A stretch of 64,000 bases of DNA, from the NCBI RefSeq assembly GCF_946480185.1, contig NZ_CAMLIG010000002.1, positions 124,001 through 188,000 on the forward strand, in the 5' to 3' direction. The stretch comes from an uncultured Pedobacter sp. (GTDB taxonomy: Bacteria; Bacteroidota; Bacteroidia; Sphingobacteriales; Sphingobacteriaceae). Below, piece by piece: positions 1 to 64,000 of this stretch (positions within the stretch are counted from its first letter, which is position 1; every line of letters begins with the position of its first letter). The notes beneath the pieces were generated by a model. That model had not been told where the DNA came from and searched no databases. It was given only the letters and a program-made list of their open reading frames with translations. The translations under genes were made by a program, and so were the position numbers.

Positions 1-3000
1 GCATTCTTCCATAAAGAAAGTGACCTGTTTAATGTCGCTCATGTTGTTCGAAAGCACTGCCGCCATATATTCTGCCGGGTAATGTGCTTTTAAATAAGCG
101 GTTTGATAGGCAATCCAGGCGTAACAAGTGGAGTGGGACTTGTTAAAAGCATAACTCGCGAAAGCTTCCCAGTCTTTCCAAACTTTTTCCAACACTTTTG
201 GGTCGTGACCTTTTTCTGCTGCCTGCGCAACAAATTTAGGTTTCATTTTATCCAGAACGTCCTTCTGCTTTTTACCCATCGCCTTACGCAAAACGTCGGC
301 TTCGCCTTTGGTAAAACCTGCCAAACTTTGCGATAAAAGCATCACCTGCTCTTGGTAAACCGTAATTCCGTAAGTTTCTTTTAGGTATTCCTCACTGGCT
401 GCAATGTCATATTTAATTTCTTCTTCCCCGTTTTTCCTGCGGATAAAACTCGGGATATATTCTATCGGACCGGGACGGTACAGTGCGTTCATAGCAATTA
501 AATCTCCGAAAACGGTAGGCTTTAATTCCTTCATGTACTTTTGCATCCCGGGAGATTCGTACTGAAAAATCCCAACGGTTTCGCCTCGCTGGAAAAGCTC
601 GTACGTCATCTCATCATCAATCGGGAAATGATCCGGATCTAAGTCGATGCCGGTTTTCAGCTTCACCAACTTCACCGTATCCTTAATCAGCGTCAGCGTT
701 TTTAAACCCAAAAAGTCCATTTTTAACAAGCCGGCACTTTCTACCACCGAGTTGTCAAATTGGGTAACGTATAAGTCAGAATCTTTTGCCGTAGCTACAG
801 GAACAAAATTGGTAATGTCACTTGGTGTGATGATGACTCCACAGGCATGGATCCCTGTATTGCGAACTGAACCTTCCAAAACCTGAGCCTGACGCAAGGT
901 TTCTGCACTTAAATCTTTTCCGTCTGCGATGCCTTTTAATAAATTTACGGCTTCAAACTCTTCAGAACGTAAGGCACTTTTAAGGGCAGCTTCATCCAGA
1001 TTGAAGATCTTCGCTAGCTTCATATTTGGAATCAGCTTAGCAATTTTATCTGCCTCGAAAAGCGGTAGATCTAAAACCCGGGCGGTATCACGGATGGAAG
1101 ATTTAGCCGCCATGGTTCCATAAGTAATAATCTGTGCAACTTGGCTAGCTCCGTACTTATTGATGACATAATCCATTACTCGGCCTCTGCCTTCATCATC
1201 AAAATCAATATCAATATCGGGCATGGAAACCCTATCTGGGTTTAGAAAACGCTCAAAAAGGAGATCGTACTTGATGGGGTCGATATTGGTGATCCACAAA
1301 CAGTATGCAACCACAGAACCCGCTGCAGAACCACGACCGGGTCCCACGGAAACGTCCAACCGGCGGGCTTCGGCAATAAAATCCTGAACAATCAAAAAGT
1401 ATCCGGGGTAACCGGTGTTTTCAATAACTTTGAGCTCAAAATCTAAACGTTCTTTAATTTCGGGCGTAATTTCGCCATAGCGTTTTTTTGCACCTTCATA
1501 AGTTAAATGCGCTAGATATTTGTTTTCTCCGCGTTTCCCGCCATCGGCTTCATCTTCTGCAACTAAAAATTCTTCCGGAATATCAAATTTTGGCAATAAA
1601 ACTTCGCGGTAAAGCGAGTAGGATTCAATTTTATCTACAACTTCTTGAACGTTGCTAATCGCCTCGGGCAAATCAGCGAAAAGCTTTTTCATCTCTTCGC
1701 CAGATTTAAAATAATATTGGTCATTAGGCATCCCATACCTAAAACCGCGTCCACGGCCTTTTGGCGTTGCCAATTTTTCACCGTCTTTTACGCAAAGTAA
1801 AATATCATGGGCATGTGCATCTTCTTTGTTAAGGTAATAAGTGTTGTTGGTTGCTAATATTTTAACGTTATGTTTTTGAGCCAGCGAGATTAAAGTTTGG
1901 TTTACCCGATTTTCATCTTCTTGATCATGGCGCATGATTTCCATGTAAAAATCTTCGCCAAAAGTTTCTTTCCACCAAATTAAAGCTTCTTCTGCCTGGT
2001 TTTCACCGAGGTTTAAAACCTTGTTTGGGATTTCTCCGTACAGGTTTCCTGAAAGTACTAAAAGGTCTTCTTTGTATTGCTCAATGAGTTTTCTATCGAT
2101 ACGCGGAACGTAGTAAAAGCCTTTTGTATAAGCAATGGACGACATTTTTGCAAGGTTGTGGTAACCTTTTTTCGTCTTCGCGATGAGCACAACTTGGTAG
2201 CCATTGTCTTTTCTTTTTTTATCCTCGTGGTCGTCACACACAAAAAACTCGCAGCCTACAATGGGTTTAACGATGGTTTCTGTGGTGGGTTCTCCCTTTG
2301 CAATTGCTTCTTCATTTTTTGCTTTTGCAGCCTTGTTGTGGTTCATTGCCGCACTTACAAAATGGAAAGCACCCATCATATTGGCATGATCGGTAATGGC
2401 TACCGCCGGCATTTTATTTTTAGCTGCCGCTTTTACCAAATTAGCTACGGAAATGGTGGATTGCAGAATAGAAAACTGTGTATGGTTGTGTAAATGAACA
2501 AATTCAACATCGGCTAAATCTGCTAAGTTTTCGGCAGCTGTTTGTTTGCTGATACCATCGCTTTTTGGTTCGTTTGCAGCTTTTAGCTTGGCGGATGCTT
2601 CCTTTAAATTAACATGTTTTAAACCTATGGATTGGATAGGTTCTGGATTTGCCGTTCTAAAATCGTTAAAATAATTTTCCGCACAACCTAATTGTTGTGG
2701 CGTGAAAATTTCTCTTTTTAACAGTTCAAAAAAGCAACGTGTGGTGGCTTCCACATCGGCAGTAGCGTTGTGTGCTTCGGCAAAAGGCTGGTTAAATAAA
2801 TATTGGTGTAATTCTGTTAAAGTTGGGAGCTTGAACTTTCCGCCACGTCCGCCGGGCAATTGTAAAAGGCTAGCGGTAATTTCGGTACAGGTATCTAAAA
2901 CCGGTAAATCAAGCATGTTTGATTCCACGCCTAAACGGTGGAATTCTGCACCCATGATATTCCTATCAAAACCTAAATTTTGACCAACAATAAATTTGGT

Positions 3001-3279
3001 TTGGCTTAAAGCCTGATTAAACTTTTCTAAAACTTCGGCTAAAGAAATTCCTTGCACTGTGGCTAACTCGGTGGAAATTCCGTGTACTTTTTCTGCATCG
3101 TAGGGGATGTTAAAACCATCGGGCTTAACCAAATAATCTTCATGAGATATTAAGCGTCCGAGTTCATCATGTAACTGCCATGCAATTTGGATACATCGCG
3201 GCCAATTATCGGTGTCGGTAATTGGAGCGTCCCAACGTTTTGGTAATCCGGTGGTTTCAGTATCAAAAATTAAATACAT
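1..3279 (-). CDS. dnaE: DNA polymerase III alpha subunit with N-terminal exonuclease domain (partial, C-terminus beyond window)
   Basis: This is the replicative DNA polymerase catalytic subunit. The reading frame runs leftward from ATG at 3279 and is still open at base 1, giving 1093 residues. Residues 1 to about 175 form a DnaQ-like 3'-5' exonuclease (Exo I motif FDTETTGLP near residue 5; a late HNATADVEATT segment). A linker follows, then the PHP domain (HLHNH near residue 260) and the C-family polymerase palm (PDIDIDFDDEG near residue 688). The missing part should hold the rest of the fingers and the C-terminal OB and tau-binding regions. Unlike PolC, the exonuclease sits at the extreme N-terminus and is not inserted in PHP. 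The identification is confident; that the fusion does the proofreading is inferred. Confidence 0.95.
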   Translation of the reverse strand, partial: MYLIFDTETTGLPKRWDAPITDTDNWPRCIQIAWQLHDELGRLISHEDYLVKPDGFNIPYDAEKVHGISTELATVQGISLAEVLEKFNQALSQTKFIVGQNLGFDRNIMGAEFHRLGVESNMLDLPVLDTCTEITASLLQLPGGRGGKFKLPTLTELHQYLFNQPFAEAHNATADVEATTRCFFELLKREIFTPQQLGCAENYFNDFRTANPEPIQSIGLKHVNLKEASAKLKAANEPKSDGISKQTAAENLADLADVEFVHLHNHTQFSILQSTISVANLVKAAAKNKMPAVAITDHANMMGAFHFVSAAMNHNKAAKAKNEEAIAKGEPTTETIVKPIVGCEFFVCDDHEDKKRKDNGYQVVLIAKTKKGYHNLAKMSSIAYTKGFYYVPRIDRKLIEQYKEDLLVLSGNLYGEIPNKVLNLGENQAEEALIWWKETFGEDFYMEIMRHDQEDENRVNQTLISLAQKHNVKILATNNTYYLNKEDAHAHDILLCVKDGEKLATPKGRGRGFRYGMPNDQYYFKSGEEMKKLFADLPEAISNVQEVVDKIESYSLYREVLLPKFDIPEEFLVAEDEADGGKRGENKYLAHLTYEGAKKRYGEITPEIKERLDFELKVIENTGYPGYFLIVQDFIAEARRLDVSVGPGRGSAAGSVVAYCLWITNIDPIKYDLLFERFLNPDRVSMPDIDIDFDDEGRGRVMDYVINKYGASQVAQIITYGTMAAKSSIRDTARVLDLPLFEADKIAKLIPNMKLAKIFNLDEAALKSALRSEEFEAVNLLKGIADGKDLSAETLRQAQVLEGSVRNTGIHACGVIITPSDITNFVPVATAKDSDLYVTQFDNSVVESAGLLKMDFLGLKTLTLIKDTVKLVKLKTGIDLDPDHFPIDDEMTYELFQRGETVGIFQYESPGMQKYMKELKPTVFGDLIAMNALYRPGPIEYIPSFIRRKNGEEEIKYDIAASEEYLKETYGITVYQEQVMLLSQSLAGFTKGEADVLRKAMGKKQKDVLDKMKPKFVAQAAEKGHDPKVLEKVWKDWEAFASYAFNKSHSTCYAWIAYQTAYLKAHYPAEYMAAVLSNNMSDIKQVTFFMEEC

Positions 3280-3718
3280 AGTAACGGTAAGTTGTTGTTT
3301 ATTAGAAAATTAAAATCACGGAAAGGAAATCCGGTGTAAACCCAAATTTACCAAAAAAAAGGAAGGATTTGTAGGTGTTGAAAAGTTGTTTTCGATATAT
3401 GTGTTTTCGATAAACATTCAACCCACAGACTGGAGTTAACCTTTTAATTCGCCCTTGGCGGTTGCGGTACAGATAAAGAAAGTAAACCCACTTCCTTTGT
3501 AGCAACCGGCGCAGGCGAGAGTTTTTTGTTTACTTTTTTGCGGAAAAAAAGTAAATGCCATTGCCCGGCATGAGGGCAGGAAAGCCTGTGTGCAAATGCC
3601 AAATTATGCGATTAGTTTCAACATAAAAACGTGTATTTATAAATTATTTCACTCTCCACTGTTACCTTTCAAAACCAGCCTATCTCTATATCATTATAAA
3701 CATTAATTTAAAAACATT
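3280..3718. other. Gene-free stretch with a strong hairpin, probable dispersed repeat
   Basis: No convincing gene lies between dnaE and the DoxX-like gene. At 3529-3555 there is a perfect 11-bp inverted repeat (TTTACTTTTTT, loop GCGG, AAAAAAGTAAA). It is followed by a GC-richer piece near 3556-3595 that has its own short dyad around CCCGGCATG. A 67-codon leftward reading frame at 3302-3505 is basic and compositionally odd and looks spurious. The arrangement resembles short repeated intergenic elements of Sphingobacteriaceae, but only this one copy is in the window. Confidence 0.45.
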
Positions 3719-4102
3719 ATGGAAACCTTAACTTTAAATCAGAAAATCAAACCTACCTTCAATTTATTACACCTAGTTTTTGTAATAGTGCCTATTGTTG
3801 CGGGTCTGGACAAGTTTACCAATTTGTTGACCCAGTGGGATCAATATATTAACCCAACATTATTGGAGATATTGCCTTTTTCGGGTCATACTTTTATGAT
3901 GATAGTTGGCGTAATAGAAATTGTTGCCGGCTTAATTGTACTAAAAAAACCAGAAATTGGTGGTTATATTGTAGCCGCATGGTTAGCTTCCATAGCGTTG
4001 ACACTAATTTTTAGTTTGAATTTTTTAGATGTTGCAGTTCGGGATTTAGTGATGGCGATTGGCGCATTTTCAATGGCTAGGCTAGCAAAAGCACTTAATT
4101 AA
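3719..4102 (+). CDS. DoxX-like small integral membrane protein
   Basis: A 127-residue protein with four predicted membrane segments, roughly residues 14-30, 50-73, 80-100 and 105-122. The pattern (GLDKFTNLLTQWDQYINP followed by an IVGVIEIVAGL helix) matches DoxX/DoxD-like membrane proteins, whose biochemical role is mostly unknown. It starts at ATG 3719 and is followed after 12 bases by an ECF sigma factor, so it is probably the first gene of a four-gene unit with that factor, folE and a flavin reductase. The family call is moderately sure. No specific function can be assigned. Confidence 0.7.
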   Translation: METLTLNQKIKPTFNLLHLVFVIVPIVAGLDKFTNLLTQWDQYINPTLLEILPFSGHTFMMIVGVIEIVAGLIVLKKPEIGGYIVAAWLASIALTLIFSLNFLDVAVRDLVMAIGAFSMARLAKALN

Positions 4103-4114
4103 ATATTTGTATGC

Positions 4115-4771
4115 ATGGAATTACCTCAAAAATATACTGATATAGAACTTGTTCAAAAAGTGCTCGCTGGCGACCGATCTTTATTTGAAGTGGTGATTAG
4201 GCGTAACAATCCTTTTTTATACCGACTAGGACGGTCCTACAATTATAATCATGAGGATACCCAGGATTTAATGCAGGATACATTTGTAAATGCGTACACC
4301 AATCTTGCAACGTTCCAAAATCGGTCGAGTTTTAAAACTTGGATGCTAAAAATCATGCTCAATAACTGTTATAAAAAGCAGAAGAAATGGAGTTTTGGCC
4401 ACGTTAAAGCAGGAGAAATCGACGAAAAATCTACGCCCATGTTTTCAAATCAGAAAAATACAGATACAGAAAAAAGGATCTTAAATAAAGAATTGAGTTC
4501 TGTAATAGAAAGTGCTTTGGCACAAATTCCATTAGACTATCGTGTAGTTTTTACCTTACGCGAAAGCAACGGCTTAAAAGGAGCAGAAGTTGCCGATATT
4601 TTAGCAATTAGCGAAGATAATGTGAAAACCAGATTGAGCAGGGCAAAAACAATGCTGAGGAAAGAAATTGAGAAGTTTTACTCCAAAGAGGATATTTACC
4701 AGTTTAACCTGATTTACTGCGACGGAATGGTAAACAGAGTGATGGATAAAATTAAAGAAAACAACCTATGA
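4115..4771 (+). CDS. ECF-type RNA polymerase sigma factor
   Basis: A 218-residue sigma-70 family protein. Region 2 covers about residues 10-80 (YNYNHEDTQDLMQDTFVNAY, then FKTWMLKIMLNNCYKK). Region 4 covers about 125-185 (IPLDYRVVFTLRESNGLKGAEVADIL, then VKTRLSRAKTMLRKEI), a typical helix-turn-helix. About 30 extra residues follow region 4 (YQFNLIYCDGMVNRVMDKI). These resemble the cysteine-containing tail of some Bacteroidota ECF factors and could sense a signal. No anti-sigma gene is adjacent. The stop codon overlaps the folE start (ATGA), so the two are probably translationally coupled. An alternative ATG lies four bases upstream, out of frame. Confidence 0.88.
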   Translation: MELPQKYTDIELVQKVLAGDRSLFEVVIRRNNPFLYRLGRSYNYNHEDTQDLMQDTFVNAYTNLATFQNRSSFKTWMLKIMLNNCYKKQKKWSFGHVKAGEIDEKSTPMFSNQKNTDTEKRILNKELSSVIESALAQIPLDYRVVFTLRESNGLKGAEVADILAISEDNVKTRLSRAKTMLRKEIEKFYSKEDIYQFNLIYCDGMVNRVMDKIKENNL

Positions 4772-5433
4772 ATATATATGCCGAAGAGGTGGAAATTTCA
4801 GATAATGACCATATTTCTACTGGTTTAAATACGCCGATGCTTGAGAAAGCATTTTTGATGAACGATGCCGAGAAAATTATAAGAATAGAAGAATATTTTC
4901 GGAAAATTATGACAGTTTTAGGTCTGGATTTATCTGATGACAGCCTTAAAAACACACCCAAAAGAGTTGCGAAGATGTATGTAGAAGAAATCTTTAGCGG
5001 ATTAAATCCTGCAAATAAACCCGCTGTTTCGATGTTTAAAAACAGTTACAGCTATAACGAAATGCTGATGGAGAAAAATATCACGTTATATTCTTATTGT
5101 GAGCATCATTTTGTGCCGATTATCGGAAAAGTCCACGTTGCTTATATTTCAAACGGCGATGTAATCGGACTTTCAAAAATAAACCGTTTGGTGCAATTTT
5201 ATGCAAAAAGGCCACAGGTGCAAGAACGCCTAACAAAACAGATTGCAAATGGGTTAAAAGATGCGATAGGAACTAAAGATGTTGCCGTAATGATTGATGC
5301 CGAACACCTCTGCGTAGCATCTCGGGGAATTAAAGATACGAATAGCAATACCATTACGGTAAGTTATTCTGGTAAGTTTGAAAATAGAAAAACCAAAGCC
5401 GAATTTCTTTCATTAATTAATTGCACAAAATAA
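4768..5433 (+). CDS. folE: GTP cyclohydrolase I
   Basis: Converts GTP to 7,8-dihydroneopterin triphosphate, the first step of folate/tetrahydropterin synthesis. The 221-residue length is normal. Zinc ligands are visible as C111 and H114 in CEHHFVPIIGKVHVAYI and C182 in AEHLCVASRG, with catalytic H113. Other family signatures are TPKRVAKMY near residue 63 and GLSKINRLVQFYAKRPQVQE near 134-152. It overlaps the sigma factor gene by 4 bp and is followed after 9 bp by a flavin reductase. Placement in a sigma-factor operon suggests a conditional, possibly second, FolE, perhaps supplying tetrahydropterin to a stress pathway; that part is inference. Confidence 0.93.
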   Translation: MNIYAEEVEISDNDHISTGLNTPMLEKAFLMNDAEKIIRIEEYFRKIMTVLGLDLSDDSLKNTPKRVAKMYVEEIFSGLNPANKPAVSMFKNSYSYNEMLMEKNITLYSYCEHHFVPIIGKVHVAYISNGDVIGLSKINRLVQFYAKRPQVQERLTKQIANGLKDAIGTKDVAVMIDAEHLCVASRGIKDTNSNTITVSYSGKFENRKTKAEFLSLINCTK

Positions 5434-5442
5434 AAATCAGCC

Positions 5443-6108
5443 ATGTCACATATTGTAAAAATCACATCCATTAAAAAAATCACTCACGATGTTTTAGAGA
5501 TTAAAACTGAAAAGCCGGGTGGTTATAGTTTTGTTCCAGGCCAAGCCACTGAAGTTGCAATCAACCAACCAAATTGGGTCAGTGAGAAAAGACCATTTAC
5601 TTTCACCTGTTTGCCTACAGATGATTTTCTGGAGTTTGTAATTAAAAGTTATGCAGATCATAATGGAGTAACTCGGCAATTAGCAACGCTTAAAGTAGGT
5701 GATGAATTGGTTTTAGGCGATTCATGGGGAGATATCCACTATAAAAACGAAGGTGTTTTTATTGCGGGAGGAGCAGGAATCACTCCGTTTATTTCAATTT
5801 TCAGGGATTTGGCGAGCAAAAATCAGATAGGGAGAAACCAACTGATTTTTGCCAATAAAACAAGCGCAGATATTATTTTGAAGGATGAGCTAACAGCGCT
5901 ATTGGGTAGTAGTTTTATCAATATTTTATCGGGCGAAGAAACCAAGGAGTTTAAGCATGGATACATTACCGAGGACTTCCTTAAACAGTGCAAACTAGAT
6001 TTTAACAAATACTTTTATTTATGCGCTCCAGATCCTATGATGGATACCGTAGAAAAACAAATTCTTGATTTAGGTGTTAAACCTCAGTTTATCGTGAAAG
6101 AGAGTTAG
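5443..6108 (+). CDS. FAD-binding ferredoxin/flavodoxin-NAD(P)H reductase-like oxidoreductase
   Basis: A 221-residue protein of the ferredoxin-NADP+ reductase superfamily. The FAD-binding beta-barrel lies at about residues 1-95 with the flavin motif KRPFTFT. The nucleotide-binding domain is at about 100-215, with GVFIAGGAGITPF (pyrophosphate binding) and YLCAPDPMMD near the C-terminus. There is no C-terminal 2Fe-2S domain, so it needs a separate electron acceptor. It is the last gene of the DoxX/sigma/folE unit and is followed by a strong terminator. Its partner could be a pterin-dependent or haem enzyme, but none is encoded here. Confidence 0.8.
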   Translation: MSHIVKITSIKKITHDVLEIKTEKPGGYSFVPGQATEVAINQPNWVSEKRPFTFTCLPTDDFLEFVIKSYADHNGVTRQLATLKVGDELVLGDSWGDIHYKNEGVFIAGGAGITPFISIFRDLASKNQIGRNQLIFANKTSADIILKDELTALLGSSFINILSGEETKEFKHGYITEDFLKQCKLDFNKYFYLCAPDPMMDTVEKQILDLGVKPQFIVKES

Positions 6109-6210
6109 AAGAATTTCAGCAGTCGAATGCGCAATGCTAACTTGTCAACAGCTACTCAGTGTTTAATTCTGGTAGTAGGTCAAGATTAACAAAGGAAATA
6201 TCTTAATAAC

Positions 6211-6244
6211 AAAAAGAGACTTGCAAACAACCAAGTCTCTTTTT
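6211..6244. terminator. Bidirectional terminator between convergent genes
   Basis: A 12-bp perfect stem (AAAAGAGACTTG paired with CAAGTCTCTTTT) with an 8-base loop, A-rich on one side and T-rich on the other. It can stop both the rightward folE unit and the leftward sigma gene that converges on it. Confidence 0.8.
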
Positions 6245-6273
6245 ATCTTTTATAAGCACAGATAGTCTAAAAC

Positions 6274-6792
6274 CTACGCTACGCTTTTATAATCATAAAC
6301 ACTTAGTGTTTTTTTCAAAAGCTTACGAGCCACGTGAATTCTTGTTTTAACCGTACCAATTGGAATATCCAAATCATCTGCAATCTCGTGGTATTTATAA
6401 CCTTCAAAATACATGGTAAAAGGGATATAATATTCTTGAGGCAAGGATTTTAACGCTTGCTGTATATCATCCATCACAAATTTATCTTCGGCTTTATTAT
6501 TTGACGAACTAAATGAAAGCTGTTGCGATGAAAGCTCATCTGTTTGCGTAATGATAGAAGTTGTTTTAACAAATCTGCGGTAGCCATTGATGAAAGTGTT
6601 TTTCATGATGGTGTACAACCAACCGTTAATGTTTGTCCCTTCTTTAAAATTATTGTAATAAGTAATAGCTTTTAATAAGGTGTCTTGAACCAAATCATTG
6701 GCATCATCTGTATCACGAGTGAATCGCAATGCATAATTTTTTAATGAAGATGATTGACGAGTTACGAGGGTACTAAATTCTATCTGTGTCAT
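6274..6792 (-). CDS. ECF-type RNA polymerase sigma factor
   Basis: A sigma-70 family ECF factor of 172 residues starting with MTQIEF. A longer frame reaches 6825, but the extra N-terminus is not family-like and the ATG at 6792 fits the conserved start. Region 2 contains DTDDANDLVQDTLLKAITYY and INGWLYTIMKNTFINGYRR. Region 4 contains LPQEYYIPFTMYFEGYKYHE and GTVKTRIHVARKLLKK. It is a close match to the housekeeping-like stand-alone ECF factors common in Sphingobacteriaceae. No anti-sigma factor lies next to it. It is monocistronic, with about 200 bp of AT-rich upstream sequence before murB's terminator. Confidence 0.9.
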   Translation of the reverse strand: MTQIEFSTLVTRQSSSLKNYALRFTRDTDDANDLVQDTLLKAITYYNNFKEGTNINGWLYTIMKNTFINGYRRFVKTTSIITQTDELSSQQLSFSSSNNKAEDKFVMDDIQQALKSLPQEYYIPFTMYFEGYKYHEIADDLDIPIGTVKTRIHVARKLLKKTLSVYDYKSVA

Positions 6793-6940
6793 TTTGTTTA
6801 AATAATTTGATTGAACCTTAAACAAAAGTAGATAATTAATATTGAATCATCAAAATTTTGTTTAATCTTTTTTAAAAAAACTTAAACAAAAATAAAGCCA
6901 ATAAAAAAGTCCCGAAAGAGATGGGTTTAGCTAAACTGAA

Positions 6941-6972
6941 AAAGCCACTCTTAAAAAATTAAGAATGGCCTT
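6941..6972 (-). terminator. Rho-independent terminator of murB
   Basis: Read leftward, AAGGCCATTCTTAA pairs with TTAAGAGTGGCTT and is followed by a T run. It lies 25 bp past the murB stop codon. Confidence 0.75.
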
Positions 6973-6996
6973 CCTCTGCGGGGGTAAAACTAAAGC

Positions 6997-8010
6997 TTAG
7001 AAAATATTAACTTCCCGCTCCAGTTTTACCCCAAATTTTTTATAAACAGATTCAATAATGGCGTCTGATAAATCAAACACTTCTTTACCGGTGGCATTGC
7101 CATGGTTAACCAAAACCAGCGCTTGATTTTTCCAGGTACCCGTTTCTCCAACTACTTTACCTTTCCAGTCGCATTGTTCAATAAGCCAACCCGCCGCCAG
7201 TTTAATACCGTTCCCCACAATGTAATGAACAATCTCAGGAAATTTAGAATGGATGGGCGCAAAAGCCTCTTGCGAGATGACCGGGTTTTTAAAAAATGAC
7301 CCCGCGTTACCGATAGTGGAAGGATCTGGAAGTTTTGAAACCCTAATTTCTGAAACTACTTTGCTAATATCCTTAATAGTGGGATTGTGGATTTCCTTTT
7401 TCAAAAGTTCATCGGCAATAGCGCCATAACTGAAATTAACTTTGCCCTGTGTGGAAAGTTTAAACTTAACCTTGCAAACTATATACTGGCCTTTTTTTTC
7501 CTGCTTAAATATACTTTCGCGATAGCCAAACTGGCACTCCTGATTGTTAAAATGCACAAAATTCCCAGTTGCAATTTCAAAAGCTTCACAACTATCAAAA
7601 ACATCTTTTACCTCAACGCCATAAGCACCAATATTTTGAATAGGCGAAGCACCTACCGAACCGGGAATTAAACTTAAATTCTCGATCCCTGCAAAATCCC
7701 AGTTTACACAATAATTTACCAAATTATTCCATATTTCACCTGCTCCTGCTTCTACAATCACCTCTTCGTGGTTAATGCGGTGTTCAATTCCCCGGATATT
7801 AATTTTAACCACCAATCCATCAAAATTTTTGGTAAAAAGCATATTGCTTCCACCCCCCAAAATAAGTCTGTTGATATTGTGCCATTGGATATCAGCAAAA
7901 AGTTCCTGCAGTTCTTCTTTATGATTAATCTCCACAAAATATCGGGCGAAAGCCTCAATACCAAAAGTATTGAAGTTTTTTAAAGAGACGTTTTCGTGTA
8001 TTTGTAGCAT
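6997..8010 (-). CDS. murB: UDP-N-acetylenolpyruvoylglucosamine reductase (type I)
   Basis: Flavoenzyme of peptidoglycan precursor synthesis that reduces UDP-GlcNAc-enolpyruvate to UDP-MurNAc with NADPH in the cytoplasm. At 337 residues it has the E. coli-type (type I) length. The FAD-binding motif LILGGGSNMLF is near residue 50, and IPGSVGASPIQNIGAYGVEV is near residue 118. The C-terminal domain has GNAGSFFKNP with the catalytic serine, and LAAGWLIEQ. It starts at ATG 8010 (LQIHENVSLKNFNTFGI). It appears to be transcribed alone, with its own terminator. Confidence 0.96.
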   Translation of the reverse strand: MLQIHENVSLKNFNTFGIEAFARYFVEINHKEELQELFADIQWHNINRLILGGGSNMLFTKNFDGLVVKINIRGIEHRINHEEVIVEAGAGEIWNNLVNYCVNWDFAGIENLSLIPGSVGASPIQNIGAYGVEVKDVFDSCEAFEIATGNFVHFNNQECQFGYRESIFKQEKKGQYIVCKVKFKLSTQGKVNFSYGAIADELLKKEIHNPTIKDISKVVSEIRVSKLPDPSTIGNAGSFFKNPVISQEAFAPIHSKFPEIVHYIVGNGIKLAAGWLIEQCDWKGKVVGETGTWKNQALVLVNHGNATGKEVFDLSDAIIESVYKKFGVKLEREVNIF

Positions 8011-8020
8011 GGGCGGTTAT

Positions 8021-8069
8021 TAATGATAGAATGAGTGAATTACTTTAATAATGATAGAATGAGTGAATT
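8021..8069. repeat. Two-copy 28-bp-period direct repeat upstream of murB
   Basis: The 21-base unit TAATGATAGAATGAGTGAATT occurs at 8021-8041 and again at 8049-8069. It lies directly before the murB start in the leftward direction, so it could be a regulatory direct repeat or simple slippage. Two copies only. Confidence 0.6.
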
Positions 8070-8137
8070 TTGAATAATTGAAGCCTGCAAATAACGATAG
8101 CAAATCAATCTCACATCCCAATACGCATATCTCAATA

Positions 8138-8704
8138 CTACTTTCTGATAAAAACAAATTTACCATCCGGTTCCAGTTTCATAATGGTTGAAACCTGTTT
8201 TCTTTCTGAAATCATCTGCTCCAAATCCACAACGTAATCTACACCATCTATAATTTCTTGACTAATCTCAGAAAAATTACCAGGAGTTGCTTCAGTACTC
8301 CTGTTTGCCGATGTAGAAACAATGGGTTTACGTAAACGCTGAATTAATTGTTGGCAAAAGTCGTGTTTTGGAACTCTTATCCCGATACTTCCATCTGCGT
8401 TTATTAGGTTATTGGCTAAATTTTTTGCGCCAGAATAAATAATGGTCAAAGGCTTTTCGGTGTATTCAATTAAATCATAAGCTACATCTGGAACCTCCGA
8501 AACGTAACTTTGCAATTTGTTATCGGTATCTAACAAAATCGTCATGCTTTTGCTGTCTTCTCTCCTTTTTAGTGCATAAACTTTTGCTACAGCTTCAGCG
8601 TTGGTGGCATCGCAACCTATTCCCCATACGGTATCTGTTGGATAAAGTATTAATCCGCCCTGTTTTAAAACTTCTAAAGCTTTGTTGATTTCGTCTTTTA
8701 GCAT
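8138..8704 (-). CDS. L-threonylcarbamoyladenylate synthase (Sua5/YrdC/YwlC family)
   Basis: Makes threonylcarbamoyl-AMP from threonine, bicarbonate and ATP for the t6A37 modification of ANN-decoding tRNAs. The 188-residue protein is the short TsaC/YrdC form without the Sua5 C-terminal domain. Motifs are GGLILYPTDTVWGIGCDA (residues 16-33), ALKRREDSKSMTILL (44-58) and KPIVSTSANRSTEATP near residue 127. It starts at ATG 8704. It is followed leftward by murB after a 127-bp gap holding the direct repeat, and preceded by the end of the glycan cluster, with which it is probably not cotranscribed. Confidence 0.92.
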   Translation of the reverse strand: MLKDEINKALEVLKQGGLILYPTDTVWGIGCDATNAEAVAKVYALKRREDSKSMTILLDTDNKLQSYVSEVPDVAYDLIEYTEKPLTIIYSGAKNLANNLINADGSIGIRVPKHDFCQQLIQRLRKPIVSTSANRSTEATPGNFSEISQEIIDGVDYVVDLEQMISERKQVSTIMKLEPDGKFVFIRK

Positions 8705-8764
8705 GATTGCAAAGATGGTATATATTATTTTTTGATGGTACTTTCAGTTATAAAACCAGCTATT

Positions 8765-9499
8765 TCATTTAAACCTATGATAGATTTTTGATTTATAAAA
8801 TTTTTGTAGCAACCAACGTAATCTCCGAATTTGATTTTTGTTTTTACTAGATATTGTTGAACTCATCATACCATTATGAGAACCTTGTTCAACAATAGGA
8901 GGATGGGCCCAATACATTTTCACAACTTTATTATTAATTAGTGTGTTGTGCCACCAGTCTATCACCTGACAGCATTTATTACTCTTTAAATCATTTAAAA
9001 TGTCTTCTGCTGCCTTAAAGTCGATAATATAAGCGCCAGCACACCTTCCGTGGTCTGCAGCATATAAGAGTTTGTCTTTTTCAATGCTTTTATAGGAAGG
9101 AAATTCTAAAATAGTGTTTTCTAGAGAAATTATAAATCCTTCTTTCAACATAGTTGCTTCCCGTACAATTTTTTGAACCTCTACCTTAAAATCGCCAATA
9201 AAGAATGGATCATTTTCGAAAACAATAGCATATCTATTTTTATTTTTCACTATTCTTTCATAACAGAAAATATGGTTAAGTGTACATGATAACACACCTG
9301 GACTTAACTTAGATTGTATATCTGAACAGAAATATTTGGCTAATAATTCCTCCGAAAATAATGTTGGATCACCATCCGTCACAAATTCAATATCTAATTG
9401 AAAATCATCAAATATTTTGTTGAGTCTTTCCTCATGAATTTCATAGCCTTTTTTCGCATGAACTATATAAATCCCATCAATTTTATCTAAAACCTGCAT
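8765..9499 (-). CDS. Glycosyltransferase family 25 protein
   Basis: A 244-residue GT25 (LPS/LOS galactosyltransferase type) protein. The start IDGIYIVHAKKGYEIHEERL matches the family's opening strand and helix. The region SPGVLSCTLNHIFCYERIV is the conserved block of family 25, and YAIVFENDPFF is the expected acidic metal site (usually EDD, here END). It ends with a basic tail (KNQIRRLRWLLQKFYKSK). It is the last gene of the leftward glycan cluster, 72 bp after the GT2 gene. Sugar and acceptor cannot be told from the sequence. Confidence 0.82.
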   Translation of the reverse strand: MQVLDKIDGIYIVHAKKGYEIHEERLNKIFDDFQLDIEFVTDGDPTLFSEELLAKYFCSDIQSKLSPGVLSCTLNHIFCYERIVKNKNRYAIVFENDPFFIGDFKVEVQKIVREATMLKEGFIISLENTILEFPSYKSIEKDKLLYAADHGRCAGAYIIDFKAAEDILNDLKSNKCCQVIDWWHNTLINNKVVKMYWAHPPIVEQGSHNGMMSSTISSKNKNQIRRLRWLLQKFYKSKIYHRFK

Positions 9500-9571
9500 A
9501 TAACTTCCAATACATTTTTCATAAGTAAATTTTCAATTACTTATTCTTACAATTTTAACTACCATCGTTCA

Positions 9572-10450
9572 TTAACTAACAGTCTTATAATTTTTGTACT
9601 CCCCAATTCTCCAACCTGTAAGCATTTCAATATGGTGTAGAACTCGTCTTCTTAAACTCATTTTTTTCTTCAATTTCTCTTGGTCAAGTGTCATGTTCCA
9701 ATTGACTTTGGCAATTCTGTTTTCCATTACTTTGGGATGAGTACCTGAAAAACGCATCAAATAATCTGCATTATCGTAATCAAATTCATAATCTTCGCCC
9801 AAGTTTTGGTTTATCCATTGTTCATCATGGTAAAACGTGTTAAAATTGAGAACCTTATTTTTTAGCGCTTTTGGCGGTTTTACCCAGCCATAGTGATAAA
9901 TAAATGCATCAATCAATTTTACATTAATTTTTCTACCGTCAATTCTAAAGCCTTGTGCGTCTCTGTACGATTTAACGTTTAAATTTCTTTTTACAACCCT
10001 AATTTCTCTTCTATACCACCTTCTCGACTGTCCGTAATAGTCATAAGAACCGTACAGGTGCAGATATTTAAATAGTAAACCTTCAATTTTCGCATCGTTT
10101 AAGGCCAACTCCATTTCTTTTTTAATCAAAGGAAGGTATTTTTCATGGACACATTCATCGCCTTGAATATAAAAAGCCCAATCAACATCTTTTGAAATGG
10201 CGCTAAATGCCTTATCAGTTTCGTCGGCGAAAACACTTCCCCCTTCCCTATTATTGTCGTCCCAAACGGTATCAATTATTTTTATTTTTGGAGAACCAAT
10301 ATTTTCAACTAGCAATCTAGTATCATCCTCCGATTTGCCCACAGCCACTACAAATTCATCACAAATAGGAAGTATAGATGTTATGGCTTCAACAATTGCA
10401 TAATCGTTTTTAACCGCATTTCTTATAAAAGTAAAGCCCGCTATTTTCAT
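9572..10450 (-). CDS. Glycosyltransferase family 2-like protein
   Basis: A 292-residue protein with a GT-A-like N-terminus (IAGFTFIRNAVKNDYAIVEA, then CDEFVVAVGKSEDDT) and a metal-binding-type motif WAFYIQGDECVHEKY near residue 90. This is the pattern of the uncharacterised glycosyltransferases that begin with F-x-R-N-A. The middle is rich in aromatic and basic residues. The start overlaps the O-antigen ligase stop by 4 bp, so the two are translationally coupled. It probably adds a sugar to the surface glycan made by this cluster. Confidence 0.78.
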   Translation of the reverse strand: MKIAGFTFIRNAVKNDYAIVEAITSILPICDEFVVAVGKSEDDTRLLVENIGSPKIKIIDTVWDDNNREGGSVFADETDKAFSAISKDVDWAFYIQGDECVHEKYLPLIKKEMELALNDAKIEGLLFKYLHLYGSYDYYGQSRRWYRREIRVVKRNLNVKSYRDAQGFRIDGRKINVKLIDAFIYHYGWVKPPKALKNKVLNFNTFYHDEQWINQNLGEDYEFDYDNADYLMRFSGTHPKVMENRIAKVNWNMTLDQEKLKKKMSLRRRVLHHIEMLTGWRIGEYKNYKTVS

Positions 10451-11685
10451 AGGTTAATGTGTATTTTTTTGTTCCCCATCACCAAAAATAAAAAAATAAA
10501 GGCATTGGCCGTGATTTGTTTCTCTAATGTATTCTCTATCAACATGTGGAATAAAAAAGGGATGAGCAACCAAAAAAGAAGAGGATTTACCCAAACTTGC
10601 TTTATAACGAGGAACAACACAAACAGAATAAAAAGTACTCCAAGCGGTATCCCGAAGCATAAAATATAAAACACAAATTGGTTATGGATGAAAACCCTGT
10701 TTTCTGGAATCAATAAATAACTGTTTATTGCATACTGTTTTTCCATTTCCACTTGTGCATTTGCAGGAGCAACACCCACTAATGGATGTCTTTTTATAAT
10801 TTCTGAAGCACATTTTATAGCATACCACCTTTGCGCAACAGATTGAAAGTTGGGATTTGTATGTTCAATTATAGATTTTATATCATTAAGGGAATTTTGA
10901 TAGCGATTTTTAACTGATGGAATAAACAGAACGCTATACAAACAAATTGCTAATAACAGAGTAGAGCCTAAGAGTAATTTTAAATTTTTTGTCCGTAATA
11001 CCTCTTGAAAACTGTACGCAATTATCATTAAATAAATAGCAACAAGTGAGAACCGATAAGCTATAATATGCAAACCTAAAAACAAAATGGCTGTTAATAC
11101 ACCTTTAAAAATTCTTCTTTTTGAGCCAACTTCTTTTCGGAACAAATAAATTCCCATTACGAAAGCTATCGCACTTAAAATGCCCAATTCTTGGTGCTGA
11201 GGTCCAATTATTGGATATATATTTTTACTGTTGGAAACATCCAGCAAAAACTGGTTGTAGTGCAAAAGAGCATTTACCGCATCTAGAAAAACGCAAGCGA
11301 AAGCAAGCAAAAAAAAGAGTGTAAATACCTTACGGACAGTTTGCTCAGTTATAGTGGGATAGAAAACAAAAGCGAATGGGAGTACAATATAAGTCGCATT
11401 TTTAAACAATAAATGCGCCCAAGTATCAACACTTTGTGGAGCAATAAAGATACTGAAAACATAAGCGCTGTATAAGCTGAAAAACAGATAATGTACAGGC
11501 TTAAAAGATAATTTAAAAGATTTTTTAAGATGGTATATGATTGAAAAAAGAAGCAAAAGGACACTACTAATCCCTAAAAGCGCTCTCGAGAAAAACAATG
11601 CAATTACAAAAAGGTAGCAACACCAAAGAAAAGCATCATCTTCAAATAATCCCAACTTTTTACATAAACGATCAATTGAAGACAT
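10447..11685 (-). CDS. O-antigen ligase/polymerase family membrane protein
   Basis: A 412-residue, very hydrophobic protein with about ten to twelve membrane segments. A large periplasmic loop (about residues 250-330) carries RWYAIKCASEIIKRHPLVGVAPANAQ, the H-P-L-x-G-V-x-P type motif of the Wzy_C/WaaL family. After the loop, membrane segments resume (VFIHNQFVFYILCFGIPLGV). Such proteins join polymerised glycan to a lipid or protein acceptor, or polymerise repeat units. Its place between a sugar-nucleotide dehydrogenase and glycosyltransferases supports that role; ligase versus polymerase is unresolved. Confidence 0.85.
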   Translation of the reverse strand: MSSIDRLCKKLGLFEDDAFLWCCYLFVIALFFSRALLGISSVLLLLFSIIYHLKKSFKLSFKPVHYLFFSLYSAYVFSIFIAPQSVDTWAHLLFKNATYIVLPFAFVFYPTITEQTVRKVFTLFFLLAFACVFLDAVNALLHYNQFLLDVSNSKNIYPIIGPQHQELGILSAIAFVMGIYLFRKEVGSKRRIFKGVLTAILFLGLHIIAYRFSLVAIYLMIIAYSFQEVLRTKNLKLLLGSTLLLAICLYSVLFIPSVKNRYQNSLNDIKSIIEHTNPNFQSVAQRWYAIKCASEIIKRHPLVGVAPANAQVEMEKQYAINSYLLIPENRVFIHNQFVFYILCFGIPLGVLFILFVLFLVIKQVWVNPLLFWLLIPFLFHMLIENTLEKQITANAFIFLFLVMGNKKIHINL

Positions 11686-11707
11686 AGCAGTTCTATCAAA
11701 ACATCGG

Positions 11708-12979
11708 TTACAGGCGTTTACTCACTATTGAAGACGGAAGTGTACCTTTCACATCGTAAACAAAAGTTGCCGAATGGGTCAGTTTTGTAAATTCTAAATC
11801 GACAAACTCATGATGCGCTACCGCGTGTACAATGGCGTCAAACTTTTGGTCTTGCAAATCTTCAAGTGTATTTAAATGAATGCCGTATTCTTTTTCTACT
11901 TGCTTTTCGTCAGCCCAGGGGTCCAAAACCTTTACATCTAAACCAAAATCGGTTAATTTGGTATAAATATCAACTACTTTTGTGTTTCTAACATCGGTAC
12001 AGTTTTCTTTAAAAGTAATGCCCAATATCAACACTTTGCTGCCTTTTACTTTTACATCGCTATTGATTACTCCTTTTAAAATTTCATCAGCAATAAAAGA
12101 ACTCATCGCATCATTTATTCTTCTTCCGGCAAGCAACATTGATGGGCGGTAACCCACAGATTCAGCTTTTTGTGCCAAATAATAAGGATCTACACCTATA
12201 CAATGTCCACCAACTAAACCTGGTTTAAACTTTAAAAAGTTCCATTTAGTGGCAGCAGCGTCTAAAACCTGTTGGGTATCTATGTTTAAGAGGTTAAAAA
12301 TTAAAGCTAACTCATTAACAAAGGCAATGTTTACATCTCTCTGCGAGTTTTCAATCACTTTAGCCGCTTCGGCAACTTTAATGCTTTGTGTTAAGTATGT
12401 ACCTGCTGTAATAATGCTTGCATACAATTGGTTGACTACCTGCGCAATTTCTGGCGTTGAACCGGATGTTAGCTTTAAGATAGTAGTTAGTGTATTTATT
12501 TTATCTCCCGGATTTATCCGTTCTGGAGAGTAACCACAGAAAAAATCTTGATTATAAACCAACTGACTAGTTTTTTCTAAAATTGGCACACAATCTTCCT
12601 CTGTACAACCCGGGTAAACTGTGGATTCGTAAATTACGATATCGCCGTTTTTCAGTGCTTTCCCAACAGTTTTGCTGGCTAACTGCAACAGCCTGATATC
12701 AGGATTGTTAAATTTATCAACCGGCGTAGGTACCGCAACAATAAAAACATTACAGGTTTTCAGCAAGGTTTCATCACTACTAAAAACCAAGTTTTCATGT
12801 TCTTTCAATTCTTCGGCAGACGATTCAAGTGTTAAATCTATACCAGCTTTAAGGCTGTTCACCCGCTCGGGGTTGACATCAAATCCTAAAACCGAATATT
12901 TTTTTGCAAATTCCAGCGAAAGTGGTAAACCAACATAGCCTAAACCTATAACCGCAATTTTTTTGTCAGATAAATCCAT
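11708..12979 (-). CDS. UDP-N-acetylhexosamine/nucleotide sugar dehydrogenase (TviB/WbpO-like)
   Basis: A 423-residue NAD-dependent dehydrogenase that oxidises C6 of a UDP-hexosamine to a uronate. The Rossmann motif AVIGLGYVGLPLSLEF is at residues 9-24, the central dimer domain contains AEAAKVIENSQRDVNIAFVN, and the catalytic cysteine is in GLVGGHCIGVDPYYL. The C-terminal UDP-binding domain has KVLILGITFKENCTDVRNTK. Its similarity in style is to UDP-GalNAc/GlcNAc dehydrogenases of Vi-antigen and B-band type clusters; the exact substrate is inferred. It sits 22 bp upstream of the ligase gene and would supply an acidic sugar to the glycan. Confidence 0.9.
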   Translation of the reverse strand: MDLSDKKIAVIGLGYVGLPLSLEFAKKYSVLGFDVNPERVNSLKAGIDLTLESSAEELKEHENLVFSSDETLLKTCNVFIVAVPTPVDKFNNPDIRLLQLASKTVGKALKNGDIVIYESTVYPGCTEEDCVPILEKTSQLVYNQDFFCGYSPERINPGDKINTLTTILKLTSGSTPEIAQVVNQLYASIITAGTYLTQSIKVAEAAKVIENSQRDVNIAFVNELALIFNLLNIDTQQVLDAAATKWNFLKFKPGLVGGHCIGVDPYYLAQKAESVGYRPSMLLAGRRINDAMSSFIADEILKGVINSDVKVKGSKVLILGITFKENCTDVRNTKVVDIYTKLTDFGLDVKVLDPWADEKQVEKEYGIHLNTLEDLQDQKFDAIVHAVAHHEFVDLEFTKLTHSATFVYDVKGTLPSSIVSKRL

Positions 12980-13038
12980 TTTGTATTTAAATCATATTTT
13001 AGGTTTGAGCTTTCCCGATTTTCAACATCAAGTTTGCA

Positions 13039-14169
13039 TCAAATCTTCCAAGCTATTACGCTTGTGTATGTGTCCATTATTTCTTTCGCAATCACCTCTT
13101 CTCTAAAATTCATCGCATAAATTTCACCCGCACTAATCATCTCTTTACGCAAATTCTCATCGGCAAATAGCTTCAATATTTGTTGTGATAGTTCTTCGGC
13201 GTTATTGGCATCTATATACAAACTGTTTGCCCCGCCGGCTTCTTCCAAACAAGATCCTTTTGCCGCAACCACTGGAATTCCAGAATTTAGAGCTTCTAAA
13301 ATCGGGATTCCAAACCCCTCAAATTCAGATGGATAAACAAACACTTTTGCCAATTGGTAAATTGCAGGCAACTCCGAAAAAGGAATTCCATTTAAAATTT
13401 GGACTCTGTTTTCCAGTTTATTGTCTCTAATAAATTGATCAATTATTTTTTGATAAGCAGTGGCTTTACCCACCAAAACCAAACTTATACTTTCGGGTAA
13501 ATTCATTAAAGCTTTCAAAATCAACAATTGATTTTTGCGACTTTCTATTGTACCCACACAAAGTAAATAATCGTGGGCTAAATTATACTTATTTTTTACG
13601 TTACTTAAATTGGCTTCACTTTGTCGATTGTAAAAAATCGGGTCGCAACCCTGATAAATCACCTTGATTTTGCTTTCTGAAGTATCAAAATAATAAATAA
13701 TATCCCGCTTCGTTTGTTCGCTAATCGCGATAATTAAATCAGCATTGTCACAAGCTTTTCTAAACTTATATTCGTAAATTTTTCGATCTAAAAATTTAAA
13801 ATACTGCGGATAACGCAAAAAAATAAGATCATGAATGGTAACTACAGATTTAATGCCCGCCCGTTTTAAGCCAGCAGGTAACTCATTGCTTAAGCCGTGG
13901 TAAACCTGAATTCCATCTTTTTTTAAATCTTTAACCACTCCCTTACTTCGCCAAAAAGATTTGAACAGCTTAATAGGCGCAGCTCTAACAGTTGTATTTG
14001 ATAGGGAGAATAAACCTTCGGTACGGCTGTTTTTTACGACTCTTGGCGCATACAAAAAATATTGATTTGTTGGATATTGGCTAGCCAGTATTCCAATTAA
14101 AGACCGAGCGTAATTACCCAGCCCGGTATAGTTTTGGAACGCCCTTTTTGCCTCGAAACCAATTTTCAT
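13039..14169 (-). CDS. Glycosyltransferase family 4 (GT-B) protein
   Basis: A 376-residue GT-B enzyme. The N-terminal acceptor domain begins IGFEAKRAFQNYTGLGNYAR with the glycine-rich loop, followed by VVTIHDLIFLRYPQYF. The C-terminal donor domain has LLCVGTIESRKNQ, LVLVGKA, and VFVYPSEFEGFGIPILEAL with the E-x7-E motif of retaining GT4 enzymes. It resembles mannosyl- and related glycosyltransferases. It is the first glycan gene after dapD in the leftward direction, separated from the dehydrogenase gene by 59 bp. Confidence 0.9.
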   Translation of the reverse strand: MKIGFEAKRAFQNYTGLGNYARSLIGILASQYPTNQYFLYAPRVVKNSRTEGLFSLSNTTVRAAPIKLFKSFWRSKGVVKDLKKDGIQVYHGLSNELPAGLKRAGIKSVVTIHDLIFLRYPQYFKFLDRKIYEYKFRKACDNADLIIAISEQTKRDIIYYFDTSESKIKVIYQGCDPIFYNRQSEANLSNVKNKYNLAHDYLLCVGTIESRKNQLLILKALMNLPESISLVLVGKATAYQKIIDQFIRDNKLENRVQILNGIPFSELPAIYQLAKVFVYPSEFEGFGIPILEALNSGIPVVAAKGSCLEEAGGANSLYIDANNAEELSQQILKLFADENLRKEMISAGEIYAMNFREEVIAKEIMDTYTSVIAWKI

Positions 14170-14212
14170 TTTGATAAGTTGTAGATGGTAAGTTTTAGGT
14201 GGTAGGTATTAA

Positions 14213-14249
14213 AAGTTTTAGGTTGCCAGTAAATTACAACCTAAAACTT
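14213..14249. repeat. 13-bp inverted repeat between dapD and the glycan cluster
   Basis: AAGTTTTAGGTTG at 14213-14225 pairs perfectly with CAACCTAAAACTT at 14237-14249. A degenerate third copy (AAGTTTTAGGTGG) lies at 14190-14202. It lies 25 bp past the dapD stop, so it may act as a weak terminator, though the T run is poor. Confidence 0.55.
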
Positions 14250-14273
14250 ATTACTTATAACCCATTTACTTAA

Positions 14274-15092
14274 CTAAACCGCTACATTATGCTCTCTTAA
14301 AGCTTCATTTAACGATGTTTTCTTATCTGTAGATTCTTTCCTTTTTCCGATGATCAAAGCACAAGGAACTTGATATTCGCCAGCTGGGAATTTTTTGGTA
14401 TAAGAACCCGGTATAACTACAGAACGTTCTGGAACTACCATTTTATGCTCAACCGGCTCTGCACCAGTTACATCAATAATCTTGGTTGAAGCTGTTAAAA
14501 CAACATTTGCTCCCAAAACCACTTCTTTCTCTAAACGTACACCTTCAACAACAATTGCTCTTGAGCCAATAAAACAACCGTCTTCAATAATAACCGGTGC
14601 TGCTTGTAGTGGTTCTAAAACGCCACCAATACCAACGCCACCGCTTAAATGCACATTTTTACCAATTTGCGCACATGAGCCAACAGTTGCCCAGGTATCT
14701 ACCATTGTACCTTCATCAACAAAAGCACCAATGTTTACATAAGAAGGCATTAAAATTACACCTTTTGCTAAATGAGCGCCGTATCTGGCAATTGCATGAG
14801 GCACAACCCTAACTCCCGCCTTCACATAATCGGTTTTCAATTTCATTTTATCATTAAAAACGAAAGGGCCAACCTTAATTTCTGCCATTTCACGAATTGG
14901 AAAATATAAGATTACAGCCTTTTTAATCCATTCGTTAACATGCCAAAGTGGACCAACTTTTTCGGCAACTCTTAATTCGCCAATATCTAAACGGTAAATC
15001 ACGTTTTCAATGGCATCTCTATATTCTTTAAAATTAAGCAGGTTTCTGTCTTCCCAGGCTTCTTCTATCGATTTTTTTAATTCGGCTATCAT
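14274..15092 (-). CDS. dapD: 2,3,4,5-tetrahydropyridine-2,6-dicarboxylate N-succinyltransferase
   Basis: Succinylates tetrahydrodipicolinate in the succinylase branch of lysine/meso-DAP synthesis. The chosen start is ATG 15092 (MIAELKKSIEEAWEDR), giving 272 residues, the usual length. The open frame continues 62 codons upstream, but that part runs into the divergent S4 gene and is not family-like. A left-handed beta-helix of hexapeptide repeats is clear from about residue 100 (GVILMPSYVNIGAFVDEGTM; VHLSGGVGIGGVLEPLQAAP; GCFIGSRAIVVEGV). It is divergent from the S4-domain gene across a 73-bp gap. Confidence 0.95.
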   Translation of the reverse strand: MIAELKKSIEEAWEDRNLLNFKEYRDAIENVIYRLDIGELRVAEKVGPLWHVNEWIKKAVILYFPIREMAEIKVGPFVFNDKMKLKTDYVKAGVRVVPHAIARYGAHLAKGVILMPSYVNIGAFVDEGTMVDTWATVGSCAQIGKNVHLSGGVGIGGVLEPLQAAPVIIEDGCFIGSRAIVVEGVRLEKEVVLGANVVLTASTKIIDVTGAEPVEHKMVVPERSVVIPGSYTKKFPAGEYQVPCALIIGKRKESTDKKTSLNEALREHNVAV

Positions 15093-15165
15093 TTCAATTT
15101 TTGTTTTGTCTGCAAAATAAAGGATTTTTTGCGATAAGCGTGAATTTTGCGTTATTTTTGGTTTA

Positions 15166-15567
15166 ATGGCTGAGAAATTAAGAATCGACAAATACTTATG
15201 GTCGATAAGATTATTTAAAACACGATCACTAGCAACAGAAGCTTGCAGGGCCGGACGTGTAAAAAAAGAAGGAACCAATATTAAGCCCAGTTACGAGGTT
15301 AAAATTGGCGAAACTTACCAAGTTTCAAAAGCAGTTGAAAAGAAAACTATCAAGGTTTTAGATTTACTTTACACCCGTGTAGATGCAAAAAAAGCGGTTT
15401 TAGCTTACGCCGATTTGACCCCGCCAGAAGAAACAGCAAAATACAAATCCATGTTCCACTCACCGGTTTTAACCAGAGACAGAGGTGCAGGGAGACCTAC
15501 AAAAAAAGATCGACGAGATATTGAGGATTTAAGCGATAGCTTTTTTAACGATGACGAAGAAGACTAG
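15166..15567 (+). CDS. S4-domain RNA-binding protein (Hsp15/HslR-like)
   Basis: A 133-residue protein with an S4 RNA-binding domain at residues 5-65 (LRIDKYLWSIRLFKTRSLAT, then GRVKKEGTNIKPSYEVKIGE). A basic, then acidic tail follows (GRPTKKDRRDIEDLSD, ending in DDEED). This is the architecture of Hsp15, which binds free 50S subunits carrying a nascent chain and helps recycle them. Homology is judged from the S4 signature only. It is probably a single-gene unit, divergent from dapD. Confidence 0.85.
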   Translation: MAEKLRIDKYLWSIRLFKTRSLATEACRAGRVKKEGTNIKPSYEVKIGETYQVSKAVEKKTIKVLDLLYTRVDAKKAVLAYADLTPPEETAKYKSMFHSPVLTRDRGAGRPTKKDRRDIEDLSDSFFNDDEED

Positions 15568-15814
15568 TTGATCAACATAAGTTCTTGATCGTTGGGATAT
15601 ACTTAATTCTAAATAATCCATGTTTCTTGCTCTCCCTTAGCCGGATTTTGCGAATAATTCTCACCAATAAAAAAACCATCTTCTTCCCTCACGGCTAACT
15701 AACAGCAACTTACAATGGTGTTTTAAATCAAAAATCACAGAAGTTAATTTTTTTTCTATTTTTGACTAAAGCTAATTAAACGTTTAAAGCTAATCTTCTA
15801 CTTATATTTTTTTA

Positions 15815-18625
15815 ATGACAAAAAGCTCTTTTAAACTGCTGTCCCTAGTTGTTGCGCTCTTTTTTTCGACAAAAGGTTACGGCCAAATCGGCAATTATAT
15901 TAAAGGTTCTTCGGTAGATTCAAAAGCATTGGTGAAACTTCAAAATACGAGTATCAGCATCTTAAATGAAAAAGATTCAACCCTTATCAGTTTTACCAGA
16001 GCAGATGCTAAAGGGGATTTTTTTATTGATAGACTGCCATTAGGCAAGTTGATTTTATTGGTTACGTATCCTGGTTATGCTGATTATGTAGAGCATTTTG
16101 CTTTAGATGCTACTCACAGTTCTAAAAATTTTGGCAATATAGATATGCAACTAAAAGCCAGGTTACTTGCCGAAGTTGTAGTTAAAGGCACCGTAGCCGG
16201 GATAAAAATAAAAGGTGACACCACCGAATTTAATGCAGCAGCGTATGTGATTCAGCCCAATGCCAAAGTAGAAGATTTAATCAAACAATTCCCCGGAATA
16301 CAAGTAGATAAGGATGGAAAAATAACTGCACAGGGACAAACTGTAACTAAAGTGCTGGTTGATGGAGAAGAGTTTTTTGGCGATGACCCGACACTTGTAA
16401 CCAAAAATCTACGAGCAGATATGGTAGATAAAGTACAGCTATACGATAAAAAAAGCGACCAAGCCGATTTTACAGGAATAGATGATGGCGTAAAAAACAA
16501 GACTTTAAACATCAAGCTTAAAGAAGATAAGAAAAAGGGATATTTTGGAAAAGTAGAGGCTGGTGGTGCAGTGAATGATTATAACACAGAACAGGTTACC
16601 TTTAATGCTTTTGATGCGAAACAAAAACTTGCTGTTTATGGGATAAACAGTAACACCGGAAAAACGGGTTTAAACTGGGAGGATGAAAGAAAATTCGGTT
16701 TCACTAATATTGAAATGAGTGATGATGGGTATGCAGTTTTTTATGGCAATAGAGACGACATCCGCTATAACGGGGAGGGTTTCCCCGAAACACAAACTGG
16801 AGCCGCACATTACGAAACTAAATGGAACCAAAGCAAAGAATCGCTCAACCTTAATTATAAAATCGGCACTATTGATATTAACGGCCTAAAAAGTAACCTC
16901 AGCCAAAACAATCTACCAAGCGGTGTATTGAATACCAATAGCGATCAAACATTTAGAAATTACCTTTCTCGGCAAAAATTAGACGCCACTTATAAAATAA
17001 AAATAGACTCCACATCCGATCTAAAAATCATCATTAACGGAACTACAAAAAATACGAGTTCAAACAGCGATTATTCAACCATTATAAGTAACGGCGAGCA
17101 AAAATTAAAAAACACGGGTGTCCGTTCTTTAAAAGACGACGGCAATCAGGAAAATTTTTACACAAACATTTTCTGGAGTAAAAAACTTAAAAAAGCGAGA
17201 CGCACTGTTTCTGTAAACCTGAACGGTTCTTACAACAAAGAAAATTCTGAAGGTTATTTAAACTCGACAAACAAATTTTATAATTCTGTAAATAATCCTG
17301 ACGGAAGCCTTGTTGTAGACAGTACCATAAACGTTGATCAGCAAAAACTAAATAACAGCATTGGCAAAGTGTTAAACACCAACATTACCTATACAGAGCC
17401 GTTAAGCAAATCATTAGCTTTGGTGTTTAATTATGCAATAGGTTTAAACAATGGATCATCAAACAGGCGGTCTTTTAACCAAACCGCACCAGGAGTTTAC
17501 GATAATTTCGACGAGAAATTTAGTAACAATTTTGAGCTCAACCAGCTCTCTAACCAAACTGGTGCTATTTTTAATTACAAAAAAGATAAAACAACTTTAA
17601 ATTTTGGAAGTAAAGTTTCGCGTGTAAACTTCAACCAGGTTGATTTATACAGTTCGGTAAAATATAAAAGAGACTTTTTTAATTTTAGTCCGCAGTTTAA
17701 TTACCAATATCGGTTCTCGCAACAAAAAATCTTTAGATTTGACTATAGAGGAAACAATACCCAACCTACTATTAACCAAATACAACCGGTACTTTTAAAT
17801 ACTGACCCGCTTAATACGTATTTGGGAAATCCTCATCTTAACGCTTCTTATAATAATAGATTTAATACAGATTATAATAATTACAAGGTGCTCAGCGAGC
17901 AATATTTTTATTTATCAGCAACTTATCAGTTTACCACTAATGCAATTGTAGATAGCCGATTAACAGATTCTGTGGGTAAAAGCACCTATAAATCGGTAAA
18001 TATCAGAGATAAAATACCTTCAAATTTTAATCTCTATGGCGGTTTATCAAGAAAATTCAGTTCTTTAGCAAATCTTAATTTAGGATTTGATTTTTATTAT
18101 AATGGTAACAAATATTACAATTATATAAATAACGAGCTTAATATTACAAAGTCAAACAACTACTCTTTAAATCTTAGAGTAAGTAAATATGAAACTAAAA
18201 AGTACGAATTGCAGTTGTCTGTAGGTCCTTCATATAACACCAGCCAATCATCACTACAAAAACAGCTCAATAATAATGGATGGAATTTTAATAGTAGTGG
18301 TGGTGTTGGTTTATATCTGCCTCATAAATTTGAAGTGTCTTTAGACGGTAATTATGTTTATCAGCAAAAGACAGTGAGTTTTAACCAAGATTTCAAACGC
18401 TTCATACTCAATTCAACCCTGAAAAAGAAATTCCTGAAAAATGACAACCTAGCGCTTTCACTATCCGGAAACGATTTATTGAATCAGAACAAAGGCTTTA
18501 GTCGACAGGCTTATGGAAACACCATTAACCAAAACAGTTATACTACTATTAAAAGATACTTCCTACTTTCTCTCTCTTGGGATTTTAATAAAATGGGCGG
18601 TAATATAAAATCTGCAAAACCATGA
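15815..18625 (+). CDS. Outer membrane beta-barrel protein (TonB-receptor-like, carboxypeptidase-regulatory N-domain)
   Basis: A 936-residue secreted protein. Signal peptide at residues 1-24 (KLLSLVVALFFSTKGYGQ). A carboxypeptidase-regulatory-like beta sandwich spans about 28-110. A plug-like segment (VEDLIKQFPGIQVDKDGKIT; VLVDGEEFFGDD) covers about 150-240, and a long C-terminal beta-barrel of aromatic alternating strands runs to the end. It matches the Bacteroidota outer-membrane beta-barrel family related to TonB-dependent receptors, but no recognisable TonB box is visible. Its stop overlaps the start of the GLPGLI gene by 4 bp, so the pair is coupled. The cargo is unknown. Confidence 0.85.
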   Translation: MTKSSFKLLSLVVALFFSTKGYGQIGNYIKGSSVDSKALVKLQNTSISILNEKDSTLISFTRADAKGDFFIDRLPLGKLILLVTYPGYADYVEHFALDATHSSKNFGNIDMQLKARLLAEVVVKGTVAGIKIKGDTTEFNAAAYVIQPNAKVEDLIKQFPGIQVDKDGKITAQGQTVTKVLVDGEEFFGDDPTLVTKNLRADMVDKVQLYDKKSDQADFTGIDDGVKNKTLNIKLKEDKKKGYFGKVEAGGAVNDYNTEQVTFNAFDAKQKLAVYGINSNTGKTGLNWEDERKFGFTNIEMSDDGYAVFYGNRDDIRYNGEGFPETQTGAAHYETKWNQSKESLNLNYKIGTIDINGLKSNLSQNNLPSGVLNTNSDQTFRNYLSRQKLDATYKIKIDSTSDLKIIINGTTKNTSSNSDYSTIISNGEQKLKNTGVRSLKDDGNQENFYTNIFWSKKLKKARRTVSVNLNGSYNKENSEGYLNSTNKFYNSVNNPDGSLVVDSTINVDQQKLNNSIGKVLNTNITYTEPLSKSLALVFNYAIGLNNGSSNRRSFNQTAPGVYDNFDEKFSNNFELNQLSNQTGAIFNYKKDKTTLNFGSKVSRVNFNQVDLYSSVKYKRDFFNFSPQFNYQYRFSQQKIFRFDYRGNNTQPTINQIQPVLLNTDPLNTYLGNPHLNASYNNRFNTDYNNYKVLSEQYFYLSATYQFTTNAIVDSRLTDSVGKSTYKSVNIRDKIPSNFNLYGGLSRKFSSLANLNLGFDFYYNGNKYYNYINNELNITKSNNYSLNLRVSKYETKKYELQLSVGPSYNTSQSSLQKQLNNNGWNFNSSGGVGLYLPHKFEVSLDGNYVYQQKTVSFNQDFKRFILNSTLKKKFLKNDNLALSLSGNDLLNQNKGFSRQAYGNTINQNSYTTIKRYFLLSLSWDFNKMGGNIKSAKP

Positions 18626-19398
18626 TTAAAATATTTATAAGCACCATTATTTTTAGTCTGTTGTTTTGTTCACAGATTAAAGCGCAACAAAGGTTTACCC
18701 AGCAGGGCGAAATAGAGTATGAGAGAAAAGTAAATATGTTTGCTTTGTTAAAGGCCTCAATAACCAAAGAAAACGAGGTTTACATGCAAAAGTATTATGA
18801 CCAATACAAAACCTCTCAACCTCAATTTGTGACTACAAAAAGTATTCTGACTTTTTCCAATGAACAATCACTTTTTAAGGCTGCAGAAGAAGGTGGAACT
18901 CCACCTCAAAATACATTTTCAACATTTCCTGGCGTAACCCAGATTAATATAGTTCATAACAATCTTCTAACCCATAATAGTACCATACAAAAAACTGTAT
19001 TTGAAGAGGTGTTTCTGGTAAAGGATAGCACCAGAAAAATAAAGTGGAAGATAACTGATGAAACACGAGAAATAGCGGGTTATCACTGTAGAAGAGCTAA
19101 TGCGGTTGTAATGGATTCTATTTATGTGGTTGCATTTTACACCGATGAGATTCCGGTTTCTAGCGGTCCTGAATCTTTTACCGGTTTGCCTGGGATGATA
19201 CTTGGTGTAGCGTTGCCGTATGATCATATCAGCTGGTTTGCCACTAAGGTAACGGATAGATCTGTTGATCCAAAAAGTTTGCAAGCACCTGTTAAAGGAA
19301 AGCCTGTTAGCAACGCAACCTTAAAAGAAACCTTACAAAAGGCTTTTAAACAATGGGGGCAACAAGCCCGCTTATATTTTAAGTCATTCATGCTTTAA
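18622..19398 (+). CDS. GLPGLI family protein
   Basis: A 258-residue secreted protein with a signal peptide (residues 1-22, FISTIIFSLLFCSQIKAQ) and the family-naming motif in SFTGLPGMILGVALP near residue 190. The fold is expected to be beta-rich. GLPGLI proteins have no proven function but are regularly encoded next to barrel proteins like the one just upstream, with which this gene is translationally coupled (ATGA overlap). It likely acts in the periplasm or at the outer membrane as a partner of that barrel. Confidence 0.85.
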   Translation: MIKIFISTIIFSLLFCSQIKAQQRFTQQGEIEYERKVNMFALLKASITKENEVYMQKYYDQYKTSQPQFVTTKSILTFSNEQSLFKAAEEGGTPPQNTFSTFPGVTQINIVHNNLLTHNSTIQKTVFEEVFLVKDSTRKIKWKITDETREIAGYHCRRANAVVMDSIYVVAFYTDEIPVSSGPESFTGLPGMILGVALPYDHISWFATKVTDRSVDPKSLQAPVKGKPVSNATLKETLQKAFKQWGQQARLYFKSFML

Positions 19399-19462
19399 AG
19401 AAACTGACAATCCTTTATTCTTAATTGGTTTGTATTTTGTTATAAACTCACAAAAAAATATT

Positions 19463-19651
19463 ATGATAACCGATAAAGACAAGGACGATATTCAAAAAGG
19501 CAAAAAATTGATCGAAGAGCAAGTTGAAGAAACTAAAAAGTTAGATCTTGGTTTGGATGCTGATGGTTCTTCTAAAGGGAGTCAGGAGCCTAACTCTAAG
19601 TTCGATGGATTTATCAATGAAAATGATTTACCGAGATTGGGTGATAAGTAA
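19463..19651 (+). CDS. Small hydrophilic hypothetical protein
   Basis: A 62-residue, highly charged protein beginning MITDKDKDDIQKGKKLIEEQ and ending with NENDLPRLGDK. The reading frame extends 11 codons further upstream, but the ATG at 19463 follows an A-rich leader and gives the sensible start. It has no membrane segment or known motif; the C-terminal NDLPRLGD looks like a conserved short tail. It is the last chromosomal gene before the tRNA-Asn island. I do not recognise it. Confidence 0.55.
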   Translation: MITDKDKDDIQKGKKLIEEQVEETKKLDLGLDADGSSKGSQEPNSKFDGFINENDLPRLGDK

Positions 19652-19688
19652 AGAGGATTAAATTTCATTAACAGATAATTTTAATCAA

Positions 19689-19720
19689 AAAAAAGCCTCA
19701 CATTTCTGTAAAGCTTTTTT
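19689..19720 (-). terminator. Probable ancestral terminator of tRNA-Asn, now at island left edge
   Basis: Read leftward, GCTTTACA pairs with TGTGAGGC around a GAAA loop, flanked by an A run and followed by eight T. It abuts the 3' end of the tRNA-Asn fragment, where a tRNA terminator is expected, but the intact gene is now 18 kb away. Confidence 0.75.
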
Positions 19721-19766
19721 GCTCCCAAGCCTGGGCTCGAACCAGGGACCCTCTGATTAACAGTCA
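19721..19766. repeat. Left attachment site: 46-bp fragment of tRNA-Asn
   Basis: Identical over 46 bases to 38085-38130, which covers the anticodon loop through the 3' end of the intact tRNA-Asn. The fragment lacks the 5' half (D arm and acceptor strand), so it is an att remnant and not a tRNA gene. Confidence 0.95.
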
Positions 19767-19886
19767 ATTTCCACGTATTTCTTTTGTTATCTCTTACTTT
19801 CATTTCTTTGTTTAAACCGCTTTAAAGTGGTTTTTTGGTATTTATTCTTACTTTTATTTTCCTTTTTATAGTGTTTATTTAGTCAA

Positions 19887-19907
19887 TTGTATGTATATTG
19901 TATGTAT
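19887..19907. repeat. Left arm-type repeat pair, probable integrase binding sites
   Basis: TTGTATGTAT occurs at 19887-19896 and 19898-19907 with a one-base spacer. The same pair with the same spacing is found near the right end at 38016-38036. It lies between att and the integrase start, as arm sites of tyrosine recombinases do. Confidence 0.7.
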
Positions 19908-19949
19908 AATAATTAGAGATAATAACCTGTAAAATAGAAATATAAAGCT

Positions 19950-21185
19950 ATGTTTGGCACTACTACCGCTATAATTCACGATAAAAGAATCAAACGCAAA
20001 GATGATAAATTTGCTGTAAAGTTGCGAATCACCCATCAAAGGGAACAAAAATATTTCCCTTTAAACGTTTACCTGTTACCCGAAGAGTGGGAAAAAACGC
20101 AATCGGAAAAAGCCAAAGGAGACTATAAAAAGCACAAACTATATTTCAACAAGATCGAGAAAAAGGCGATAGACATTATAGATCATCTGCCCCAGTTCTC
20201 ATTTCAGGCATTTGAAAAAGCTTTCAATCAAAAAACTGACAAGGTAAAAGATGTATTTTATTATTTTGAAGCTTATCTAGTTTCACTAAAAAAGGAAAAC
20301 AGAAGTGGCACTGAAAGCAGTTACAGATGTGCTTTAAACAGCGTCAAGAGCTTCAATGACTCCAAGAACAGGAAGAATCTCCCCTTCTCTGAAATAACGC
20401 CAGAATGGCTACAAAGCTACGAGAACTGGATGGTTAAATCAGGCAGAAGCATTACCAGCGTTGGGATATATTTGAGAAGTTTAAGAACCATCTTAAACCA
20501 GGCTATCGAGGATGGCATCACAACTAAAGAGTTTTACCCATTCGGCAAAAGAAAATATGTTATCCCTGCTGGCAACAATATCAAGAAAGCCCTCACAATA
20601 GCAGATGTTCAGAAAGTGGTTGAATATGTACCAACAACTGTTGCAGAAGAAAAAGCAAAAGATTTTTGGGTATTAAGTTATTTATGCAATGGTGCAAATA
20701 TGAAGGATTTAGCGCTACTAAAAGGAACTGATGTGGATGATAAAAGAATAGTGTTTGTAAGAGCTAAAACTGCCCGTACAACCAAGCAAAATTTGAAACC
20801 AATAGTTGTGATGATGTTGCCAGAGATAAAAGCTATTATAAAAAAATGGGGCATCAATAAAGATAACAATGGCTTTTTATTCGGCATCTTAGAACTTGAA
20901 GACAACTCTGAAACCCAGTTAAAGAAAGTAAGGCACTTTATTAAAACCAACAACAAATACATGAAGCGTATTGGCGTTACGTTAGGCTTTGATTTAAAGC
21001 TTACAAGCTACTCTGCCCGTCATTCGTTCGCAACAGTGCTTAAACGTTCTGGTGCGCCTATAGAGTTTATATCAGAGAGTTTAGGGCACAAGGATTTAAG
21101 AACTACAGAAAGCTACTTAGATAGTTTTGAGGATGATGTTAAAGAATCTTTTCAAAAGCAACTGCTTAATTTTTCAAAAACATGA
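19950..21185 (+). CDS. Tyrosine recombinase (island integrase)
   Basis: A 411-residue site-specific recombinase. An Arm-type N-terminal domain (residues 1-95, RIKRKDDKFAVKLRITHQRE) is followed by the SAM-like core-binding domain (about 105-205) and a catalytic domain (210-400). Visible catalytic residues are K in RAKTART, R-x-x-H in TSYSARHSFATVLK, the second H in LGHKDLRTTESYL and the nucleophile Y in the same segment. At the first arginine position the motif reads CNGANMKDLALL, so Asn replaces the canonical Arg, a feature of many Bacteroidota recombinases. It should catalyse insertion into and excision from the tRNA-Asn gene. It is encoded 183 bp inside the left att site. Confidence 0.93.
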   Translation: MFGTTTAIIHDKRIKRKDDKFAVKLRITHQREQKYFPLNVYLLPEEWEKTQSEKAKGDYKKHKLYFNKIEKKAIDIIDHLPQFSFQAFEKAFNQKTDKVKDVFYYFEAYLVSLKKENRSGTESSYRCALNSVKSFNDSKNRKNLPFSEITPEWLQSYENWMVKSGRSITSVGIYLRSLRTILNQAIEDGITTKEFYPFGKRKYVIPAGNNIKKALTIADVQKVVEYVPTTVAEEKAKDFWVLSYLCNGANMKDLALLKGTDVDDKRIVFVRAKTARTTKQNLKPIVVMMLPEIKAIIKKWGINKDNNGFLFGILELEDNSETQLKKVRHFIKTNNKYMKRIGVTLGFDLKLTSYSARHSFATVLKRSGAPIEFISESLGHKDLRTTESYLDSFEDDVKESFQKQLLNFSKT

Positions 21186-21255
21186 AAAGTTTATATTGAC
21201 CTGACTATCTTTAACTAGCTATTTCAATTACTACTTTACCAATATTAATGTCCAC

Positions 21256-23268
21256 ATGAATAATGATATTATCGCTCAATTAAAATCTCATTTTGACACA
21301 TTTTACAAGGATGCAACTGATAATGCTTTAAAGCGATTTAATTTATTCAAAACAAATATCGAAAATCTAACGGTAGAGGAACAGATAATCAAACTCATTT
21401 CAGAAGAACAAGAGGTTAAAACCGAAGAAATCACACTAGAAAAAAGGGAATACAAAGAATTATCTTCCAATATTGGCTGGCTGTTTAAATGTTTTACCAA
21501 TAGATTTCTGATTTATAATGTAGATGACTCTGAAAATGCTTCAAAAGGAATCGTTCTTGGTCTATATGAAGACAAACTTGGAGACCTATTTCATACCTTA
21601 CGTAAAGGTTTACAAAAATATACCTTTGAAGATTTCATATCTGGTAAAGAAGACAAGCTATTTAAAATACTATATAAAAAATCCCCAACTGTTAGTCATC
21701 AAGATTTCTTAAAAATTCATACATGGCAAAACAAATATTTTTCCGATTTAACAGAGCTTCAACGATTAATAATGGTAAATAATTTCAGAAATTCCACTGA
21801 CATTAAAAATTACCATGAAGAATTGAGAATTGAAATTAGTCTATGTAATCATATTTACAATTCCAGTAATTTAACCCCAGAGTTAATAGTTCAATCATTT
21901 AAAAAACTTAAAGGATTAAGAGAGTATGATTTTTCATCAATAGATAATCTAGAGTTTGCTGTGATCTTTGAAAATCATATAAAAAGCGAGTCAATTCCTT
22001 TTAATTTTTTAAACCCACAAACGCTATTACCCTTAATAGAAACCTATACGAGAACCCAATCAGCAAAATTACTTAGTCATCCAGCACTAATCTTTCACTC
22101 CATTAATTTATATAGGATGTGGCTTGAAACTGTTGTAAATGACTTTGTTGATTATAAAGATGACCTAAACCCTTCCTACGGCAATATATTATCACATTGC
22201 AAAGAGAATGGACTAAAAAATGCTGATGATTTCATTGTTTTTTTTAATACCCAACATGGGTCGTTACCTGAAAAAGGCAGTGCCTACAAACGGATTTTAC
22301 ATCAATATTCAAATCAATTTCGCCAATCGCTAAACAATCTTCCCCATCTCCAATATTACAACTTCTTATATAACCGGGAAGTGCTTGAGACAATTCTAAC
22401 ACAGCTTTATTTTGTAGATAACCGCCCTTGGGATGAATATGAAACATTAACATTAAGTTTCGAACTAGACAAAAAAATAAATTTTATAATTAGTAAGTTA
22501 TCTGAAGTTTATGGCAATCAAACTTTTTTAGAGGATGGAGACAATACATATAAAGAATTAATTGATATGAATTATATGACACAAGAACTCTTTTTAGATT
22601 CAGATTTGTTAGTAAAGTTTAAACAGAGTTTAAGTGAATTCAAAAAGAACAAGTTTTCGGAAAGAATACCAAAACATTTTATTTTTAAAAACCTTAGCGA
22701 AAGCATTAGTGAAATCTTTAACGAAGCCATAAATAGATTACAAGAAGCTTTAGACACAAGTCCAATCAGTGGAAAAATATTTTATATTCAAGATAGGCTA
22801 AGAGATTTACGTAAAGAAGAACTAAATGCTAAACGCAAGGACTCGCCTATTGGTAATTTCCATTCATATTTTAAAAAGTTTTTAGATATTGAAGCAGAAT
22901 ACTTAAAACAAACCGTTCAAAGTGAATCCAAGCTCACAACCACAACTCTATTTATTGAAGAACAAACTGATAACCAAACAAATTCTTTGACTGCTCAAAA
23001 GCCAACCAAACTCAAAACCAAACTTTCAGTTCCTCAGCTTGCATACTTTTTTAAAGCCTTAGTGGCCGAAGATTTCTTTGAGTTCAAAACTAAAAAAGAG
23101 ATTTATGATTTCATATCTGTAAACTTTTCTTCCAAGGGTTCTGAAGATATTAGCGAAAATAGTATTAAAAACAAATATGAACAACCAAAGTTGGAGGACG
23201 TAGATTTTTTACATCATAAATTCATAAACCTATGCCAGACAGCTAAAAAAGACAAAGATAATTTATAG
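21256..23268 (+). CDS. Uncharacterised 670-residue protein with RteC-like C-terminus
   Basis: A long, mostly helical, soluble protein with no signal peptide. I do not recognise residues 1-590. The last 70 residues (LSVPQLAYFFKALVAEDFFE, then SEDISENSIKNKYEQP) have the pattern seen at the end of RteC-type regulators of Bacteroidota conjugative transposons: a short helical domain followed by a DNA-binding-like unit. It lies 70 bp after the integrase in the same direction, a usual place for an excision or transfer regulator. A regulatory role is inferred from that context and the C-terminal pattern only. Confidence 0.55.
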   Translation: MNNDIIAQLKSHFDTFYKDATDNALKRFNLFKTNIENLTVEEQIIKLISEEQEVKTEEITLEKREYKELSSNIGWLFKCFTNRFLIYNVDDSENASKGIVLGLYEDKLGDLFHTLRKGLQKYTFEDFISGKEDKLFKILYKKSPTVSHQDFLKIHTWQNKYFSDLTELQRLIMVNNFRNSTDIKNYHEELRIEISLCNHIYNSSNLTPELIVQSFKKLKGLREYDFSSIDNLEFAVIFENHIKSESIPFNFLNPQTLLPLIETYTRTQSAKLLSHPALIFHSINLYRMWLETVVNDFVDYKDDLNPSYGNILSHCKENGLKNADDFIVFFNTQHGSLPEKGSAYKRILHQYSNQFRQSLNNLPHLQYYNFLYNREVLETILTQLYFVDNRPWDEYETLTLSFELDKKINFIISKLSEVYGNQTFLEDGDNTYKELIDMNYMTQELFLDSDLLVKFKQSLSEFKKNKFSERIPKHFIFKNLSESISEIFNEAINRLQEALDTSPISGKIFYIQDRLRDLRKEELNAKRKDSPIGNFHSYFKKFLDIEAEYLKQTVQSESKLTTTTLFIEEQTDNQTNSLTAQKPTKLKTKLSVPQLAYFFKALVAEDFFEFKTKKEIYDFISVNFSSKGSEDISENSIKNKYEQPKLEDVDFLHHKFINLCQTAKKDKDNL

Positions 23269-23381
23269 CATCAAAATGCTGTAAATCAACATTTTAACTA
23301 AGGGTTGCGCAACCCCCCGCAACTGTTTTACTTGCTCTAAACTGCACACCTTAGCTCTTGTTAAACAAACAAAAGCAAATT

Positions 23382-23681
23382 ATGTCAGAATTAGAACTCA
23401 TCACCAAACTAGCAAACATCGAACAGATGTTGCAAAACCAGAACATGCTTCAAAAGCAAGTTTTGAATTTCAATGAAGCCTCAATCTTCTTAGAGGTTTC
23501 ACATTCCCATTTGTATAAACTTACAAGTACAAACGCCATCCCATTTTACAAGCCAACAGGTAAAAAACTTTACTTCCAAAGAGAAGAGATTGAAGCTTGG
23601 CTTCTGCAAAACAGGTTTAAAAGCAATTCAGAAATAGAACAAGAAGCTGATAATTTTAAAATTGGAACCAAGACTTTTTAA
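23382..23681 (+). CDS. Helix-turn-helix (excisionase-like) DNA-binding protein
   Basis: A 99-residue protein starting MSELELITKLANIEQMLQNQ, a short coiled coil. A winged helix-turn-helix follows: LNFNEASIFLEVSHSHLYKL, then IPFYKPTGKKLYFQREEIEAWL. This is the helix_turn_helix_17/MerR-excisionase pattern of Bacteroidota mobile elements, which usually controls excision or bends att DNA. The ATG at 23382 is chosen over an upstream frame start because it begins the conserved leader. It is followed one base later by a second, related small gene. Confidence 0.82.
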   Translation: MSELELITKLANIEQMLQNQNMLQKQVLNFNEASIFLEVSHSHLYKLTSTNAIPFYKPTGKKLYFQREEIEAWLLQNRFKSNSEIEQEADNFKIGTKTF

Positions 23682-23682
23682 G

Positions 23683-23979
23683 ATGAAAATACTTTCAGAA
23701 AAAGAATACCAAGAAATCATTTCAAGGCTAAATGATTTAGAACAGCAAGCAAAAGACAATCAAAAATCTCCACAAGAAGTATTTTATGATAATCAAGAGT
23801 TTTTGCTGGTAATGCACATTAGCAAGCGTACAGCACAAAAATGGAGAAATGACAATTTAATTGCCTACTCTCAGGTAGAAGGTAAAATCTATTATAAGCA
23901 CACGGATGTTTTGGAAATGTTGAATAGAAACCACAAACCAGCTTTTAAAAAAAAGGAAAGTTTGGATGTTTCTCACTAG
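23683..23979 (+). CDS. Second helix-turn-helix DNA-binding protein
   Basis: A 98-residue protein starting MKILSEKEYQEIISRLNDLE, again a coiled-coil leader. The helix-turn-helix segment is FLLVMHISKRTAQKWRNDNL, then YSQVEGKIYYKHTDVLEML. Pairs of such proteins, one excisionase-like and one repressor-like, are typical after the integrase of Bacteroidota elements. The start at 23683 directly follows the stop of the previous gene, so the two are probably coupled. It is distinct in sequence from the first copy, so this is not a recent duplication. Confidence 0.78.
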   Translation: MKILSEKEYQEIISRLNDLEQQAKDNQKSPQEVFYDNQEFLLVMHISKRTAQKWRNDNLIAYSQVEGKIYYKHTDVLEMLNRNHKPAFKKKESLDVSH

Positions 23980-24017
23980 TACCAGTAGACCTATGCCTTT
24001 TTGCGACTATCAACAAT

Positions 24018-24692
24018 TTGAAACAAACAGTAATTATGTTTTTATGGTTGAAGTTGTTATTTCCTGAGGGAAAATATAAGCAGACACCAGACCTTAATAA
24101 ACTGCTGAGATATCTAACAAAGTACAAAATGCAGAGAAGTCTGGATGACCATATCAGTAAGCTTTTAGAATTGAGATGGATTACTTACAACAGCGTCACT
24201 GATTACTACTTAATTAGCTCGTACAAGCAATTAAAACTAAGATATGAATGGAAGAGTAAGTTGGGCGCAGAAATCATCCCAGAGAACCTAAAATCAACCA
24301 ATGGATTTTATGGCGCTATACTATACGCAAGGCTATATAGAAACATTAGGAGCAAGGAAAAAACAGGGAGGCTCGTGTCCTCAAAGGGTGGCACCTATAC
24401 AAACTTTCCTGTCCTTTCTCCTTCTGATAATCACAAACCAATTGCCACCACAGGAGTAAACAAGATTTTCCCAGAAATAAGTATCATATCAGCTTCCCGT
24501 TTGAAAAACTCAGCCAAAGCCTGTAAGCTATTGTCTGTCAAAAAAAATTACTTAGATTTAAACCTTGATGCTAAATACTTACCCCACGTTCAAAAGCTGA
24601 CAAATCAGGTAAAAATTAAAGACGGGAGACTATATTTGCAACAGATTGATACCGTTTTGCCCTTTATTCAACTTAAACGTCGTAGAAACTGA
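24018..24692 (+). CDS. Hypothetical protein of mobile-element type
   Basis: A basic, 218-224-residue protein. The longest frame starts at a TTG (24018), but the ATG at 24036 (MFLWLKLLFPEGKYKQ) is an equally likely start. It contains a possible winged-helix segment in the first 70 residues (DLNKLLRYLTKYKMQRSLDD, LLELRWITYNSVTDYYLIS), like small replication or regulatory proteins of Bacteroidota elements. The remainder is lysine-rich with no recognised motif. It lies downstream of the two helix-turn-helix genes and just before the cassette. I do not recognise the family. Confidence 0.6.
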   Translation: MKQTVIMFLWLKLLFPEGKYKQTPDLNKLLRYLTKYKMQRSLDDHISKLLELRWITYNSVTDYYLISSYKQLKLRYEWKSKLGAEIIPENLKSTNGFYGAILYARLYRNIRSKEKTGRLVSSKGGTYTNFPVLSPSDNHKPIATTGVNKIFPEISIISASRLKNSAKACKLLSVKKNYLDLNLDAKYLPHVQKLTNQVKIKDGRLYLQQIDTVLPFIQLKRRRN

Positions 24693-24788
24693 TAACATAT
24701 TGAAGGGTTATAAGGGAAACATACTATAGGTTGGAATAAAGGATAGGTTTTAGGCAAGCCTCGATATAATTACTTTTAAATTTTTTTA

Positions 24789-27700
24789 ATGTCAACTAAG
24801 TTTTTTACAAATGAAAATGAGAATACCCTTTTAAGCAAAATAGAAGGAATTTTTAAATACCGTAACATCCATTTTTTTGATGCGTTAGTAGGCTACTTTA
24901 GAGCATCTGGATATTTCAGGATAAGACCTTTTGTAGATAAAGCAGAAGAGATTAGAATACTAGTAGGTATTAATATCGATAATCTAATTTACGAAGCAAA
25001 TAGAAGAGGGCTACTATTTATTGAAGACCCTGGCAAAAGCAGAGAAGACTTCTTTCTTGAATTAAAAGCTAATATCCAAGAAGCAGAGTATGACAAAGAA
25101 GTTGAAGATGGAATGATGCAGATGATTGAAGATTTAGTTACTGGTAAAATAAAAATACGAGTACATCCAAAACAAAATCTTCATGCCAAAATTTATATTT
25201 TTAGGGAAAAAGAAAAACATAACCATGGCTATGGTTCTGTAATTACTGGTTCCAGTAATCTTACCGATAATGGGCTATCTAGAAATTTTGAATTTAATGT
25301 CGAGGTAAGAGAAAATACCGATATTGAGTTTGCAACAGAAACTTTTGACAGACTATGGAGCGAAAGCGTAGAAGTAGGGAATGAATTTGTAGAAAAACTG
25401 AAAAAAGAAACATATTTGAATGACGACTTCACACCATTTGAAGTTTATATGAAATTCTTAATTGAATATTTCGGTCGGAGTATTGATTTTGATCCTAATT
25501 CAATTCAAGATTTGCCACAAGGATTCAAAAAGTTGTCTTATCAAGTAGATGCGGTAGCCGATGGTTACAGTAAAATGATGAAGCACCATGGGTTCTTTTT
25601 ATCAGATGTGGTTGGTCTAGGTAAAACAATCGTTGCCACATTAATTGCAAAAAAGTTTTTTTATACCAATGGCTTTCCATCCTATTTATCACGCACACTA
25701 ATTATTTGTCCTCCTGCAATTAAAGAAAACTGGGAAGATACTTTATCTAAGTTTGGGTTACATAACTACAAAATAGTAACCTCCGGTAGCTTACATAGAA
25801 TTAATAAACAGCATGACTACGACTTAATTATTGTTGATGAAGCACATAAATTTAGAAGTGACAGTGCAGAAATGTATTTCCATTTGCAGAATATATGTAA
25901 ATCACATACCAGAAAAAAACTTACAGACGATACCTACGAACAAAAAAGAGTGATGCTCATTTCCGCTACACCCTTAAATAATAAACCCGAAGATATTGCA
26001 AACCTTGTTTATCTATTTCAAGATGCAAAAAGCTCTACATTAGAAACTGGAAACCTTCAACATTTCTTTCGTGGTCAAATTGATGCTTACAAAAAATTAA
26101 AAGCAGAATCGGACATTCAAAAAGTTACAGCAGGTGTAAAAAGTATTTATGAAAAAATAAGAGTTAAAGTAATAGAACCCCTTACGGTACGTAGAACCCG
26201 AACAGACCTTTCAGAAAATGAGGAATATGCAAAAGACTTAAAAGAACAAGGAGTTGTTTTTCCGGCAGTAAATAAGCCCGAAAAGATTTTTTATCAATTA
26301 GATGAGCATCTAGATAAAGTGTATGACAAAACAATTCTATACTTAAGTCATCCAACGAAAGGATTGACCTATAACCGTTATCAAGCAATCAAATATTTAA
26401 AGCCTCATAAAAAAGCAAAATATCAAAAGGCAGATATGATTTCTACCCAGTTAGCTTTCATTATGAAAACAATGCTGGTAAAACGTATTGACAGCAGTTT
26501 TTTCGCATTTAAAAAATCTTTGGGGCGTTTTTCTGATGCTACTAATGCAATGGTGCAAATGTTCAAAAACAATAGAATTTATATTGCACCAAATTACAAT
26601 GTAAGTGAGTATATAAACAATGACAAGGAGGAGGAGTTAATTACTCTCTTAACCGAGTTAAAGGACACGGACCCGACTATAGAAATCTGTACAAAAGAAG
26701 ACTTTGAACCCAACTTTATAAAGGGCCTGGAAAATGACAAGGAACTATTGGAAGAGTTGGTAATAGAATGGGCAAAAATAACTTACGACCCAAAACTTGA
26801 TGAATTTAAGAAATATCTTAACACCAGGCTGTTCGACAAAAAAATAAATAGAGAAGAAAAATTAGTAATTTTTTCTGAATCCAAAGAGACAATAACCTAT
26901 TTGTTTGAAGAGCTCCGAAAAGCAAACTTTGATAAAATATTAGTAGTTGACAGCAAAAACCGAAAAGAGAAATTCCCTTTTGTCAAAGCTAATTTTGATG
27001 CAAACATTCCGTTAACTGATCAAAAAGATGATTTCAACATTGTAATTAGTACTGAAGTATTAGCCGAAGGTGTTAATATGCACAGGGCAAATATCATTGT
27101 TAATTATGACACACCGTGGAACAGTACTAAACTGATGCAAAGGATTGGGCGTGTCAATCGTATTGGCTCTAAAGCCAATAATATTTACATATTTAATTTT
27201 TTTCCAACTGCTAAAGTTAATAGTGACATAGAATTAGAGAAAAAAGCAATTATGAAATTGCAGGCATTTCATAGTGCTTTAGGCGAGGACAGTCAGATAT
27301 ATTCACCAGACGAAATAACAGAGAGTTTTGGTTTATTTGATAAAAACGTAAATGAAGAGAAGGATGAAAAGTTAAGAATACTGTTAGAGCTACGCAAATT
27401 CAAAAAGGACAATCCAGACCTTTTTAAACAAATCAAAAATATGCCTATGAGAGCAAGGGTAGGCAGAAAAAGCCCCGTTCTAAAAGGAGCTACCATTACT
27501 TTTATAAGAAACGAAAAAAGGGATGCTTTTTTATTGGTAAAGGAGAATGAAATAATAGACGAGTTGACCTTCCTACAAGCAGAAAAAGAATACTATGCGA
27601 AAGTTACAGAAAAGGCAATTCCATTGTGCGTAAACCACCATGCTCAAGTTCAAAGTGCTATAAAGCTGTTTGCTGATAAAATGGAAGATGAAAAAAGCAA

Positions 27701-28055
27701 AGATCGGAAAATAGATACTACACAAGGTCCTAATGAAAAAAGAGCATTAAGTTTCTTAGACGCTGTCATCAACATCGCAATTGCTAATGTTATCGAAAAG
27801 GAATTACTTCAAAACGCAAAATCGGCAATTCGTTTAGGTAGATTTCAAAAGCTCCAAAGAGACATAAACAAGTTAGCCAAAGCAATAAAGGTTGCACCTT
27901 TAAAGCCAGCTATTTTATTAGAGGAGGTTATAAAAATCTTAAATAAATATCCCTTGCAAACCATTGAAGATGAAACTGTGCAAACTTTTAAACCTATTTA
28001 TAATGTAAAAGAGTTTAAGCCTGAAATAATTATTAGCGAAAGTTTCGATAACTAA
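24789..28055 (+). CDS. PLD-nuclease-like domain fused to SNF2-type SF2 helicase
   Basis: A 1088-residue fusion. Residues about 10-205 form a phospholipase-D-like domain with one H-x-K motif (LHAKIYIF near 138, then GSVITGSSNLTDNGL). Such domains are nuclease-like and usually dimerise to complete the site. The SF2 helicase follows: LSYQVDAV, Walker A SDVVGLGKTIVATLIA, DLIIVDEAHKFR, MLISATPLNN, and C-terminal VVISTEVLAEGVNMHRANII and LMQRIGRVNRIG. This is the SNF2/RapA-like arrangement of double-stranded DNA translocases. It is the first gene of the cassette, 15 bp before the methyltransferase. Translocation plus cleavage of foreign DNA is inferred. Confidence 0.88.
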   Translation: MSTKFFTNENENTLLSKIEGIFKYRNIHFFDALVGYFRASGYFRIRPFVDKAEEIRILVGINIDNLIYEANRRGLLFIEDPGKSREDFFLELKANIQEAEYDKEVEDGMMQMIEDLVTGKIKIRVHPKQNLHAKIYIFREKEKHNHGYGSVITGSSNLTDNGLSRNFEFNVEVRENTDIEFATETFDRLWSESVEVGNEFVEKLKKETYLNDDFTPFEVYMKFLIEYFGRSIDFDPNSIQDLPQGFKKLSYQVDAVADGYSKMMKHHGFFLSDVVGLGKTIVATLIAKKFFYTNGFPSYLSRTLIICPPAIKENWEDTLSKFGLHNYKIVTSGSLHRINKQHDYDLIIVDEAHKFRSDSAEMYFHLQNICKSHTRKKLTDDTYEQKRVMLISATPLNNKPEDIANLVYLFQDAKSSTLETGNLQHFFRGQIDAYKKLKAESDIQKVTAGVKSIYEKIRVKVIEPLTVRRTRTDLSENEEYAKDLKEQGVVFPAVNKPEKIFYQLDEHLDKVYDKTILYLSHPTKGLTYNRYQAIKYLKPHKKAKYQKADMISTQLAFIMKTMLVKRIDSSFFAFKKSLGRFSDATNAMVQMFKNNRIYIAPNYNVSEYINNDKEEELITLLTELKDTDPTIEICTKEDFEPNFIKGLENDKELLEELVIEWAKITYDPKLDEFKKYLNTRLFDKKINREEKLVIFSESKETITYLFEELRKANFDKILVVDSKNRKEKFPFVKANFDANIPLTDQKDDFNIVISTEVLAEGVNMHRANIIVNYDTPWNSTKLMQRIGRVNRIGSKANNIYIFNFFPTAKVNSDIELEKKAIMKLQAFHSALGEDSQIYSPDEITESFGLFDKNVNEEKDEKLRILLELRKFKKDNPDLFKQIKNMPMRARVGRKSPVLKGATITFIRNEKRDAFLLVKENEIIDELTFLQAEKEYYAKVTEKAIPLCVNHHAQVQSAIKLFADKMEDEKSKDRKIDTTQGPNEKRALSFLDAVINIAIANVIEKELLQNAKSAIRLGRFQKLQRDINKLAKAIKVAPLKPAILLEEVIKILNKYPLQTIEDETVQTFKPIYNVKEFKPEIIISESFDN

Positions 28056-28070
28056 GTAAAACTTTAATAA

Positions 28071-31000
28071 ATGCTAGAAAAAGAAATTAAAGACATCCTA
28101 ACTCTTCCTTATGACCGTGAAAACTTTGGTCAATGGCAAAGGCTTATTGATTTTGTGTTTCCTAAAGTTAATTTTGAGAACTCAATCGTTTCGCTAGAAG
28201 ACAACAACATTTTAGAAGACAATAACAATAAAACCAAATACGTTCATCAAAAAGGAGACATTACCTTAACAGACGGCAAAAAAATAATCATTCTCGAGGT
28301 TTGCGTTAAAAAAGGACATATTATTGCTCGTACAAAAGTTGGTTTCCATAATCTAACGGCTAAATTTATTGACCAAGCCAACAACCATGGTATTTTAGTT
28401 TTTTATATCTCCGAAGATGAGGCGCAAACAGATTATCGACTTTCTTTGATTTGTAAGGAATCAAGATTTAACCAAGATGGTTTTTTAGAAGAATTTAAAA
28501 CCAACCCTAAACGTTACACTTATTTATTAGGAGAAAACGAAACCAATACTACTCCGGCTAGGCGTTTAAAAGAATTAGCTACAAAAAAGAATGATTTTAA
28601 CTTTGAATTGCAAGATGTTATAGAAGCATTTTCTGTTGAAAAACTAAATGATGAGTTCTTTAGAAAATACAAAGAACAATTCAATATTTTCAATAATTAC
28701 TTAATAGAGGATGATAATATCAGATATAATATTTTCGAGCTCGAAAGAAACGAAAGTGAAAGTAATAAAGTTGAAAACGAACTGCCTATTAGAGATTTTA
28801 CTAAAAAATTATTAGGGCGTTTGGTGTTCCTTTATTTTTTACAACGGAAAGGATGGATGGGTGTACCTACACCACAAAAAGATAAAGAAGTAATTTGGAA
28901 AGGGGGCTACAATAATTTTATACACAAGCTTTTTAATGAAGCTGACTCCGCAGATAAGTTCCATAGTAAATATTTAACTGAATTATTTTACAACACATTA
29001 AACAATAAGGAACGTGAAGGTTATATATTTCTGATAGATGGCAAATCTCCTTTTGCAGACGGCAAAAAAGTTAGCGTACCTTACTTAAATGGTGGTTTAT
29101 TTGATGATGATTTTTCTAACGGTAACAAAATAGATTTTCCTAAACAACTTTTCGAAAGTCTATTTGCATTTTTAGAACAATATAATTTCACCATAGATGA
29201 AAATAGCCCGGAAGACCATGAGGTAGGGATTGACCCAGAAATGCTTGGACACATTTTTGAAAACTTATTGGAAGATAACAGAGACAAAGGAGCGTATTAC
29301 ACCCCTAAAGAAGTGGTGCACTATATGAGCCAACAAAGTATTATACACTATTTAAAGCACAACCTAAAAACCGATGCAAGCGATATAGATAAATTTATTA
29401 AAAGCAATATAATCTCTGAATACATCAAAGTAAACCAATCGAAAATAAATACCTTACTAATAGAAGTAAAAGTATGTGACCCTGCAATTGGTTCGGGTGC
29501 ATTTCCAATGGGTGTTTTAAAAGTTATTTTTAACTCCTTATTAAATCTCCACAATTCCCAAAACTCCAACAAACCTTTTAACGAGGCGAAGGTAAAAAAG
29601 AAAATTATCCAAAAAAGCATTTATGGTGTTGATATTGAAAAAGGAGCTGTAGATATTGCTCGTCTTCGCTTTTGGCTCGCCTTGGTAGTAGATGAAGATG
29701 AACCTCAACCACTTCCTAACTTAGATTATAAAATAATGCAGGGAAATAGCATTTTAGAGAAATTTGAGGATGTTGATTTGAGCAGTCTGTTAAAAGAAGA
29801 TGAAGACGAAACTATAGTTGCGTACAAAGGACAAGTTGAACTTCAAGGCTTTGGCCGTGACCAAGCGGTTTTCATATTTGACAGTAAAACAAAAAAGGAG
29901 TTTCAAAATCTTATTGACTTGTATTTTGACTTCAGAGTGGGAACGACACATCTATACAAGTCAAAAAAAGAAGTAAAACTAAAGATTAACTCAATAATTG
30001 AGGGTAGTTTAAAATCGAAATTCGCTCTGGACAGGTCAAAACTTCAAGCAACACTTTCAGAAAAGAAAAACCATGAGAAAGCAATTGTTGTCAATAAAAA
30101 TGACCCAAAAGGCATTCATGATAGAAAACAGAAAGCATTAATAAAACTGATTAAGGAAATTGAATATATAAATTATAAAATAGGTCATTTAAGTGATGTT
30201 TTAGACCGCTTAAATCAATGGGAGTATCAGGAAAAAGAAAGACCTTATTTTTTATGGCATACTTATTTTAAAGATGTATTTGATAAAGGTGGTTTTGATA
30301 TTATTATAGGTAACCCACCATACATAAAAGAATATACCAATAAGAATGTTTTTGAGGGTATAAGAGACAGCCCCTATTATATTGGGAAAATGGATATTTG
30401 GTATTTCTTTGCCTCTTTCTGTATTGACATGCTCAAAGAAAATGGCGGTATCCAATGTTTTATAGCACAAAACAATTGGATTACGAGCTCTGGCGCTTCT
30501 AAACTTCGAAATAAAATAGTAAAGGAAACAGAAATGCTTTCTTTTACTGATTTTGGTAATTACAAAGTGTTCCAAAGTGCCGGTATCCAAACAATGATTT
30601 ACCTAGTGAAGAAAACACAACCAAGAGAAAAATATACGACCAGTTATTCAAAACTTTTGGTTGATAATATCGATAAAGCATTTTTAGATTACTTCTTGCA
30701 GTCTAACACAACAGTATCGCATGAGAATTTTGAGAAAGTAGATTTTGATTTTGTACCTGCATCTTATTTTAATAGCTATATCACATTTGCTAACGAAGTG
30801 AATGATAATATCCTAAAAAAGATCCAAGCTGTCGAACATATAAATTTAGAAGAAAAAGAAATCGCTACAGGCATTCAACCTAATCCGGATGTTGTCAACT
30901 CGAGAAATATTAAACGTTTTTCTGAATTAGAAATATTAGAGAATAAAATAAAAGTTGGAGATGGAGTTTTTGTTGTTCCGAAAGGGAAATTTGACAACTT

Positions 31001-31853
31001 AAATGAAGTTGAACGAAAATACATTAAACCTGTTTTTGAACCAAAAGAGGTTCAACGTTATAAGTTTATTGAGGACTATGATTCGGAAATTCTTTATATA
31101 ACTAAAGCTAATTACCAGAATGACGCTCCTAATTTATTAATGCATCTATCTCTTTATAGCAAAATAATGGAAGAGAGACGCGAAAATCAAAATGGTAGAC
31201 TTACATACTTTCATTTACAATGGCCTCGTGATGAGAGTTTTTTTAAGACAGGGGATAAAATTCTCAGTGTGCGAAAGTGTGAAAGACCGACATTTATTTA
31301 CACCTCAGCCGACTCATATGTAATGCTATCATTTAATGTAATCAGGACAGAGAGAGTAAACTTGAAGTTTCTTACTGCTTTACTTAATAGTAAACTGATA
31401 GCTTTTTGGTTAAAAAACAAAGGGAAAATGCAGGGTAATAATTATCAAATAGATAAAGAGCCTTTATTAGAAATACCAATAGCTTTAACAAATAAGCAAC
31501 ACATCATTGCAACCTTGGTAGATTATATTTTGTTAGTACATCAGCCCCGAGAAGGACAATTAATAAAATACATAGATAATGATTTAATTATCCATTCTTT
31601 TGACGAATTAATAGATCAAATTTTCTATGAAATCTACTTTTCAACGGAACCAGAAATGGAAGAATTAAAAGTTTTGCAATATTTAGAAGATTTAGAGCCA
31701 ATATCAGAAAGCTTTAATGATGAAGATGTTAAAACAGTCATATCATTTTATCATAAGATTCAGGAACAAAAAAGCCCAATACGTAGCGTATTGCTTAAAG
31801 CAAATATTGTAAGTAAGGATATCATTGCAGTAATCAACTCAACCATTAACTGA
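28071..31853 (+). CDS. Eco57I-like adenine methyltransferase with possible N-terminal nuclease domain
   Basis: A 1260-residue protein of the type IIG/PglX style. The N-terminal domain has D63 in KGDITLTDG and E76 in KIIILEVCVKKG, like a PD-(D/E)xK core but with Cys where the catalytic Lys is expected (nearest Lys at 80). A helical linker leads to YYTPKEVVHYMSQQS and SAM motif I CDPAIGSGAFPMGVL (near 470). The catalytic motif DIIIGNPPYIKEY is near 745, typical of N6-adenine methylation. The C-terminal 400 residues look like a target-recognition domain (LLNSKLIAFWLKNKGKMQGN). Its TGA overlaps the next ATG by one base (TGATG), indicating coupling. Whether it also cuts DNA is open. Confidence 0.88.
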   Translation: MLEKEIKDILTLPYDRENFGQWQRLIDFVFPKVNFENSIVSLEDNNILEDNNNKTKYVHQKGDITLTDGKKIIILEVCVKKGHIIARTKVGFHNLTAKFIDQANNHGILVFYISEDEAQTDYRLSLICKESRFNQDGFLEEFKTNPKRYTYLLGENETNTTPARRLKELATKKNDFNFELQDVIEAFSVEKLNDEFFRKYKEQFNIFNNYLIEDDNIRYNIFELERNESESNKVENELPIRDFTKKLLGRLVFLYFLQRKGWMGVPTPQKDKEVIWKGGYNNFIHKLFNEADSADKFHSKYLTELFYNTLNNKEREGYIFLIDGKSPFADGKKVSVPYLNGGLFDDDFSNGNKIDFPKQLFESLFAFLEQYNFTIDENSPEDHEVGIDPEMLGHIFENLLEDNRDKGAYYTPKEVVHYMSQQSIIHYLKHNLKTDASDIDKFIKSNIISEYIKVNQSKINTLLIEVKVCDPAIGSGAFPMGVLKVIFNSLLNLHNSQNSNKPFNEAKVKKKIIQKSIYGVDIEKGAVDIARLRFWLALVVDEDEPQPLPNLDYKIMQGNSILEKFEDVDLSSLLKEDEDETIVAYKGQVELQGFGRDQAVFIFDSKTKKEFQNLIDLYFDFRVGTTHLYKSKKEVKLKINSIIEGSLKSKFALDRSKLQATLSEKKNHEKAIVVNKNDPKGIHDRKQKALIKLIKEIEYINYKIGHLSDVLDRLNQWEYQEKERPYFLWHTYFKDVFDKGGFDIIIGNPPYIKEYTNKNVFEGIRDSPYYIGKMDIWYFFASFCIDMLKENGGIQCFIAQNNWITSSGASKLRNKIVKETEMLSFTDFGNYKVFQSAGIQTMIYLVKKTQPREKYTTSYSKLLVDNIDKAFLDYFLQSNTTVSHENFEKVDFDFVPASYFNSYITFANEVNDNILKKIQAVEHINLEEKEIATGIQPNPDVVNSRNIKRFSELEILENKIKVGDGVFVVPKGKFDNLNEVERKYIKPVFEPKEVQRYKFIEDYDSEILYITKANYQNDAPNLLMHLSLYSKIMEERRENQNGRLTYFHLQWPRDESFFKTGDKILSVRKCERPTFIYTSADSYVMLSFNVIRTERVNLKFLTALLNSKLIAFWLKNKGKMQGNNYQIDKEPLLEIPIALTNKQHIIATLVDYILLVHQPREGQLIKYIDNDLIIHSFDELIDQIFYEIYFSTEPEMEELKVLQYLEDLEPISESFNDEDVKTVISFYHKIQEQKSPIRSVLLKANIVSKDIIAVINSTIN

Positions 31854-33718
31854 TGAAAATTACGGAACTGCAACTACAAAATTTCAAATTCTTTACTGGC
31901 GAGGATAATGTTCTTAAAATGCCCAAAGGCGAAAACGTATTGATATGGGGAGAGAATGGGAGTGGCAAATCTTCTATTTATTGGGCAATTTACACCATGT
32001 TGCAATGCAGTTTTAAAGACGCTCAAGGTATAGATGATTATTTTACTGTTAATCATGAAAAGAATCTTATCAATATCCACAAACCAACGGCAGACCCCTC
32101 TTTTGTTCGAATGTCACTTGATAATGGGAACGAATATAAAATCGCCTTAGGAGATTTCAGTATAGTTAATGACCAAGACATTCAATTGAGTGCAGTAAGC
32201 AGTGACTTTATCAACTATCAAGTTCTCGCCAGTTTTTTGAGTTTCTACCATCGGGACGACCCCCATTTATTTGAAATGTTTAAGAACGAAGTTTTTAGGT
32301 ACTTGCCGTTTTCTTCTCCTGCTCCATATACTTTTCAATTTCTTGACGTGGCGTGGGAAGAGCTAAATAAAAAACTTGTAAAAAAAGGTAAGCCCAGCAA
32401 ATATCCGAATAAGCAATCTACAACGATTACTAATAAAAATAACCTGAAAAACGCATTTAATATTCAGTTAAAAACAATATTAGGAAACGCAACAACGAAA
32501 GCAAATGAAATCTTACTAACAAAATTTGGATATGATATCGAAATAGAGTTAGAATATAGAGAGTATAACTTTGAAGTATTAGCCAATAATAGCGATGTTC
32601 GTTATACGAAGCCTGAAATTTTTCTAAAGATCAGAAAGTACTACGGTAAAGAAAATGCAGTAAAAAAGCCTCATTCTTTCCTAAACGAAGCAAAAAAAAC
32701 AGCAATAGGTTTAGCTATCCGATTAGGCATATTAGAAAGAAGGCTATTAGCGGACAAACTCAATGTTCTTGCTCTTGATGATTTATTGATAAGTTTAGAT
32801 ATGAGTAATAGAGAGGTTGTTTTAAAGCTATTACTAGACGAATATCAAGAAAAATATCAGCTTCTAATTTTTACCCACGATAAGCAGTTTTTTAATATTG
32901 CGAAGAATAAAATAGAAAATAATACACAAAAAGACAATTGGTTATTTTGGGAATTTTATATTAATGAAAAAGACCCATTAATACCAAAGCCAAGATTTTT
33001 TGAAGATGAAACAGAATTATCAAGGGCTTTGTATCATTTAGCAGAAAGTGATTACCCAGCATCAGTAAATTATTTACGTAAGCATACCGAAAAACTGTTA
33101 GAGAAATACCTGCCACAACATCTTTATGCGAACATTGATAAAGAAGAGCCAAACTGTAACTATACTTTAGATTCAATGATAAGCAGGGCAATTATTTTTT
33201 TCCAAAAAATAAACCAGCCACTTGTTGTGGCTGGCTTGGTTGATTTAAAGCAGTACGTTAAAATATTACTAAACCCTCTATCTCATACAGAACGTGGCGT
33301 ACAAAGACACAAAGGCGAGATTAAAGCTGTTATTAAAACTTTAGATGATTTAGAAACAGCTTTTTCAAATGCAGAGTTTAAAGTACATCTAAAAACAGGT
33401 CAACTTGTTACACTTTCATTGGTTAAAAGTGCAACTGTTTATTATGAAATTGATGTAAGGCTATTAGAAGAAATGTTTTGGTTTAAAGACGGTGCAGATA
33501 CAAAGTTTACTTTATGTAAATCAGAATCCACACAGATAAGAGAATTTGAAAACAACGCTTTAAAAGAAGATAAAAAATTCAATCATTACAAAGATTTGCC
33601 ACTTGTTGAATTATACCATCAGATAGCACAACATAATGCCTTTCAAATTGCCATTATTCCCAACTGGGAAACACTGTATAAAAAGGCTGATGGTACAACA
33701 ATCAATACATTATTATAA
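31853..33718 (+). CDS. AAA/RecF-like ATPase with helical C-terminal domain
   Basis: A 621-residue P-loop ATPase. The first strand and Walker A are LQLQNFKFF and IWGENGSGKSS (residues 31-41), the SMC/RecF/OLD opening. The Walker B/D-loop segment is VLALDDLLISLDMSNR near residue 303 with two Asp, then LLIFTHDKQFF (switch His). A helical C-terminal part has ALYHLAESDYPASVNYLRKH and NPLSHTERGVQRHKGEIK, containing an R-x4-H (R481, H486) as in HEPN ribonucleases. There is no TOPRIM domain. It is coupled to the methyltransferase gene and followed after 50 bp by the clamp-like gene. The ATPase call is sure; a toxic RNase activity is speculative. Confidence 0.82.
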   Translation: MKITELQLQNFKFFTGEDNVLKMPKGENVLIWGENGSGKSSIYWAIYTMLQCSFKDAQGIDDYFTVNHEKNLINIHKPTADPSFVRMSLDNGNEYKIALGDFSIVNDQDIQLSAVSSDFINYQVLASFLSFYHRDDPHLFEMFKNEVFRYLPFSSPAPYTFQFLDVAWEELNKKLVKKGKPSKYPNKQSTTITNKNNLKNAFNIQLKTILGNATTKANEILLTKFGYDIEIELEYREYNFEVLANNSDVRYTKPEIFLKIRKYYGKENAVKKPHSFLNEAKKTAIGLAIRLGILERRLLADKLNVLALDDLLISLDMSNREVVLKLLLDEYQEKYQLLIFTHDKQFFNIAKNKIENNTQKDNWLFWEFYINEKDPLIPKPRFFEDETELSRALYHLAESDYPASVNYLRKHTEKLLEKYLPQHLYANIDKEEPNCNYTLDSMISRAIIFFQKINQPLVVAGLVDLKQYVKILLNPLSHTERGVQRHKGEIKAVIKTLDDLETAFSNAEFKVHLKTGQLVTLSLVKSATVYYEIDVRLLEEMFWFKDGADTKFTLCKSESTQIREFENNALKEDKKFNHYKDLPLVELYHQIAQHNAFQIAIIPNWETLYKKADGTTINTLL

Positions 33719-33768
33719 ATTACATAGCTCGTATAATATCCGTAACTCGGTATATAGGATTAAAAATT

Positions 33769-34338
33769 ATGGCTTTAGCAACCTTTACTACTAGCAAAAC
33801 TCAATTAATAAACGTCTTAAAACAATTTATTAAAGTAGCTGGTCAATATAGAAAATCGGAAACAACTGTTGAAATTACCGTTATTGATGATCAAATTAAA
33901 CTTGTAATTCCTGGGGTAAATTTGAATATTACTGCTACTACTTCTGGTAGTGCTAAATTTACCGTTGGCCTTTTATATTTTCTAGAGGTCCTAAAATCAC
34001 ACCCAGAGGATATTGTTCAATTTATGATTAAAGAGGGTTTAGTAAAGTGCAACCAAGTTTCGTTTCCAGCTCCTACCACTTTTTTTGCAATAGATGATAT
34101 TTTAAGAAGCATCGATTTGCCGATCAATTTTATAAATATGCACATGGCTAAAATGGCAATATCTGGTAAATATACCGCCGGAGAAATTGCTTTTAATAAT
34201 CTTGAACAACAAAAAGAGGAAGCTTTAATAATGTTAAAACAAGATATTGATAAAATCACTTATATCGCTCAACCCTATGGTATTACCCAAAAAGATGTTG
34301 AAGATTTTATGATTTATAAAATTAAGGAAGCCAATTAA
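33769..34338 (+). CDS. Small protein with beta-clamp-like N-terminal domain (hypothetical)
   Basis: A 189-residue protein I cannot assign to a named family. Its first 115 residues follow the strand/helix order of one DNA sliding-clamp (DnaN) domain: opening F-T-T-S-K-T-Q-L helix, VEITVIDDQIKLVIPG and LNITATTSGSAKFTV strands, a helix, and VQFMIKEGLVKCNQVSF. The C-terminal 70 residues are helical (AFNNLEQQKEEALIMLKQDI). It lies between the ATPase and the AlbA_2 gene in the same direction, with 50- and 28-bp gaps. A clamp-like role on DNA is a fold-pattern guess with no sequence identity claimed. Confidence 0.6.
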   Translation: MALATFTTSKTQLINVLKQFIKVAGQYRKSETTVEITVIDDQIKLVIPGVNLNITATTSGSAKFTVGLLYFLEVLKSHPEDIVQFMIKEGLVKCNQVSFPAPTTFFAIDDILRSIDLPINFINMHMAKMAISGKYTAGEIAFNNLEQQKEEALIMLKQDIDKITYIAQPYGITQKDVEDFMIYKIKEAN

Positions 34339-34366
34339 AACTTTTTTATCGTTTAATAACATTAAT

Positions 34367-36028
34367 ATGATAGACGAAAACCAGCAGTTTGACAGAAAAT
34401 CATTGAGTTTCTTAAAAGGAAGAAACACAGAGTGGGACGAATTAGCTAAAGACTGTGTTTGCTTCGCAAATTCAATTGGTGGTAAAATCTTAATAGGTAT
34501 AGAAGATAGGGAAACTTTACCGCCAGCAAATCAAAAAATTAGTGATAAAACTTTACCGGAAAAGATTGTAAAGCAAATAAACCAACGTACTATAAATACT
34601 GGGGTAACTGCCAGTATTATAACTGCAACCAATCATGCTCAGTACATAGAAGTGATAATTTTACGGAGTGCGCAAACAATAGCATCAACTACTGACGGAA
34701 GATATTATATGAGGGTTTCAGATGTTTGCCGTCCAGTACCTCCAGATGAAATGGCTAGATTGGCATCAGATAAAAATGCCTTCATTTGGGAAGAGCAAAC
34801 TACCAAACGAGTGCCTAACTACAGAACCGACCCGTTAAAAAAGCAACAGTTTATTAACGATATCAAAAGTTCTGAAAAAGTTAGCAGATTTATAAAGGAG
34901 AAAACAGAAGACGAAATACTTGAATATTACTTTTTCAAGAAAAACGATTACTTAACAAACCTCGGAATCTTATGGGTTGGAACAAGACAAGACAGAGCTA
35001 GTTTACTATTTGCACCTTCGGTGCAAATAATAAGATATAACGAGAAGGACGAAAAAGTCTGGAAATTAGCTCTTGACGATTTTGAAGACAATCCTAAAGA
35101 TTTAATTTCAAAAATCATTAATGACGTTCCTGATTGGCAAGAAAGTACGGAAATATCAGATGGTATCTTCAGAAAAAACATACCGTTTATTCCAATTGCA
35201 GTAATAAGAGAATTGGTTGCAAATGCTTTGGTCCATCGTACTTACTCTACTAGAGGCGATATTTTTATCAATATCTTTCCAGACAGACTTGAAATACATA
35301 ATCCTGGGAGATTGCCTTATGGCGTAACACCTCAAAATATTCTAAGTCAATCCATTAGAAGGAATGAACATCTTTCTAAGGTATTCTATGAGCTTAAACT
35401 AATGGAACGTGAAGGTAGCGGATATGATTTAATTTATGAGTTGCTTCTTGGTAATGGCAAACCTTTGCCAATAGTTCAAGAAGGGGATGATAGGGTAACA
35501 GTAACCATTAAGAAACAATTTATAAGCAAAGAAATTGTAAAGCTAATGGACAAAGCAAATCAAGAGTATCAATTAAAACAAAAAGAAATAATTGCTTTAG
35601 GTCTAATTGCACAACATAATTCATTAACCGCAATTGATTTATCTAGCATCTTAAATCAAAAAGACGAAACTGGTTTAAGACATTGGATAGGCAGATTACA
35701 AGATATAGCGCTGATAAATTCCAGAGGAAAAACAAAAGGAACCGAATATTTTATTAACCCTGACTATTTAAAACGCTTAAACTTTAAAGGTAAAACAACT
35801 TTAAAAACAATAGAGTCTCATAGATTACAAGAGCTTATTCATCAAGATTTATCGATTTATCCTGAAAGTCAAATCGGCGATATACATACTAGAATTGGAA
35901 TGGAAATCCCTAAACGTAGGCTAAAAACAGAATTAGACAGATTGGTTGCAATAGAAAAATTAATCCGAGATGGGGATAAAAGATGGACCAAATATTCTAT
36001 CAACAAAATGATGTTAAATAATAAGTAA
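34367..36028 (+). CDS. AlbA_2 (Schlafen-like) domain protein with HATPase-type and winged-helix domains
   Basis: A 553-residue protein. The N-terminal AlbA_2 domain (residues 1-130) shows LSFLKGRNTEWDELAKDC and FANSIGGKILIGIEDRE. A GHKL-like ATP-binding domain (about 265-385) shows AVIRELVANALVHRTYSTRG, LEIHNPGRLPYGV and EREGSGYDLIYE. The C-terminal third contains two winged-helix-like segments (LRHWIGRLQDIALINSRGKT). These proteins are usually called putative transcriptional regulators, and some relatives cleave RNA or act in defence. It is the last cassette gene, 28 bp after the clamp-like gene. It may regulate the cassette or be an effector. Confidence 0.82.
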   Translation: MIDENQQFDRKSLSFLKGRNTEWDELAKDCVCFANSIGGKILIGIEDRETLPPANQKISDKTLPEKIVKQINQRTINTGVTASIITATNHAQYIEVIILRSAQTIASTTDGRYYMRVSDVCRPVPPDEMARLASDKNAFIWEEQTTKRVPNYRTDPLKKQQFINDIKSSEKVSRFIKEKTEDEILEYYFFKKNDYLTNLGILWVGTRQDRASLLFAPSVQIIRYNEKDEKVWKLALDDFEDNPKDLISKIINDVPDWQESTEISDGIFRKNIPFIPIAVIRELVANALVHRTYSTRGDIFINIFPDRLEIHNPGRLPYGVTPQNILSQSIRRNEHLSKVFYELKLMEREGSGYDLIYELLLGNGKPLPIVQEGDDRVTVTIKKQFISKEIVKLMDKANQEYQLKQKEIIALGLIAQHNSLTAIDLSSILNQKDETGLRHWIGRLQDIALINSRGKTKGTEYFINPDYLKRLNFKGKTTLKTIESHRLQELIHQDLSIYPESQIGDIHTRIGMEIPKRRLKTELDRLVAIEKLIRDGDKRWTKYSINKMMLNNK

Positions 36029-36133
36029 AATGTCAATAGCTTGTTGATAGAATCTGCTTTTATTACTCATAAATAAATGATTATCAGATTGTTAATTTAT
36101 CTACGTATTCATTCATTTCTATTCATTCTGGTT

Positions 36134-36153
36134 CATTTTTGTCCATTTTTGTC
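36134..36153. repeat. Tandem 10-bp repeat
   Basis: CATTTTTGTC occurs twice head to tail, followed by a diverged third unit (CATTTCT). It is preceded by related CATT-rich sequence (ATTCATTTCTATTCATT). It lies about 100 bp past the last cassette gene. Confidence 0.55.
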
Positions 36154-36258
36154 CATTTCTTAAAATTGTTAATAGCTTTACATCGTTTAGAGTCATTATC
36201 AAATAAAATCATAATCCAACCCATTACCTCCAGCAGGTTAATTTCCCAAAACAAAATT

Positions 36259-36911
36259 CCCGACACACATTAACCAACTTACGGTAACGCACAGCAAGAG
36301 TAAGTCAATTTGAAATCACACAGACCCATTTCAAATCGCCTCACCCTTGCTTTTCCCTACGCTTTTGCCCACCGCACCCGGTTATAAGGCATTCCTCGTT
36401 CGTTGCAAACATAAGCTACGCCAAAATTTCATTGCCGTTCGTACCTCACTACAATTCAACCCTAAAGGGCTTTGGTTTTGTCATACCTTCTGTTTTTGCA
36501 ACTCACTCGTCATAGTTGCTACTTCCTGCCTCATCACACCTCAATCCATTCATAAATTCGCACAAAACCACCGCCACTGTAATGCCTTTAATTTATTCAC
36601 TCCTTTCGGTATAATTCGTCAGGTCGCAACTAGTTTTTATGTGCTCGCCTGCTCCATCGTTCGGGCTTCACTCAAACTCACCGCACAAAGCCGACGCTTC
36701 TTTTCGTTCGTGTAGCACCCACAATCCCGACACACAACCCGCTACATAGCTTTGGTCATTTATTGGTTTTTTGTTGTTTATTTTGATTGCAAAAACCAAT
36801 AAATGCCTTTCCAAAGCACCCTCTCTCAACTCGCAACCGCTTCCATTTCCCGACACACAATCCCGACACACATTCCAGCGGTTTTAACGGCTCGCATCAT
36901 CCCGACACACA
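36259..36911. repeat. Five dispersed copies of the 11-mer CCCGACACACA
   Basis: Copies are at 36259-36269, 36726-36736, 36849-36859, 36862-36872 and 36901-36911, all in the same orientation. The last three lie within 63 bp. An exact 11-mer five times in 650 bp is far above chance and looks like an iteron or protein-binding array. Confidence 0.8.
36758..36805. repeat. Perfect 15-bp inverted repeat
   Basis: CATTTATTGGTTTTT at 36758-36772 pairs with AAAAACCAATAAATG at 36791-36805 across an 18-base spacer. It could fold as a long stem in DNA or RNA. It sits among the CCCGACACACA copies. Confidence 0.75.
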
Positions 36912-37288
36912 AACGAAATCCCGGTACTAATAAAAAATAAAAGATGCCTGCAAAATTATTTGGCTACACACAGTCCCCCACAAGAATCAAAAAAAAGACT
37001 ACGGCATAAACACAAGCCACCCCACAGCCCTTCATTTATTCCGTTTCCTTTTTGTTGATTTCCCGTCGCCAAATCAAAAAAAGCTTTCTCTTTTCTTTTT
37101 TTCGGTTTTTCGTTTCTCTTTTAAAAATATTTATGCTTTTGATGGGGCAGATAGGAGTATTGGAACGCATAGATTACCACTGGGTATATAAACCTATTAG
37201 GTCTTAGTAAATTTACCAAAAAGGGATTAAGAACGGTTAAAAGCCGTACCAAGTCCAAAGGTTTAACAATTTAAAAAGTGAGGTAGTT

Positions 37289-37930
37289 ATGGGAAAGATT
37301 TCTCAAGGAGTGTATGGAGGGTTTTCGGGAAAGTTAGGAAATCTTATCGGTGGATCATGGAAAGGTATTGCTTATATGAGAGTAAAGCCTGCAAATGTGT
37401 CTAATCCGAGAACAGAAGGTCAGGTAAACCAAAGAACGAAGTTTACAGGTGCGTTGCAGTTTTTACAGCCACTAAAGGATTTCATCAAAGTAGGTTTTAA
37501 AGGCTCTGCCAACAAAATGTCAGAGTTTAACAGTGCAATGTCTTACACGCTGTCTAATGCAATTACAGGTGTAGCGCCAGATTTCATTGTGGATTACTCT
37601 AAAGCTCTTTTGAGCAGAGGAAGTCTGCCGGGAGCATTAAATCCATTGGCAAGCTCAACAGTTGCCGGCAGTGTGGTAGTTTCTTGGGATGACAACACAT
37701 TGAACGGAACTGCAAGCGCAACAGACAAAAGTTTAATTGCTTTATACAACCCGAACAAGGCGGAAGCAATTTACACTTTAGAGGGCGGTTCTAGAGCCAC
37801 AGGAACAGAAACGTTGGCAGTGCCAACAAACTACTCTGGCGATGATTTAGAAGCTTACATCAGCTTTAAATCATTGGACGGCACTTCTATATCGAATAGC
37901 GTCTATATTGGATCAGTGACGGTTGCTTAG
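37289..37930 (+). CDS. DUF6266 family protein
   Basis: A 213-residue protein beginning MGKISQGVYGGFSGKLGNLI, with GSWKGIAYMRVKPANVSNPR and Q-x-N-Q-R-T-K-F-T-G following. This glycine-rich opening is diagnostic of DUF6266, a Bacteroidota family of unknown function. The C-terminal half is an immunoglobulin-like beta-rich domain (VAGSVVVSWDDNTL; AYISFKSLDGTSISNSVYIG). A clear GTGAGGTAG Shine-Dalgarno-like stretch precedes ATG 37289, and a terminator follows, so it is a stand-alone gene at the right end of the island. No signal peptide is seen. Confidence 0.85.
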   Translation: MGKISQGVYGGFSGKLGNLIGGSWKGIAYMRVKPANVSNPRTEGQVNQRTKFTGALQFLQPLKDFIKVGFKGSANKMSEFNSAMSYTLSNAITGVAPDFIVDYSKALLSRGSLPGALNPLASSTVAGSVVVSWDDNTLNGTASATDKSLIALYNPNKAEAIYTLEGGSRATGTETLAVPTNYSGDDLEAYISFKSLDGTSISNSVYIGSVTVA

Positions 37931-37950
37931 TGTGGTATTAGATGTTTATT

Positions 37951-37977
37951 AAACCGCTCCAAAAGGGCGGTTTTTTT
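37951..37977 (+). terminator. Rho-independent terminator of the DUF6266 gene
   Basis: AAACCGC(T)CC pairs with GGGCGGTTT around an AAAA loop and runs into seven T. It lies 21 bp past the stop codon. A related hairpin (AAACCGC, GTGGTTT) occurs near the left end at about 19815-19835. Confidence 0.85.
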
Positions 37978-38015
37978 GTTTTTACATACTGTTTAATTGC
38001 TAATTGAAGCCCCTT

Positions 38016-38036
38016 TTGTATGTATCTTGTATGTAT
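38016..38036. repeat. Right arm-type repeat pair, probable integrase binding sites
   Basis: TTGTATGTAT at 38016-38025 and 38027-38036, with the same one-base spacer and orientation as the left pair (19887-19907). The pair sits 49 bp from the right att repeat. Confidence 0.7.
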
Positions 38037-38046
38037 GTAAATAAAA

Positions 38047-38075
38047 AGAGAGTTACACTTATCGCGTAACTCTCT
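38047..38075 (-). terminator. Element-borne terminator behind tRNA-Asn
   Basis: AGAGAGTTAC at 38047-38056 pairs perfectly with GTAACTCTCT at 38066-38075, and reading leftward it is followed by TTTTTATTT. It lies just downstream of the restored tRNA-Asn 3' end but inside the island, so the element supplies a new terminator. Confidence 0.8.
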
Positions 38076-38084
38076 CATTTTCAA

Positions 38085-38130
38085 GCTCCCAAGCCTGGGC
38101 TCGAACCAGGGACCCTCTGATTAACAGTCA
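38085..38130. repeat. Right attachment site: 46-bp repeat within tRNA-Asn
   Basis: Perfect direct repeat of 19721-19766. It covers the 3' part of the intact tRNA-Asn from the anticodon loop to the discriminator, plus one flanking base. Confidence 0.95.
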
Positions 38131-38159
38131 GATGCTCTAACCAGCTGAGCTACTTAGGA
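38086..38159 (-). tRNA. tRNA-Asn (GTT anticodon)
   Basis: A 74-base gene read leftward. The acceptor TCCTAAG pairs with CTTGGGA (one G-T), the D arm is GCTCAGCTGGTTAGAGC, the anticodon arm TCTGACTGTTAATCAGA carries GTT, and the T arm is CCTGGTTCGAGCCCAGG. The discriminator is G and CCA is not encoded. It is intact although it is the target of the island, which restores the 3' half. It decodes AAY codons. Confidence 0.95.
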
Positions 38160-38548
38160 GTTTCTGGTGAGTTCAAAAGCATTAACACTTTTGCCCTTTC
38201 GGGAGTGCAATGTTCGTAATTATAATTCTATTATCAAAAAATAATTTGAAATATTTTATCGCATGTTCAAATCTCAAGACAAAACCCTAGATTTTACAAC
38301 AGCAAATTAATAAGTGGAAACGACAAACAAACACTAAGAGAACTCGGCGCAATTTTAAAACAGACTCGGTCATCAAGAAACAGCGGTGGCTCACAACCTC
38401 TATAACAAAATCCCCTAAGCAATTTGGTCTAATTTCACAATGGTCTTTCTTTATAAAGTGATGAAACTATGAAGCGCTAAAGTTTGAAATAGCTTTAAAA
38501 TTAAAAAAGTGCTTATACTTTTAATATAAACACTTTTGTCTCTCTAAG
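38160..38548. other. Gap between tRNA-Asn and tRNA-Arg
   Basis: 389 bp with no gene. At its right end, 38505-38537 forms a hairpin (AAAAGTG with CACTTTT, plus an inner TTATA/TATAA stem) that reads leftward into a T run. This would end the tRNA-Met/tRNA-Arg transcript. The rest is AT-rich and holds the presumed tRNA-Asn promoter, which I cannot pinpoint. Confidence 0.6.
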
Positions 38549-38622
38549 TGATTCCATCAGGATTCGAACCTGAGACCTACTGCTTAGAAGGCAGTTGCTC
38601 TATCCAGCTGAGCTATGGAACC
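38549..38622 (-). tRNA. tRNA-Arg (TCT anticodon)
   Basis: A 74-base gene read leftward. The acceptor GGTTCCA pairs with TGGAATC (one G-T), the D arm is GCTCAGCTGGATAGAGC, and the anticodon stem ACTGC/GCAGT encloses CTTCTAA with anticodon TCT. The T arm is TCAGGTTCGAATCCTGA and the discriminator is A; CCA is not encoded. It decodes AGA/AGG and is probably cotranscribed with tRNA-Met. Confidence 0.95.
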
Positions 38623-38658
38623 TTTCGGGGCGTTTCAGCCCGTCCTATTTCAATTTTG

Positions 38659-38732
38659 TGCACCCACCTGGGCTCGAACCAGGGACCAAAAGATTATGAG
38701 TCTTCTACTCTAACCAACTGAGCTATAGGTGC
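38659..38732 (-). tRNA. tRNA-Met (CAT anticodon)
   Basis: A 74-base gene read leftward. The acceptor GCACCTA pairs with TGGGTGC, and the anticodon loop CTCATAA carries CAT. The T arm is CCTGGTTCGAGCCCAGG and the discriminator is A. The first acceptor pair is a normal G-C, unlike initiator tRNAs, so it is elongator-type. A tRNA-Ile2 with lysidine-modified CAT cannot be excluded from the sequence alone. Confidence 0.88.
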
Positions 38733-38865
38733 CGAAATCATCGCTGATTTGCGGATGCAATGTTAGCGTTTTTTTCTAAATAATACAAAAAAAATGCTTT
38801 CTGATTTTTATCACACAGGTTTATATAAAAAATTCTTGAGTTACATGGGGATAACTCGTTCATTA

Positions 38866-41289
38866 TCAAAATATCGACTTAAACTGTGCAGGTTTTGCAT
38901 TTGATACTATTTCATAGATTTTCTCTACGATATCGTCTGCACTCGGCTTACTAAAGTAATCTCCGTCTGAGCCATAAGGCGTACGATGAGCTTGAGCGGT
39001 TAATGTTTCTGGTTTTGCATCTAAATAAAAATATCCGTTTTGGCGCTCTAAAACATCTCTTAAAATAAACGCACTTGCACCACCTGGTACGTCTTCATCT
39101 ATAATCAAAAGTTTATTTGTTTTCTCTAATGATTTTTGGCAATCCATATCCAAATCAAATGGCATTAATGTTTGAACGTCTATCACTTCCACGTCAATAC
39201 CAAAATTTTCCAGCTCTTCCGCTGCTTCTATGGCTAATTTTAAAGTCGAGCCATAGCTAACGATTGTAATGTCTTTTCCTGTTCTTAAAACTTCAACTTT
39301 ACCTAAAGGAACGGTAAAGTCACCAGGATTTTCAGGCATTTTTTCTTTCAATCGGTAAGCATTTAAACACTCCACCACCAAAGCAGGTTCATCTCCCTGC
39401 AAAAGCGTATTATACATTCCGGCAGCTTGGGTCATGTTGCGAGGCAAACACAAATGAATACCTTTTAAAGAATTCAAAATCATGCCCATGGGAGACCCTG
39501 AATGCCAAATGCCTTCTAAACGGTGCCCCCTGGTTCTAATAATCATCGGAGCTATCTGTCCGGCTTTAGTTCTATAACTTAAACTCGCCAAGTCATCTGT
39601 AAGCACATTTAAGGCAAATACTACATAATCTACGTATTGAACTTCGGCAATAGGCCTAAAGCCTCGCATAGCCAAACCTATACCCTGTCCTATAATGGTC
39701 ATTTCACGGATTCCTGTATCAGCAATACGCAATTCCCCGTATTTTGCTTGCAAACCCGCAAAACCTTGATTTACATCGCCTATATTTCCTAAATCTTCTC
39801 CAAATGCCACCAAAAGTGGATTCTTTACAAAATTAGCATCAAAACAGGCATTCAACAGCTCCCTACCATCTACCATTTTGCGGTCATCACCATAAATTGG
39901 TGCAGACGGCTGAACATTTAATGGGGATTTAGCAGTTTCTGAAAAAAGTTTAGTGTTATACCTTTCCCTGTTGGCGGCCAATTCTCTTTTGTACCAAGCT
40001 AAAAGTTCTATTCTTTTTTCGGACTTAATATCTCGACTTAAACGAAGCGTTTTACGTACTGCAGAAATCACTTCTTTGCGTAGCGGATCAATTTCAGATT
40101 TTAAAATCAATGAAACCTTTTTAACTGCCTCAACCTCCTCGGCCACAGCATCAATTAGCGCTAAGGCCTCATGCTTTTCTTCTTTTATTACTGTTGTTAT
40201 ATCTTTCCAAGCCTCGCGTAAGCTTATTTTTACAAAATTTTTAGCCTCCTCCTCTAGCTGTAAAATTTCTTCTTCGTTTATAATAGCCGAAGAAAGCAAC
40301 CATTCCCGCATTTTAACTAAGCAATCATATTCTTTTTCCCACGCTAAACGTTCCTGAGATTTATACCTTTCATGAGAGCCAGAACTTGAATGCCCTAAAG
40401 GCTGTGTAAGTTCTGTTACGTGAATTAAAACCGGCACATGTTCTTCTCTACAAACTTTTATGGCTCGCTCGTAAGTCTCGCATAGTGCCACGTAATCCCA
40501 ACCTTTTACTTTAAAAATCTCGAAGCCCGGCTTTCCTTCTTCGCGTTGGAAACCTTTTAAAACTTCTGATATGTCTTCTTTTGTGGTTTGGTATTTAGCA
40601 GGAACAGAGATACCGTAATTATCGTCCCAAATAGAAATTGCCATGGGAATTTGTAAAACTCCTGCTGCGTTAATGGCTTCAAAAAACACTCCTTCAGATG
40701 TTGACGCATTGCCAATTGTCCCAAAAGCGACTTCATTTCCATTTACTGAGAAATTAGAAAAATCTTTTAGCTCTGGATTTTCCCTGTATAATTTAGAAGC
40801 ATAGGCTAAACCTACTAATCTTGCCATTTGACCAGCTGTTGGAGAAATATCAGCGGATGAATTTTTCATCTCTACTAAATTTTTCCAAGTGCCATCTTCA
40901 TTTAAAGATCGTGTAGCAAAATGAGCATTCATCTGACGACCAACAGAAGCGGGTTCTTTTTCTATATCGGGATTTGCATAAAGCTGCGCATACATTTTTT
41001 TAATGGTTGACATACCCGTTGCAAACATAAATGTCTGATCTCTGTAATATCCTGCTCGCCAATCGCCATTTTTAAAAACCTTAGCCATGGCCAACTGAGC
41101 TACTTCCTTACCATCTCCAAAAATTCCGAATTTAGCTTTCCCTGTTAGTACTTCTCGCCTGCCTAAAATACTTGCTTGCCTACTTTTAAACGCCGTGTCG
41201 TAATCATTAACGACCATTTCCTTAAAATTATCAAAGGTTAAGTTCGATGTTTCGTAAGTGTCTTCGGGTCTAAATTGCGTATCTATCAT
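38866..41289 (-). CDS. Fused alpha/beta E1 subunit of a 2-oxoacid dehydrogenase complex
   Basis: One polypeptide of about 807 residues holds both E1 halves. The alpha-like part (1 to about 430) has the thiamine-diphosphate motif FGTIGNASTSEGVFFEAINA and WDDNYGISVP. The beta-like part (about 470-800) has LLVAFGEDLGNIGDVNQGFA, GLAMRGFRPIAEVQYVDYVV and VIDVQTLMPFDLD. Such enzymes decarboxylate branched-chain 2-oxoacids or pyruvate and acylate lipoyl-E2. ATG 41289 (MIDTQFRPEDTYETSN) is preferred over a TTG six codons upstream. No E2 or E3 gene is adjacent. The substrate is uncertain; branched-chain oxoacid is the usual call for this fusion. Confidence 0.88.
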   Translation of the reverse strand: MIDTQFRPEDTYETSNLTFDNFKEMVVNDYDTAFKSRQASILGRREVLTGKAKFGIFGDGKEVAQLAMAKVFKNGDWRAGYYRDQTFMFATGMSTIKKMYAQLYANPDIEKEPASVGRQMNAHFATRSLNEDGTWKNLVEMKNSSADISPTAGQMARLVGLAYASKLYRENPELKDFSNFSVNGNEVAFGTIGNASTSEGVFFEAINAAGVLQIPMAISIWDDNYGISVPAKYQTTKEDISEVLKGFQREEGKPGFEIFKVKGWDYVALCETYERAIKVCREEHVPVLIHVTELTQPLGHSSSGSHERYKSQERLAWEKEYDCLVKMREWLLSSAIINEEEILQLEEEAKNFVKISLREAWKDITTVIKEEKHEALALIDAVAEEVEAVKKVSLILKSEIDPLRKEVISAVRKTLRLSRDIKSEKRIELLAWYKRELAANRERYNTKLFSETAKSPLNVQPSAPIYGDDRKMVDGRELLNACFDANFVKNPLLVAFGEDLGNIGDVNQGFAGLQAKYGELRIADTGIREMTIIGQGIGLAMRGFRPIAEVQYVDYVVFALNVLTDDLASLSYRTKAGQIAPMIIRTRGHRLEGIWHSGSPMGMILNSLKGIHLCLPRNMTQAAGMYNTLLQGDEPALVVECLNAYRLKEKMPENPGDFTVPLGKVEVLRTGKDITIVSYGSTLKLAIEAAEELENFGIDVEVIDVQTLMPFDLDMDCQKSLEKTNKLLIIDEDVPGGASAFILRDVLERQNGYFYLDAKPETLTAQAHRTPYGSDGDYFSKPSADDIVEKIYEIVSNAKPAQFKSIF

Positions 41290-41415
41290 TTTAAATTGCA
41301 GGCTCAAAATTCAAAAATAGCAAAATAATTTCTGCTCTGAAACTATGTGGCTATGTTTAAAAAAATTTGATTCGGTAACTGAATTGGCTATATTTGACTA
41401 AACAAACATTAAAAT

Positions 41416-41811
41416 ATGAAAAAGATTTTGTTATTATGTTCAGTAATTATTGGTTTTGTTGCGTTTACAGCGATGCAAGATAACAAAGCTGAATTTAAAT
41501 TCAATGAAGAAACTCACGACTTTGGTAAAGTACCACAGGGCAAACCAGTTTCTTTTGTGTTTAAATACACCAACACTGGCGACGAGCCTTTAATTATTAC
41601 TGCGGTAGAATCTACTTGCGGTTGCACTGTACCAAGTGTAGAACCTAAACAAGGTACGCCAGTTTTAAAAGGTCAGTCTGGCTCAATAACTTTGACTTAT
41701 AATGCTGCAGTGGCTGCACCATTTAACAAATTTGTAAAAATCACTTCTAACTCAAAAACTCCTTTGAAAATGCTTTACATCAAAGGTGAAGTAGAAGCCA
41801 CAAAACAATAG
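41416..41811 (+). CDS. DUF1573 domain protein, secreted
   Basis: A 131-residue exported protein. The signal peptide is residues 1-20 (ILLLCSVIIGFVAFTA). The DUF1573 beta-sandwich starts with FNEETHDFGKVPQGKPVSFV and has the conserved CGC in TAVESTCGCTVPSVEP, then KITSNSKTPLKMLYIKGE. This MSP-like family is abundant in Bacteroidota and has no defined biochemical role. It is a single gene with its own terminator. Confidence 0.9.
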   Translation: MKKILLLCSVIIGFVAFTAMQDNKAEFKFNEETHDFGKVPQGKPVSFVFKYTNTGDEPLIITAVESTCGCTVPSVEPKQGTPVLKGQSGSITLTYNAAVAAPFNKFVKITSNSKTPLKMLYIKGEVEATKQ

Positions 41812-41830
41812 TAAAATTAAAACTATTTTA

Positions 41831-41863
41831 AAGCCATTTCATTTTATTGAAATGGCTTTTTTT
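41831..41863 (+). terminator. Rho-independent terminator of the DUF1573 gene
   Basis: AAGCCATTTCA pairs with TGAAATGGCTT around a short TTTTAT loop and ends in a run of T. It starts 20 bp past the stop codon. Confidence 0.85.
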
Positions 41864-41889
41864 ATGTCAAACCAACAAGGTATTACATC

Positions 41890-42519
41890 ATGCTAAAAGG
41901 CATTAAAAACATCATATTCGACTATGGCAACGTAATTTTTGCTATAGATTTTAAGCGCACACAAAAAGCCTTTGAGAATTTAGGAATAGCAAATGTTGAC
42001 TCATTTTTTGCACATAAAGGTCACCATTCCATTTTTGACAAGTTTGAAACCGGAGAAATTACCGCCGCCCAATTTAGAAACGGGATTAGAGATTTGGCAA
42101 ATAACCAAAACCTAAGTGACCAACAGATTGACGATGCTTGGAATTCTTTATTAATTGGTGTAATGGACGGCAACCACGAGTTGTTGCTTAAATTGAAACA
42201 TAAATACCGCACTTTTTTGTTAAGTAATATTAATGAAATTCATTTGAGCTTTATAATCAATTACCTACAAAAAACTTTTGGTTTGAGCGGTAATGAAGGT
42301 TTCTTTGAGAAAATATATTACTCGCACTTGGTAGGCAAACGCAAACCTAATGTTGCAATTTTTGAGCAACTGCTTGCAGAAAACGGATTAAAGCCTTCGG
42401 AAACTTTATTTATTGATGACAGTCCGCAACATTTAAAGCCTGCAGCAACATTGGGCATCAATACTTATCTGTTAACTTATCCGGACAGTATTTTAAAGCT
42501 TTTTAAAGACGAATTATAA
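41890..42519 (+). CDS. HAD family phosphatase/hydrolase
   Basis: A 209-residue haloacid-dehalogenase-like hydrolase. Motif I is IIFDYGNVIF with nucleophile D11 (the second Asp is replaced by Gly, as in several relatives). Motif II is LLSNINEIH, motif III Lys is in YYSHLVGKRKPNVAIF, and motif IV is TLFIDDSPQHL. The four-helix cap spans about residues 20-85. It is most like the YihX/epoxide-hydrolase-N-type phosphatases acting on sugar phosphates. It is followed by queG after 18 bp and likely cotranscribed. Confidence 0.88.
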   Translation: MLKGIKNIIFDYGNVIFAIDFKRTQKAFENLGIANVDSFFAHKGHHSIFDKFETGEITAAQFRNGIRDLANNQNLSDQQIDDAWNSLLIGVMDGNHELLLKLKHKYRTFLLSNINEIHLSFIINYLQKTFGLSGNEGFFEKIYYSHLVGKRKPNVAIFEQLLAENGLKPSETLFIDDSPQHLKPAATLGINTYLLTYPDSILKLFKDEL

Positions 42520-42537
42520 TTTGCGCAAACGCAGAAA

Positions 42538-43533
42538 ATGGCAAGTTTGAAAGAGATAAATGCAAAATTAATTAAAGCCGAGGCAGAACGACTCGGTTTT
42601 GCTTTTTGCGGAATTGCCAAAGCCGATTTTTTGGAACAGGAAGCACCGAGACTTGAAAATTGGTTGAAAAATAACTTTAATGGCAAAATGGATTATATGA
42701 ACAACCATTTTGACAAACGTTTGGATCCACGATTACTGGTGGATGATGCAAAAAGCGTTATTTCTGTAAGTCTGAATTATTTTACCGATGCTCAGCAAGA
42801 AGATCCCTCGGCTCCCAAACTATCTAAATATGCTTATGGAATTGATTATCATTTTGTGTTTAAGGATAAATTAAAATCGCTATTACAATTTATAAAAGCA
42901 GAAATTGGAGAGGTAAACGGTAGAGCATTTGTAGATTCGGCACCAGTGCTTGATAAAGCTTGGGCGCAGAAAGCAGGTTTGGGTTGGCGAGGAAAACATA
43001 CCAATTTAATTTCGAAAAAAACGGGTTCTTTCTTTTTTTTGGGCGAACTGATTGTGGATTTGGATTTACAGGAAGATGAACCATTTACCGCCGACCATTG
43101 CGGAAGTTGCACTCGCTGTATTGATGCTTGTCCAACAGAGGCGATTGTTGAGCCTTATTTGGTTGACGGAAGCAAATGCATCTCTTACCTTACCATTGAA
43201 TTAAAAGACCAACTTCCACAGGAATTTAAAGGAAAAATGGACAATTGGATGTTTGGTTGCGATGTTTGCCAAGATGTTTGTCCCTGGAACCGGTTTGCTG
43301 TGCCGAACAAATTACCCGAATTTCAACCTCACCCAGATTTGTTGCACCTAAAAAAACAGGATTGGGAAGATATCACTACTGAAGTTTTCCAAAAATTATT
43401 TAAAAAATCGCCCGTGAAACGAACAAAATTTGAAGGATTGAAAAGGAATATTGATTTTTTGAAAGCCTCACCCCAGCCCTCTCCGAAGGAGAGGGAGCTA
43501 CCAGCTAACGGTAATGAACCAATGAACTGTTAA
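42538..43533 (+). CDS. queG: Epoxyqueuosine reductase
   Basis: Cobalamin- and Fe-S-dependent enzyme that reduces epoxyqueuosine to queuosine at the tRNA wobble base. The N-terminal domain includes [16 protein letters not shown], and the cobalamin-binding domain has SVSLNYF and [16 protein letters not shown]. Two 4Fe-4S clusters are in [15 protein letters not shown] and [13 protein letters not shown]. The last 21 or so residues ([15 protein letters not shown]) are translated from a hairpin repeat (43466-43496), so the natural C-terminus seems to have been replaced or extended by repeat DNA. Core enzyme features are intact. Confidence 0.93.
43466..43496. repeat. Hairpin repeat copy 1, overlapping the queG 3' end
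   Basis: Contains the perfect dyad CCCTCTCC GAA GGAGAGGG (43477-43495), preceded by GCCTCACCCCAG. A related inverted copy is at 53675-53702 beside rhaEW. Elements of this form are widespread intergenic repeats in Bacteroidota genomes. Confidence 0.7.
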
Positions 43534-43629
43534 AATTCCGCAAAGTCCCTAATGACTAATAAACCAATGAACTTAGTGACTAAATTCTACAAGCCTAACA
43601 AACTAACCAACTAAGCCCTAACCAACTAA
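43534..43629. other. Low-complexity gap between convergent queG and panB
   Basis: About 96 bp built of diverged ACTAACCAACTAA-type units with no hairpin terminator. Slippage-prone simple sequence; no gene seen. Confidence 0.6.
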
Positions 43630-44445
43630 CTAATATTGCTCCTTATCATTCGGGAAACTACCACTTTTTACATCTTTAATATAAGATTGCACCGCACCGT
43701 TAATTTGGCTGTACATATCTAAATATTGGCGTAAAAATCTAGGCGCAAAACCTTTGGTTAGGCCAATCATATCATTCACCACCAAAACCTGTCCATCGCA
43801 AAACTGGCCGGCACCTATACCAATAGTTGGAATCATCACACTTTTTGTAACCTCTTGCGCTAATTTTGCAGGTATCTTTTCAAGAACGATGGAGAAACAA
43901 CCAGCTTCCTGAATGCGTAACATATCTTTTTTTAACCTTTCGGCTTCAGCTTCTTCTTTTGCCCTAACGGTATAAGTTCCAAATTTGTAAATAGATTGTG
44001 GCGTTAAACCCAAATGCCCCATTACGGGGATACCTGCAGCAACAATTCTTTCTATAGATTCTGCAACTTCGCCTCCACCTTCTAATTTCACGCCATGTGC
44101 ACCAGACTCTTTCATAATCCGTATTGCCGAGTTTAAAGCTTCTTTAGAGTTACCTTGATAGGTTCCAAACGGCAAATCAACCACTACCAATGCTCTTTTT
44201 GTCCCTCTAATTACAGATGAAGCATGGTAAATCATTTGGTCTAAAGTAATAGGAAGTGTAGTTTCATGCCCAGCCATTACCATCGATGCAGAATCCCCAA
44301 CCAAAATTACATCTATTCCGCCCTCATCAACCACCGTAGCCATGGAGTAATCATAAGCGGTCAGCATCGCAATTTTTTCGCCCCTATTCTTCATCTCCTG
44401 CAAACTGTGGGTGGTTATTCTCTTAAGCTCCTTATGTACTGACAT
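43630..44445 (-). CDS. panB: 3-methyl-2-oxobutanoate hydroxymethyltransferase
   Basis: Adds a hydroxymethyl group from methylene-THF to 2-oxoisovalerate, the first committed step of pantothenate (CoA) synthesis. It has 271 residues, a normal length. Motifs are MLTAYDYSMATVVDEGGID, VILVGDSASMVMAGHETTLP with the Mg-binding Asp, VKLEGGGE, GHLGLTPQS and IPTIGIGAGQFCDGQVLVVN with NDMIGL. It begins at ATG 44445 (MSVHKELKRI). It is a single leftward gene convergent with queG. Confidence 0.96.
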   Translation of the reverse strand: MSVHKELKRITTHSLQEMKNRGEKIAMLTAYDYSMATVVDEGGIDVILVGDSASMVMAGHETTLPITLDQMIYHASSVIRGTKRALVVVDLPFGTYQGNSKEALNSAIRIMKESGAHGVKLEGGGEVAESIERIVAAGIPVMGHLGLTPQSIYKFGTYTVRAKEEAEAERLKKDMLRIQEAGCFSIVLEKIPAKLAQEVTKSVMIPTIGIGAGQFCDGQVLVVNDMIGLTKGFAPRFLRQYLDMYSQINGAVQSYIKDVKSGSFPNDKEQY

Positions 44446-44666
44446 GCCCTTTTCGTTTATCTATTTAAAATAATGAAACAAAGTTAAAAAAATGATTGTG
44501 CTTAAATAAAAAATCAGAAAACATGTGAATTATTTGCGTAAAAAACCATAAATTTGCACCCCGAGATGAACAATAAGAATTTCTTATTTCCTACACTTAC
44601 ATCCACGGAAAATATTTCCTTATATTCTTCTTTTTCCATACTTATCGTAAAAAAAACCATTTTTAA

Positions 44667-45764
44667 ATGAGCGCATACTACACCAAATTACCGGCAGTAC
44701 TTCTTTTAGCAGACGGAACCGTTTACCACGGCAAAGCAGCAGGAAAAATTGGAACTACTACAGGTGAAATCTGTTTTAATACCGGAATGACGGGTTATCA
44801 GGAGGTTTTCACTGATCCATCTTACTTTGGGCAAATTATGGTGACTACCAATACGCACATTGGAAACTATGGAATCCGCGAAGCTGAAACCGAATCTGGA
44901 GACATTAAAATTGCTGGTTTAGTTTGTAAAAATTTCAATATTCCTTTCAGCAGAAAACAAGCAGACCAATCTATCCAAGATTATTTTCAGGACGAAAACG
45001 TAGTAGGTATTTCTGATGTTGATACTCGTGAAATTGTAAGACATATTAGAGATAAAGGCGCAATGAACGCCATTATTTCTTCTGAGATTTTGGATATTGA
45101 GGAACTGAAAGCAAGATTGGCAAAGGTACCTTCAATGGATGGATTAGAGCTTTCATCTAAAGTGAGTACAAAAGAACCTTACTTTGTGGGCGATGAAAAC
45201 TCCAAAATAAAAGTTGCCGTTTTAGATTTAGGCGTAAAGAAAAACATTTTAAGAAACTTCTCTGAAAGAGGTGTTTACGCAAAAGTTTTCCCGGCAAAAA
45301 CTACTTTTGCAGAAATGGAAAAATGGGCTCCAAACGGATATTTTATATCTAACGGTCCTGGCGACCCTGCGGCAATGCCTTACGCTTTAGAAACTGTAAA
45401 AGATCTTTTAAAGTCTGACAAACCAATGTTTGGTATCTGTTTGGGCCACCAATTATTGGCATTGGCTAACGGAATTGGCACCAAGAAAATGTTTAACGGC
45501 CACCGTGGACTAAACCATCCGGTAAAAAACATCATTAAAGACCATTGCGAGGTAACGTCTCAAAATCATGGTTTTGGTGTAGTTGAAGATGACGTTAGAA
45601 ATTCCGACACGGTAGAAATCACACACATCAACTTAAACGACAAATCTATCGAAGGTATTAGAATGAAAGGCAGAAATGCTTTCTCTGTACAATATCACCC
45701 AGAATCTTCTCCAGGCCCACATGACTCAAGATATTTATTTGACGACTTTATAGCAATGCTATAA
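44667..45764 (+). CDS. carA: Carbamoyl-phosphate synthase small subunit
   Basis: Glutamine amidotransferase subunit that feeds ammonia to CarB for carbamoyl phosphate (arginine and pyrimidine synthesis). It has 365 residues. The N-terminal domain includes GEICFNTGMTGYQEVFTDPS. The class I GATase domain starts near residue 180 with the nucleophile Cys in MFGICLGHQLLALANG and the His/Glu pair in FSVQYHPESSPGPHDS. carB is not adjacent. Upstream, TAAATTTG near 44550 fits the Bacteroidota -7 box. A strong terminator follows. Confidence 0.96.
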   Translation: MSAYYTKLPAVLLLADGTVYHGKAAGKIGTTTGEICFNTGMTGYQEVFTDPSYFGQIMVTTNTHIGNYGIREAETESGDIKIAGLVCKNFNIPFSRKQADQSIQDYFQDENVVGISDVDTREIVRHIRDKGAMNAIISSEILDIEELKARLAKVPSMDGLELSSKVSTKEPYFVGDENSKIKVAVLDLGVKKNILRNFSERGVYAKVFPAKTTFAEMEKWAPNGYFISNGPGDPAAMPYALETVKDLLKSDKPMFGICLGHQLLALANGIGTKKMFNGHRGLNHPVKNIIKDHCEVTSQNHGFGVVEDDVRNSDTVEITHINLNDKSIEGIRMKGRNAFSVQYHPESSPGPHDSRYLFDDFIAML

Positions 45765-45782
45765 TTAAGGAATTTTAATACC

Positions 45783-45811
45783 CAGCCCTGTTAACACAGG
45801 GCTTTTTTTTG
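45783..45811 (+). terminator. Rho-independent terminator of carA
   Basis: AGCCCTGT pairs with ACAGGGCT around TTAAC-like loop bases and runs into eight T. It lies 19 bp after the carA stop. Confidence 0.9.
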
Positions 45812-45841
45812 CTTTACACACAATGTTAACCGATTAATATC

Positions 45842-46606
45842 ATGGAAACAGAAAACATTATCACCGTTGAAAATTTGGTTAAAAACTACAAGGACTTTAA
45901 GGCGGTAAAAGGGATAAGCTTTAATGTTTTTGAAGGAGAAATTTTTGGACTATTAGGCCCTAATGGTGCGGGGAAAACCACCACCTTAGAAATAATGGAA
46001 ACCCTAAGAGAAAAAACTTCAGGAGACATCAATATTGGAGGGTATGATTTAGATAAAAACCCAAATGACATCAAACATATTATTGGCGTACAATTGCAAG
46101 CAGCGGGTTACTACCCTAACCTTAATTTAACAGAACTGATTACTTTATTCTCTGGTTTGTACGGAGTTGAGGTAAAAGCTTACGACTTACTGGAAAAAGT
46201 ATCTTTGACGGATAAAGCAAAAGCAAAATACAAAGAGCTTTCTGGCGGACAAAAACAACGTTTCTCCATTGCCACCACCTTAATTAACCAACCAAAAATC
46301 ATCTTTTTAGATGAGCCTACTACGGGTTTAGATCCGCAGGCCAGAAGAAACCTTTGGGATTTAATTTTGGAAATCAGAAAATCTGGGACCACTATTGTTT
46401 TAACCACTCATTACATGGATGAGGCGGAGGTATTGTGCGATAGAATTGCCTTTATAGACAATGGTGAAATTATCGGAATCAATTCACCAGACGGTTTTAT
46501 TGATGAGTTGGTTGCAACAGGTTTTGAGCGGGCAAAAGAAGTTAAAAAAGCCAATCTGGAAGATGTTTTTATACAATTAACAGGAAAAGACTTAAGAGAA
46601 GGTTAG
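45842..46606 (+). CDS. ABC transporter ATP-binding protein
   Basis: A 254-residue ABC ATPase. Walker A is GLLGPNGAGKTTTLEIM, the signature is ELSGGQKQRFS, and Walker B is PKIIFLDEPTTGLDPQARR, with H-loop LTTHYMDEAE. It has the style of the DrrA/CcmA subfamily that energises ABC-2 type exporters. The C-terminal 35 residues (KKANLEDVFIQLTGKDLR) match that subfamily. The permease gene follows 23 bp downstream. The transported substrate cannot be told. Confidence 0.92.
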   Translation: METENIITVENLVKNYKDFKAVKGISFNVFEGEIFGLLGPNGAGKTTTLEIMETLREKTSGDINIGGYDLDKNPNDIKHIIGVQLQAAGYYPNLNLTELITLFSGLYGVEVKAYDLLEKVSLTDKAKAKYKELSGGQKQRFSIATTLINQPKIIFLDEPTTGLDPQARRNLWDLILEIRKSGTTIVLTTHYMDEAEVLCDRIAFIDNGEIIGINSPDGFIDELVATGFERAKEVKKANLEDVFIQLTGKDLREG

Positions 46607-46629
46607 AATAGTTTTAATGATTTGAACAA

Positions 46630-47727
46630 ATGAAAATTAAAAGATACAGCAATACCAAAGCTACTCTAGCAATTGCAAGAGCAAGCTTTAAATCAATTTT
46701 AAGAAGTCCATCGGCAGTAGTTTTCTCCTTACTTTTCCCATTGGTTTTTATCGTTGTTTTTGGATTTATAGGCGGGGGCGGCTTAACAGTTGATGTTGGT
46801 GTAGCGAAAAGCAACGACTCGGACAATCCTATTTTTAAAGCTTTACAGAACGTAAAAATGGTTCATCTGATTAATGATGATGAACAGCAGATGAAGCAGG
46901 ATTTAGATAAAGGCCGGATTGATGCGATTTTGAACATCAAGAAAAACCAAACGGGAGAACCTGCATTTTCTGTAAACGTAGCATATACAGATGCAAGTAA
47001 AGAGAAAGGAAATGTATTTAAATCTATTTTAAATAATATTATTTCGCCCCTTAATACCAAAGCTAATCCCGGACCTCCGCCCGTTGCCGAAATAAAAGAG
47101 ACTACCATAAAAGGTCGCGAATATAAAAGCATCGACTTTATTTTACCCGGCCAGCTTGGTTTTGCGTTATTAAGTACTGGCGTATTTGGAACCGCGTTCG
47201 TATTTATCAGTCTAAGACTAACATTGGTAATCAAACGTTTTTTTGCAACACCTGTTAAAAAAGCAAGTATCGTTTTGGGCGAAGCAATTGCCCGTATTGT
47301 ATTTGCACTATTTACTGCGCTATTTATTATCGTTGGCGGCCATTATGCTTTCGGGTTTACACTAATCAACGGGTTTACAACGGTCGTCAATATGCTAATT
47401 TTATCCACCATTGGCTTAATTGTTTTTCTGGGATTTGGTTTAGCGGTTTCAGGTATTGCTAAAAGTGAAAGTACAGTACCTCCAATAGCTAATATTATTA
47501 CTTTACCGCAGTTTTTATTGTCGGGTACGTTTTTCTCAATTAATGTTTTTCCAACATGGTTACAGCCTATTTGCCGAATCCTGCCCCTTACTTATTTAAA
47601 TGATGCCTTGCGTAAGGTTGCTTTTGAAGGAGCTAGTTTGTGGGATGTAAATCACCAGATATTGATTCTTTTGCTTTGGGGTGTTGGTGTTTACGCTTTG
47701 GCCGTTAAGGTTTTTAAATGGGAGTAA
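46630..47727 (+). CDS. ABC-2 type transporter permease
   Basis: A 365-residue membrane protein. One membrane segment is at about residues 30-50 (AVVFSLLFPLVFIVVFGFIG). A soluble extracytoplasmic domain (about 55-170) follows, then five more segments from residue 178. The closing region has PPIANIITLPQFLLSGTFFS and TYLNDALRKVAFEG, typical of ABC-2 exporters such as DrrB-type proteins. It pairs with the ATPase encoded just upstream. The exported compound is unknown; drug, lipid or polysaccharide export are all possible. Confidence 0.88.
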   Translation: MKIKRYSNTKATLAIARASFKSILRSPSAVVFSLLFPLVFIVVFGFIGGGGLTVDVGVAKSNDSDNPIFKALQNVKMVHLINDDEQQMKQDLDKGRIDAILNIKKNQTGEPAFSVNVAYTDASKEKGNVFKSILNNIISPLNTKANPGPPPVAEIKETTIKGREYKSIDFILPGQLGFALLSTGVFGTAFVFISLRLTLVIKRFFATPVKKASIVLGEAIARIVFALFTALFIIVGGHYAFGFTLINGFTTVVNMLILSTIGLIVFLGFGLAVSGIAKSESTVPPIANIITLPQFLLSGTFFSINVFPTWLQPICRILPLTYLNDALRKVAFEGASLWDVNHQILILLLWGVGVYALAVKVFKWE

Positions 47728-47772
47728 ATTCTGTTTTCGAAAAAAACCACTGCTACGTCCATTTTTTGAACT

Positions 47773-48363
47773 TTAAACCACGAAAACTCGCAGGCTTCGC
47801 GGTCCATGCGCCCCCAATACCAAACTCTGCTCAATATCCGCGGTTTTAGATGGACCAGCTATAAACGCACCAAAGCCATAACTTTTATCTGCAATTAATT
47901 CATAAGCTTGGTGCAATGTAGGTACAATGCTCTCCTTTTTTAAGATAAAAGCTAAATGTTGCGGAATAAAAGGCAATAATCTTTCCTGATAAAGTTCGTC
48001 ATTTACCCAGCAAGCTCCGTTTTCTGCCACTGCAAAATGTGTAGGCAAAATCATGAGCTCCACATCCGCCAGTTCATGGTTATTGGATCCTTTGTACTCA
48101 TCAACAATTTCATCCAATTCACGAACTGCAGAAACTATGCGTTTACCCTCCAAATCAAAATCCTGTTTTAGCTGATTGATAATCTGTGCGTAGCCTTCAA
48201 CCTGGTAAACCTTAGCGCCAATCCGTTCCACAACGCTAATAAAATTACTCAAATTTGTTGCCGCTGTATCTTTGTTCTGATAAAATATATCAAGGTTAGG
48301 TAGCGGTGTTAATTCGGGCTGACTTTCTTTCACTGCCGCCAATATTTTCTCCCTGCTAGTCAT
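47773..48363 (-). CDS. lutC: Lactate utilization protein C (LUD domain)
   Basis: A 196-residue LUD-domain protein starting at ATG 48363 (MTSREKILAAVKESQPELT). The open frame continues 27 codons upstream into lutB, but those residues are not family-like. Features are GACWVNDELYQERLLPFIPQ and a closing FIAGPSKTADIEQSLVLGAHGPRSLRV, the signature end of LutC/YkgG. It forms the L-lactate oxidation complex with LutA and LutB. Its start overlaps the lutB stop by 8 bp. It is the last gene of the rhamnose operon. Confidence 0.93.
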   Translation of the reverse strand: MTSREKILAAVKESQPELTPLPNLDIFYQNKDTAATNLSNFISVVERIGAKVYQVEGYAQIINQLKQDFDLEGKRIVSAVRELDEIVDEYKGSNNHELADVELMILPTHFAVAENGACWVNDELYQERLLPFIPQHLAFILKKESIVPTLHQAYELIADKSYGFGAFIAGPSKTADIEQSLVLGAHGPRSLRVFVV

Positions 48364-49732
48364 TGTCTTTTCTGTTTTTGCTATACCATTCGCCAAAAGA
48401 TGATTTCGGAACTTCAGGCATATCTCTGTGTAAGTACCAAGCATTCAACTTATTATTAACCATAAACGGCGCATATTTGAGCGTAGCCCTAGCCATTTTA
48501 CCTCCCATTCTGTATAAACTCGGCGACGCTAGCGTTTTTGCCATCACTTGCATCGCCATCGCTTTTTTAGGATCAACATAACCTTCCTTAACAATTACCT
48601 GCCGCCATTTGTAAAGTTGCTCGTGAATATCAATTTTAACCGGACAAACATTGCTACAGGAACCGCAAAGCGATGATGCAAAAGGCAAATCGGCATGTTC
48701 TTTCATATCCCAGTTTGGCGATAAAATAGAGCCGATTGGGCCGGCAATTACACTGTCGTAACTATGCCCGCCACTTCTTCGGTAAACCGGACAGGTATTA
48801 AAACAGGCAGAACAGCGGATACATTTTAAAGAGTTTCTAAAATCTGGTCTCGCTAATTGTCTTGTTCTGCCGTTATCCACTAAAATAATATGCAGTTCTT
48901 TCCCGGCCGCTGGTTTTGCAAAATGACTGGAATAGGTTGTTATTGGCTGACCGGTTGCACTTCTGGTCAATAATCGTAAAAAAACACCCAAATGCTTACG
49001 CTGAGGAATAATTTTTTCGATTCCCATGCTGGCGATATGGATATCCGCTAAATGCGCACCCATATCGGCGTTTCCTTCGTTAGTGCAAACCACAAATTCG
49101 CCGGTCTCGGCTACAGCGAAGTTAACTCCTGTAAGTGCTGCTCTTCTGGTCAAGAATGTATCTCTTAAACTTTGGCGGGCGGCTTCTGTTAACAATTGTG
49201 GATCTGCGTTTCCTTTTGGAGTGCCTAAATGAATATGGAACAGTTCGCCTATTTCTTCTTTCTTTTTATGGATACAAGGCAGTACAATGTGGCTTGGCGA
49301 TTCCCCGGCCAGTTGGACTATACGTTCGCCTAAATCAGAATCAATTACACCAATTCCATTTTTTTCTAAAAATGGATTGAGGTGGCACTCTTCTGTGAGC
49401 ATGGACTTGCTCTTGACCATATCTGTGATCTGATGCTTTTTTAAAAGCTCCAGAACAATGTCATTATGTTCTTTCGCATCAGCCGCCCAGTGAATTACGG
49501 CACCGTTAGCTGTTGCGTTTCTTTCAAAATCTTGTAAATATTGATTTAAATTGGACAGGGTATGGTTTTTAATTTGCGAGCCTACCTCACGCAATTCCTC
49601 CCATTCGGGGATGTTATGAGTGGCAATATCTCGCTTATGGCGTACAAACCAAAGTGTTTCATCATGCCAGTCCACCCGTTTTTCATCTCTATTAAAAACC
49701 TTGGCTCTTTCTGCGTGGTCTAATACTTTCAT
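48356..49732 (-). CDS. lutB: Lactate utilization protein B (iron-sulfur, LUD domain)
   Basis: A 458-residue protein with an N-terminal LUD domain (about 60-300; VVCTNEGNADMGAH near 215) and a C-terminal ferredoxin-like part. Two cluster motifs are CIRCSACFNTCPVYRR and CGSCSNVCPVKIDI, each ligating a 4Fe-4S cluster. Together with LutA and LutC it oxidises L-lactate to pyruvate at the membrane side of the respiratory chain. The start overlaps the lutA stop by 4 bp. Confidence 0.94.
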   Translation of the reverse strand: MKVLDHAERAKVFNRDEKRVDWHDETLWFVRHKRDIATHNIPEWEELREVGSQIKNHTLSNLNQYLQDFERNATANGAVIHWAADAKEHNDIVLELLKKHQITDMVKSKSMLTEECHLNPFLEKNGIGVIDSDLGERIVQLAGESPSHIVLPCIHKKKEEIGELFHIHLGTPKGNADPQLLTEAARQSLRDTFLTRRAALTGVNFAVAETGEFVVCTNEGNADMGAHLADIHIASMGIEKIIPQRKHLGVFLRLLTRSATGQPITTYSSHFAKPAAGKELHIILVDNGRTRQLARPDFRNSLKCIRCSACFNTCPVYRRSGGHSYDSVIAGPIGSILSPNWDMKEHADLPFASSLCGSCSNVCPVKIDIHEQLYKWRQVIVKEGYVDPKKAMAMQVMAKTLASPSLYRMGGKMARATLKYAPFMVNNKLNAWYLHRDMPEVPKSSFGEWYSKNRKDND

Positions 49733-50469
49733 TGTACGCCTCCGTTTAAAATTTCTGCAATATGAATTACTTTCACTGCGCTTTTATCTCGGTGAAGCAA
49801 ACCTTCCATGTGCATTAAGCATGACATATCCACACCGGTAATATATTCCGCTCCATTCAGAACGTGGTCCGCAACCCTATCTTTTCCCATTTTTACCGAT
49901 ACGGCTTCTTCGGCAACGCAAAAGGTTCCGCCAAAACCGCAACATTCGTCAACTCTTTCCAGATGGATGATTTCGATATCATCCACCATGTTTAGCAGAT
50001 GCACCGGTTTTGAAAACGCCGGAGCAGTCAGTTCGCTCATCTGCGCAAGCTTTAAACCTCGCAATCCGTGACAGCTTTGATGGATGCCCACTTTATGAGG
50101 AAAACTAGCCTTTAGGCTGTCAACCTTTAAAATATCTGTTAAAAAAGTAACCAGCTCATAAGTTGTCGCTCTTATTTTCACTGCCTCTTCCGGAAAACGG
50201 TCATCATGCAGATGGTCTTTAATGTGCAGGACGCAACTGCCGGACGGTGCTACGATGTAATCAAACCCTTTAAAATTATCAACAAAGTTCCTCTCGCAAC
50301 CGCCCGTTAAATGCTCAAAACCAGAGTTGGCCATGGGTTGTCCGCAACAAGTTTGATTTTTGGGATAGCTCACGTCGCAACCGTACTTTTCCAATAATTG
50401 TAAAGTAGCAATGGCTGCATTTGGGTAAAACTGGTCTACATAACACGGAATGAATAATGCAACTTTCAT
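49729..50469 (-). CDS. lutA: Lactate utilization protein A (CCG-motif Fe-S oxidoreductase)
   Basis: A 246-residue protein with two CCG domains: KNQTCCGQPMANSGFE near residue 40, and DECCGFGGTFCVAEE near 180. These ligate an unusual Fe-S cluster, as in GlpC/HdrB relatives. The opening KVALFIPCYVDQFYPNAA is diagnostic of LutA/YkgE. It is encoded 3 bp after the carbohydrate kinase gene, so lactate oxidation is part of the rhamnose operon. Confidence 0.94.
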   Translation of the reverse strand: MKVALFIPCYVDQFYPNAAIATLQLLEKYGCDVSYPKNQTCCGQPMANSGFEHLTGGCERNFVDNFKGFDYIVAPSGSCVLHIKDHLHDDRFPEEAVKIRATTYELVTFLTDILKVDSLKASFPHKVGIHQSCHGLRGLKLAQMSELTAPAFSKPVHLLNMVDDIEIIHLERVDECCGFGGTFCVAEEAVSVKMGKDRVADHVLNGAEYITGVDMSCLMHMEGLLHRDKSAVKVIHIAEILNGGVQ

Positions 50470-50472
50470 CTT

Positions 50473-51852
50473 CTAATTTTTTACTGGCGACACAAATAAC
50501 TTTAGAGCAATCATATCAGTTGGTAACGGTTTAGTGTTCCAATGTTTGTGAATAGCCACTGCAGCACCCATTGAAGTGGCCTGTGCCATTGAAGCCGCGT
50601 AAACCTCAGTATGCGGAAACACCATTGCTAACAAATTCATGAATATTTGGTTCTTAGAAAAACCTCCATCAACAAATATCCGTTTTACAGCGGTATTTTT
50701 TAGCACCAATTGTGTTGATTTATACTGCTTAAAAACTAACGTAAAAATCAGGTAATGATAAGCATCTTCATCATCTTTAAAATCTGATAAAGCTTTATCC
50801 TCAAACTTCAAATCTTCCTCGTTAAGCATCTCAAAATAATCGGCCAAACTACCTTCTGGCAAATATTTATTGATCACAGGCATTGATAATTTAGTGGCTT
50901 TGTATTTCCCAACATTGGTATCAAAATGTTCGGCAATACGCTTTACTTCCTGCTCATGCTCAAAACCGGAGAAAACACGAGATGCTTTAATTGGCTTAGC
51001 TTGGTATGATAAATAGCAAAGACAATCTTTATCCAGCTCGGCTTTTGTTAAGGGCTGATTGTTAAAAGGATTTAAACTAATGCACCAAGTACCCGTAGAT
51101 AACAAGATAAAAGGTTCTTTAAAACTCTCGATATACGGAATTAAAGCTGCGGAACTATCGTGTAAACCTACACCTGTTAAATAGTTTTCGCTGGGAAAAG
51201 TAGACTGCATTACGTCATCGCCCGGAAAAATCGAAGGCAGTTTATCAATTAAACCTTCACTGTAAACCCATTCATGATAATCTTGCTTTTCAAAATCCCA
51301 GAAATTGGTATGGCAACCAATGCTGGTGATGTCACTGTGCATTTTGCCCGTAATAATGGAACTCATGTACTGTGGCAAATGCAAAGCGTATTTTATCTTT
51401 TCAAACAATTCTGGTTTTTCATATTTAATGCGGTACAATTGCATCCCAGAATTTAAACTGCCCAAAACTGGCGAAGCTGTACTTACCGCCACTTCTTCTT
51501 CGCCACCGTAAGTATCATAAAATTGTTTTTTTAAAGCTTCTGGATATTCTTTTAGGTAATTATAAAGTGGTGCTAAAGGTTTCCCGTTTTCATCCACATA
51601 AACCAAACTTGCACCATAAGTAGAAAAATTAATGGCCTTTATATCGTATTGTTTATTTCTTAAAACTTCATGCAGAGAATCAAACACAGAAAGTCTCAAA
51701 CTCTCCAGATTCTCGCAGGTATCGCCATCCTCATCTTTGGTTTCAATAAACCTTGCCGTTCTTTCAAAAACTATTTTATAATCTTCATCAAATAAGAATA
51801 GCTTTTTATTGGTTTTTCCAATATCAAATATGGCTATAACAGGAATTTTCAT
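50473..51852 (-). CDS. FGGY-family carbohydrate kinase, probable L-rhamnulokinase
   Basis: A 459-residue sugar kinase. The N-terminal phosphate motif is IAIFDIGKTNKKLFLFDE. The C-terminal ATPase half has PFILLSTGTWCISLNPFN and RIFVDGGFSKNQIFMNLLAM. It phosphorylates a ketose at C1; neighbours (L-rhamnose isomerase, rhamnulose-1-phosphate aldolase, RhaT) make L-rhamnulose the likely substrate. It is shorter than E. coli RhaB (489 residues) and of a different FGGY branch. The 325-bp gap to the isomerase gene contains a palindromic repeat. Confidence 0.88.
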   Translation of the reverse strand: MKIPVIAIFDIGKTNKKLFLFDEDYKIVFERTARFIETKDEDGDTCENLESLRLSVFDSLHEVLRNKQYDIKAINFSTYGASLVYVDENGKPLAPLYNYLKEYPEALKKQFYDTYGGEEEVAVSTASPVLGSLNSGMQLYRIKYEKPELFEKIKYALHLPQYMSSIITGKMHSDITSIGCHTNFWDFEKQDYHEWVYSEGLIDKLPSIFPGDDVMQSTFPSENYLTGVGLHDSSAALIPYIESFKEPFILLSTGTWCISLNPFNNQPLTKAELDKDCLCYLSYQAKPIKASRVFSGFEHEQEVKRIAEHFDTNVGKYKATKLSMPVINKYLPEGSLADYFEMLNEEDLKFEDKALSDFKDDEDAYHYLIFTLVFKQYKSTQLVLKNTAVKRIFVDGGFSKNQIFMNLLAMVFPHTEVYAASMAQATSMGAAVAIHKHWNTKPLPTDMIALKLFVSPVKN

Positions 51853-52177
51853 TTTTAAATATAGATATGAGTATTGAGACGTGAGATTTGAGACAACAGC
51901 TATTATGAGATATGCGTATTGGGTATTGAGATGATTGAGTTACAGGATGTCGTTATGTTGTTCCGCCAGCTGGCGGAGAGACATCACACAAGCTAGGCAC
52001 CCCCCTTAGATGCAGACATCTCAGATGAGATGTCTCGCTACCGCTCGACATGACGTGGAGCAGAGAAAGTGTATCTAAAAATAACATTTCGTATCGTTAA
52101 CGCAAAAAAGAAATGAAATATGAGATTTGGAAGCTCGAAAAGTTCTCAAATCTCATATTTCATTTCTCAAATCTCCT
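51853..52177. repeat. Intergenic region with REP-like palindrome (core 51949-52054)
   Basis: The core has ends reading CGTTATGTTG and, inverted, CGTCATGTCGAG. An inner palindrome TTCCGCCAGCTGGCGGA and inverted GAGACATC/GATGTCTC segments follow. It shares CCGCC-N-GCTGGCGGAGAGA with a second element at 53506-53608. It separates the isomerase and kinase genes of one operon, with no gene between. Confidence 0.65.
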
Positions 52178-53452
52178 CTATAGCCCCGTCGCCTTAGTTT
52201 CCGAACCCCTTTCTTGAATTAAAGTCTCTCTAACTTTAGCAGATCTAAATAATTTTACCGGATCTAATGCGCCACCGCTCTGCAACCTTGCTTCTGCAAT
52301 TAGCGGACGAACATCTGTGCGGTAAGCTGCTTGCAAAATTTCTTGTGCCAAACTTACATCATTGTTCTGTTGCGCTTCTTTTAGTGCTTTTCTGTCAACC
52401 AATAAAGCTTGGGCATAAGCCATCATAATTGCTTCTACAGATTGCAATAAATCTTCAAGCGGATCTTTTACGTTGTGCGACGCGTCAATCATCCAAGCTA
52501 AACCAGATGCGTGGTTCATATTCGCATGATCCATACCGTCCACTAATTCGTTGAAAATCAAGAACAATTGGTAAGGTTTAATTGCTCCGGTTGTTAAATC
52601 ATCATCACCATATTTTGAATCGTTAAAGTGGAAACCACCTAACTTGCCTTCCATCAATAATAAAGAGACAATTTGCTCAATGTTGGCATTTGGTAAATGG
52701 TGACCTAAATCAACCAAAGTATAAGCTTTTGGACCTAGCTTGGTGGCGTACAATAAAGACTGTCCCCAGTCTGCAACCGTAGTTGAATAAAAGTTAGGTT
52801 CGTTAGATTTGTACTCTACAAACATTTTCCAATCTGCTGGCAATGCGGCATAAATTTCTTTTAAACTGGCCAAAGTATTTTCAAAAGCCTCTCTAAAATT
52901 CAATTGGCCTGGAAAACTTGAACCGTCTGCCAGCCAAACGGTTAAAGATTTAGAACCTAAAGCCTCGCCATGTTTAATTACTTCAATATTATGAGCAATG
53001 GCTTGATCTCTTACGTTTTTATCAACGTGTTGCAACGAGCCAAATTTATAGCTGTATTTTTGGTTAGGCTGATCTTGAAATGTATTGGAGTTCATGGCAT
53101 CAAACTTTAAGTTTAACGATTTTGCCAAATCCATGATTTTTGTCGCATCTTCTGGAATATCCCAAGGAATGTGCAATGATATGGCACCGCTGGATTGGTT
53201 TAGTTGGTGCAACAAACCAATATCTTCCATTTTTTCTTCCAAATTACTCGGTTCGCCACCGCCGGAAAAACGTCCGAAACGAGTTCCTCCGGTACCTAAT
53301 GCCCAGCTAGGTATCCCGATTTGAAAATCTTTTAATTTCTGAATATGTGCGTTAGCACCTTCATTTTCTTCTAAAAAGTGAGCCAGTTTTGTTTTGTGCT
53401 TTGACGCTAAACTTTCGTTATGCTGCTCAATCAGTTTTTTATCTAATCTCAT
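52178..53452 (-). CDS. rhaI: L-rhamnose isomerase (RhaI-type, TIM barrel)
   Basis: A 424-residue sugar isomerase of the xylose-isomerase-like TIM-barrel family. It interconverts L-rhamnose and L-rhamnulose. Motifs are FQIGIPSWALGTGGTRFGRF near residue 45, KSLTVWLADGSSFPGQ, WKMFVEYKSNEPNFYST and TLVDLGHHLPNANIEQ with metal-binding residues, then GGFHFNDSKYGDDDL. This is the Pseudomonas stutzeri/RhaI-like class, not the E. coli RhaA class. It lies between the aldolase fusion and the kinase gene, with REP-like repeats on both sides. Confidence 0.9.
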   Translation of the reverse strand: MRLDKKLIEQHNESLASKHKTKLAHFLEENEGANAHIQKLKDFQIGIPSWALGTGGTRFGRFSGGGEPSNLEEKMEDIGLLHQLNQSSGAISLHIPWDIPEDATKIMDLAKSLNLKFDAMNSNTFQDQPNQKYSYKFGSLQHVDKNVRDQAIAHNIEVIKHGEALGSKSLTVWLADGSSFPGQLNFREAFENTLASLKEIYAALPADWKMFVEYKSNEPNFYSTTVADWGQSLLYATKLGPKAYTLVDLGHHLPNANIEQIVSLLLMEGKLGGFHFNDSKYGDDDLTTGAIKPYQLFLIFNELVDGMDHANMNHASGLAWMIDASHNVKDPLEDLLQSVEAIMMAYAQALLVDRKALKEAQQNNDVSLAQEILQAAYRTDVRPLIAEARLQSGGALDPVKLFRSAKVRETLIQERGSETKATGL

Positions 53453-53704
53453 AATTGGTAATTATATTCCTTTAGAACAATATATCCATAAGTTAAGAAA
53501 AATTACGTCACCTCGATCCGCCGGCTGGCGGAGAGAGGTCTCACAAGTAAATTCAGCTGATAGTGCTTGTTACTTATTTGTGAGATGTCTCCTATCGTCG
53601 ACATGACGAAGCTTCTTAATCTAATGAAATCGTTCAAATGAAAATTTAAACTTTATAATTTTTCCACAATAATTCCTCTCCTTCGGAGAGGTTAGGTGAA
53701 GCTT
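53453..53704. repeat. Intergenic region with REP-like palindrome (53506-53608) and hairpin repeat (53675-53702)
   Basis: The first element starts CGTCACCTCGATCCGCC and ends GTCGACATGACG, with inner TCTCACAAGTAA/TTACTTATTTGTGAGA arms. The second, CCTCTCC TTC GGAGAGG at 53675-53691 followed by TTAGGTGAAGC, is an inverted copy of the queG-end repeat. It abuts the rhaEW stop codon and may act as its 3' hairpin. Confidence 0.7.
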
Positions 53705-55825
53705 TTACCTTGCAAAAGCCATTGCAACACCGCCATCAACGTTCAGCATATTACCAGTTGATTTTGATAATAAACCGCCAGTGAATGCAAAACAAGCGTT
53801 TGCAATATCAACCGGAAGGATGATTTTGTTTAACAACGTTCTTTTTGCATAATAAGCAGGAAGTTCCGCCACGGTAATTCCGTAAGCTTTAGCTCTTCCT
53901 TCCGCCCATCCCCCAGCCCAAATATTGCTATCGCTAATTACCGCATCTGGGTTAACTACGTTTACCCTGATTCCGGCCGCACCTAACTCAGCAGCATTTA
54001 ATCTGCTCAAATGTAACTGCGCTGCTTTTGCACTTCCATAACCTGCGTTGTTTGGACCGCTAACTAAAGCATTTTTACTCACAATGTTAATGATATCACC
54101 GCCAATATCTTGTTTTTTCATTACAGTTGTAGCCGCTTGAGTCACTAAAAATTGACCTTTCACCAATACATCATATAATAAATCCCAATCTTTTTGGGTA
54201 TGATCCTCAATAGTTTTGGAAATTGACAAACCTGCGTTGTTTACAATAATATCCACACCGCCGAAACTTAAAGCTGCAGTTTTCATCGCTACTTCAATTT
54301 GAGGTTGGTTTGTAACATCTAAAATTGCCGTTGCATAAGCATCTTTACCGAAATCTTTTTTAAACTCCTCACCCGCTTCTGCTAAACGCTCCTCATTCAT
54401 GTCGTTTAAAATTACGCAAGCGCCTTCCTCAACAAATTTTCTAGCAATTGCTTTTCCAATTCCTCCCGCACTACCAGTAATCATTGCAACTCTGCCAGAT
54501 AAAGCTTTTGGCTTAGGCATACGTTGTAATTTTGCTTCTTCTAATAACCAATATTCGATATTAAAAGCTTCTTGACGAGGCAATGAAGTATATTCAGAAA
54601 CCGCTTCTGAACCTTTCATTACGTTAATAGCGTTGGTATAAAATTCCGCAGCAACACGGGCAGTTTGTTTATCTTTTGCAAAAGAGAACATTCCAACACC
54701 TGGGTAGATAATAATTACTGGATTGGCGTCACGAATTGCCGGGCTGTTATCGTGTTTGCAGGTATTATAATAATCTGCATACATTTTACGATAAGCTTCA
54801 AAAGCTGGAGCTAGTTTAGCTTTAATAGCTTCAACATTGCTTAAATCTTCGTCTTTGGCTAAATCTAAAACTAAAGGACTAATTTTAGTTCTTAAAAAGT
54901 GATCTGGGCAACTGGTACCCATTGGCGCCAATCTTTCCAAATCGTTAGAGTTTATATATTCTAAAACTCGGTCATCATCAGTAAAATGACCAATCATTGA
55001 GCGTTCGCTTGAACAGAAGCCTCTTAATATTGGTGCTAAATCAGCGGCTTTAGTTAATCTATCTGCTTTTATTAAGCTTTGGATTTTTTGACCTCCAAAA
55101 ACAGGTCCTTTTTTACCGTAGTTCTGCTCTAAGTATTCAGCACATTTCTCCACTACTTCTAATGTATTGACGTAGCTTTCGTAAGCGGTATCACCCCAAG
55201 TGAACAAACCATGAGAACCTAATATAATCCCTTTAATTCCAGGATTGCTATCCAAACATTCTTTTAACTGCAAACCTAAATCGAAACCTGGTTTTTGCCA
55301 AGGCACCCATCCAATAGCTCCGTTAAAAAGTTCTTTGGTTATTCTTTCCCCGTCTTTAGCTGCTGCGATGGCAATAGCAGCATCTGGGTGTAAATGGTCA
55401 ATATGTTTAAATGGCAAAAATCCGTGTAAAGGGGTATCAATTGATGGCGCTTTTGAAGCCAAATCGTAGATACAGTGGTTAAACAATTCCACCATCTCGT
55501 CCTCATGCTCAATCCCTCTGTATACGTTTTTTAAAGATCTTAACCTGTCAACATACAAAGCTGCTAAACCGCTTTTCTTTAAAGTCCCAATATCTCCGCC
55601 CGAACCCTTGATCCACATAATTTCAGTTTCCTGACCGGTTAAAGGATCTTTCGCGTTAGCCTTGCATGACGTGTTCCCTCCACCGTAATTTGTTAACCTC
55701 AAATCTGCACCTAGCAAATTTGAACGGTATATTAACAATGCTACTTCATCTCCGGCAAGTTTGGCTGCTTCAGCCTCATCCCATAAATAGCTTACGTGTT
55801 TAAAAGAAGTTTTATTTAATGACAT
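53705..55825 (-). CDS. Bifunctional rhamnulose-1-phosphate aldolase / short-chain dehydrogenase
   Basis: A 706-residue two-domain enzyme. Residues about 20-400 are a class II (zinc) aldolase, with LGADLRLTNYGGGNTSCKA, the zinc-site region PSIDTPLHGFLPFKHIDHLH, and GIILGSHGLFTWGD. Residues about 430-706 are a short-chain dehydrogenase, with VAMITGSAGGIGKAIARKF, DIIVNNAGLSIS and the catalytic Tyr/Lys in NAGYGSAKAAQLHL. It cleaves rhamnulose-1-phosphate to DHAP and L-lactaldehyde, and the second domain probably oxidises the lactaldehyde to lactate. It lies 26 bp downstream of rhaT. The fusion is known from several phyla. Confidence 0.92.
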   Translation of the reverse strand: MSLNKTSFKHVSYLWDEAEAAKLAGDEVALLIYRSNLLGADLRLTNYGGGNTSCKANAKDPLTGQETEIMWIKGSGGDIGTLKKSGLAALYVDRLRSLKNVYRGIEHEDEMVELFNHCIYDLASKAPSIDTPLHGFLPFKHIDHLHPDAAIAIAAAKDGERITKELFNGAIGWVPWQKPGFDLGLQLKECLDSNPGIKGIILGSHGLFTWGDTAYESYVNTLEVVEKCAEYLEQNYGKKGPVFGGQKIQSLIKADRLTKAADLAPILRGFCSSERSMIGHFTDDDRVLEYINSNDLERLAPMGTSCPDHFLRTKISPLVLDLAKDEDLSNVEAIKAKLAPAFEAYRKMYADYYNTCKHDNSPAIRDANPVIIIYPGVGMFSFAKDKQTARVAAEFYTNAINVMKGSEAVSEYTSLPRQEAFNIEYWLLEEAKLQRMPKPKALSGRVAMITGSAGGIGKAIARKFVEEGACVILNDMNEERLAEAGEEFKKDFGKDAYATAILDVTNQPQIEVAMKTAALSFGGVDIIVNNAGLSISKTIEDHTQKDWDLLYDVLVKGQFLVTQAATTVMKKQDIGGDIINIVSKNALVSGPNNAGYGSAKAAQLHLSRLNAAELGAAGIRVNVVNPDAVISDSNIWAGGWAEGRAKAYGITVAELPAYYAKRTLLNKIILPVDIANACFAFTGGLLSKSTGNMLNVDGGVAMAFAR

Positions 55826-55851
55826 ATTATTTTGATAATGATTGATGTTTC

Positions 55852-56931
55852 TTATATTTTGATTGAATTTCCGTAACCTACCACCAACACAGATACCAGG
55901 ATGATAATAATCCCCATAATTACAGTGGCTAAAGTTTTAGTACGCACACCTTTCCATTCCTTTAAAATTAATCCCCAAAGATTAGCTACCAAAATGATAA
56001 AAGCCATGTGTAAAATCCAAGAACTTGCACCATTTCCCAAGCGGCTTTCGCCCATTCCGTAAAAGAAGAACTGTAAAAACCAGGTCGTTCCGGCAATGGC
56101 AGAGAAAATATAATTTTTTGTTAGTGGCGTTTTCTTATTGGTATAATCACTAAAACTTTTGTTTCTGAAATTCAAAATCATGCACCAGATAAAGTTGGTT
56201 AATAAACCGCCCCACATAATAATAATGTAGGTTACGTTGTTCTGATATAAAAACTCTCCTTGTCCAGGGTGTACAGCTTTCCAAGCAGCATTTGCAGCAT
56301 CTGCCATATCTTTTCCGGCATCAATACCGAAGGCAAAACATGCACTTAAAACACCCGAAACAATAGCTACAAATAAGCCTAAACCTATTTTAAATTCAGT
56401 ATTAGAACCGTCTTTTTCTGCATGACCTAAATCTTTATCTTTCATACTTCCGGCTACACCGCAACAAATAATCCCTATGATGCAGATAAACAATCCCAAT
56501 AAAACCAACTGGCCCCAAGAAGAACCAGCAATCATACTTATAGAATCTTTCCCTGCTTTTGGATAAAATTCGTAAAATATTGACGGAATTAATGCCCCGA
56601 AAACAGAACATAAACCCAGTATAATAGAACTGCCCAATGCAACCCCGAGATACCTGACTCCTAATCCGTATGTTAAGCCGCCAATCCCCCATAAAGCGCC
56701 AAACAAAAATGTATAAAAAAGAATAGAACCAGAAGCGTCTCTAATGATATCGGCAAAACCGGGAATAGTTAAATACGCAGCCAATGGCGGTACAATTAAC
56801 CACGAAAAAAGCCCACCTACTATCCAATAGCTCTCCCAAGACCATCCTTTAACCTTTTTGTACGGGATATAAAAACTACCCGAGGCAGCGCCTCCAAAGA
56901 AATGATAAATAACCCCTAATAATGCCTGCAT
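55852..56931 (-). CDS. rhaT: L-rhamnose/proton symporter
   Basis: A 359-residue inner-membrane protein with about ten membrane segments. The opening GVIYHFFGGAASGSFYIPYK and KVKGWSWESYWIVGGLFSWL are typical of RhaT, as is GLTYGLGVRYLGVALGSSII. It imports L-rhamnose with a proton. It is the first gene of the leftward rhamnose operon. No AraC-type or other regulator gene is adjacent, so control must be from elsewhere. Confidence 0.94.
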   Translation of the reverse strand: MQALLGVIYHFFGGAASGSFYIPYKKVKGWSWESYWIVGGLFSWLIVPPLAAYLTIPGFADIIRDASGSILFYTFLFGALWGIGGLTYGLGVRYLGVALGSSIILGLCSVFGALIPSIFYEFYPKAGKDSISMIAGSSWGQLVLLGLFICIIGIICCGVAGSMKDKDLGHAEKDGSNTEFKIGLGLFVAIVSGVLSACFAFGIDAGKDMADAANAAWKAVHPGQGEFLYQNNVTYIIIMWGGLLTNFIWCMILNFRNKSFSDYTNKKTPLTKNYIFSAIAGTTWFLQFFFYGMGESRLGNGASSWILHMAFIILVANLWGLILKEWKGVRTKTLATVIMGIIIILVSVLVVGYGNSIKI

Positions 56932-57396
56932 AAAAGTTTAATTTTTTAAGTTTATTTTTTGGTCTTGCTAAAGTAAGAGGTGTGGTTTATAAAACTGTTA
57001 TGGTCTGTCATGGATTATTAGAAAATCATTGAGAAGTGATTATTTTTTTTGATTTTTTTTGATTCTAGTGTATTAAAATTAATTCCCGAGAGTTTTCATC
57101 ATTGTCCTCTCTGCAAAACTTAATAGATAAGTATAAAAAGTTTTAGACTATGGGCGTTCGGGCGGGTTGTACATTCATACTGCACAGACATTGACCACAA
57201 GAGTCGGTATCCATTTATATCTTTAACGCAAAAATAGTTCTACACAAAATATTTTCACCCCTATAGCAAGCCTCTACCTATTTAAATAGCTGTTTTTGAA
57301 ATTAAAACTGCTTTAATAGTTATTAAACTATGAAAATAGTTGTATAACTAAATTATTAGTTATACCTTTAGTTTATAATTGTAAACACCACAGATT
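56932..57396. promoter_or_regulatory. Divergent control region between rhaT and the blaI-type gene
   Basis: 465 bp with no gene. The left part must hold the rhaT promoter; a T-rich stretch at 57040-57062 is seen but no clear TAnnTTTG box. The right part carries the operator dyads of the repressor gene (separate entry). A GC-richer piece near 57148-57185 has no recognisable identity. Confidence 0.5.
57317..57361 (+). promoter_or_regulatory. Operator-like dyads before the blaI-type gene
   Basis: TAGTTATTAAACTA (57317-57330) and TAGTTGTATAACTA (57337-57350) are dyads of TAGTT-N4-AACTA spaced 20 bp apart. A further TAGTT at 57357-57361 pairs with AACTA of the second. A TATACCTTTAG sequence close to the Bacteroidota -7 box follows directly. 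This is what an autoregulated BlaI/MecI-type repressor gene should show. Confidence 0.65.
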
Positions 57397-57708
57397 ATGG
57401 AAGTAAAAGAATTAACAAAAGCAGAGGAACAATTGATGCAGGTTTTATGGGATTTAAAAAAAGCCTTTGTAAAAGAGGTGATTGACGAACTACCCGCACC
57501 AAAACCTGCCTATAATACAGTAAGTACCGTTATTAGGATTTTGGAAAGCAAAGGTTTTGTTAGCCATACTTCATTTGGAAAAAGTCACCAGTATTACCCT
57601 ATCATCAGTAAAGAAGCGTATAAAAACTTTGCTACCGATAAACTGCTAAACGGCTATTTTGAAAATTCGGTAGAAAGTATGTTTTCCTTTTTTGTAAAAA
57701 AAGATTAA
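57397..57708 (+). CDS. BlaI/MecI/CopY family repressor, C-terminally shortened
   Basis: A 103-residue winged-helix repressor (ELTKAEEQLMQVLWDLKKAF, then KPAYNTVSTVIRILESKGFV and SHTSFGKSHQYYPIISKEAY). Relatives are about 120 residues and end with a dimerisation helix after the ESMFSFFVKKD segment; here the protein stops at that point with TAA TAA. The conjugative-type element starts within a few bases, and no BlaR1-like protease gene follows. The natural tail and partner were probably cut off by insertion. DNA binding could remain, but dimerisation and induction may be impaired. Confidence 0.82.
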   Translation: MEVKELTKAEEQLMQVLWDLKKAFVKEVIDELPAPKPAYNTVSTVIRILESKGFVSHTSFGKSHQYYPIISKEAYKNFATDKLLNGYFENSVESMFSFFVKKD

Positions 57709-57714
57709 TAAAAA

Positions 57715-57723
57715 GCAAAGGTA
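57715..57723 (-). other. Candidate att core of the conjugative-type element
   Basis: The minus strand reads TACCTTTGC, matching nine of ten positions of the CTnDOT-family core GTANNTTTGC (first base T in place of G). It lies 7 bp past the early stop of the blaI-type gene and 235 bp before the integrase. The position is plausible, but the second copy is outside the window. Confidence 0.45.
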
Positions 57724-57957
57724 AGCAAAACGGTTAAAACCGTTTATATACAATGCTTTATAAAACAGTAGTTTTAGTTTGGAACTCCGTGTCTGATACG
57801 TTTTAGACTTGAAAACACAATGTTAGGTTACTAATTCGTTACCGATTAGCAAAGGTGTTAATTCGGTTTAACTAATTACATTTCAGTGTTTTGCACTCGT
57901 TTTCATATTCCCTTGTAACTCAATATAATTTAATTTTAAACATTAAACATTTGGGTT

Positions 57958-59223
57958 ATGGAACAGACAAAAAAGTCCACGTTCAAACTGCTTTTCTACC
58001 TGAAAAAGAACGAACTAAAAAAGAATGGTAATGCACCAATTATGGCACGTATTACGATTGATGGAATAGCTAAAACTTTGGGAACAAAGTTAGAAATCAA
58101 TCCCAAAAACTGGGATTTAAAATACGGAAGAGTTGAAGGCAAGAGTGCAACTGCTTTGAGCATTAACCAAAAATTGGATAACATACGGGGACGTATTGAC
58201 ACTATTTATGAGGATATGCTCAAACAAGAGGGGTTTGTTACAGCACAAAAGCTAAAACTTGCATTTCTCGGTGTTGGTGTTATGGAAGATTCCTTGCTGA
58301 AAGTATTTAAAAAGAACAATGAGGGCTTTGGTAAAATGGTGGCAAAAGGTGAACGAGCCGATAGCACATATTACAAATACAAAATCGTCTATAATCACGT
58401 CGAAGAATTTATAAAATGCAGGTATCATCGTGATGATATGGCCTTTCGGGAATTGACCTGTGATTTTATCAGAGAATTTGATTTCTTCCTTAGAATAGAC
58501 AAAGAATGCTCACATAATACTGTTTGGGTATATACGATGCCTCTTTACCGTGTTGCGGAAATAGCGGTCAAAAGCGGTCTTATCAGGAAAAATCCTTTTG
58601 AAGATTATGAAATCTCTATGAAGGAAAACAACCGTAGCTATTTACTTAAAGAACACGTAGAATCCCTTTTGTTACATAATCCTTCAAAACAAAAGCATGA
58701 ACTTGTAAAGGATCTTTTTGTATTCAGTTGCTTCACGGGGTTATCTTATATAGATATTAAAAATCTTAAAACAAGTAATATACAATCTTTTTTTGATGGT
58801 CACGAATGGATTATAAGCAGAAGACAAAAATCTGATGTTGCTTCCAATGTAAGATTGATGGAAATACCCAAACGAATTATTGAAAAATATAAAGGTGTTA
58901 CCCGAAATGATTCTATCTTCCCTGTTCCCACAAACAATACTTGTAATAGTCATATAGACAAACTTATTCAGGAATTAGAGATTGTTACTGAACAAAAAGT
59001 AACCTTTCACACAGCAAGACATACATTTGGAACAATGTTTTTAACTGAAGGCGTACCACTTGAAAGCCTTAGTAAAATGATGGGGCATAAAAATATTTCT
59101 ACTACACAGATTTATGCAAAAATTACAAGTCAGAAGATCAGCAAGGACATGGATTTGGTGTCTCATAAATTTGCTGGAATGGAAGCAGCATTTGCAGAAA
59201 TGGAGAAAGAGGTTCTGGTTTAG
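57958..59223 (+). CDS. Tyrosine recombinase (conjugative-element integrase)
   Basis: A 421-residue recombinase with an Arm DNA-binding N-terminus (FKLLFYLKKNELKKNGNAPI), a core-binding domain (about 115-215) and a catalytic domain. Catalytic residues visible are R-x-x-H in TFHTARHTFGTMFL, H in MMGHKNISTTQIYAKI, and Y in the same segment. The first Arg position reads SCFTGLSYIDIKNL, so Ser replaces Arg as in CTnDOT IntDOT. This places it in the CTnDOT-like group, which tolerates heterology in the crossover region. It sits about 240 bp from the presumed left end. Confidence 0.93.
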   Translation: MEQTKKSTFKLLFYLKKNELKKNGNAPIMARITIDGIAKTLGTKLEINPKNWDLKYGRVEGKSATALSINQKLDNIRGRIDTIYEDMLKQEGFVTAQKLKLAFLGVGVMEDSLLKVFKKNNEGFGKMVAKGERADSTYYKYKIVYNHVEEFIKCRYHRDDMAFRELTCDFIREFDFFLRIDKECSHNTVWVYTMPLYRVAEIAVKSGLIRKNPFEDYEISMKENNRSYLLKEHVESLLLHNPSKQKHELVKDLFVFSCFTGLSYIDIKNLKTSNIQSFFDGHEWIISRRQKSDVASNVRLMEIPKRIIEKYKGVTRNDSIFPVPTNNTCNSHIDKLIQELEIVTEQKVTFHTARHTFGTMFLTEGVPLESLSKMMGHKNISTTQIYAKITSQKISKDMDLVSHKFAGMEAAFAEMEKEVLV

Positions 59224-59344
59224 AATTATTACTTACCAAACAAACCAGGATGATGTCCTGCTTTGTTTGTTTCGAGAAACTGGGTAATTTTAATAAATTT
59301 CTTTTTTTAAAATTTACTTACAACAATTCATTAAACAAAAAAAT

Positions 59345-60358
59345 ATGTCTTTATGTAAACTGTGTCTTGAACGCGAAGCAAACAAAAAGAACACTCATTA
59401 TCTTACTGACGCAATTATTCGTACCTGTCTTAACTTAGAAGGTAGTAATGAACGCGAGAAAGGATTATATTTTGCCCTGGATAATTCCAATCCATTTATA
59501 GACTTTAATTTCCAACGTCTTGATGAGTTGACCCTTGAAACTACAATTGGAAGAAAACCAACTGACGAAGAAATTGAAAATGCTAAATCCATTCCGTTTT
59601 CAGTTGATTACGTATTTTGTAGCGATTGCGAAAACCTGTTTACAGATATTGAAACACCATTTATTCAAAACATATTACCACACTTCCGACAGGCAGATCT
59701 TTCAGTTCTCGAAATAGTGAACGAAGTTGATGTGGTTACAATTCGCAACTTCTTTCACATACAGTTGTATCGAAGTGCAGTCTGTGAAGATATTTTGGCA
59801 TTTTCAGCTGAGTTTACAGAGAAGTTACGTCACAGTATCCTACAAAAAAATGGTGACACATCCATCCCACTTTCAGTGACATATCTACAAACTCTTGGAG
59901 GAAACGCGATATATACAGAGAACTACATTGGATTTACTAATGATAAAAACCCTTTTATTGTCTTCATGAATGATTTTGTTATACAGGTTTACGAGAATGA
60001 AGAAGCAATAAAATTCCTACCTTTCCATGGACTAAATGAACAAGAAACTTTTGTCTCTGCTATAAACATCAACGAAGAATCTTTTGCTTTTAAAATATTT
60101 AACAATGCAGAAAGAAAGGCTTTTCTCAATACGGTGATCGTAAATGAAAAGGTTAAGAAAACAATACAATACTACCGAGATATGTTTGATATGTTCTGGA
60201 GAAAGCTATTTGGTGTCGACGCTCCGGTGCTACAAAAAGAAAGGTATATCCAGAGCCTTATTAATGGTGATGACAATAACTTAATTAAATACTCAAAGCA
60301 GCAGGTTTTCGAATTTACCGTAGCTTATATGGCTAAACTTTTCAATGTTACCAAATAA
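59345..60358 (+). CDS. Uncharacterised cargo protein with zinc-finger pairs
   Basis: A 337-residue protein. The N-terminus is SLCKLCLEREANKKNTHYLT with C4, C7 and H18, and a second pair C92, C95 occurs in DYVFCSDCENLFTDIE. The two pairs together look like a treble-clef (HNH-like) zinc unit of a large uncharacterised family that starts C-x-x-C and later has C-x-D-C-E. The rest is mixed and ends in helices (FEFTVAYMAKLFNV). The usual HNH catalytic residues cannot be confirmed. It is a single cargo gene between the integrase and the element core, with its own terminator. A defence role is only a guess. Confidence 0.65.
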   Translation: MSLCKLCLEREANKKNTHYLTDAIIRTCLNLEGSNEREKGLYFALDNSNPFIDFNFQRLDELTLETTIGRKPTDEEIENAKSIPFSVDYVFCSDCENLFTDIETPFIQNILPHFRQADLSVLEIVNEVDVVTIRNFFHIQLYRSAVCEDILAFSAEFTEKLRHSILQKNGDTSIPLSVTYLQTLGGNAIYTENYIGFTNDKNPFIVFMNDFVIQVYENEEAIKFLPFHGLNEQETFVSAININEESFAFKIFNNAERKAFLNTVIVNEKVKKTIQYYRDMFDMFWRKLFGVDAPVLQKERYIQSLINGDDNNLIKYSKQQVFEFTVAYMAKLFNVTK

Positions 60359-60382
60359 TTGCATATAACACTATATAGGTAG

Positions 60383-60408
60383 CCGAGGTAAATAATCCTC
60401 GGTTTTTT
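60383..60408 (+). terminator. Rho-independent terminator of the cargo gene
   Basis: CCGAGG pairs with CCTCGG across TAAATAAT and is followed by seven T. It lies about 25 bp past the stop codon. Confidence 0.85.
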
Positions 60409-60410
60409 TA

Positions 60411-61021
60411 TGCCCATACTAATCTTCAAAGCACATTTATTCCTCCAGCGTACCTCCAGCCCAATAAAAGAGCTTTGATAGGAGAACCTTAATAAACCAT
60501 CCAGAGAAACGACCCAATCTATTCTCAACAAACATTTTTCTGTATCGTTTATGTGGCTTCCAAAGCCACAATATTTTAAATACCATAAACTTTATATAGA
60601 AATCCCGCTGCATGGATGCAGGTTTTGCAATCACACAGACCATTTCCTAAATGCCTTTTCTATTGGCTTCCACATAAGTTTTTATTCAAGAGCGCCAGTA
60701 TGCTGTTTTGTCCCATTTCAAGAGCAAAGGTATTTCCGTGTTTTTAACGCAGAATCAAGGTCAGGCCCTCCGGGTTTGCAAAATAATCTCCACCCATGCG
60801 GGTCGTATTTTTTTGTCAAAACCTTGTTTCTGCTAAACACGAACCTTTTATGCTCGTGAAACGAAACAAAGCATACTCCGGCTCTTTAAACGAATAAAAA
60901 AAATGTCAGAAATAAAAAAATATAGCATTGGAAATGGTAAAAAAGTGAAACGAAACTTCAGCACCTCCTCTCATTGCCGAATAAATCAAAAAAAAATCAA
61001 TAACGCAAAAAAGTAGAAATC
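60411..61021. other. Gene-free leader before ssb
   Basis: About 610 bp with several short hairpins: GTGGCTT CCA AAGCCAC near 60551-60567 and CCTGCATCCATGCAGC (reverse) near 60607-60624. Reading frames here on both strands (60325-60859) lack ribosome-binding signals and overlap each other. The last 130 bp before ssb is A-rich, with a GAACCTTTTATGC segment that I think is conserved in related elements. It could hold regulatory RNA or an origin. Confidence 0.45.
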
Positions 61022-61387
61022 ATGAACATCACAGGAAGACTGACAAGGGATGCGGAAGTACGCACATTGTCGAACGAAAAACAGGTAGTAAACTTTTCAG
61101 TAGCCACCAACGACAGCTACAAAAACAAACAGGACGAACGCATAGAGCAAACAACCTATTTCGATTGCTCCTATTGGATAACCCCGAACGTAGCCAAGCT
61201 ACTTACCAAAGGTACTTTGGTAGAACTATCGGGCAGGGTAAGTACAAGAGCGTGGACAGGCAATGACGGAGAACCAAGAGCAGGACTTAATTTCCATACC
61301 TCACAAATCAAACTGCACGGAGGTAGCAGGAGGACAGATACCGTACAGGTTACAGCACAACCAAAGGAGGACGACCTCCCATTTTAA
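61022..61387 (+). CDS. ssb: Single-stranded DNA-binding protein
   Basis: A 121-residue SSB with a complete OB fold (MNITGRLTRDAEVRTLSNEK; VVNFSVATNDSYKN; GTLVELSGRVSTRAW) and the acidic C-terminal tip DDLPF used to recruit partner proteins. It is an element-borne copy, separate from the chromosomal gene. It probably protects transferred single strands during conjugation. It is the first gene of the core gene run, 44 bp before the DUF932 gene. Confidence 0.95.
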   Translation: MNITGRLTRDAEVRTLSNEKQVVNFSVATNDSYKNKQDERIEQTTYFDCSYWITPNVAKLLTKGTLVELSGRVSTRAWTGNDGEPRAGLNFHTSQIKLHGGSRRTDTVQVTAQPKEDDLPF

Positions 61388-61431
61388 CAACGAATATTCA
61401 ATCATTTTTTAACATCAAAATTTTAAGCATT

Positions 61432-62505
61432 ATGGCACACAACATCAATTTCAACGAGAGAACAGGACGTTATTCATTTTTCAGCGTTCAACAAAAAGCG
61501 TGGCACGGTTTGGGGCAAATCGTGGAACAATACCCAACGAGCGATGAAGCTATCCGATACGCTGGATTAGATTATGAGGTGGTTAAATCCCCACTGTTTA
61601 CCAAAGGTTCAGGTATCATCGAAACGACTAACGGTATAGAGATAGGCAGTAGTGAATTGGAAGTACCCAACTATTTCGCCAATATCCGCACCGATAACAA
61701 TGCCGTATTGGGCGTTGTGGGCAAGGATTACCACATTGTACAAAACCGTGAAGCCTTCAATTTCTTTGATGCTATTGTAGGCGGTGGCGAAGGTATTTTC
61801 TATGAAACCGCAGGAGCGTTGGGAAACGGAGAACGCATTTTTATCACAGCAAAGTTGCCCGACTATATCCGTGTAGGTAATGGCGATGACGTAACAGAAA
61901 AATACATTTTCCTAACCACCTCGCACGATGGTAGCGGAAGCATCACAGCCGCTTTTACCCCTATTCGTATCGTATGCCAAAATACGCTGAACGCTTCATT
62001 ACGGAATATGACCAATGTAGTTCGTATCAAACACACTTCGGGGGCAAAACAGCGAATTGAGAATGCTCACAAGATTATGGGACTTGCCAACACATTGAGC
62101 AACCAATTGGAGGGGATTTTCAATGAGTGGACAAAGGTAAAGGTAACAGACCAAGGGGTTAAAAAGCTCATCCAATTAGCACTTTGCCCGAACAAGGAAA
62201 CCCTTGACTTTATCAAAAAAGGTGCGGAAGATGAAATTTCCACCGTGTTTAAAAATACCGTTGAGGACGCATTTGCTTATGCTATGATAAGCGATACCCA
62301 ACAAATGGACACTACCAAAGGTACATTGTTCGGAGCATACAACGCTGTTACAGGCTACTATCAAAACGTAAGAAATTACAAGAACGATGAAGCCAAGTTA
62401 CAGAGCATTGTATTGGGTGGTACGGCTCAACTCAAATCACAGAAAGCATTTGACTTATGTACCGCATTTGCTTTGGACGGTGCTGAAATCCTAAATCTTA
62501 ATTAA
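61432..62505 (+). CDS. DUF932 domain protein
   Basis: A 357-residue plasmid/phage-type protein. The opening HNINFNERTGRYSFFSVQQK with AWHGLGQIVEQYPTSDEA is diagnostic of the family, followed by GVVGKDYHIVQNREAFNFFD. A later SFTP-like region appears as ITAAFTPIRIVCQNTLNASL. Function is unknown, but the gene is standard next to ssb and PRTRC genes on Bacteroidota elements and plasmids. It is followed by a terminator-like hairpin. Confidence 0.92.
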   Translation: MAHNINFNERTGRYSFFSVQQKAWHGLGQIVEQYPTSDEAIRYAGLDYEVVKSPLFTKGSGIIETTNGIEIGSSELEVPNYFANIRTDNNAVLGVVGKDYHIVQNREAFNFFDAIVGGGEGIFYETAGALGNGERIFITAKLPDYIRVGNGDDVTEKYIFLTTSHDGSGSITAAFTPIRIVCQNTLNASLRNMTNVVRIKHTSGAKQRIENAHKIMGLANTLSNQLEGIFNEWTKVKVTDQGVKKLIQLALCPNKETLDFIKKGAEDEISTVFKNTVEDAFAYAMISDTQQMDTTKGTLFGAYNAVTGYYQNVRNYKNDEAKLQSIVLGGTAQLKSQKAFDLCTAFALDGAEILNLN

Positions 62506-62516
62506 ATAACAACAGG

Positions 62517-62544
62517 CTACCGCCTTAATCGGTGGTAGTCTTTT
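62517..62544 (+). terminator. Terminator-like hairpin after the DUF932 gene
   Basis: CTACCGCC pairs with GGTGGTAG (one G-T) around TTAATC and is followed by TCTTTT. It may attenuate transcription into the small genes downstream. Confidence 0.65.
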
Positions 62545-62557
62545 AAAACAAATCATT

Positions 62558-63040
62558 ATGGCAAATTGGTGCAGTAATACGGTTGTTTTCGAGGGAAACG
62601 AGGAAACAATCCAACAGATACAACAGCTTTTCCAAACGATGAAGGAAAAGGAAGAACAAACAGAAAGAGCGCAATTACCCGATTTTATCACAGATGAAAA
62701 CGGTGGCTATTTCTTCAATCTGTATTGGAACGAGGGCGACATAGGCATATTTCAGTACGAAACAAAATGGTCGCCCAATATTGAAATTGTCCAAAAAATA
62801 GCAGAATACTACCTAGTGGATTTTGTACAGGACTATGAGGAAATGAGCAACCTTGTATATGGCAGGGCAACCTTTTCTAACAAGCTACTCACGGATATTT
62901 ATTTGGAAGACGAGGATTTTGAACAATATCATTATGACGAAGAAACAGACATCTATCATTTTGAGGGAGAAGTGTACGAAAGTGATTGTGAGATTTTGGA
63001 AACCCTATTGGAACGAAAGACAGCTAATCAACAACATTAA
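62558..63040 (+). CDS. Small conserved element protein (DUF1281/YubB-like pattern)
   Basis: A 160-residue acidic protein beginning MANWCSNTVVFEGNEETIQQ. The M-A-N-W-C-x-N-x-V-x-F-x-G opening is the hallmark of the YubB/DUF1281 ferredoxin-like family on plasmids and phages. It also has an aromatic-rich middle (GYFFNLYWNEGDIGIFQYET). No catalytic motif is seen. It lies 52 bp after the DUF932 gene and 11 bp before the next small gene. Confidence 0.7.
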   Translation: MANWCSNTVVFEGNEETIQQIQQLFQTMKEKEEQTERAQLPDFITDENGGYFFNLYWNEGDIGIFQYETKWSPNIEIVQKIAEYYLVDFVQDYEEMSNLVYGRATFSNKLLTDIYLEDEDFEQYHYDEETDIYHFEGEVYESDCEILETLLERKTANQQH

Positions 63041-63051
63041 AAACAAATGCA

Positions 63052-63390
63052 ATGGAAACGAAAACAATAGCCACAAAATTTGTACGCCACGATGTTCCCG
63101 AATTGGAAACGCTGAAATTTTCAATGGTCTATCTATTAAGGGAAAAACTGAACAAAGGCGACAAGTTGAACCGAACCGAAAAAAATTGGCTTGCAGAAGC
63201 AGTAAACCGAAATGCCTACTTCAAAAAAGCCGTTCCATTAATGGGTTATCGGTTTGGATTTGAAGACGTTTTAAAAACCTATGTGGTGAAGCAGTACGGC
63301 AATTGGTCGGAATACAATGCCCCCGACAAAACGAGCCTTAAAAGTATCGTTTACGGCAGGATTGACCAAATGGCAGAAATCAGTAATTAA
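63052..63390 (+). CDS. Small conserved element protein
   Basis: A 112-residue protein (TKFVRHDVPELETLKFSMVY; RFGFEDVLKTYVVKQYGNWS). It lacks known motifs and is mostly helical. The gene is 11 bp from its upstream neighbour and 15 bp from the next, so it is part of one run. Homologues are expected on other conjugative elements. I do not recognise a function. Its length, start and ribosome-binding context look genuine. Confidence 0.65.
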   Translation: METKTIATKFVRHDVPELETLKFSMVYLLREKLNKGDKLNRTEKNWLAEAVNRNAYFKKAVPLMGYRFGFEDVLKTYVVKQYGNWSEYNAPDKTSLKSIVYGRIDQMAEISN

Positions 63391-63405
63391 TAATTAAGGC
63401 AAAAA

Positions 63406-63600
63406 ATGAAAGTAACGGATTTGAACGGTTGCGAAATTGAGGTAACCGACCTAAAAGAAGCTATCCGCATAGCCAAACGATACACAAAATACAGGCACAA
63501 AGACAAAGGTTTTTCGGACTTCGACAAAAGGAAAAGTGCCTATTGGACGGACATACACGAGAAACTGACAGCAATCAAAGAACAAGTAAACAACCATTAA
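63406..63600 (+). CDS. Small basic element protein
   Basis: A 64-residue protein (MKVTDLNGCEIEVTDLKEAI, then RIAKRYTKYRHKDKGFSDFD). It is basic and probably helical, with no known domain. It lies 15 bp after the previous gene and 12 bp before the PRTRC protein E gene, consistent with cotranscription. Confidence 0.65.
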   Translation: MKVTDLNGCEIEVTDLKEAIRIAKRYTKYRHKDKGFSDFDKRKSAYWTDIHEKLTAIKEQVNNH

Positions 63601-63612
63601 AATTTAAGAACG

Positions 63613-64000
63613 ATGAATACCAATTTTTTCAATCAGATACAGCAGTTGGACTTTACAGGAGTATTGCAACTGAATATTTCAAAAGGAGCAGAAAACAACC
63701 TTATTGTATCAGTATTGCTCAACAACGAGCAATGTGGAGATAGTGCAAAAAAACTTATTCCTCCTTTGACATTTAATGCCACAGCACAGGAGTTTGACGA
63801 AGGATTTTTTGAACAAATAAAAGCACCTATTCAAACCGTTTCGGGCGTAATGGTGGATATGGAAAAATTTCTCAAACAAATGGAGGAAGTCAAAAAGCAA
63901 TCGGCAATGGAGAAAGAAAAAGCCGAGAAGCAGAAGAAAGAGCAGGAAGCCAAAGACAAAAAGTACAAAGATGCAATGGCAAAAGTGGACGAATTGGAAA
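63613..64000 (+). CDS. PRTRC system protein E (partial, runs off window)
   Basis: The first 129 residues are visible, starting MNTNFFNQIQQLDFTGVLQL. A compact N-terminal domain (about 1-75; NLIVSVLLNNEQCGDSAKKL) is followed by a long charged coiled coil (MEKFLKQMEEVKKQSAMEKE onward). This arrangement is characteristic of protein E of the PRTRC (ParB-related, ThiF-related cassette) system on plasmids and conjugative elements. The other members would lie beyond the window. The system's function is unknown. Confidence 0.85.
   Translation, partial: MNTNFFNQIQQLDFTGVLQLNISKGAENNLIVSVLLNNEQCGDSAKKLIPPLTFNATAQEFDEGFFEQIKAPIQTVSGVMVDMEKFLKQMEEVKKQSAMEKEKAEKQKKEQEAKDKKYKDAMAKVDELE

Follow-up and report, generated by a model that had tools for sequence, protein, structure and literature searches.

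Helicase-nuclease, methyltransferase and ABC ATPase genes as the predicted core of a restriction-like cassette in a Pedobacter island

Five co-directional genes lie close together in the genome of an uncultured Pedobacter sp., raising the question of whether they form one defence system or a smaller conserved unit accompanied by other genes. We analysed a window of 64,000 nucleotides from this genome; coordinates refer to it unless a locus is named. The features discussed are the following.

19721..19766, no strand: attachment-site repeat, left copy, 46 bp, identical to 38085-38130
19950..21185, + strand: island tyrosine integrase (Phage_integrase, Phage_int_SAM_5)
24789..28055, + strand: gene 1, HKD(PLD)-nuclease fused to SNF2-type helicase, 1088 aa, core (Pfam PLDc_2, SNF2 and Helicase_C; conserved motifs)
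28071..31853, + strand: gene 2, Eco57I-type predicted N6-adenine DNA methyltransferase with TaqI_C specificity domain, 1260 aa, core (Pfam Eco57I/N6_Mtase and TaqI_C; conserved motifs)
31853..33718, + strand: gene 3, RecF/SMC-head-like ABC ATPase with helical and beta C-terminal parts, 621 aa, core of the subtype (Pfam SMC_N; predicted fold)
33769..34338, + strand: gene 4, single-domain DnaN-like clamp with C-terminal helices, 189 aa, accessory (predicted model; no Pfam match)
34367..36028, + strand: gene 5, Schlafen/AlbA_2 and HATPase_c_4 protein, 553 aa, accessory (Pfam SLFN_AlbA_2 and HATPase_c_4)
38085..38130, no strand: attachment-site repeat, right copy, inside tRNA-Asn 38085-38159 (-)

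The initial annotation had described five co-directional, tightly spaced open reading frames in a mobile island, and our analysis confirmed this arrangement, with all five at the stated coordinates and on the + strand. The gaps from gene 1 to gene 5 measure 15, -1, 50 and 28 bp. The integrated element spans 18.4 kb; its ends are formed by an exact 46-bp direct repeat matching the 3' part of tRNA-Asn, with the tyrosine integrase directly inside the left copy. GC content is 33.3% in the element, compared with 36.1% and 37.9% on its two sides. To the right of the element, a chromosomal protein shares 69% identity with Pedobacter paludis (L022 genome) and 67% with Mucilaginibacter gossypii (L015), the top values among 12 genomes, so that the host is probably related to these. 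The island also encodes a 670-aa protein adjoining the integrase (21256-23268), without Pfam, NCBIfam or PADLOC match, and, at its right end, a DUF6266 protein (37289-37930). To the right of gene 5 (36250-36911), a 20-nt repeat occurs four times (80-100% identity), and its copies finish with ATCCCGACACACA or a close variant.

A species-genome collection was searched with the gene 3 alignment alone, using two short peptide patterns and then tblastn. This yielded 75 loci, whose counts are not independent because several are near relatives (for example L018/L038, L023/L027/L033, L040/L042). Since the search used gene 3 only, its neighbours were not selected for. Gene 3 was strong, with E below 1e-20 to the profile, in 66 of the 75 loci. 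Where strong loci extended at least 7.6 kb upstream, gene 2 was found in 52/52, directly adjacent in 50 and with one ORF between in L051 and L055, and gene 1 was present in 49/52 in the same order and on the same strand (47 by script; L043 and L051 read off the map). In the remaining three, L017, L019 and L025, gene 1 is missing, and L019 has a gene 2 of only 363 aa. Fourteen strong loci with less than 7.6 kb upstream contained gene 2 in six cases and gene 1 in three, and the nine loci with a weak ATPase match had neither. According to database records, the taxa include Bacteroidota, Pseudomonadota, Verrucomicrobiota, Planctomycetota and others. These data bear out the proposal that helicase, methyltransferase and ATPase belong together.

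We also sampled 395 genomes of the phylum and found gene 3 in 14, including the L002 genome, for which alone overlap between the two samples was checked; stop codons occur in 4 of these 14 gene-3 matches. When the L002 genome is set aside, gene 2 lies beside gene 3 in 12 of 13. Three loci are cut by contig ends (L099, L103, L107), and genes 1 and 2 accompany gene 3 in 9 of the 10 loci that extend far enough upstream; the exception is L108, a 237-aa gene-3 fragment with neither gene. Genes 2 and 3 overlap by 4 or 1 bases at 34 of 56 junctions. Across 52 units (window included), identity-distance matrices correlated at 0.83 for genes 1 and 2, 0.80 for genes 2 and 3 and 0.62 for genes 1 and 3, against a maximum of 0.17 in 2000 permutations; for the 24 units nearest the window the values were 0.67, 0.70 and 0.49 (permutation maximum 0.33), with host relatedness contributing to these correlations.

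By contrast, genes 4 and 5 do not follow this unit. The clamp-like gene was detected in 0/75 gene-3 loci, by tblastn and by a profile with filters off, and is missing even from L001 and L002, where genes 1-3 are 78-87% identical to those of the window. Co-occurrence with the helicase and methyltransferase, which the initial annotation had named as decisive for both the ATPase and the clamp-like gene, therefore holds for the ATPase and fails for the clamp. Relatives of the AlbA_2 protein were found in 6/75 loci (L009, L018, L038, L043, L048, L053), either between genes 1 and 2 or downstream; besides these, L012 has a 74-aa opposite-strand AlbA_2 fragment. Sequence of at least 1 kb behind gene 3 was available in 60 loci, and a same-strand gene lies within 400 bp in 42 of them, representing 32 protein clusters. 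Few of these 42 cargo genes were scanned with Pfam or PADLOC; the names obtained are RhuM (L001), DUF4062 with a short pAgo behind it (L018; pAgo E 3e-184), TIR with a pAgo-cluster gene behind it (L025), CTD10 (L042) and DUF3037 (L028), while the cargo gene of L013 had no match to Pfam or PADLOC and that of L003 is presumably Fic-like, by its motif. Because this slot varies and relatives of genes 4 and 5 are absent or infrequent at the gene-3 loci, we conclude from the compared sequences that genes 4 and 5 are accessory cargo in a variable 3' slot behind the ATPase. The shared strand, short gaps and common island might suggest that all five genes form one obligatory system, as originally supposed, but the absence of the clamp, even from the close relatives, and the infrequent and displaced AlbA_2 genes make this extremely unlikely.

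Several cargo arrangements recur. DUF4062-cluster and pAgo-cluster genes stand directly behind the ATPase in L018 (11644-14432), L023, L027, L033 and L038, several of which are near relatives, and the TIR and pAgo-cluster genes of L025 (11867-14807) occupy the same place. In L001 (11873-14986), whose gene 1-3 unit is 79-87% identical to the window, RhuM is followed by a Piwi-domain protein. A YhcG-type PD-(D/E)XK nuclease lies between genes 1 and 2 in L008, L036 and L148, and its cluster is additionally represented in L050 and L051.

The early reading of gene 4 as clamp-like was upheld by its predicted model, which displays a DnaN-type clamp fold, with beta-alpha-beta-beta-beta twice in one domain of about 105 residues, followed by helices. 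The DnaN sliding clamp has three tandem domains (PF00712, PF02767, PF02768), whereas gene 4 has one, without Pfam match. Clamp homologues hidden behind gene 3 elsewhere were considered and rejected, an unfiltered profile giving none below E 0.5 except the window's own. Gene 4 was found in 0/399 genomes of the Pedobacter paludis family and in no plasmid; for viral contigs, pattern matches to gene 4 were obtained and no relative was confirmed. Clamps of this type are rare, 35 homologues of gene 4 being counted, with defence genes nearby in three or four of five readable contexts. In L119 (8078-12643), a single-domain clamp stands between Septu PtuA/PtuB and a UvrD-like helicase. Clamp-binding strings gave one loose match each in genes 1, 2 and 3 and none in gene 5, to which we attach no weight, and a literature search returned no clamp in a defence system among the matches listed. 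A speculative and rather unlikely idea is that gene 4 is the founding member of a family of free-standing, one-domain sliding clamps that bacterial defence has taken up. A ring might be assembled from six copies, in place of two chains with three domains each or three chains with two; alternatively, the domain might intercept the partners of a phage or host clamp. Either way it would hold the motor-driven nuclease on invader DNA undergoing replication, and in islands with both genes the RecF-like ATPase would serve as loader or sensor. Placed in a defence island, a clamp domain would link immunity to the replication fork, the site of phage DNA synthesis.

Is gene 3 itself indispensable to the unit? 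A reverse search with gene 1 at E <= 1e-60 in 296 genomes recovered it in 26, six of them beside gene 3; the other 20 loci were fetched. In 18 of these 20, gene 1 has gene 2 behind it, immediately adjacent in 12 cases and separated by one or two ORFs in six (L148, L151, L154, L156, L159, L162); the other two are L160, which stops at the contig end, and L165, a gene-1 fragment. None of the 16 loci readable beyond gene 2 contains an intact gene 3 (L149 and L154 end inside gene 2), the 20 loci having been picked because no gene 3 was known beside them. Since genes 1 and 2 occur without an intact gene 3, the sequences indicate that helicase and methyltransferase make up the basic unit, to which one subtype adds the ABC ATPase as a third part; gene 3 is therefore not needed for the basic function. 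In L161 (11884-12222), a 112-aa in-frame remnant of the ABC ATPase, comprising its start and C-terminal part, still overlaps the methyltransferase end.

Both members of the pair retain their predicted catalytic motifs. Gene 1 keeps HxK, GSSN, GKT, D-E-x-H and QRxGR in 53/53 proteins (window included) and SATP in 52/53, and its top PADLOC model is C3a139 'HKD+Snf2'. With one conserved HxK-GSSN site per chain, the protein is probably a dimer. Among phage records, the gene 1 search returned 15, and none of the best 10 of these covers 80%. Gene 2, whose top PADLOC model is type IIG, keeps DPAxGSG and NPP[YWF], each in 55/55 proteins. A PD-(D/E)XK-like stretch at residues 60-86 of gene 2 was considered as a second nuclease and rejected, as it is not conserved. 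Because the N-terminal part of gene 2 has no conserved nuclease motif in the 55-protein comparison, cutting was assigned to gene 1.

SauUSI is likewise a PLD-helicase in one chain. That gene 1, like SauUSI, unites nuclease and helicase-like ATPase domains would suit a modification-dependent type IV helicase-nuclease next to a methyltransferase with a different task. However, the presence of gene 2 behind gene 1 in most pair loci and the co-divergence of the two speak against this reading, as do type IV enzymes themselves, which are not known to need a partner methylase, and we regard it as very unlikely.

Gene 3 matches SMC_N/AAA_15 in Pfam and has a RecF/SMC-head fold, the matches listed spanning residues 1-387. 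The possible HEPN motif first noted in this ATPase did not survive comparison: no R-x4-6-H is conserved among gene 3 relatives, and a catalytic HEPN RNase, suggested by an R-x4-H string, was rejected. In the C-terminal part, R409, E413, N474 and H478 are invariant (42/42). Three plasmid records hold gene 3 at 27-30% identity, two of them covering 80% or more, and viral contigs gave pattern matches with no relative confirmed.

Gene order, linkage, catalytic motifs, predicted folds, co-divergence and modularity, all read from sequence, point to genes 1-3 as probably an island-borne ATP-dependent restriction-modification system, similar in kind to CglI/NgoAVII and SauUSI, with genes 4 and 5 as cargo. 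Its neighbours are defence genes: short pAgo, DUF4062, TIR and YhcG nuclease, and, at a pair that lacks gene 3, a PifA-like KAP NTPase. Every activity, and the roles of genes 3, 4 and 5, are what we infer here. Gene 2 would read its site via the TaqI-type specificity domain and methylate adenines of the host. Where invading DNA lacks the mark, the target-recognition complex of gene 2 would set off the SNF2 motor of gene 1, which would track along the DNA, and the HKD nuclease, probably dimeric, would cut. Gene 3 may be a DNA-binding partner gated by ATP and working mainly with the methyltransferase, which licenses the change from methylation to cleavage or signals the structures of invading DNA; we hold the licensing role to be about an even call. 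The gene 4 mini-clamp could tether an effector to DNA or to replication partners, and gene 5 would likely be a back-up Schlafen-type RNase.

PrrC, encoded beside EcoprrI, is a guard that aborts infection when the restriction-modification system is inhibited. By analogy, genes 1 and 2 alone could be the restriction-modification system and gene 3 a PrrC- or PARIS-like guard ABC ATPase, whose HEPN-like C-terminal part aborts infection upon inhibition. This fits the common occurrence of pairs without gene 3, the invariant C-terminal residues and the KAP NTPase that takes the third position behind helicase and methyltransferase in L146 (5048-7273, -; the one tested, with a PifA match at 1e-77) and L147 (3974-6412, -). 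The lack of a conserved R-x4-6-H argues against it, as does the co-divergence of gene 3 with gene 2 and its rarity outside the pair, and we consider a guard unlikely.

How does this set compare with known systems? No PADLOC 2023 or NCBIfam system fits by its named components, in agreement with the initial view of a defence-type cassette matching no named system and lacking drmA/drmB and BREX pglZ/brxC. For DISARM, the DrmD model NF038317 gives 161 bits against a cut-off of 610, no DrmB was found in 11 island proteins (PADLOC; best 25 of 36 matches for gene 1 and best 25 of 35 for gene 2), and DrmA appears only as a helicase match of gene 1. PglZ and BrxC are not among the matches listed for the scanned island proteins. 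A resemblance to MADS comes from mad3, the top PADLOC match of gene 3 (1.3e-10), and by mad2, which matches gene 2 of the relatives L045 (2.4e-13) and L146 (4.7e-11), but a full mad set is lacking: the HTH protein at 23358-23681 matches MAD1 below cut-off (30.6 against 80 bits), and no further mad model is among the matches listed for the 11 island proteins.

Closer parallels come from the literature. Type-2 DUF499-centred BREX-related (BR) systems are described as an N-terminal HKD-endoDNase on a Swi2/Snf2 helicase, an N6-methyltransferase and an ATPase (PMC12839542), the layout also seen in genes 1-3. In these systems the ATPase is DUF499, a group that includes Hma, and DUF3780 occurs in 98% of taxa (PMC12839542); gene 3 instead has the RecF/SMC-head fold, without DUF499 in its full Pfam list, and DUF3780 is absent from the 11 Pfam-scanned island proteins. 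CxC/Pbe systems combine an ABC ATPase with an HKD and SF2 helicase and, in some, a methylase (PMC10853773), a combination that genes 1-3 share. Their ATPase is of the CxC type, with a DndE partner and cytosine methylases (PMC10853773), whereas gene 3 has three cysteines and no CxC or CxxC, no cytosine methylase was found, and neither DndE nor PbeD is among the PADLOC matches listed. CglI and NgoAVII comprise a methyltransferase, a PLD-family nuclease and a helicase-like protein and cut DNA with ATP hydrolysis (PMC4267653). Genes 1-2 likewise encode these three functions together, but nuclease and helicase are separate proteins in CglI and NgoAVII and fused in gene 1, and the present set adds an ABC ATPase and has an Eco57I/N6-class methyltransferase. 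The type IV enzyme SauUSI has nuclease and helicase-like ATPase domains, cuts in an ATP-dependent manner, dimerizes via its nuclease domains and recognises a methylated target through its own target domain (PMC7913695). Gene 1 resembles it in joining nuclease and helicase-like ATPase domains and differs from it in that the specificity domain sits on a separate methyltransferase, gene 2. Taken together, the system is known in kind, because the type-2 BR layout, with another ATPase, and the CxC combination of ABC ATPase and HKD-SF2 helicase precede it, and, subject to earlier description, the composition of genes 1-3 is new with respect to PADLOC 2023, NCBIfam and the BR and CxC descriptions. 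Krishnan et al. 2020 reportedly treat ABC ATPases in conflict systems and may already describe the gene 1-3 set. The comparison thus sets a core apart from its cargo in an unnamed restriction-like system that spans several phyla.
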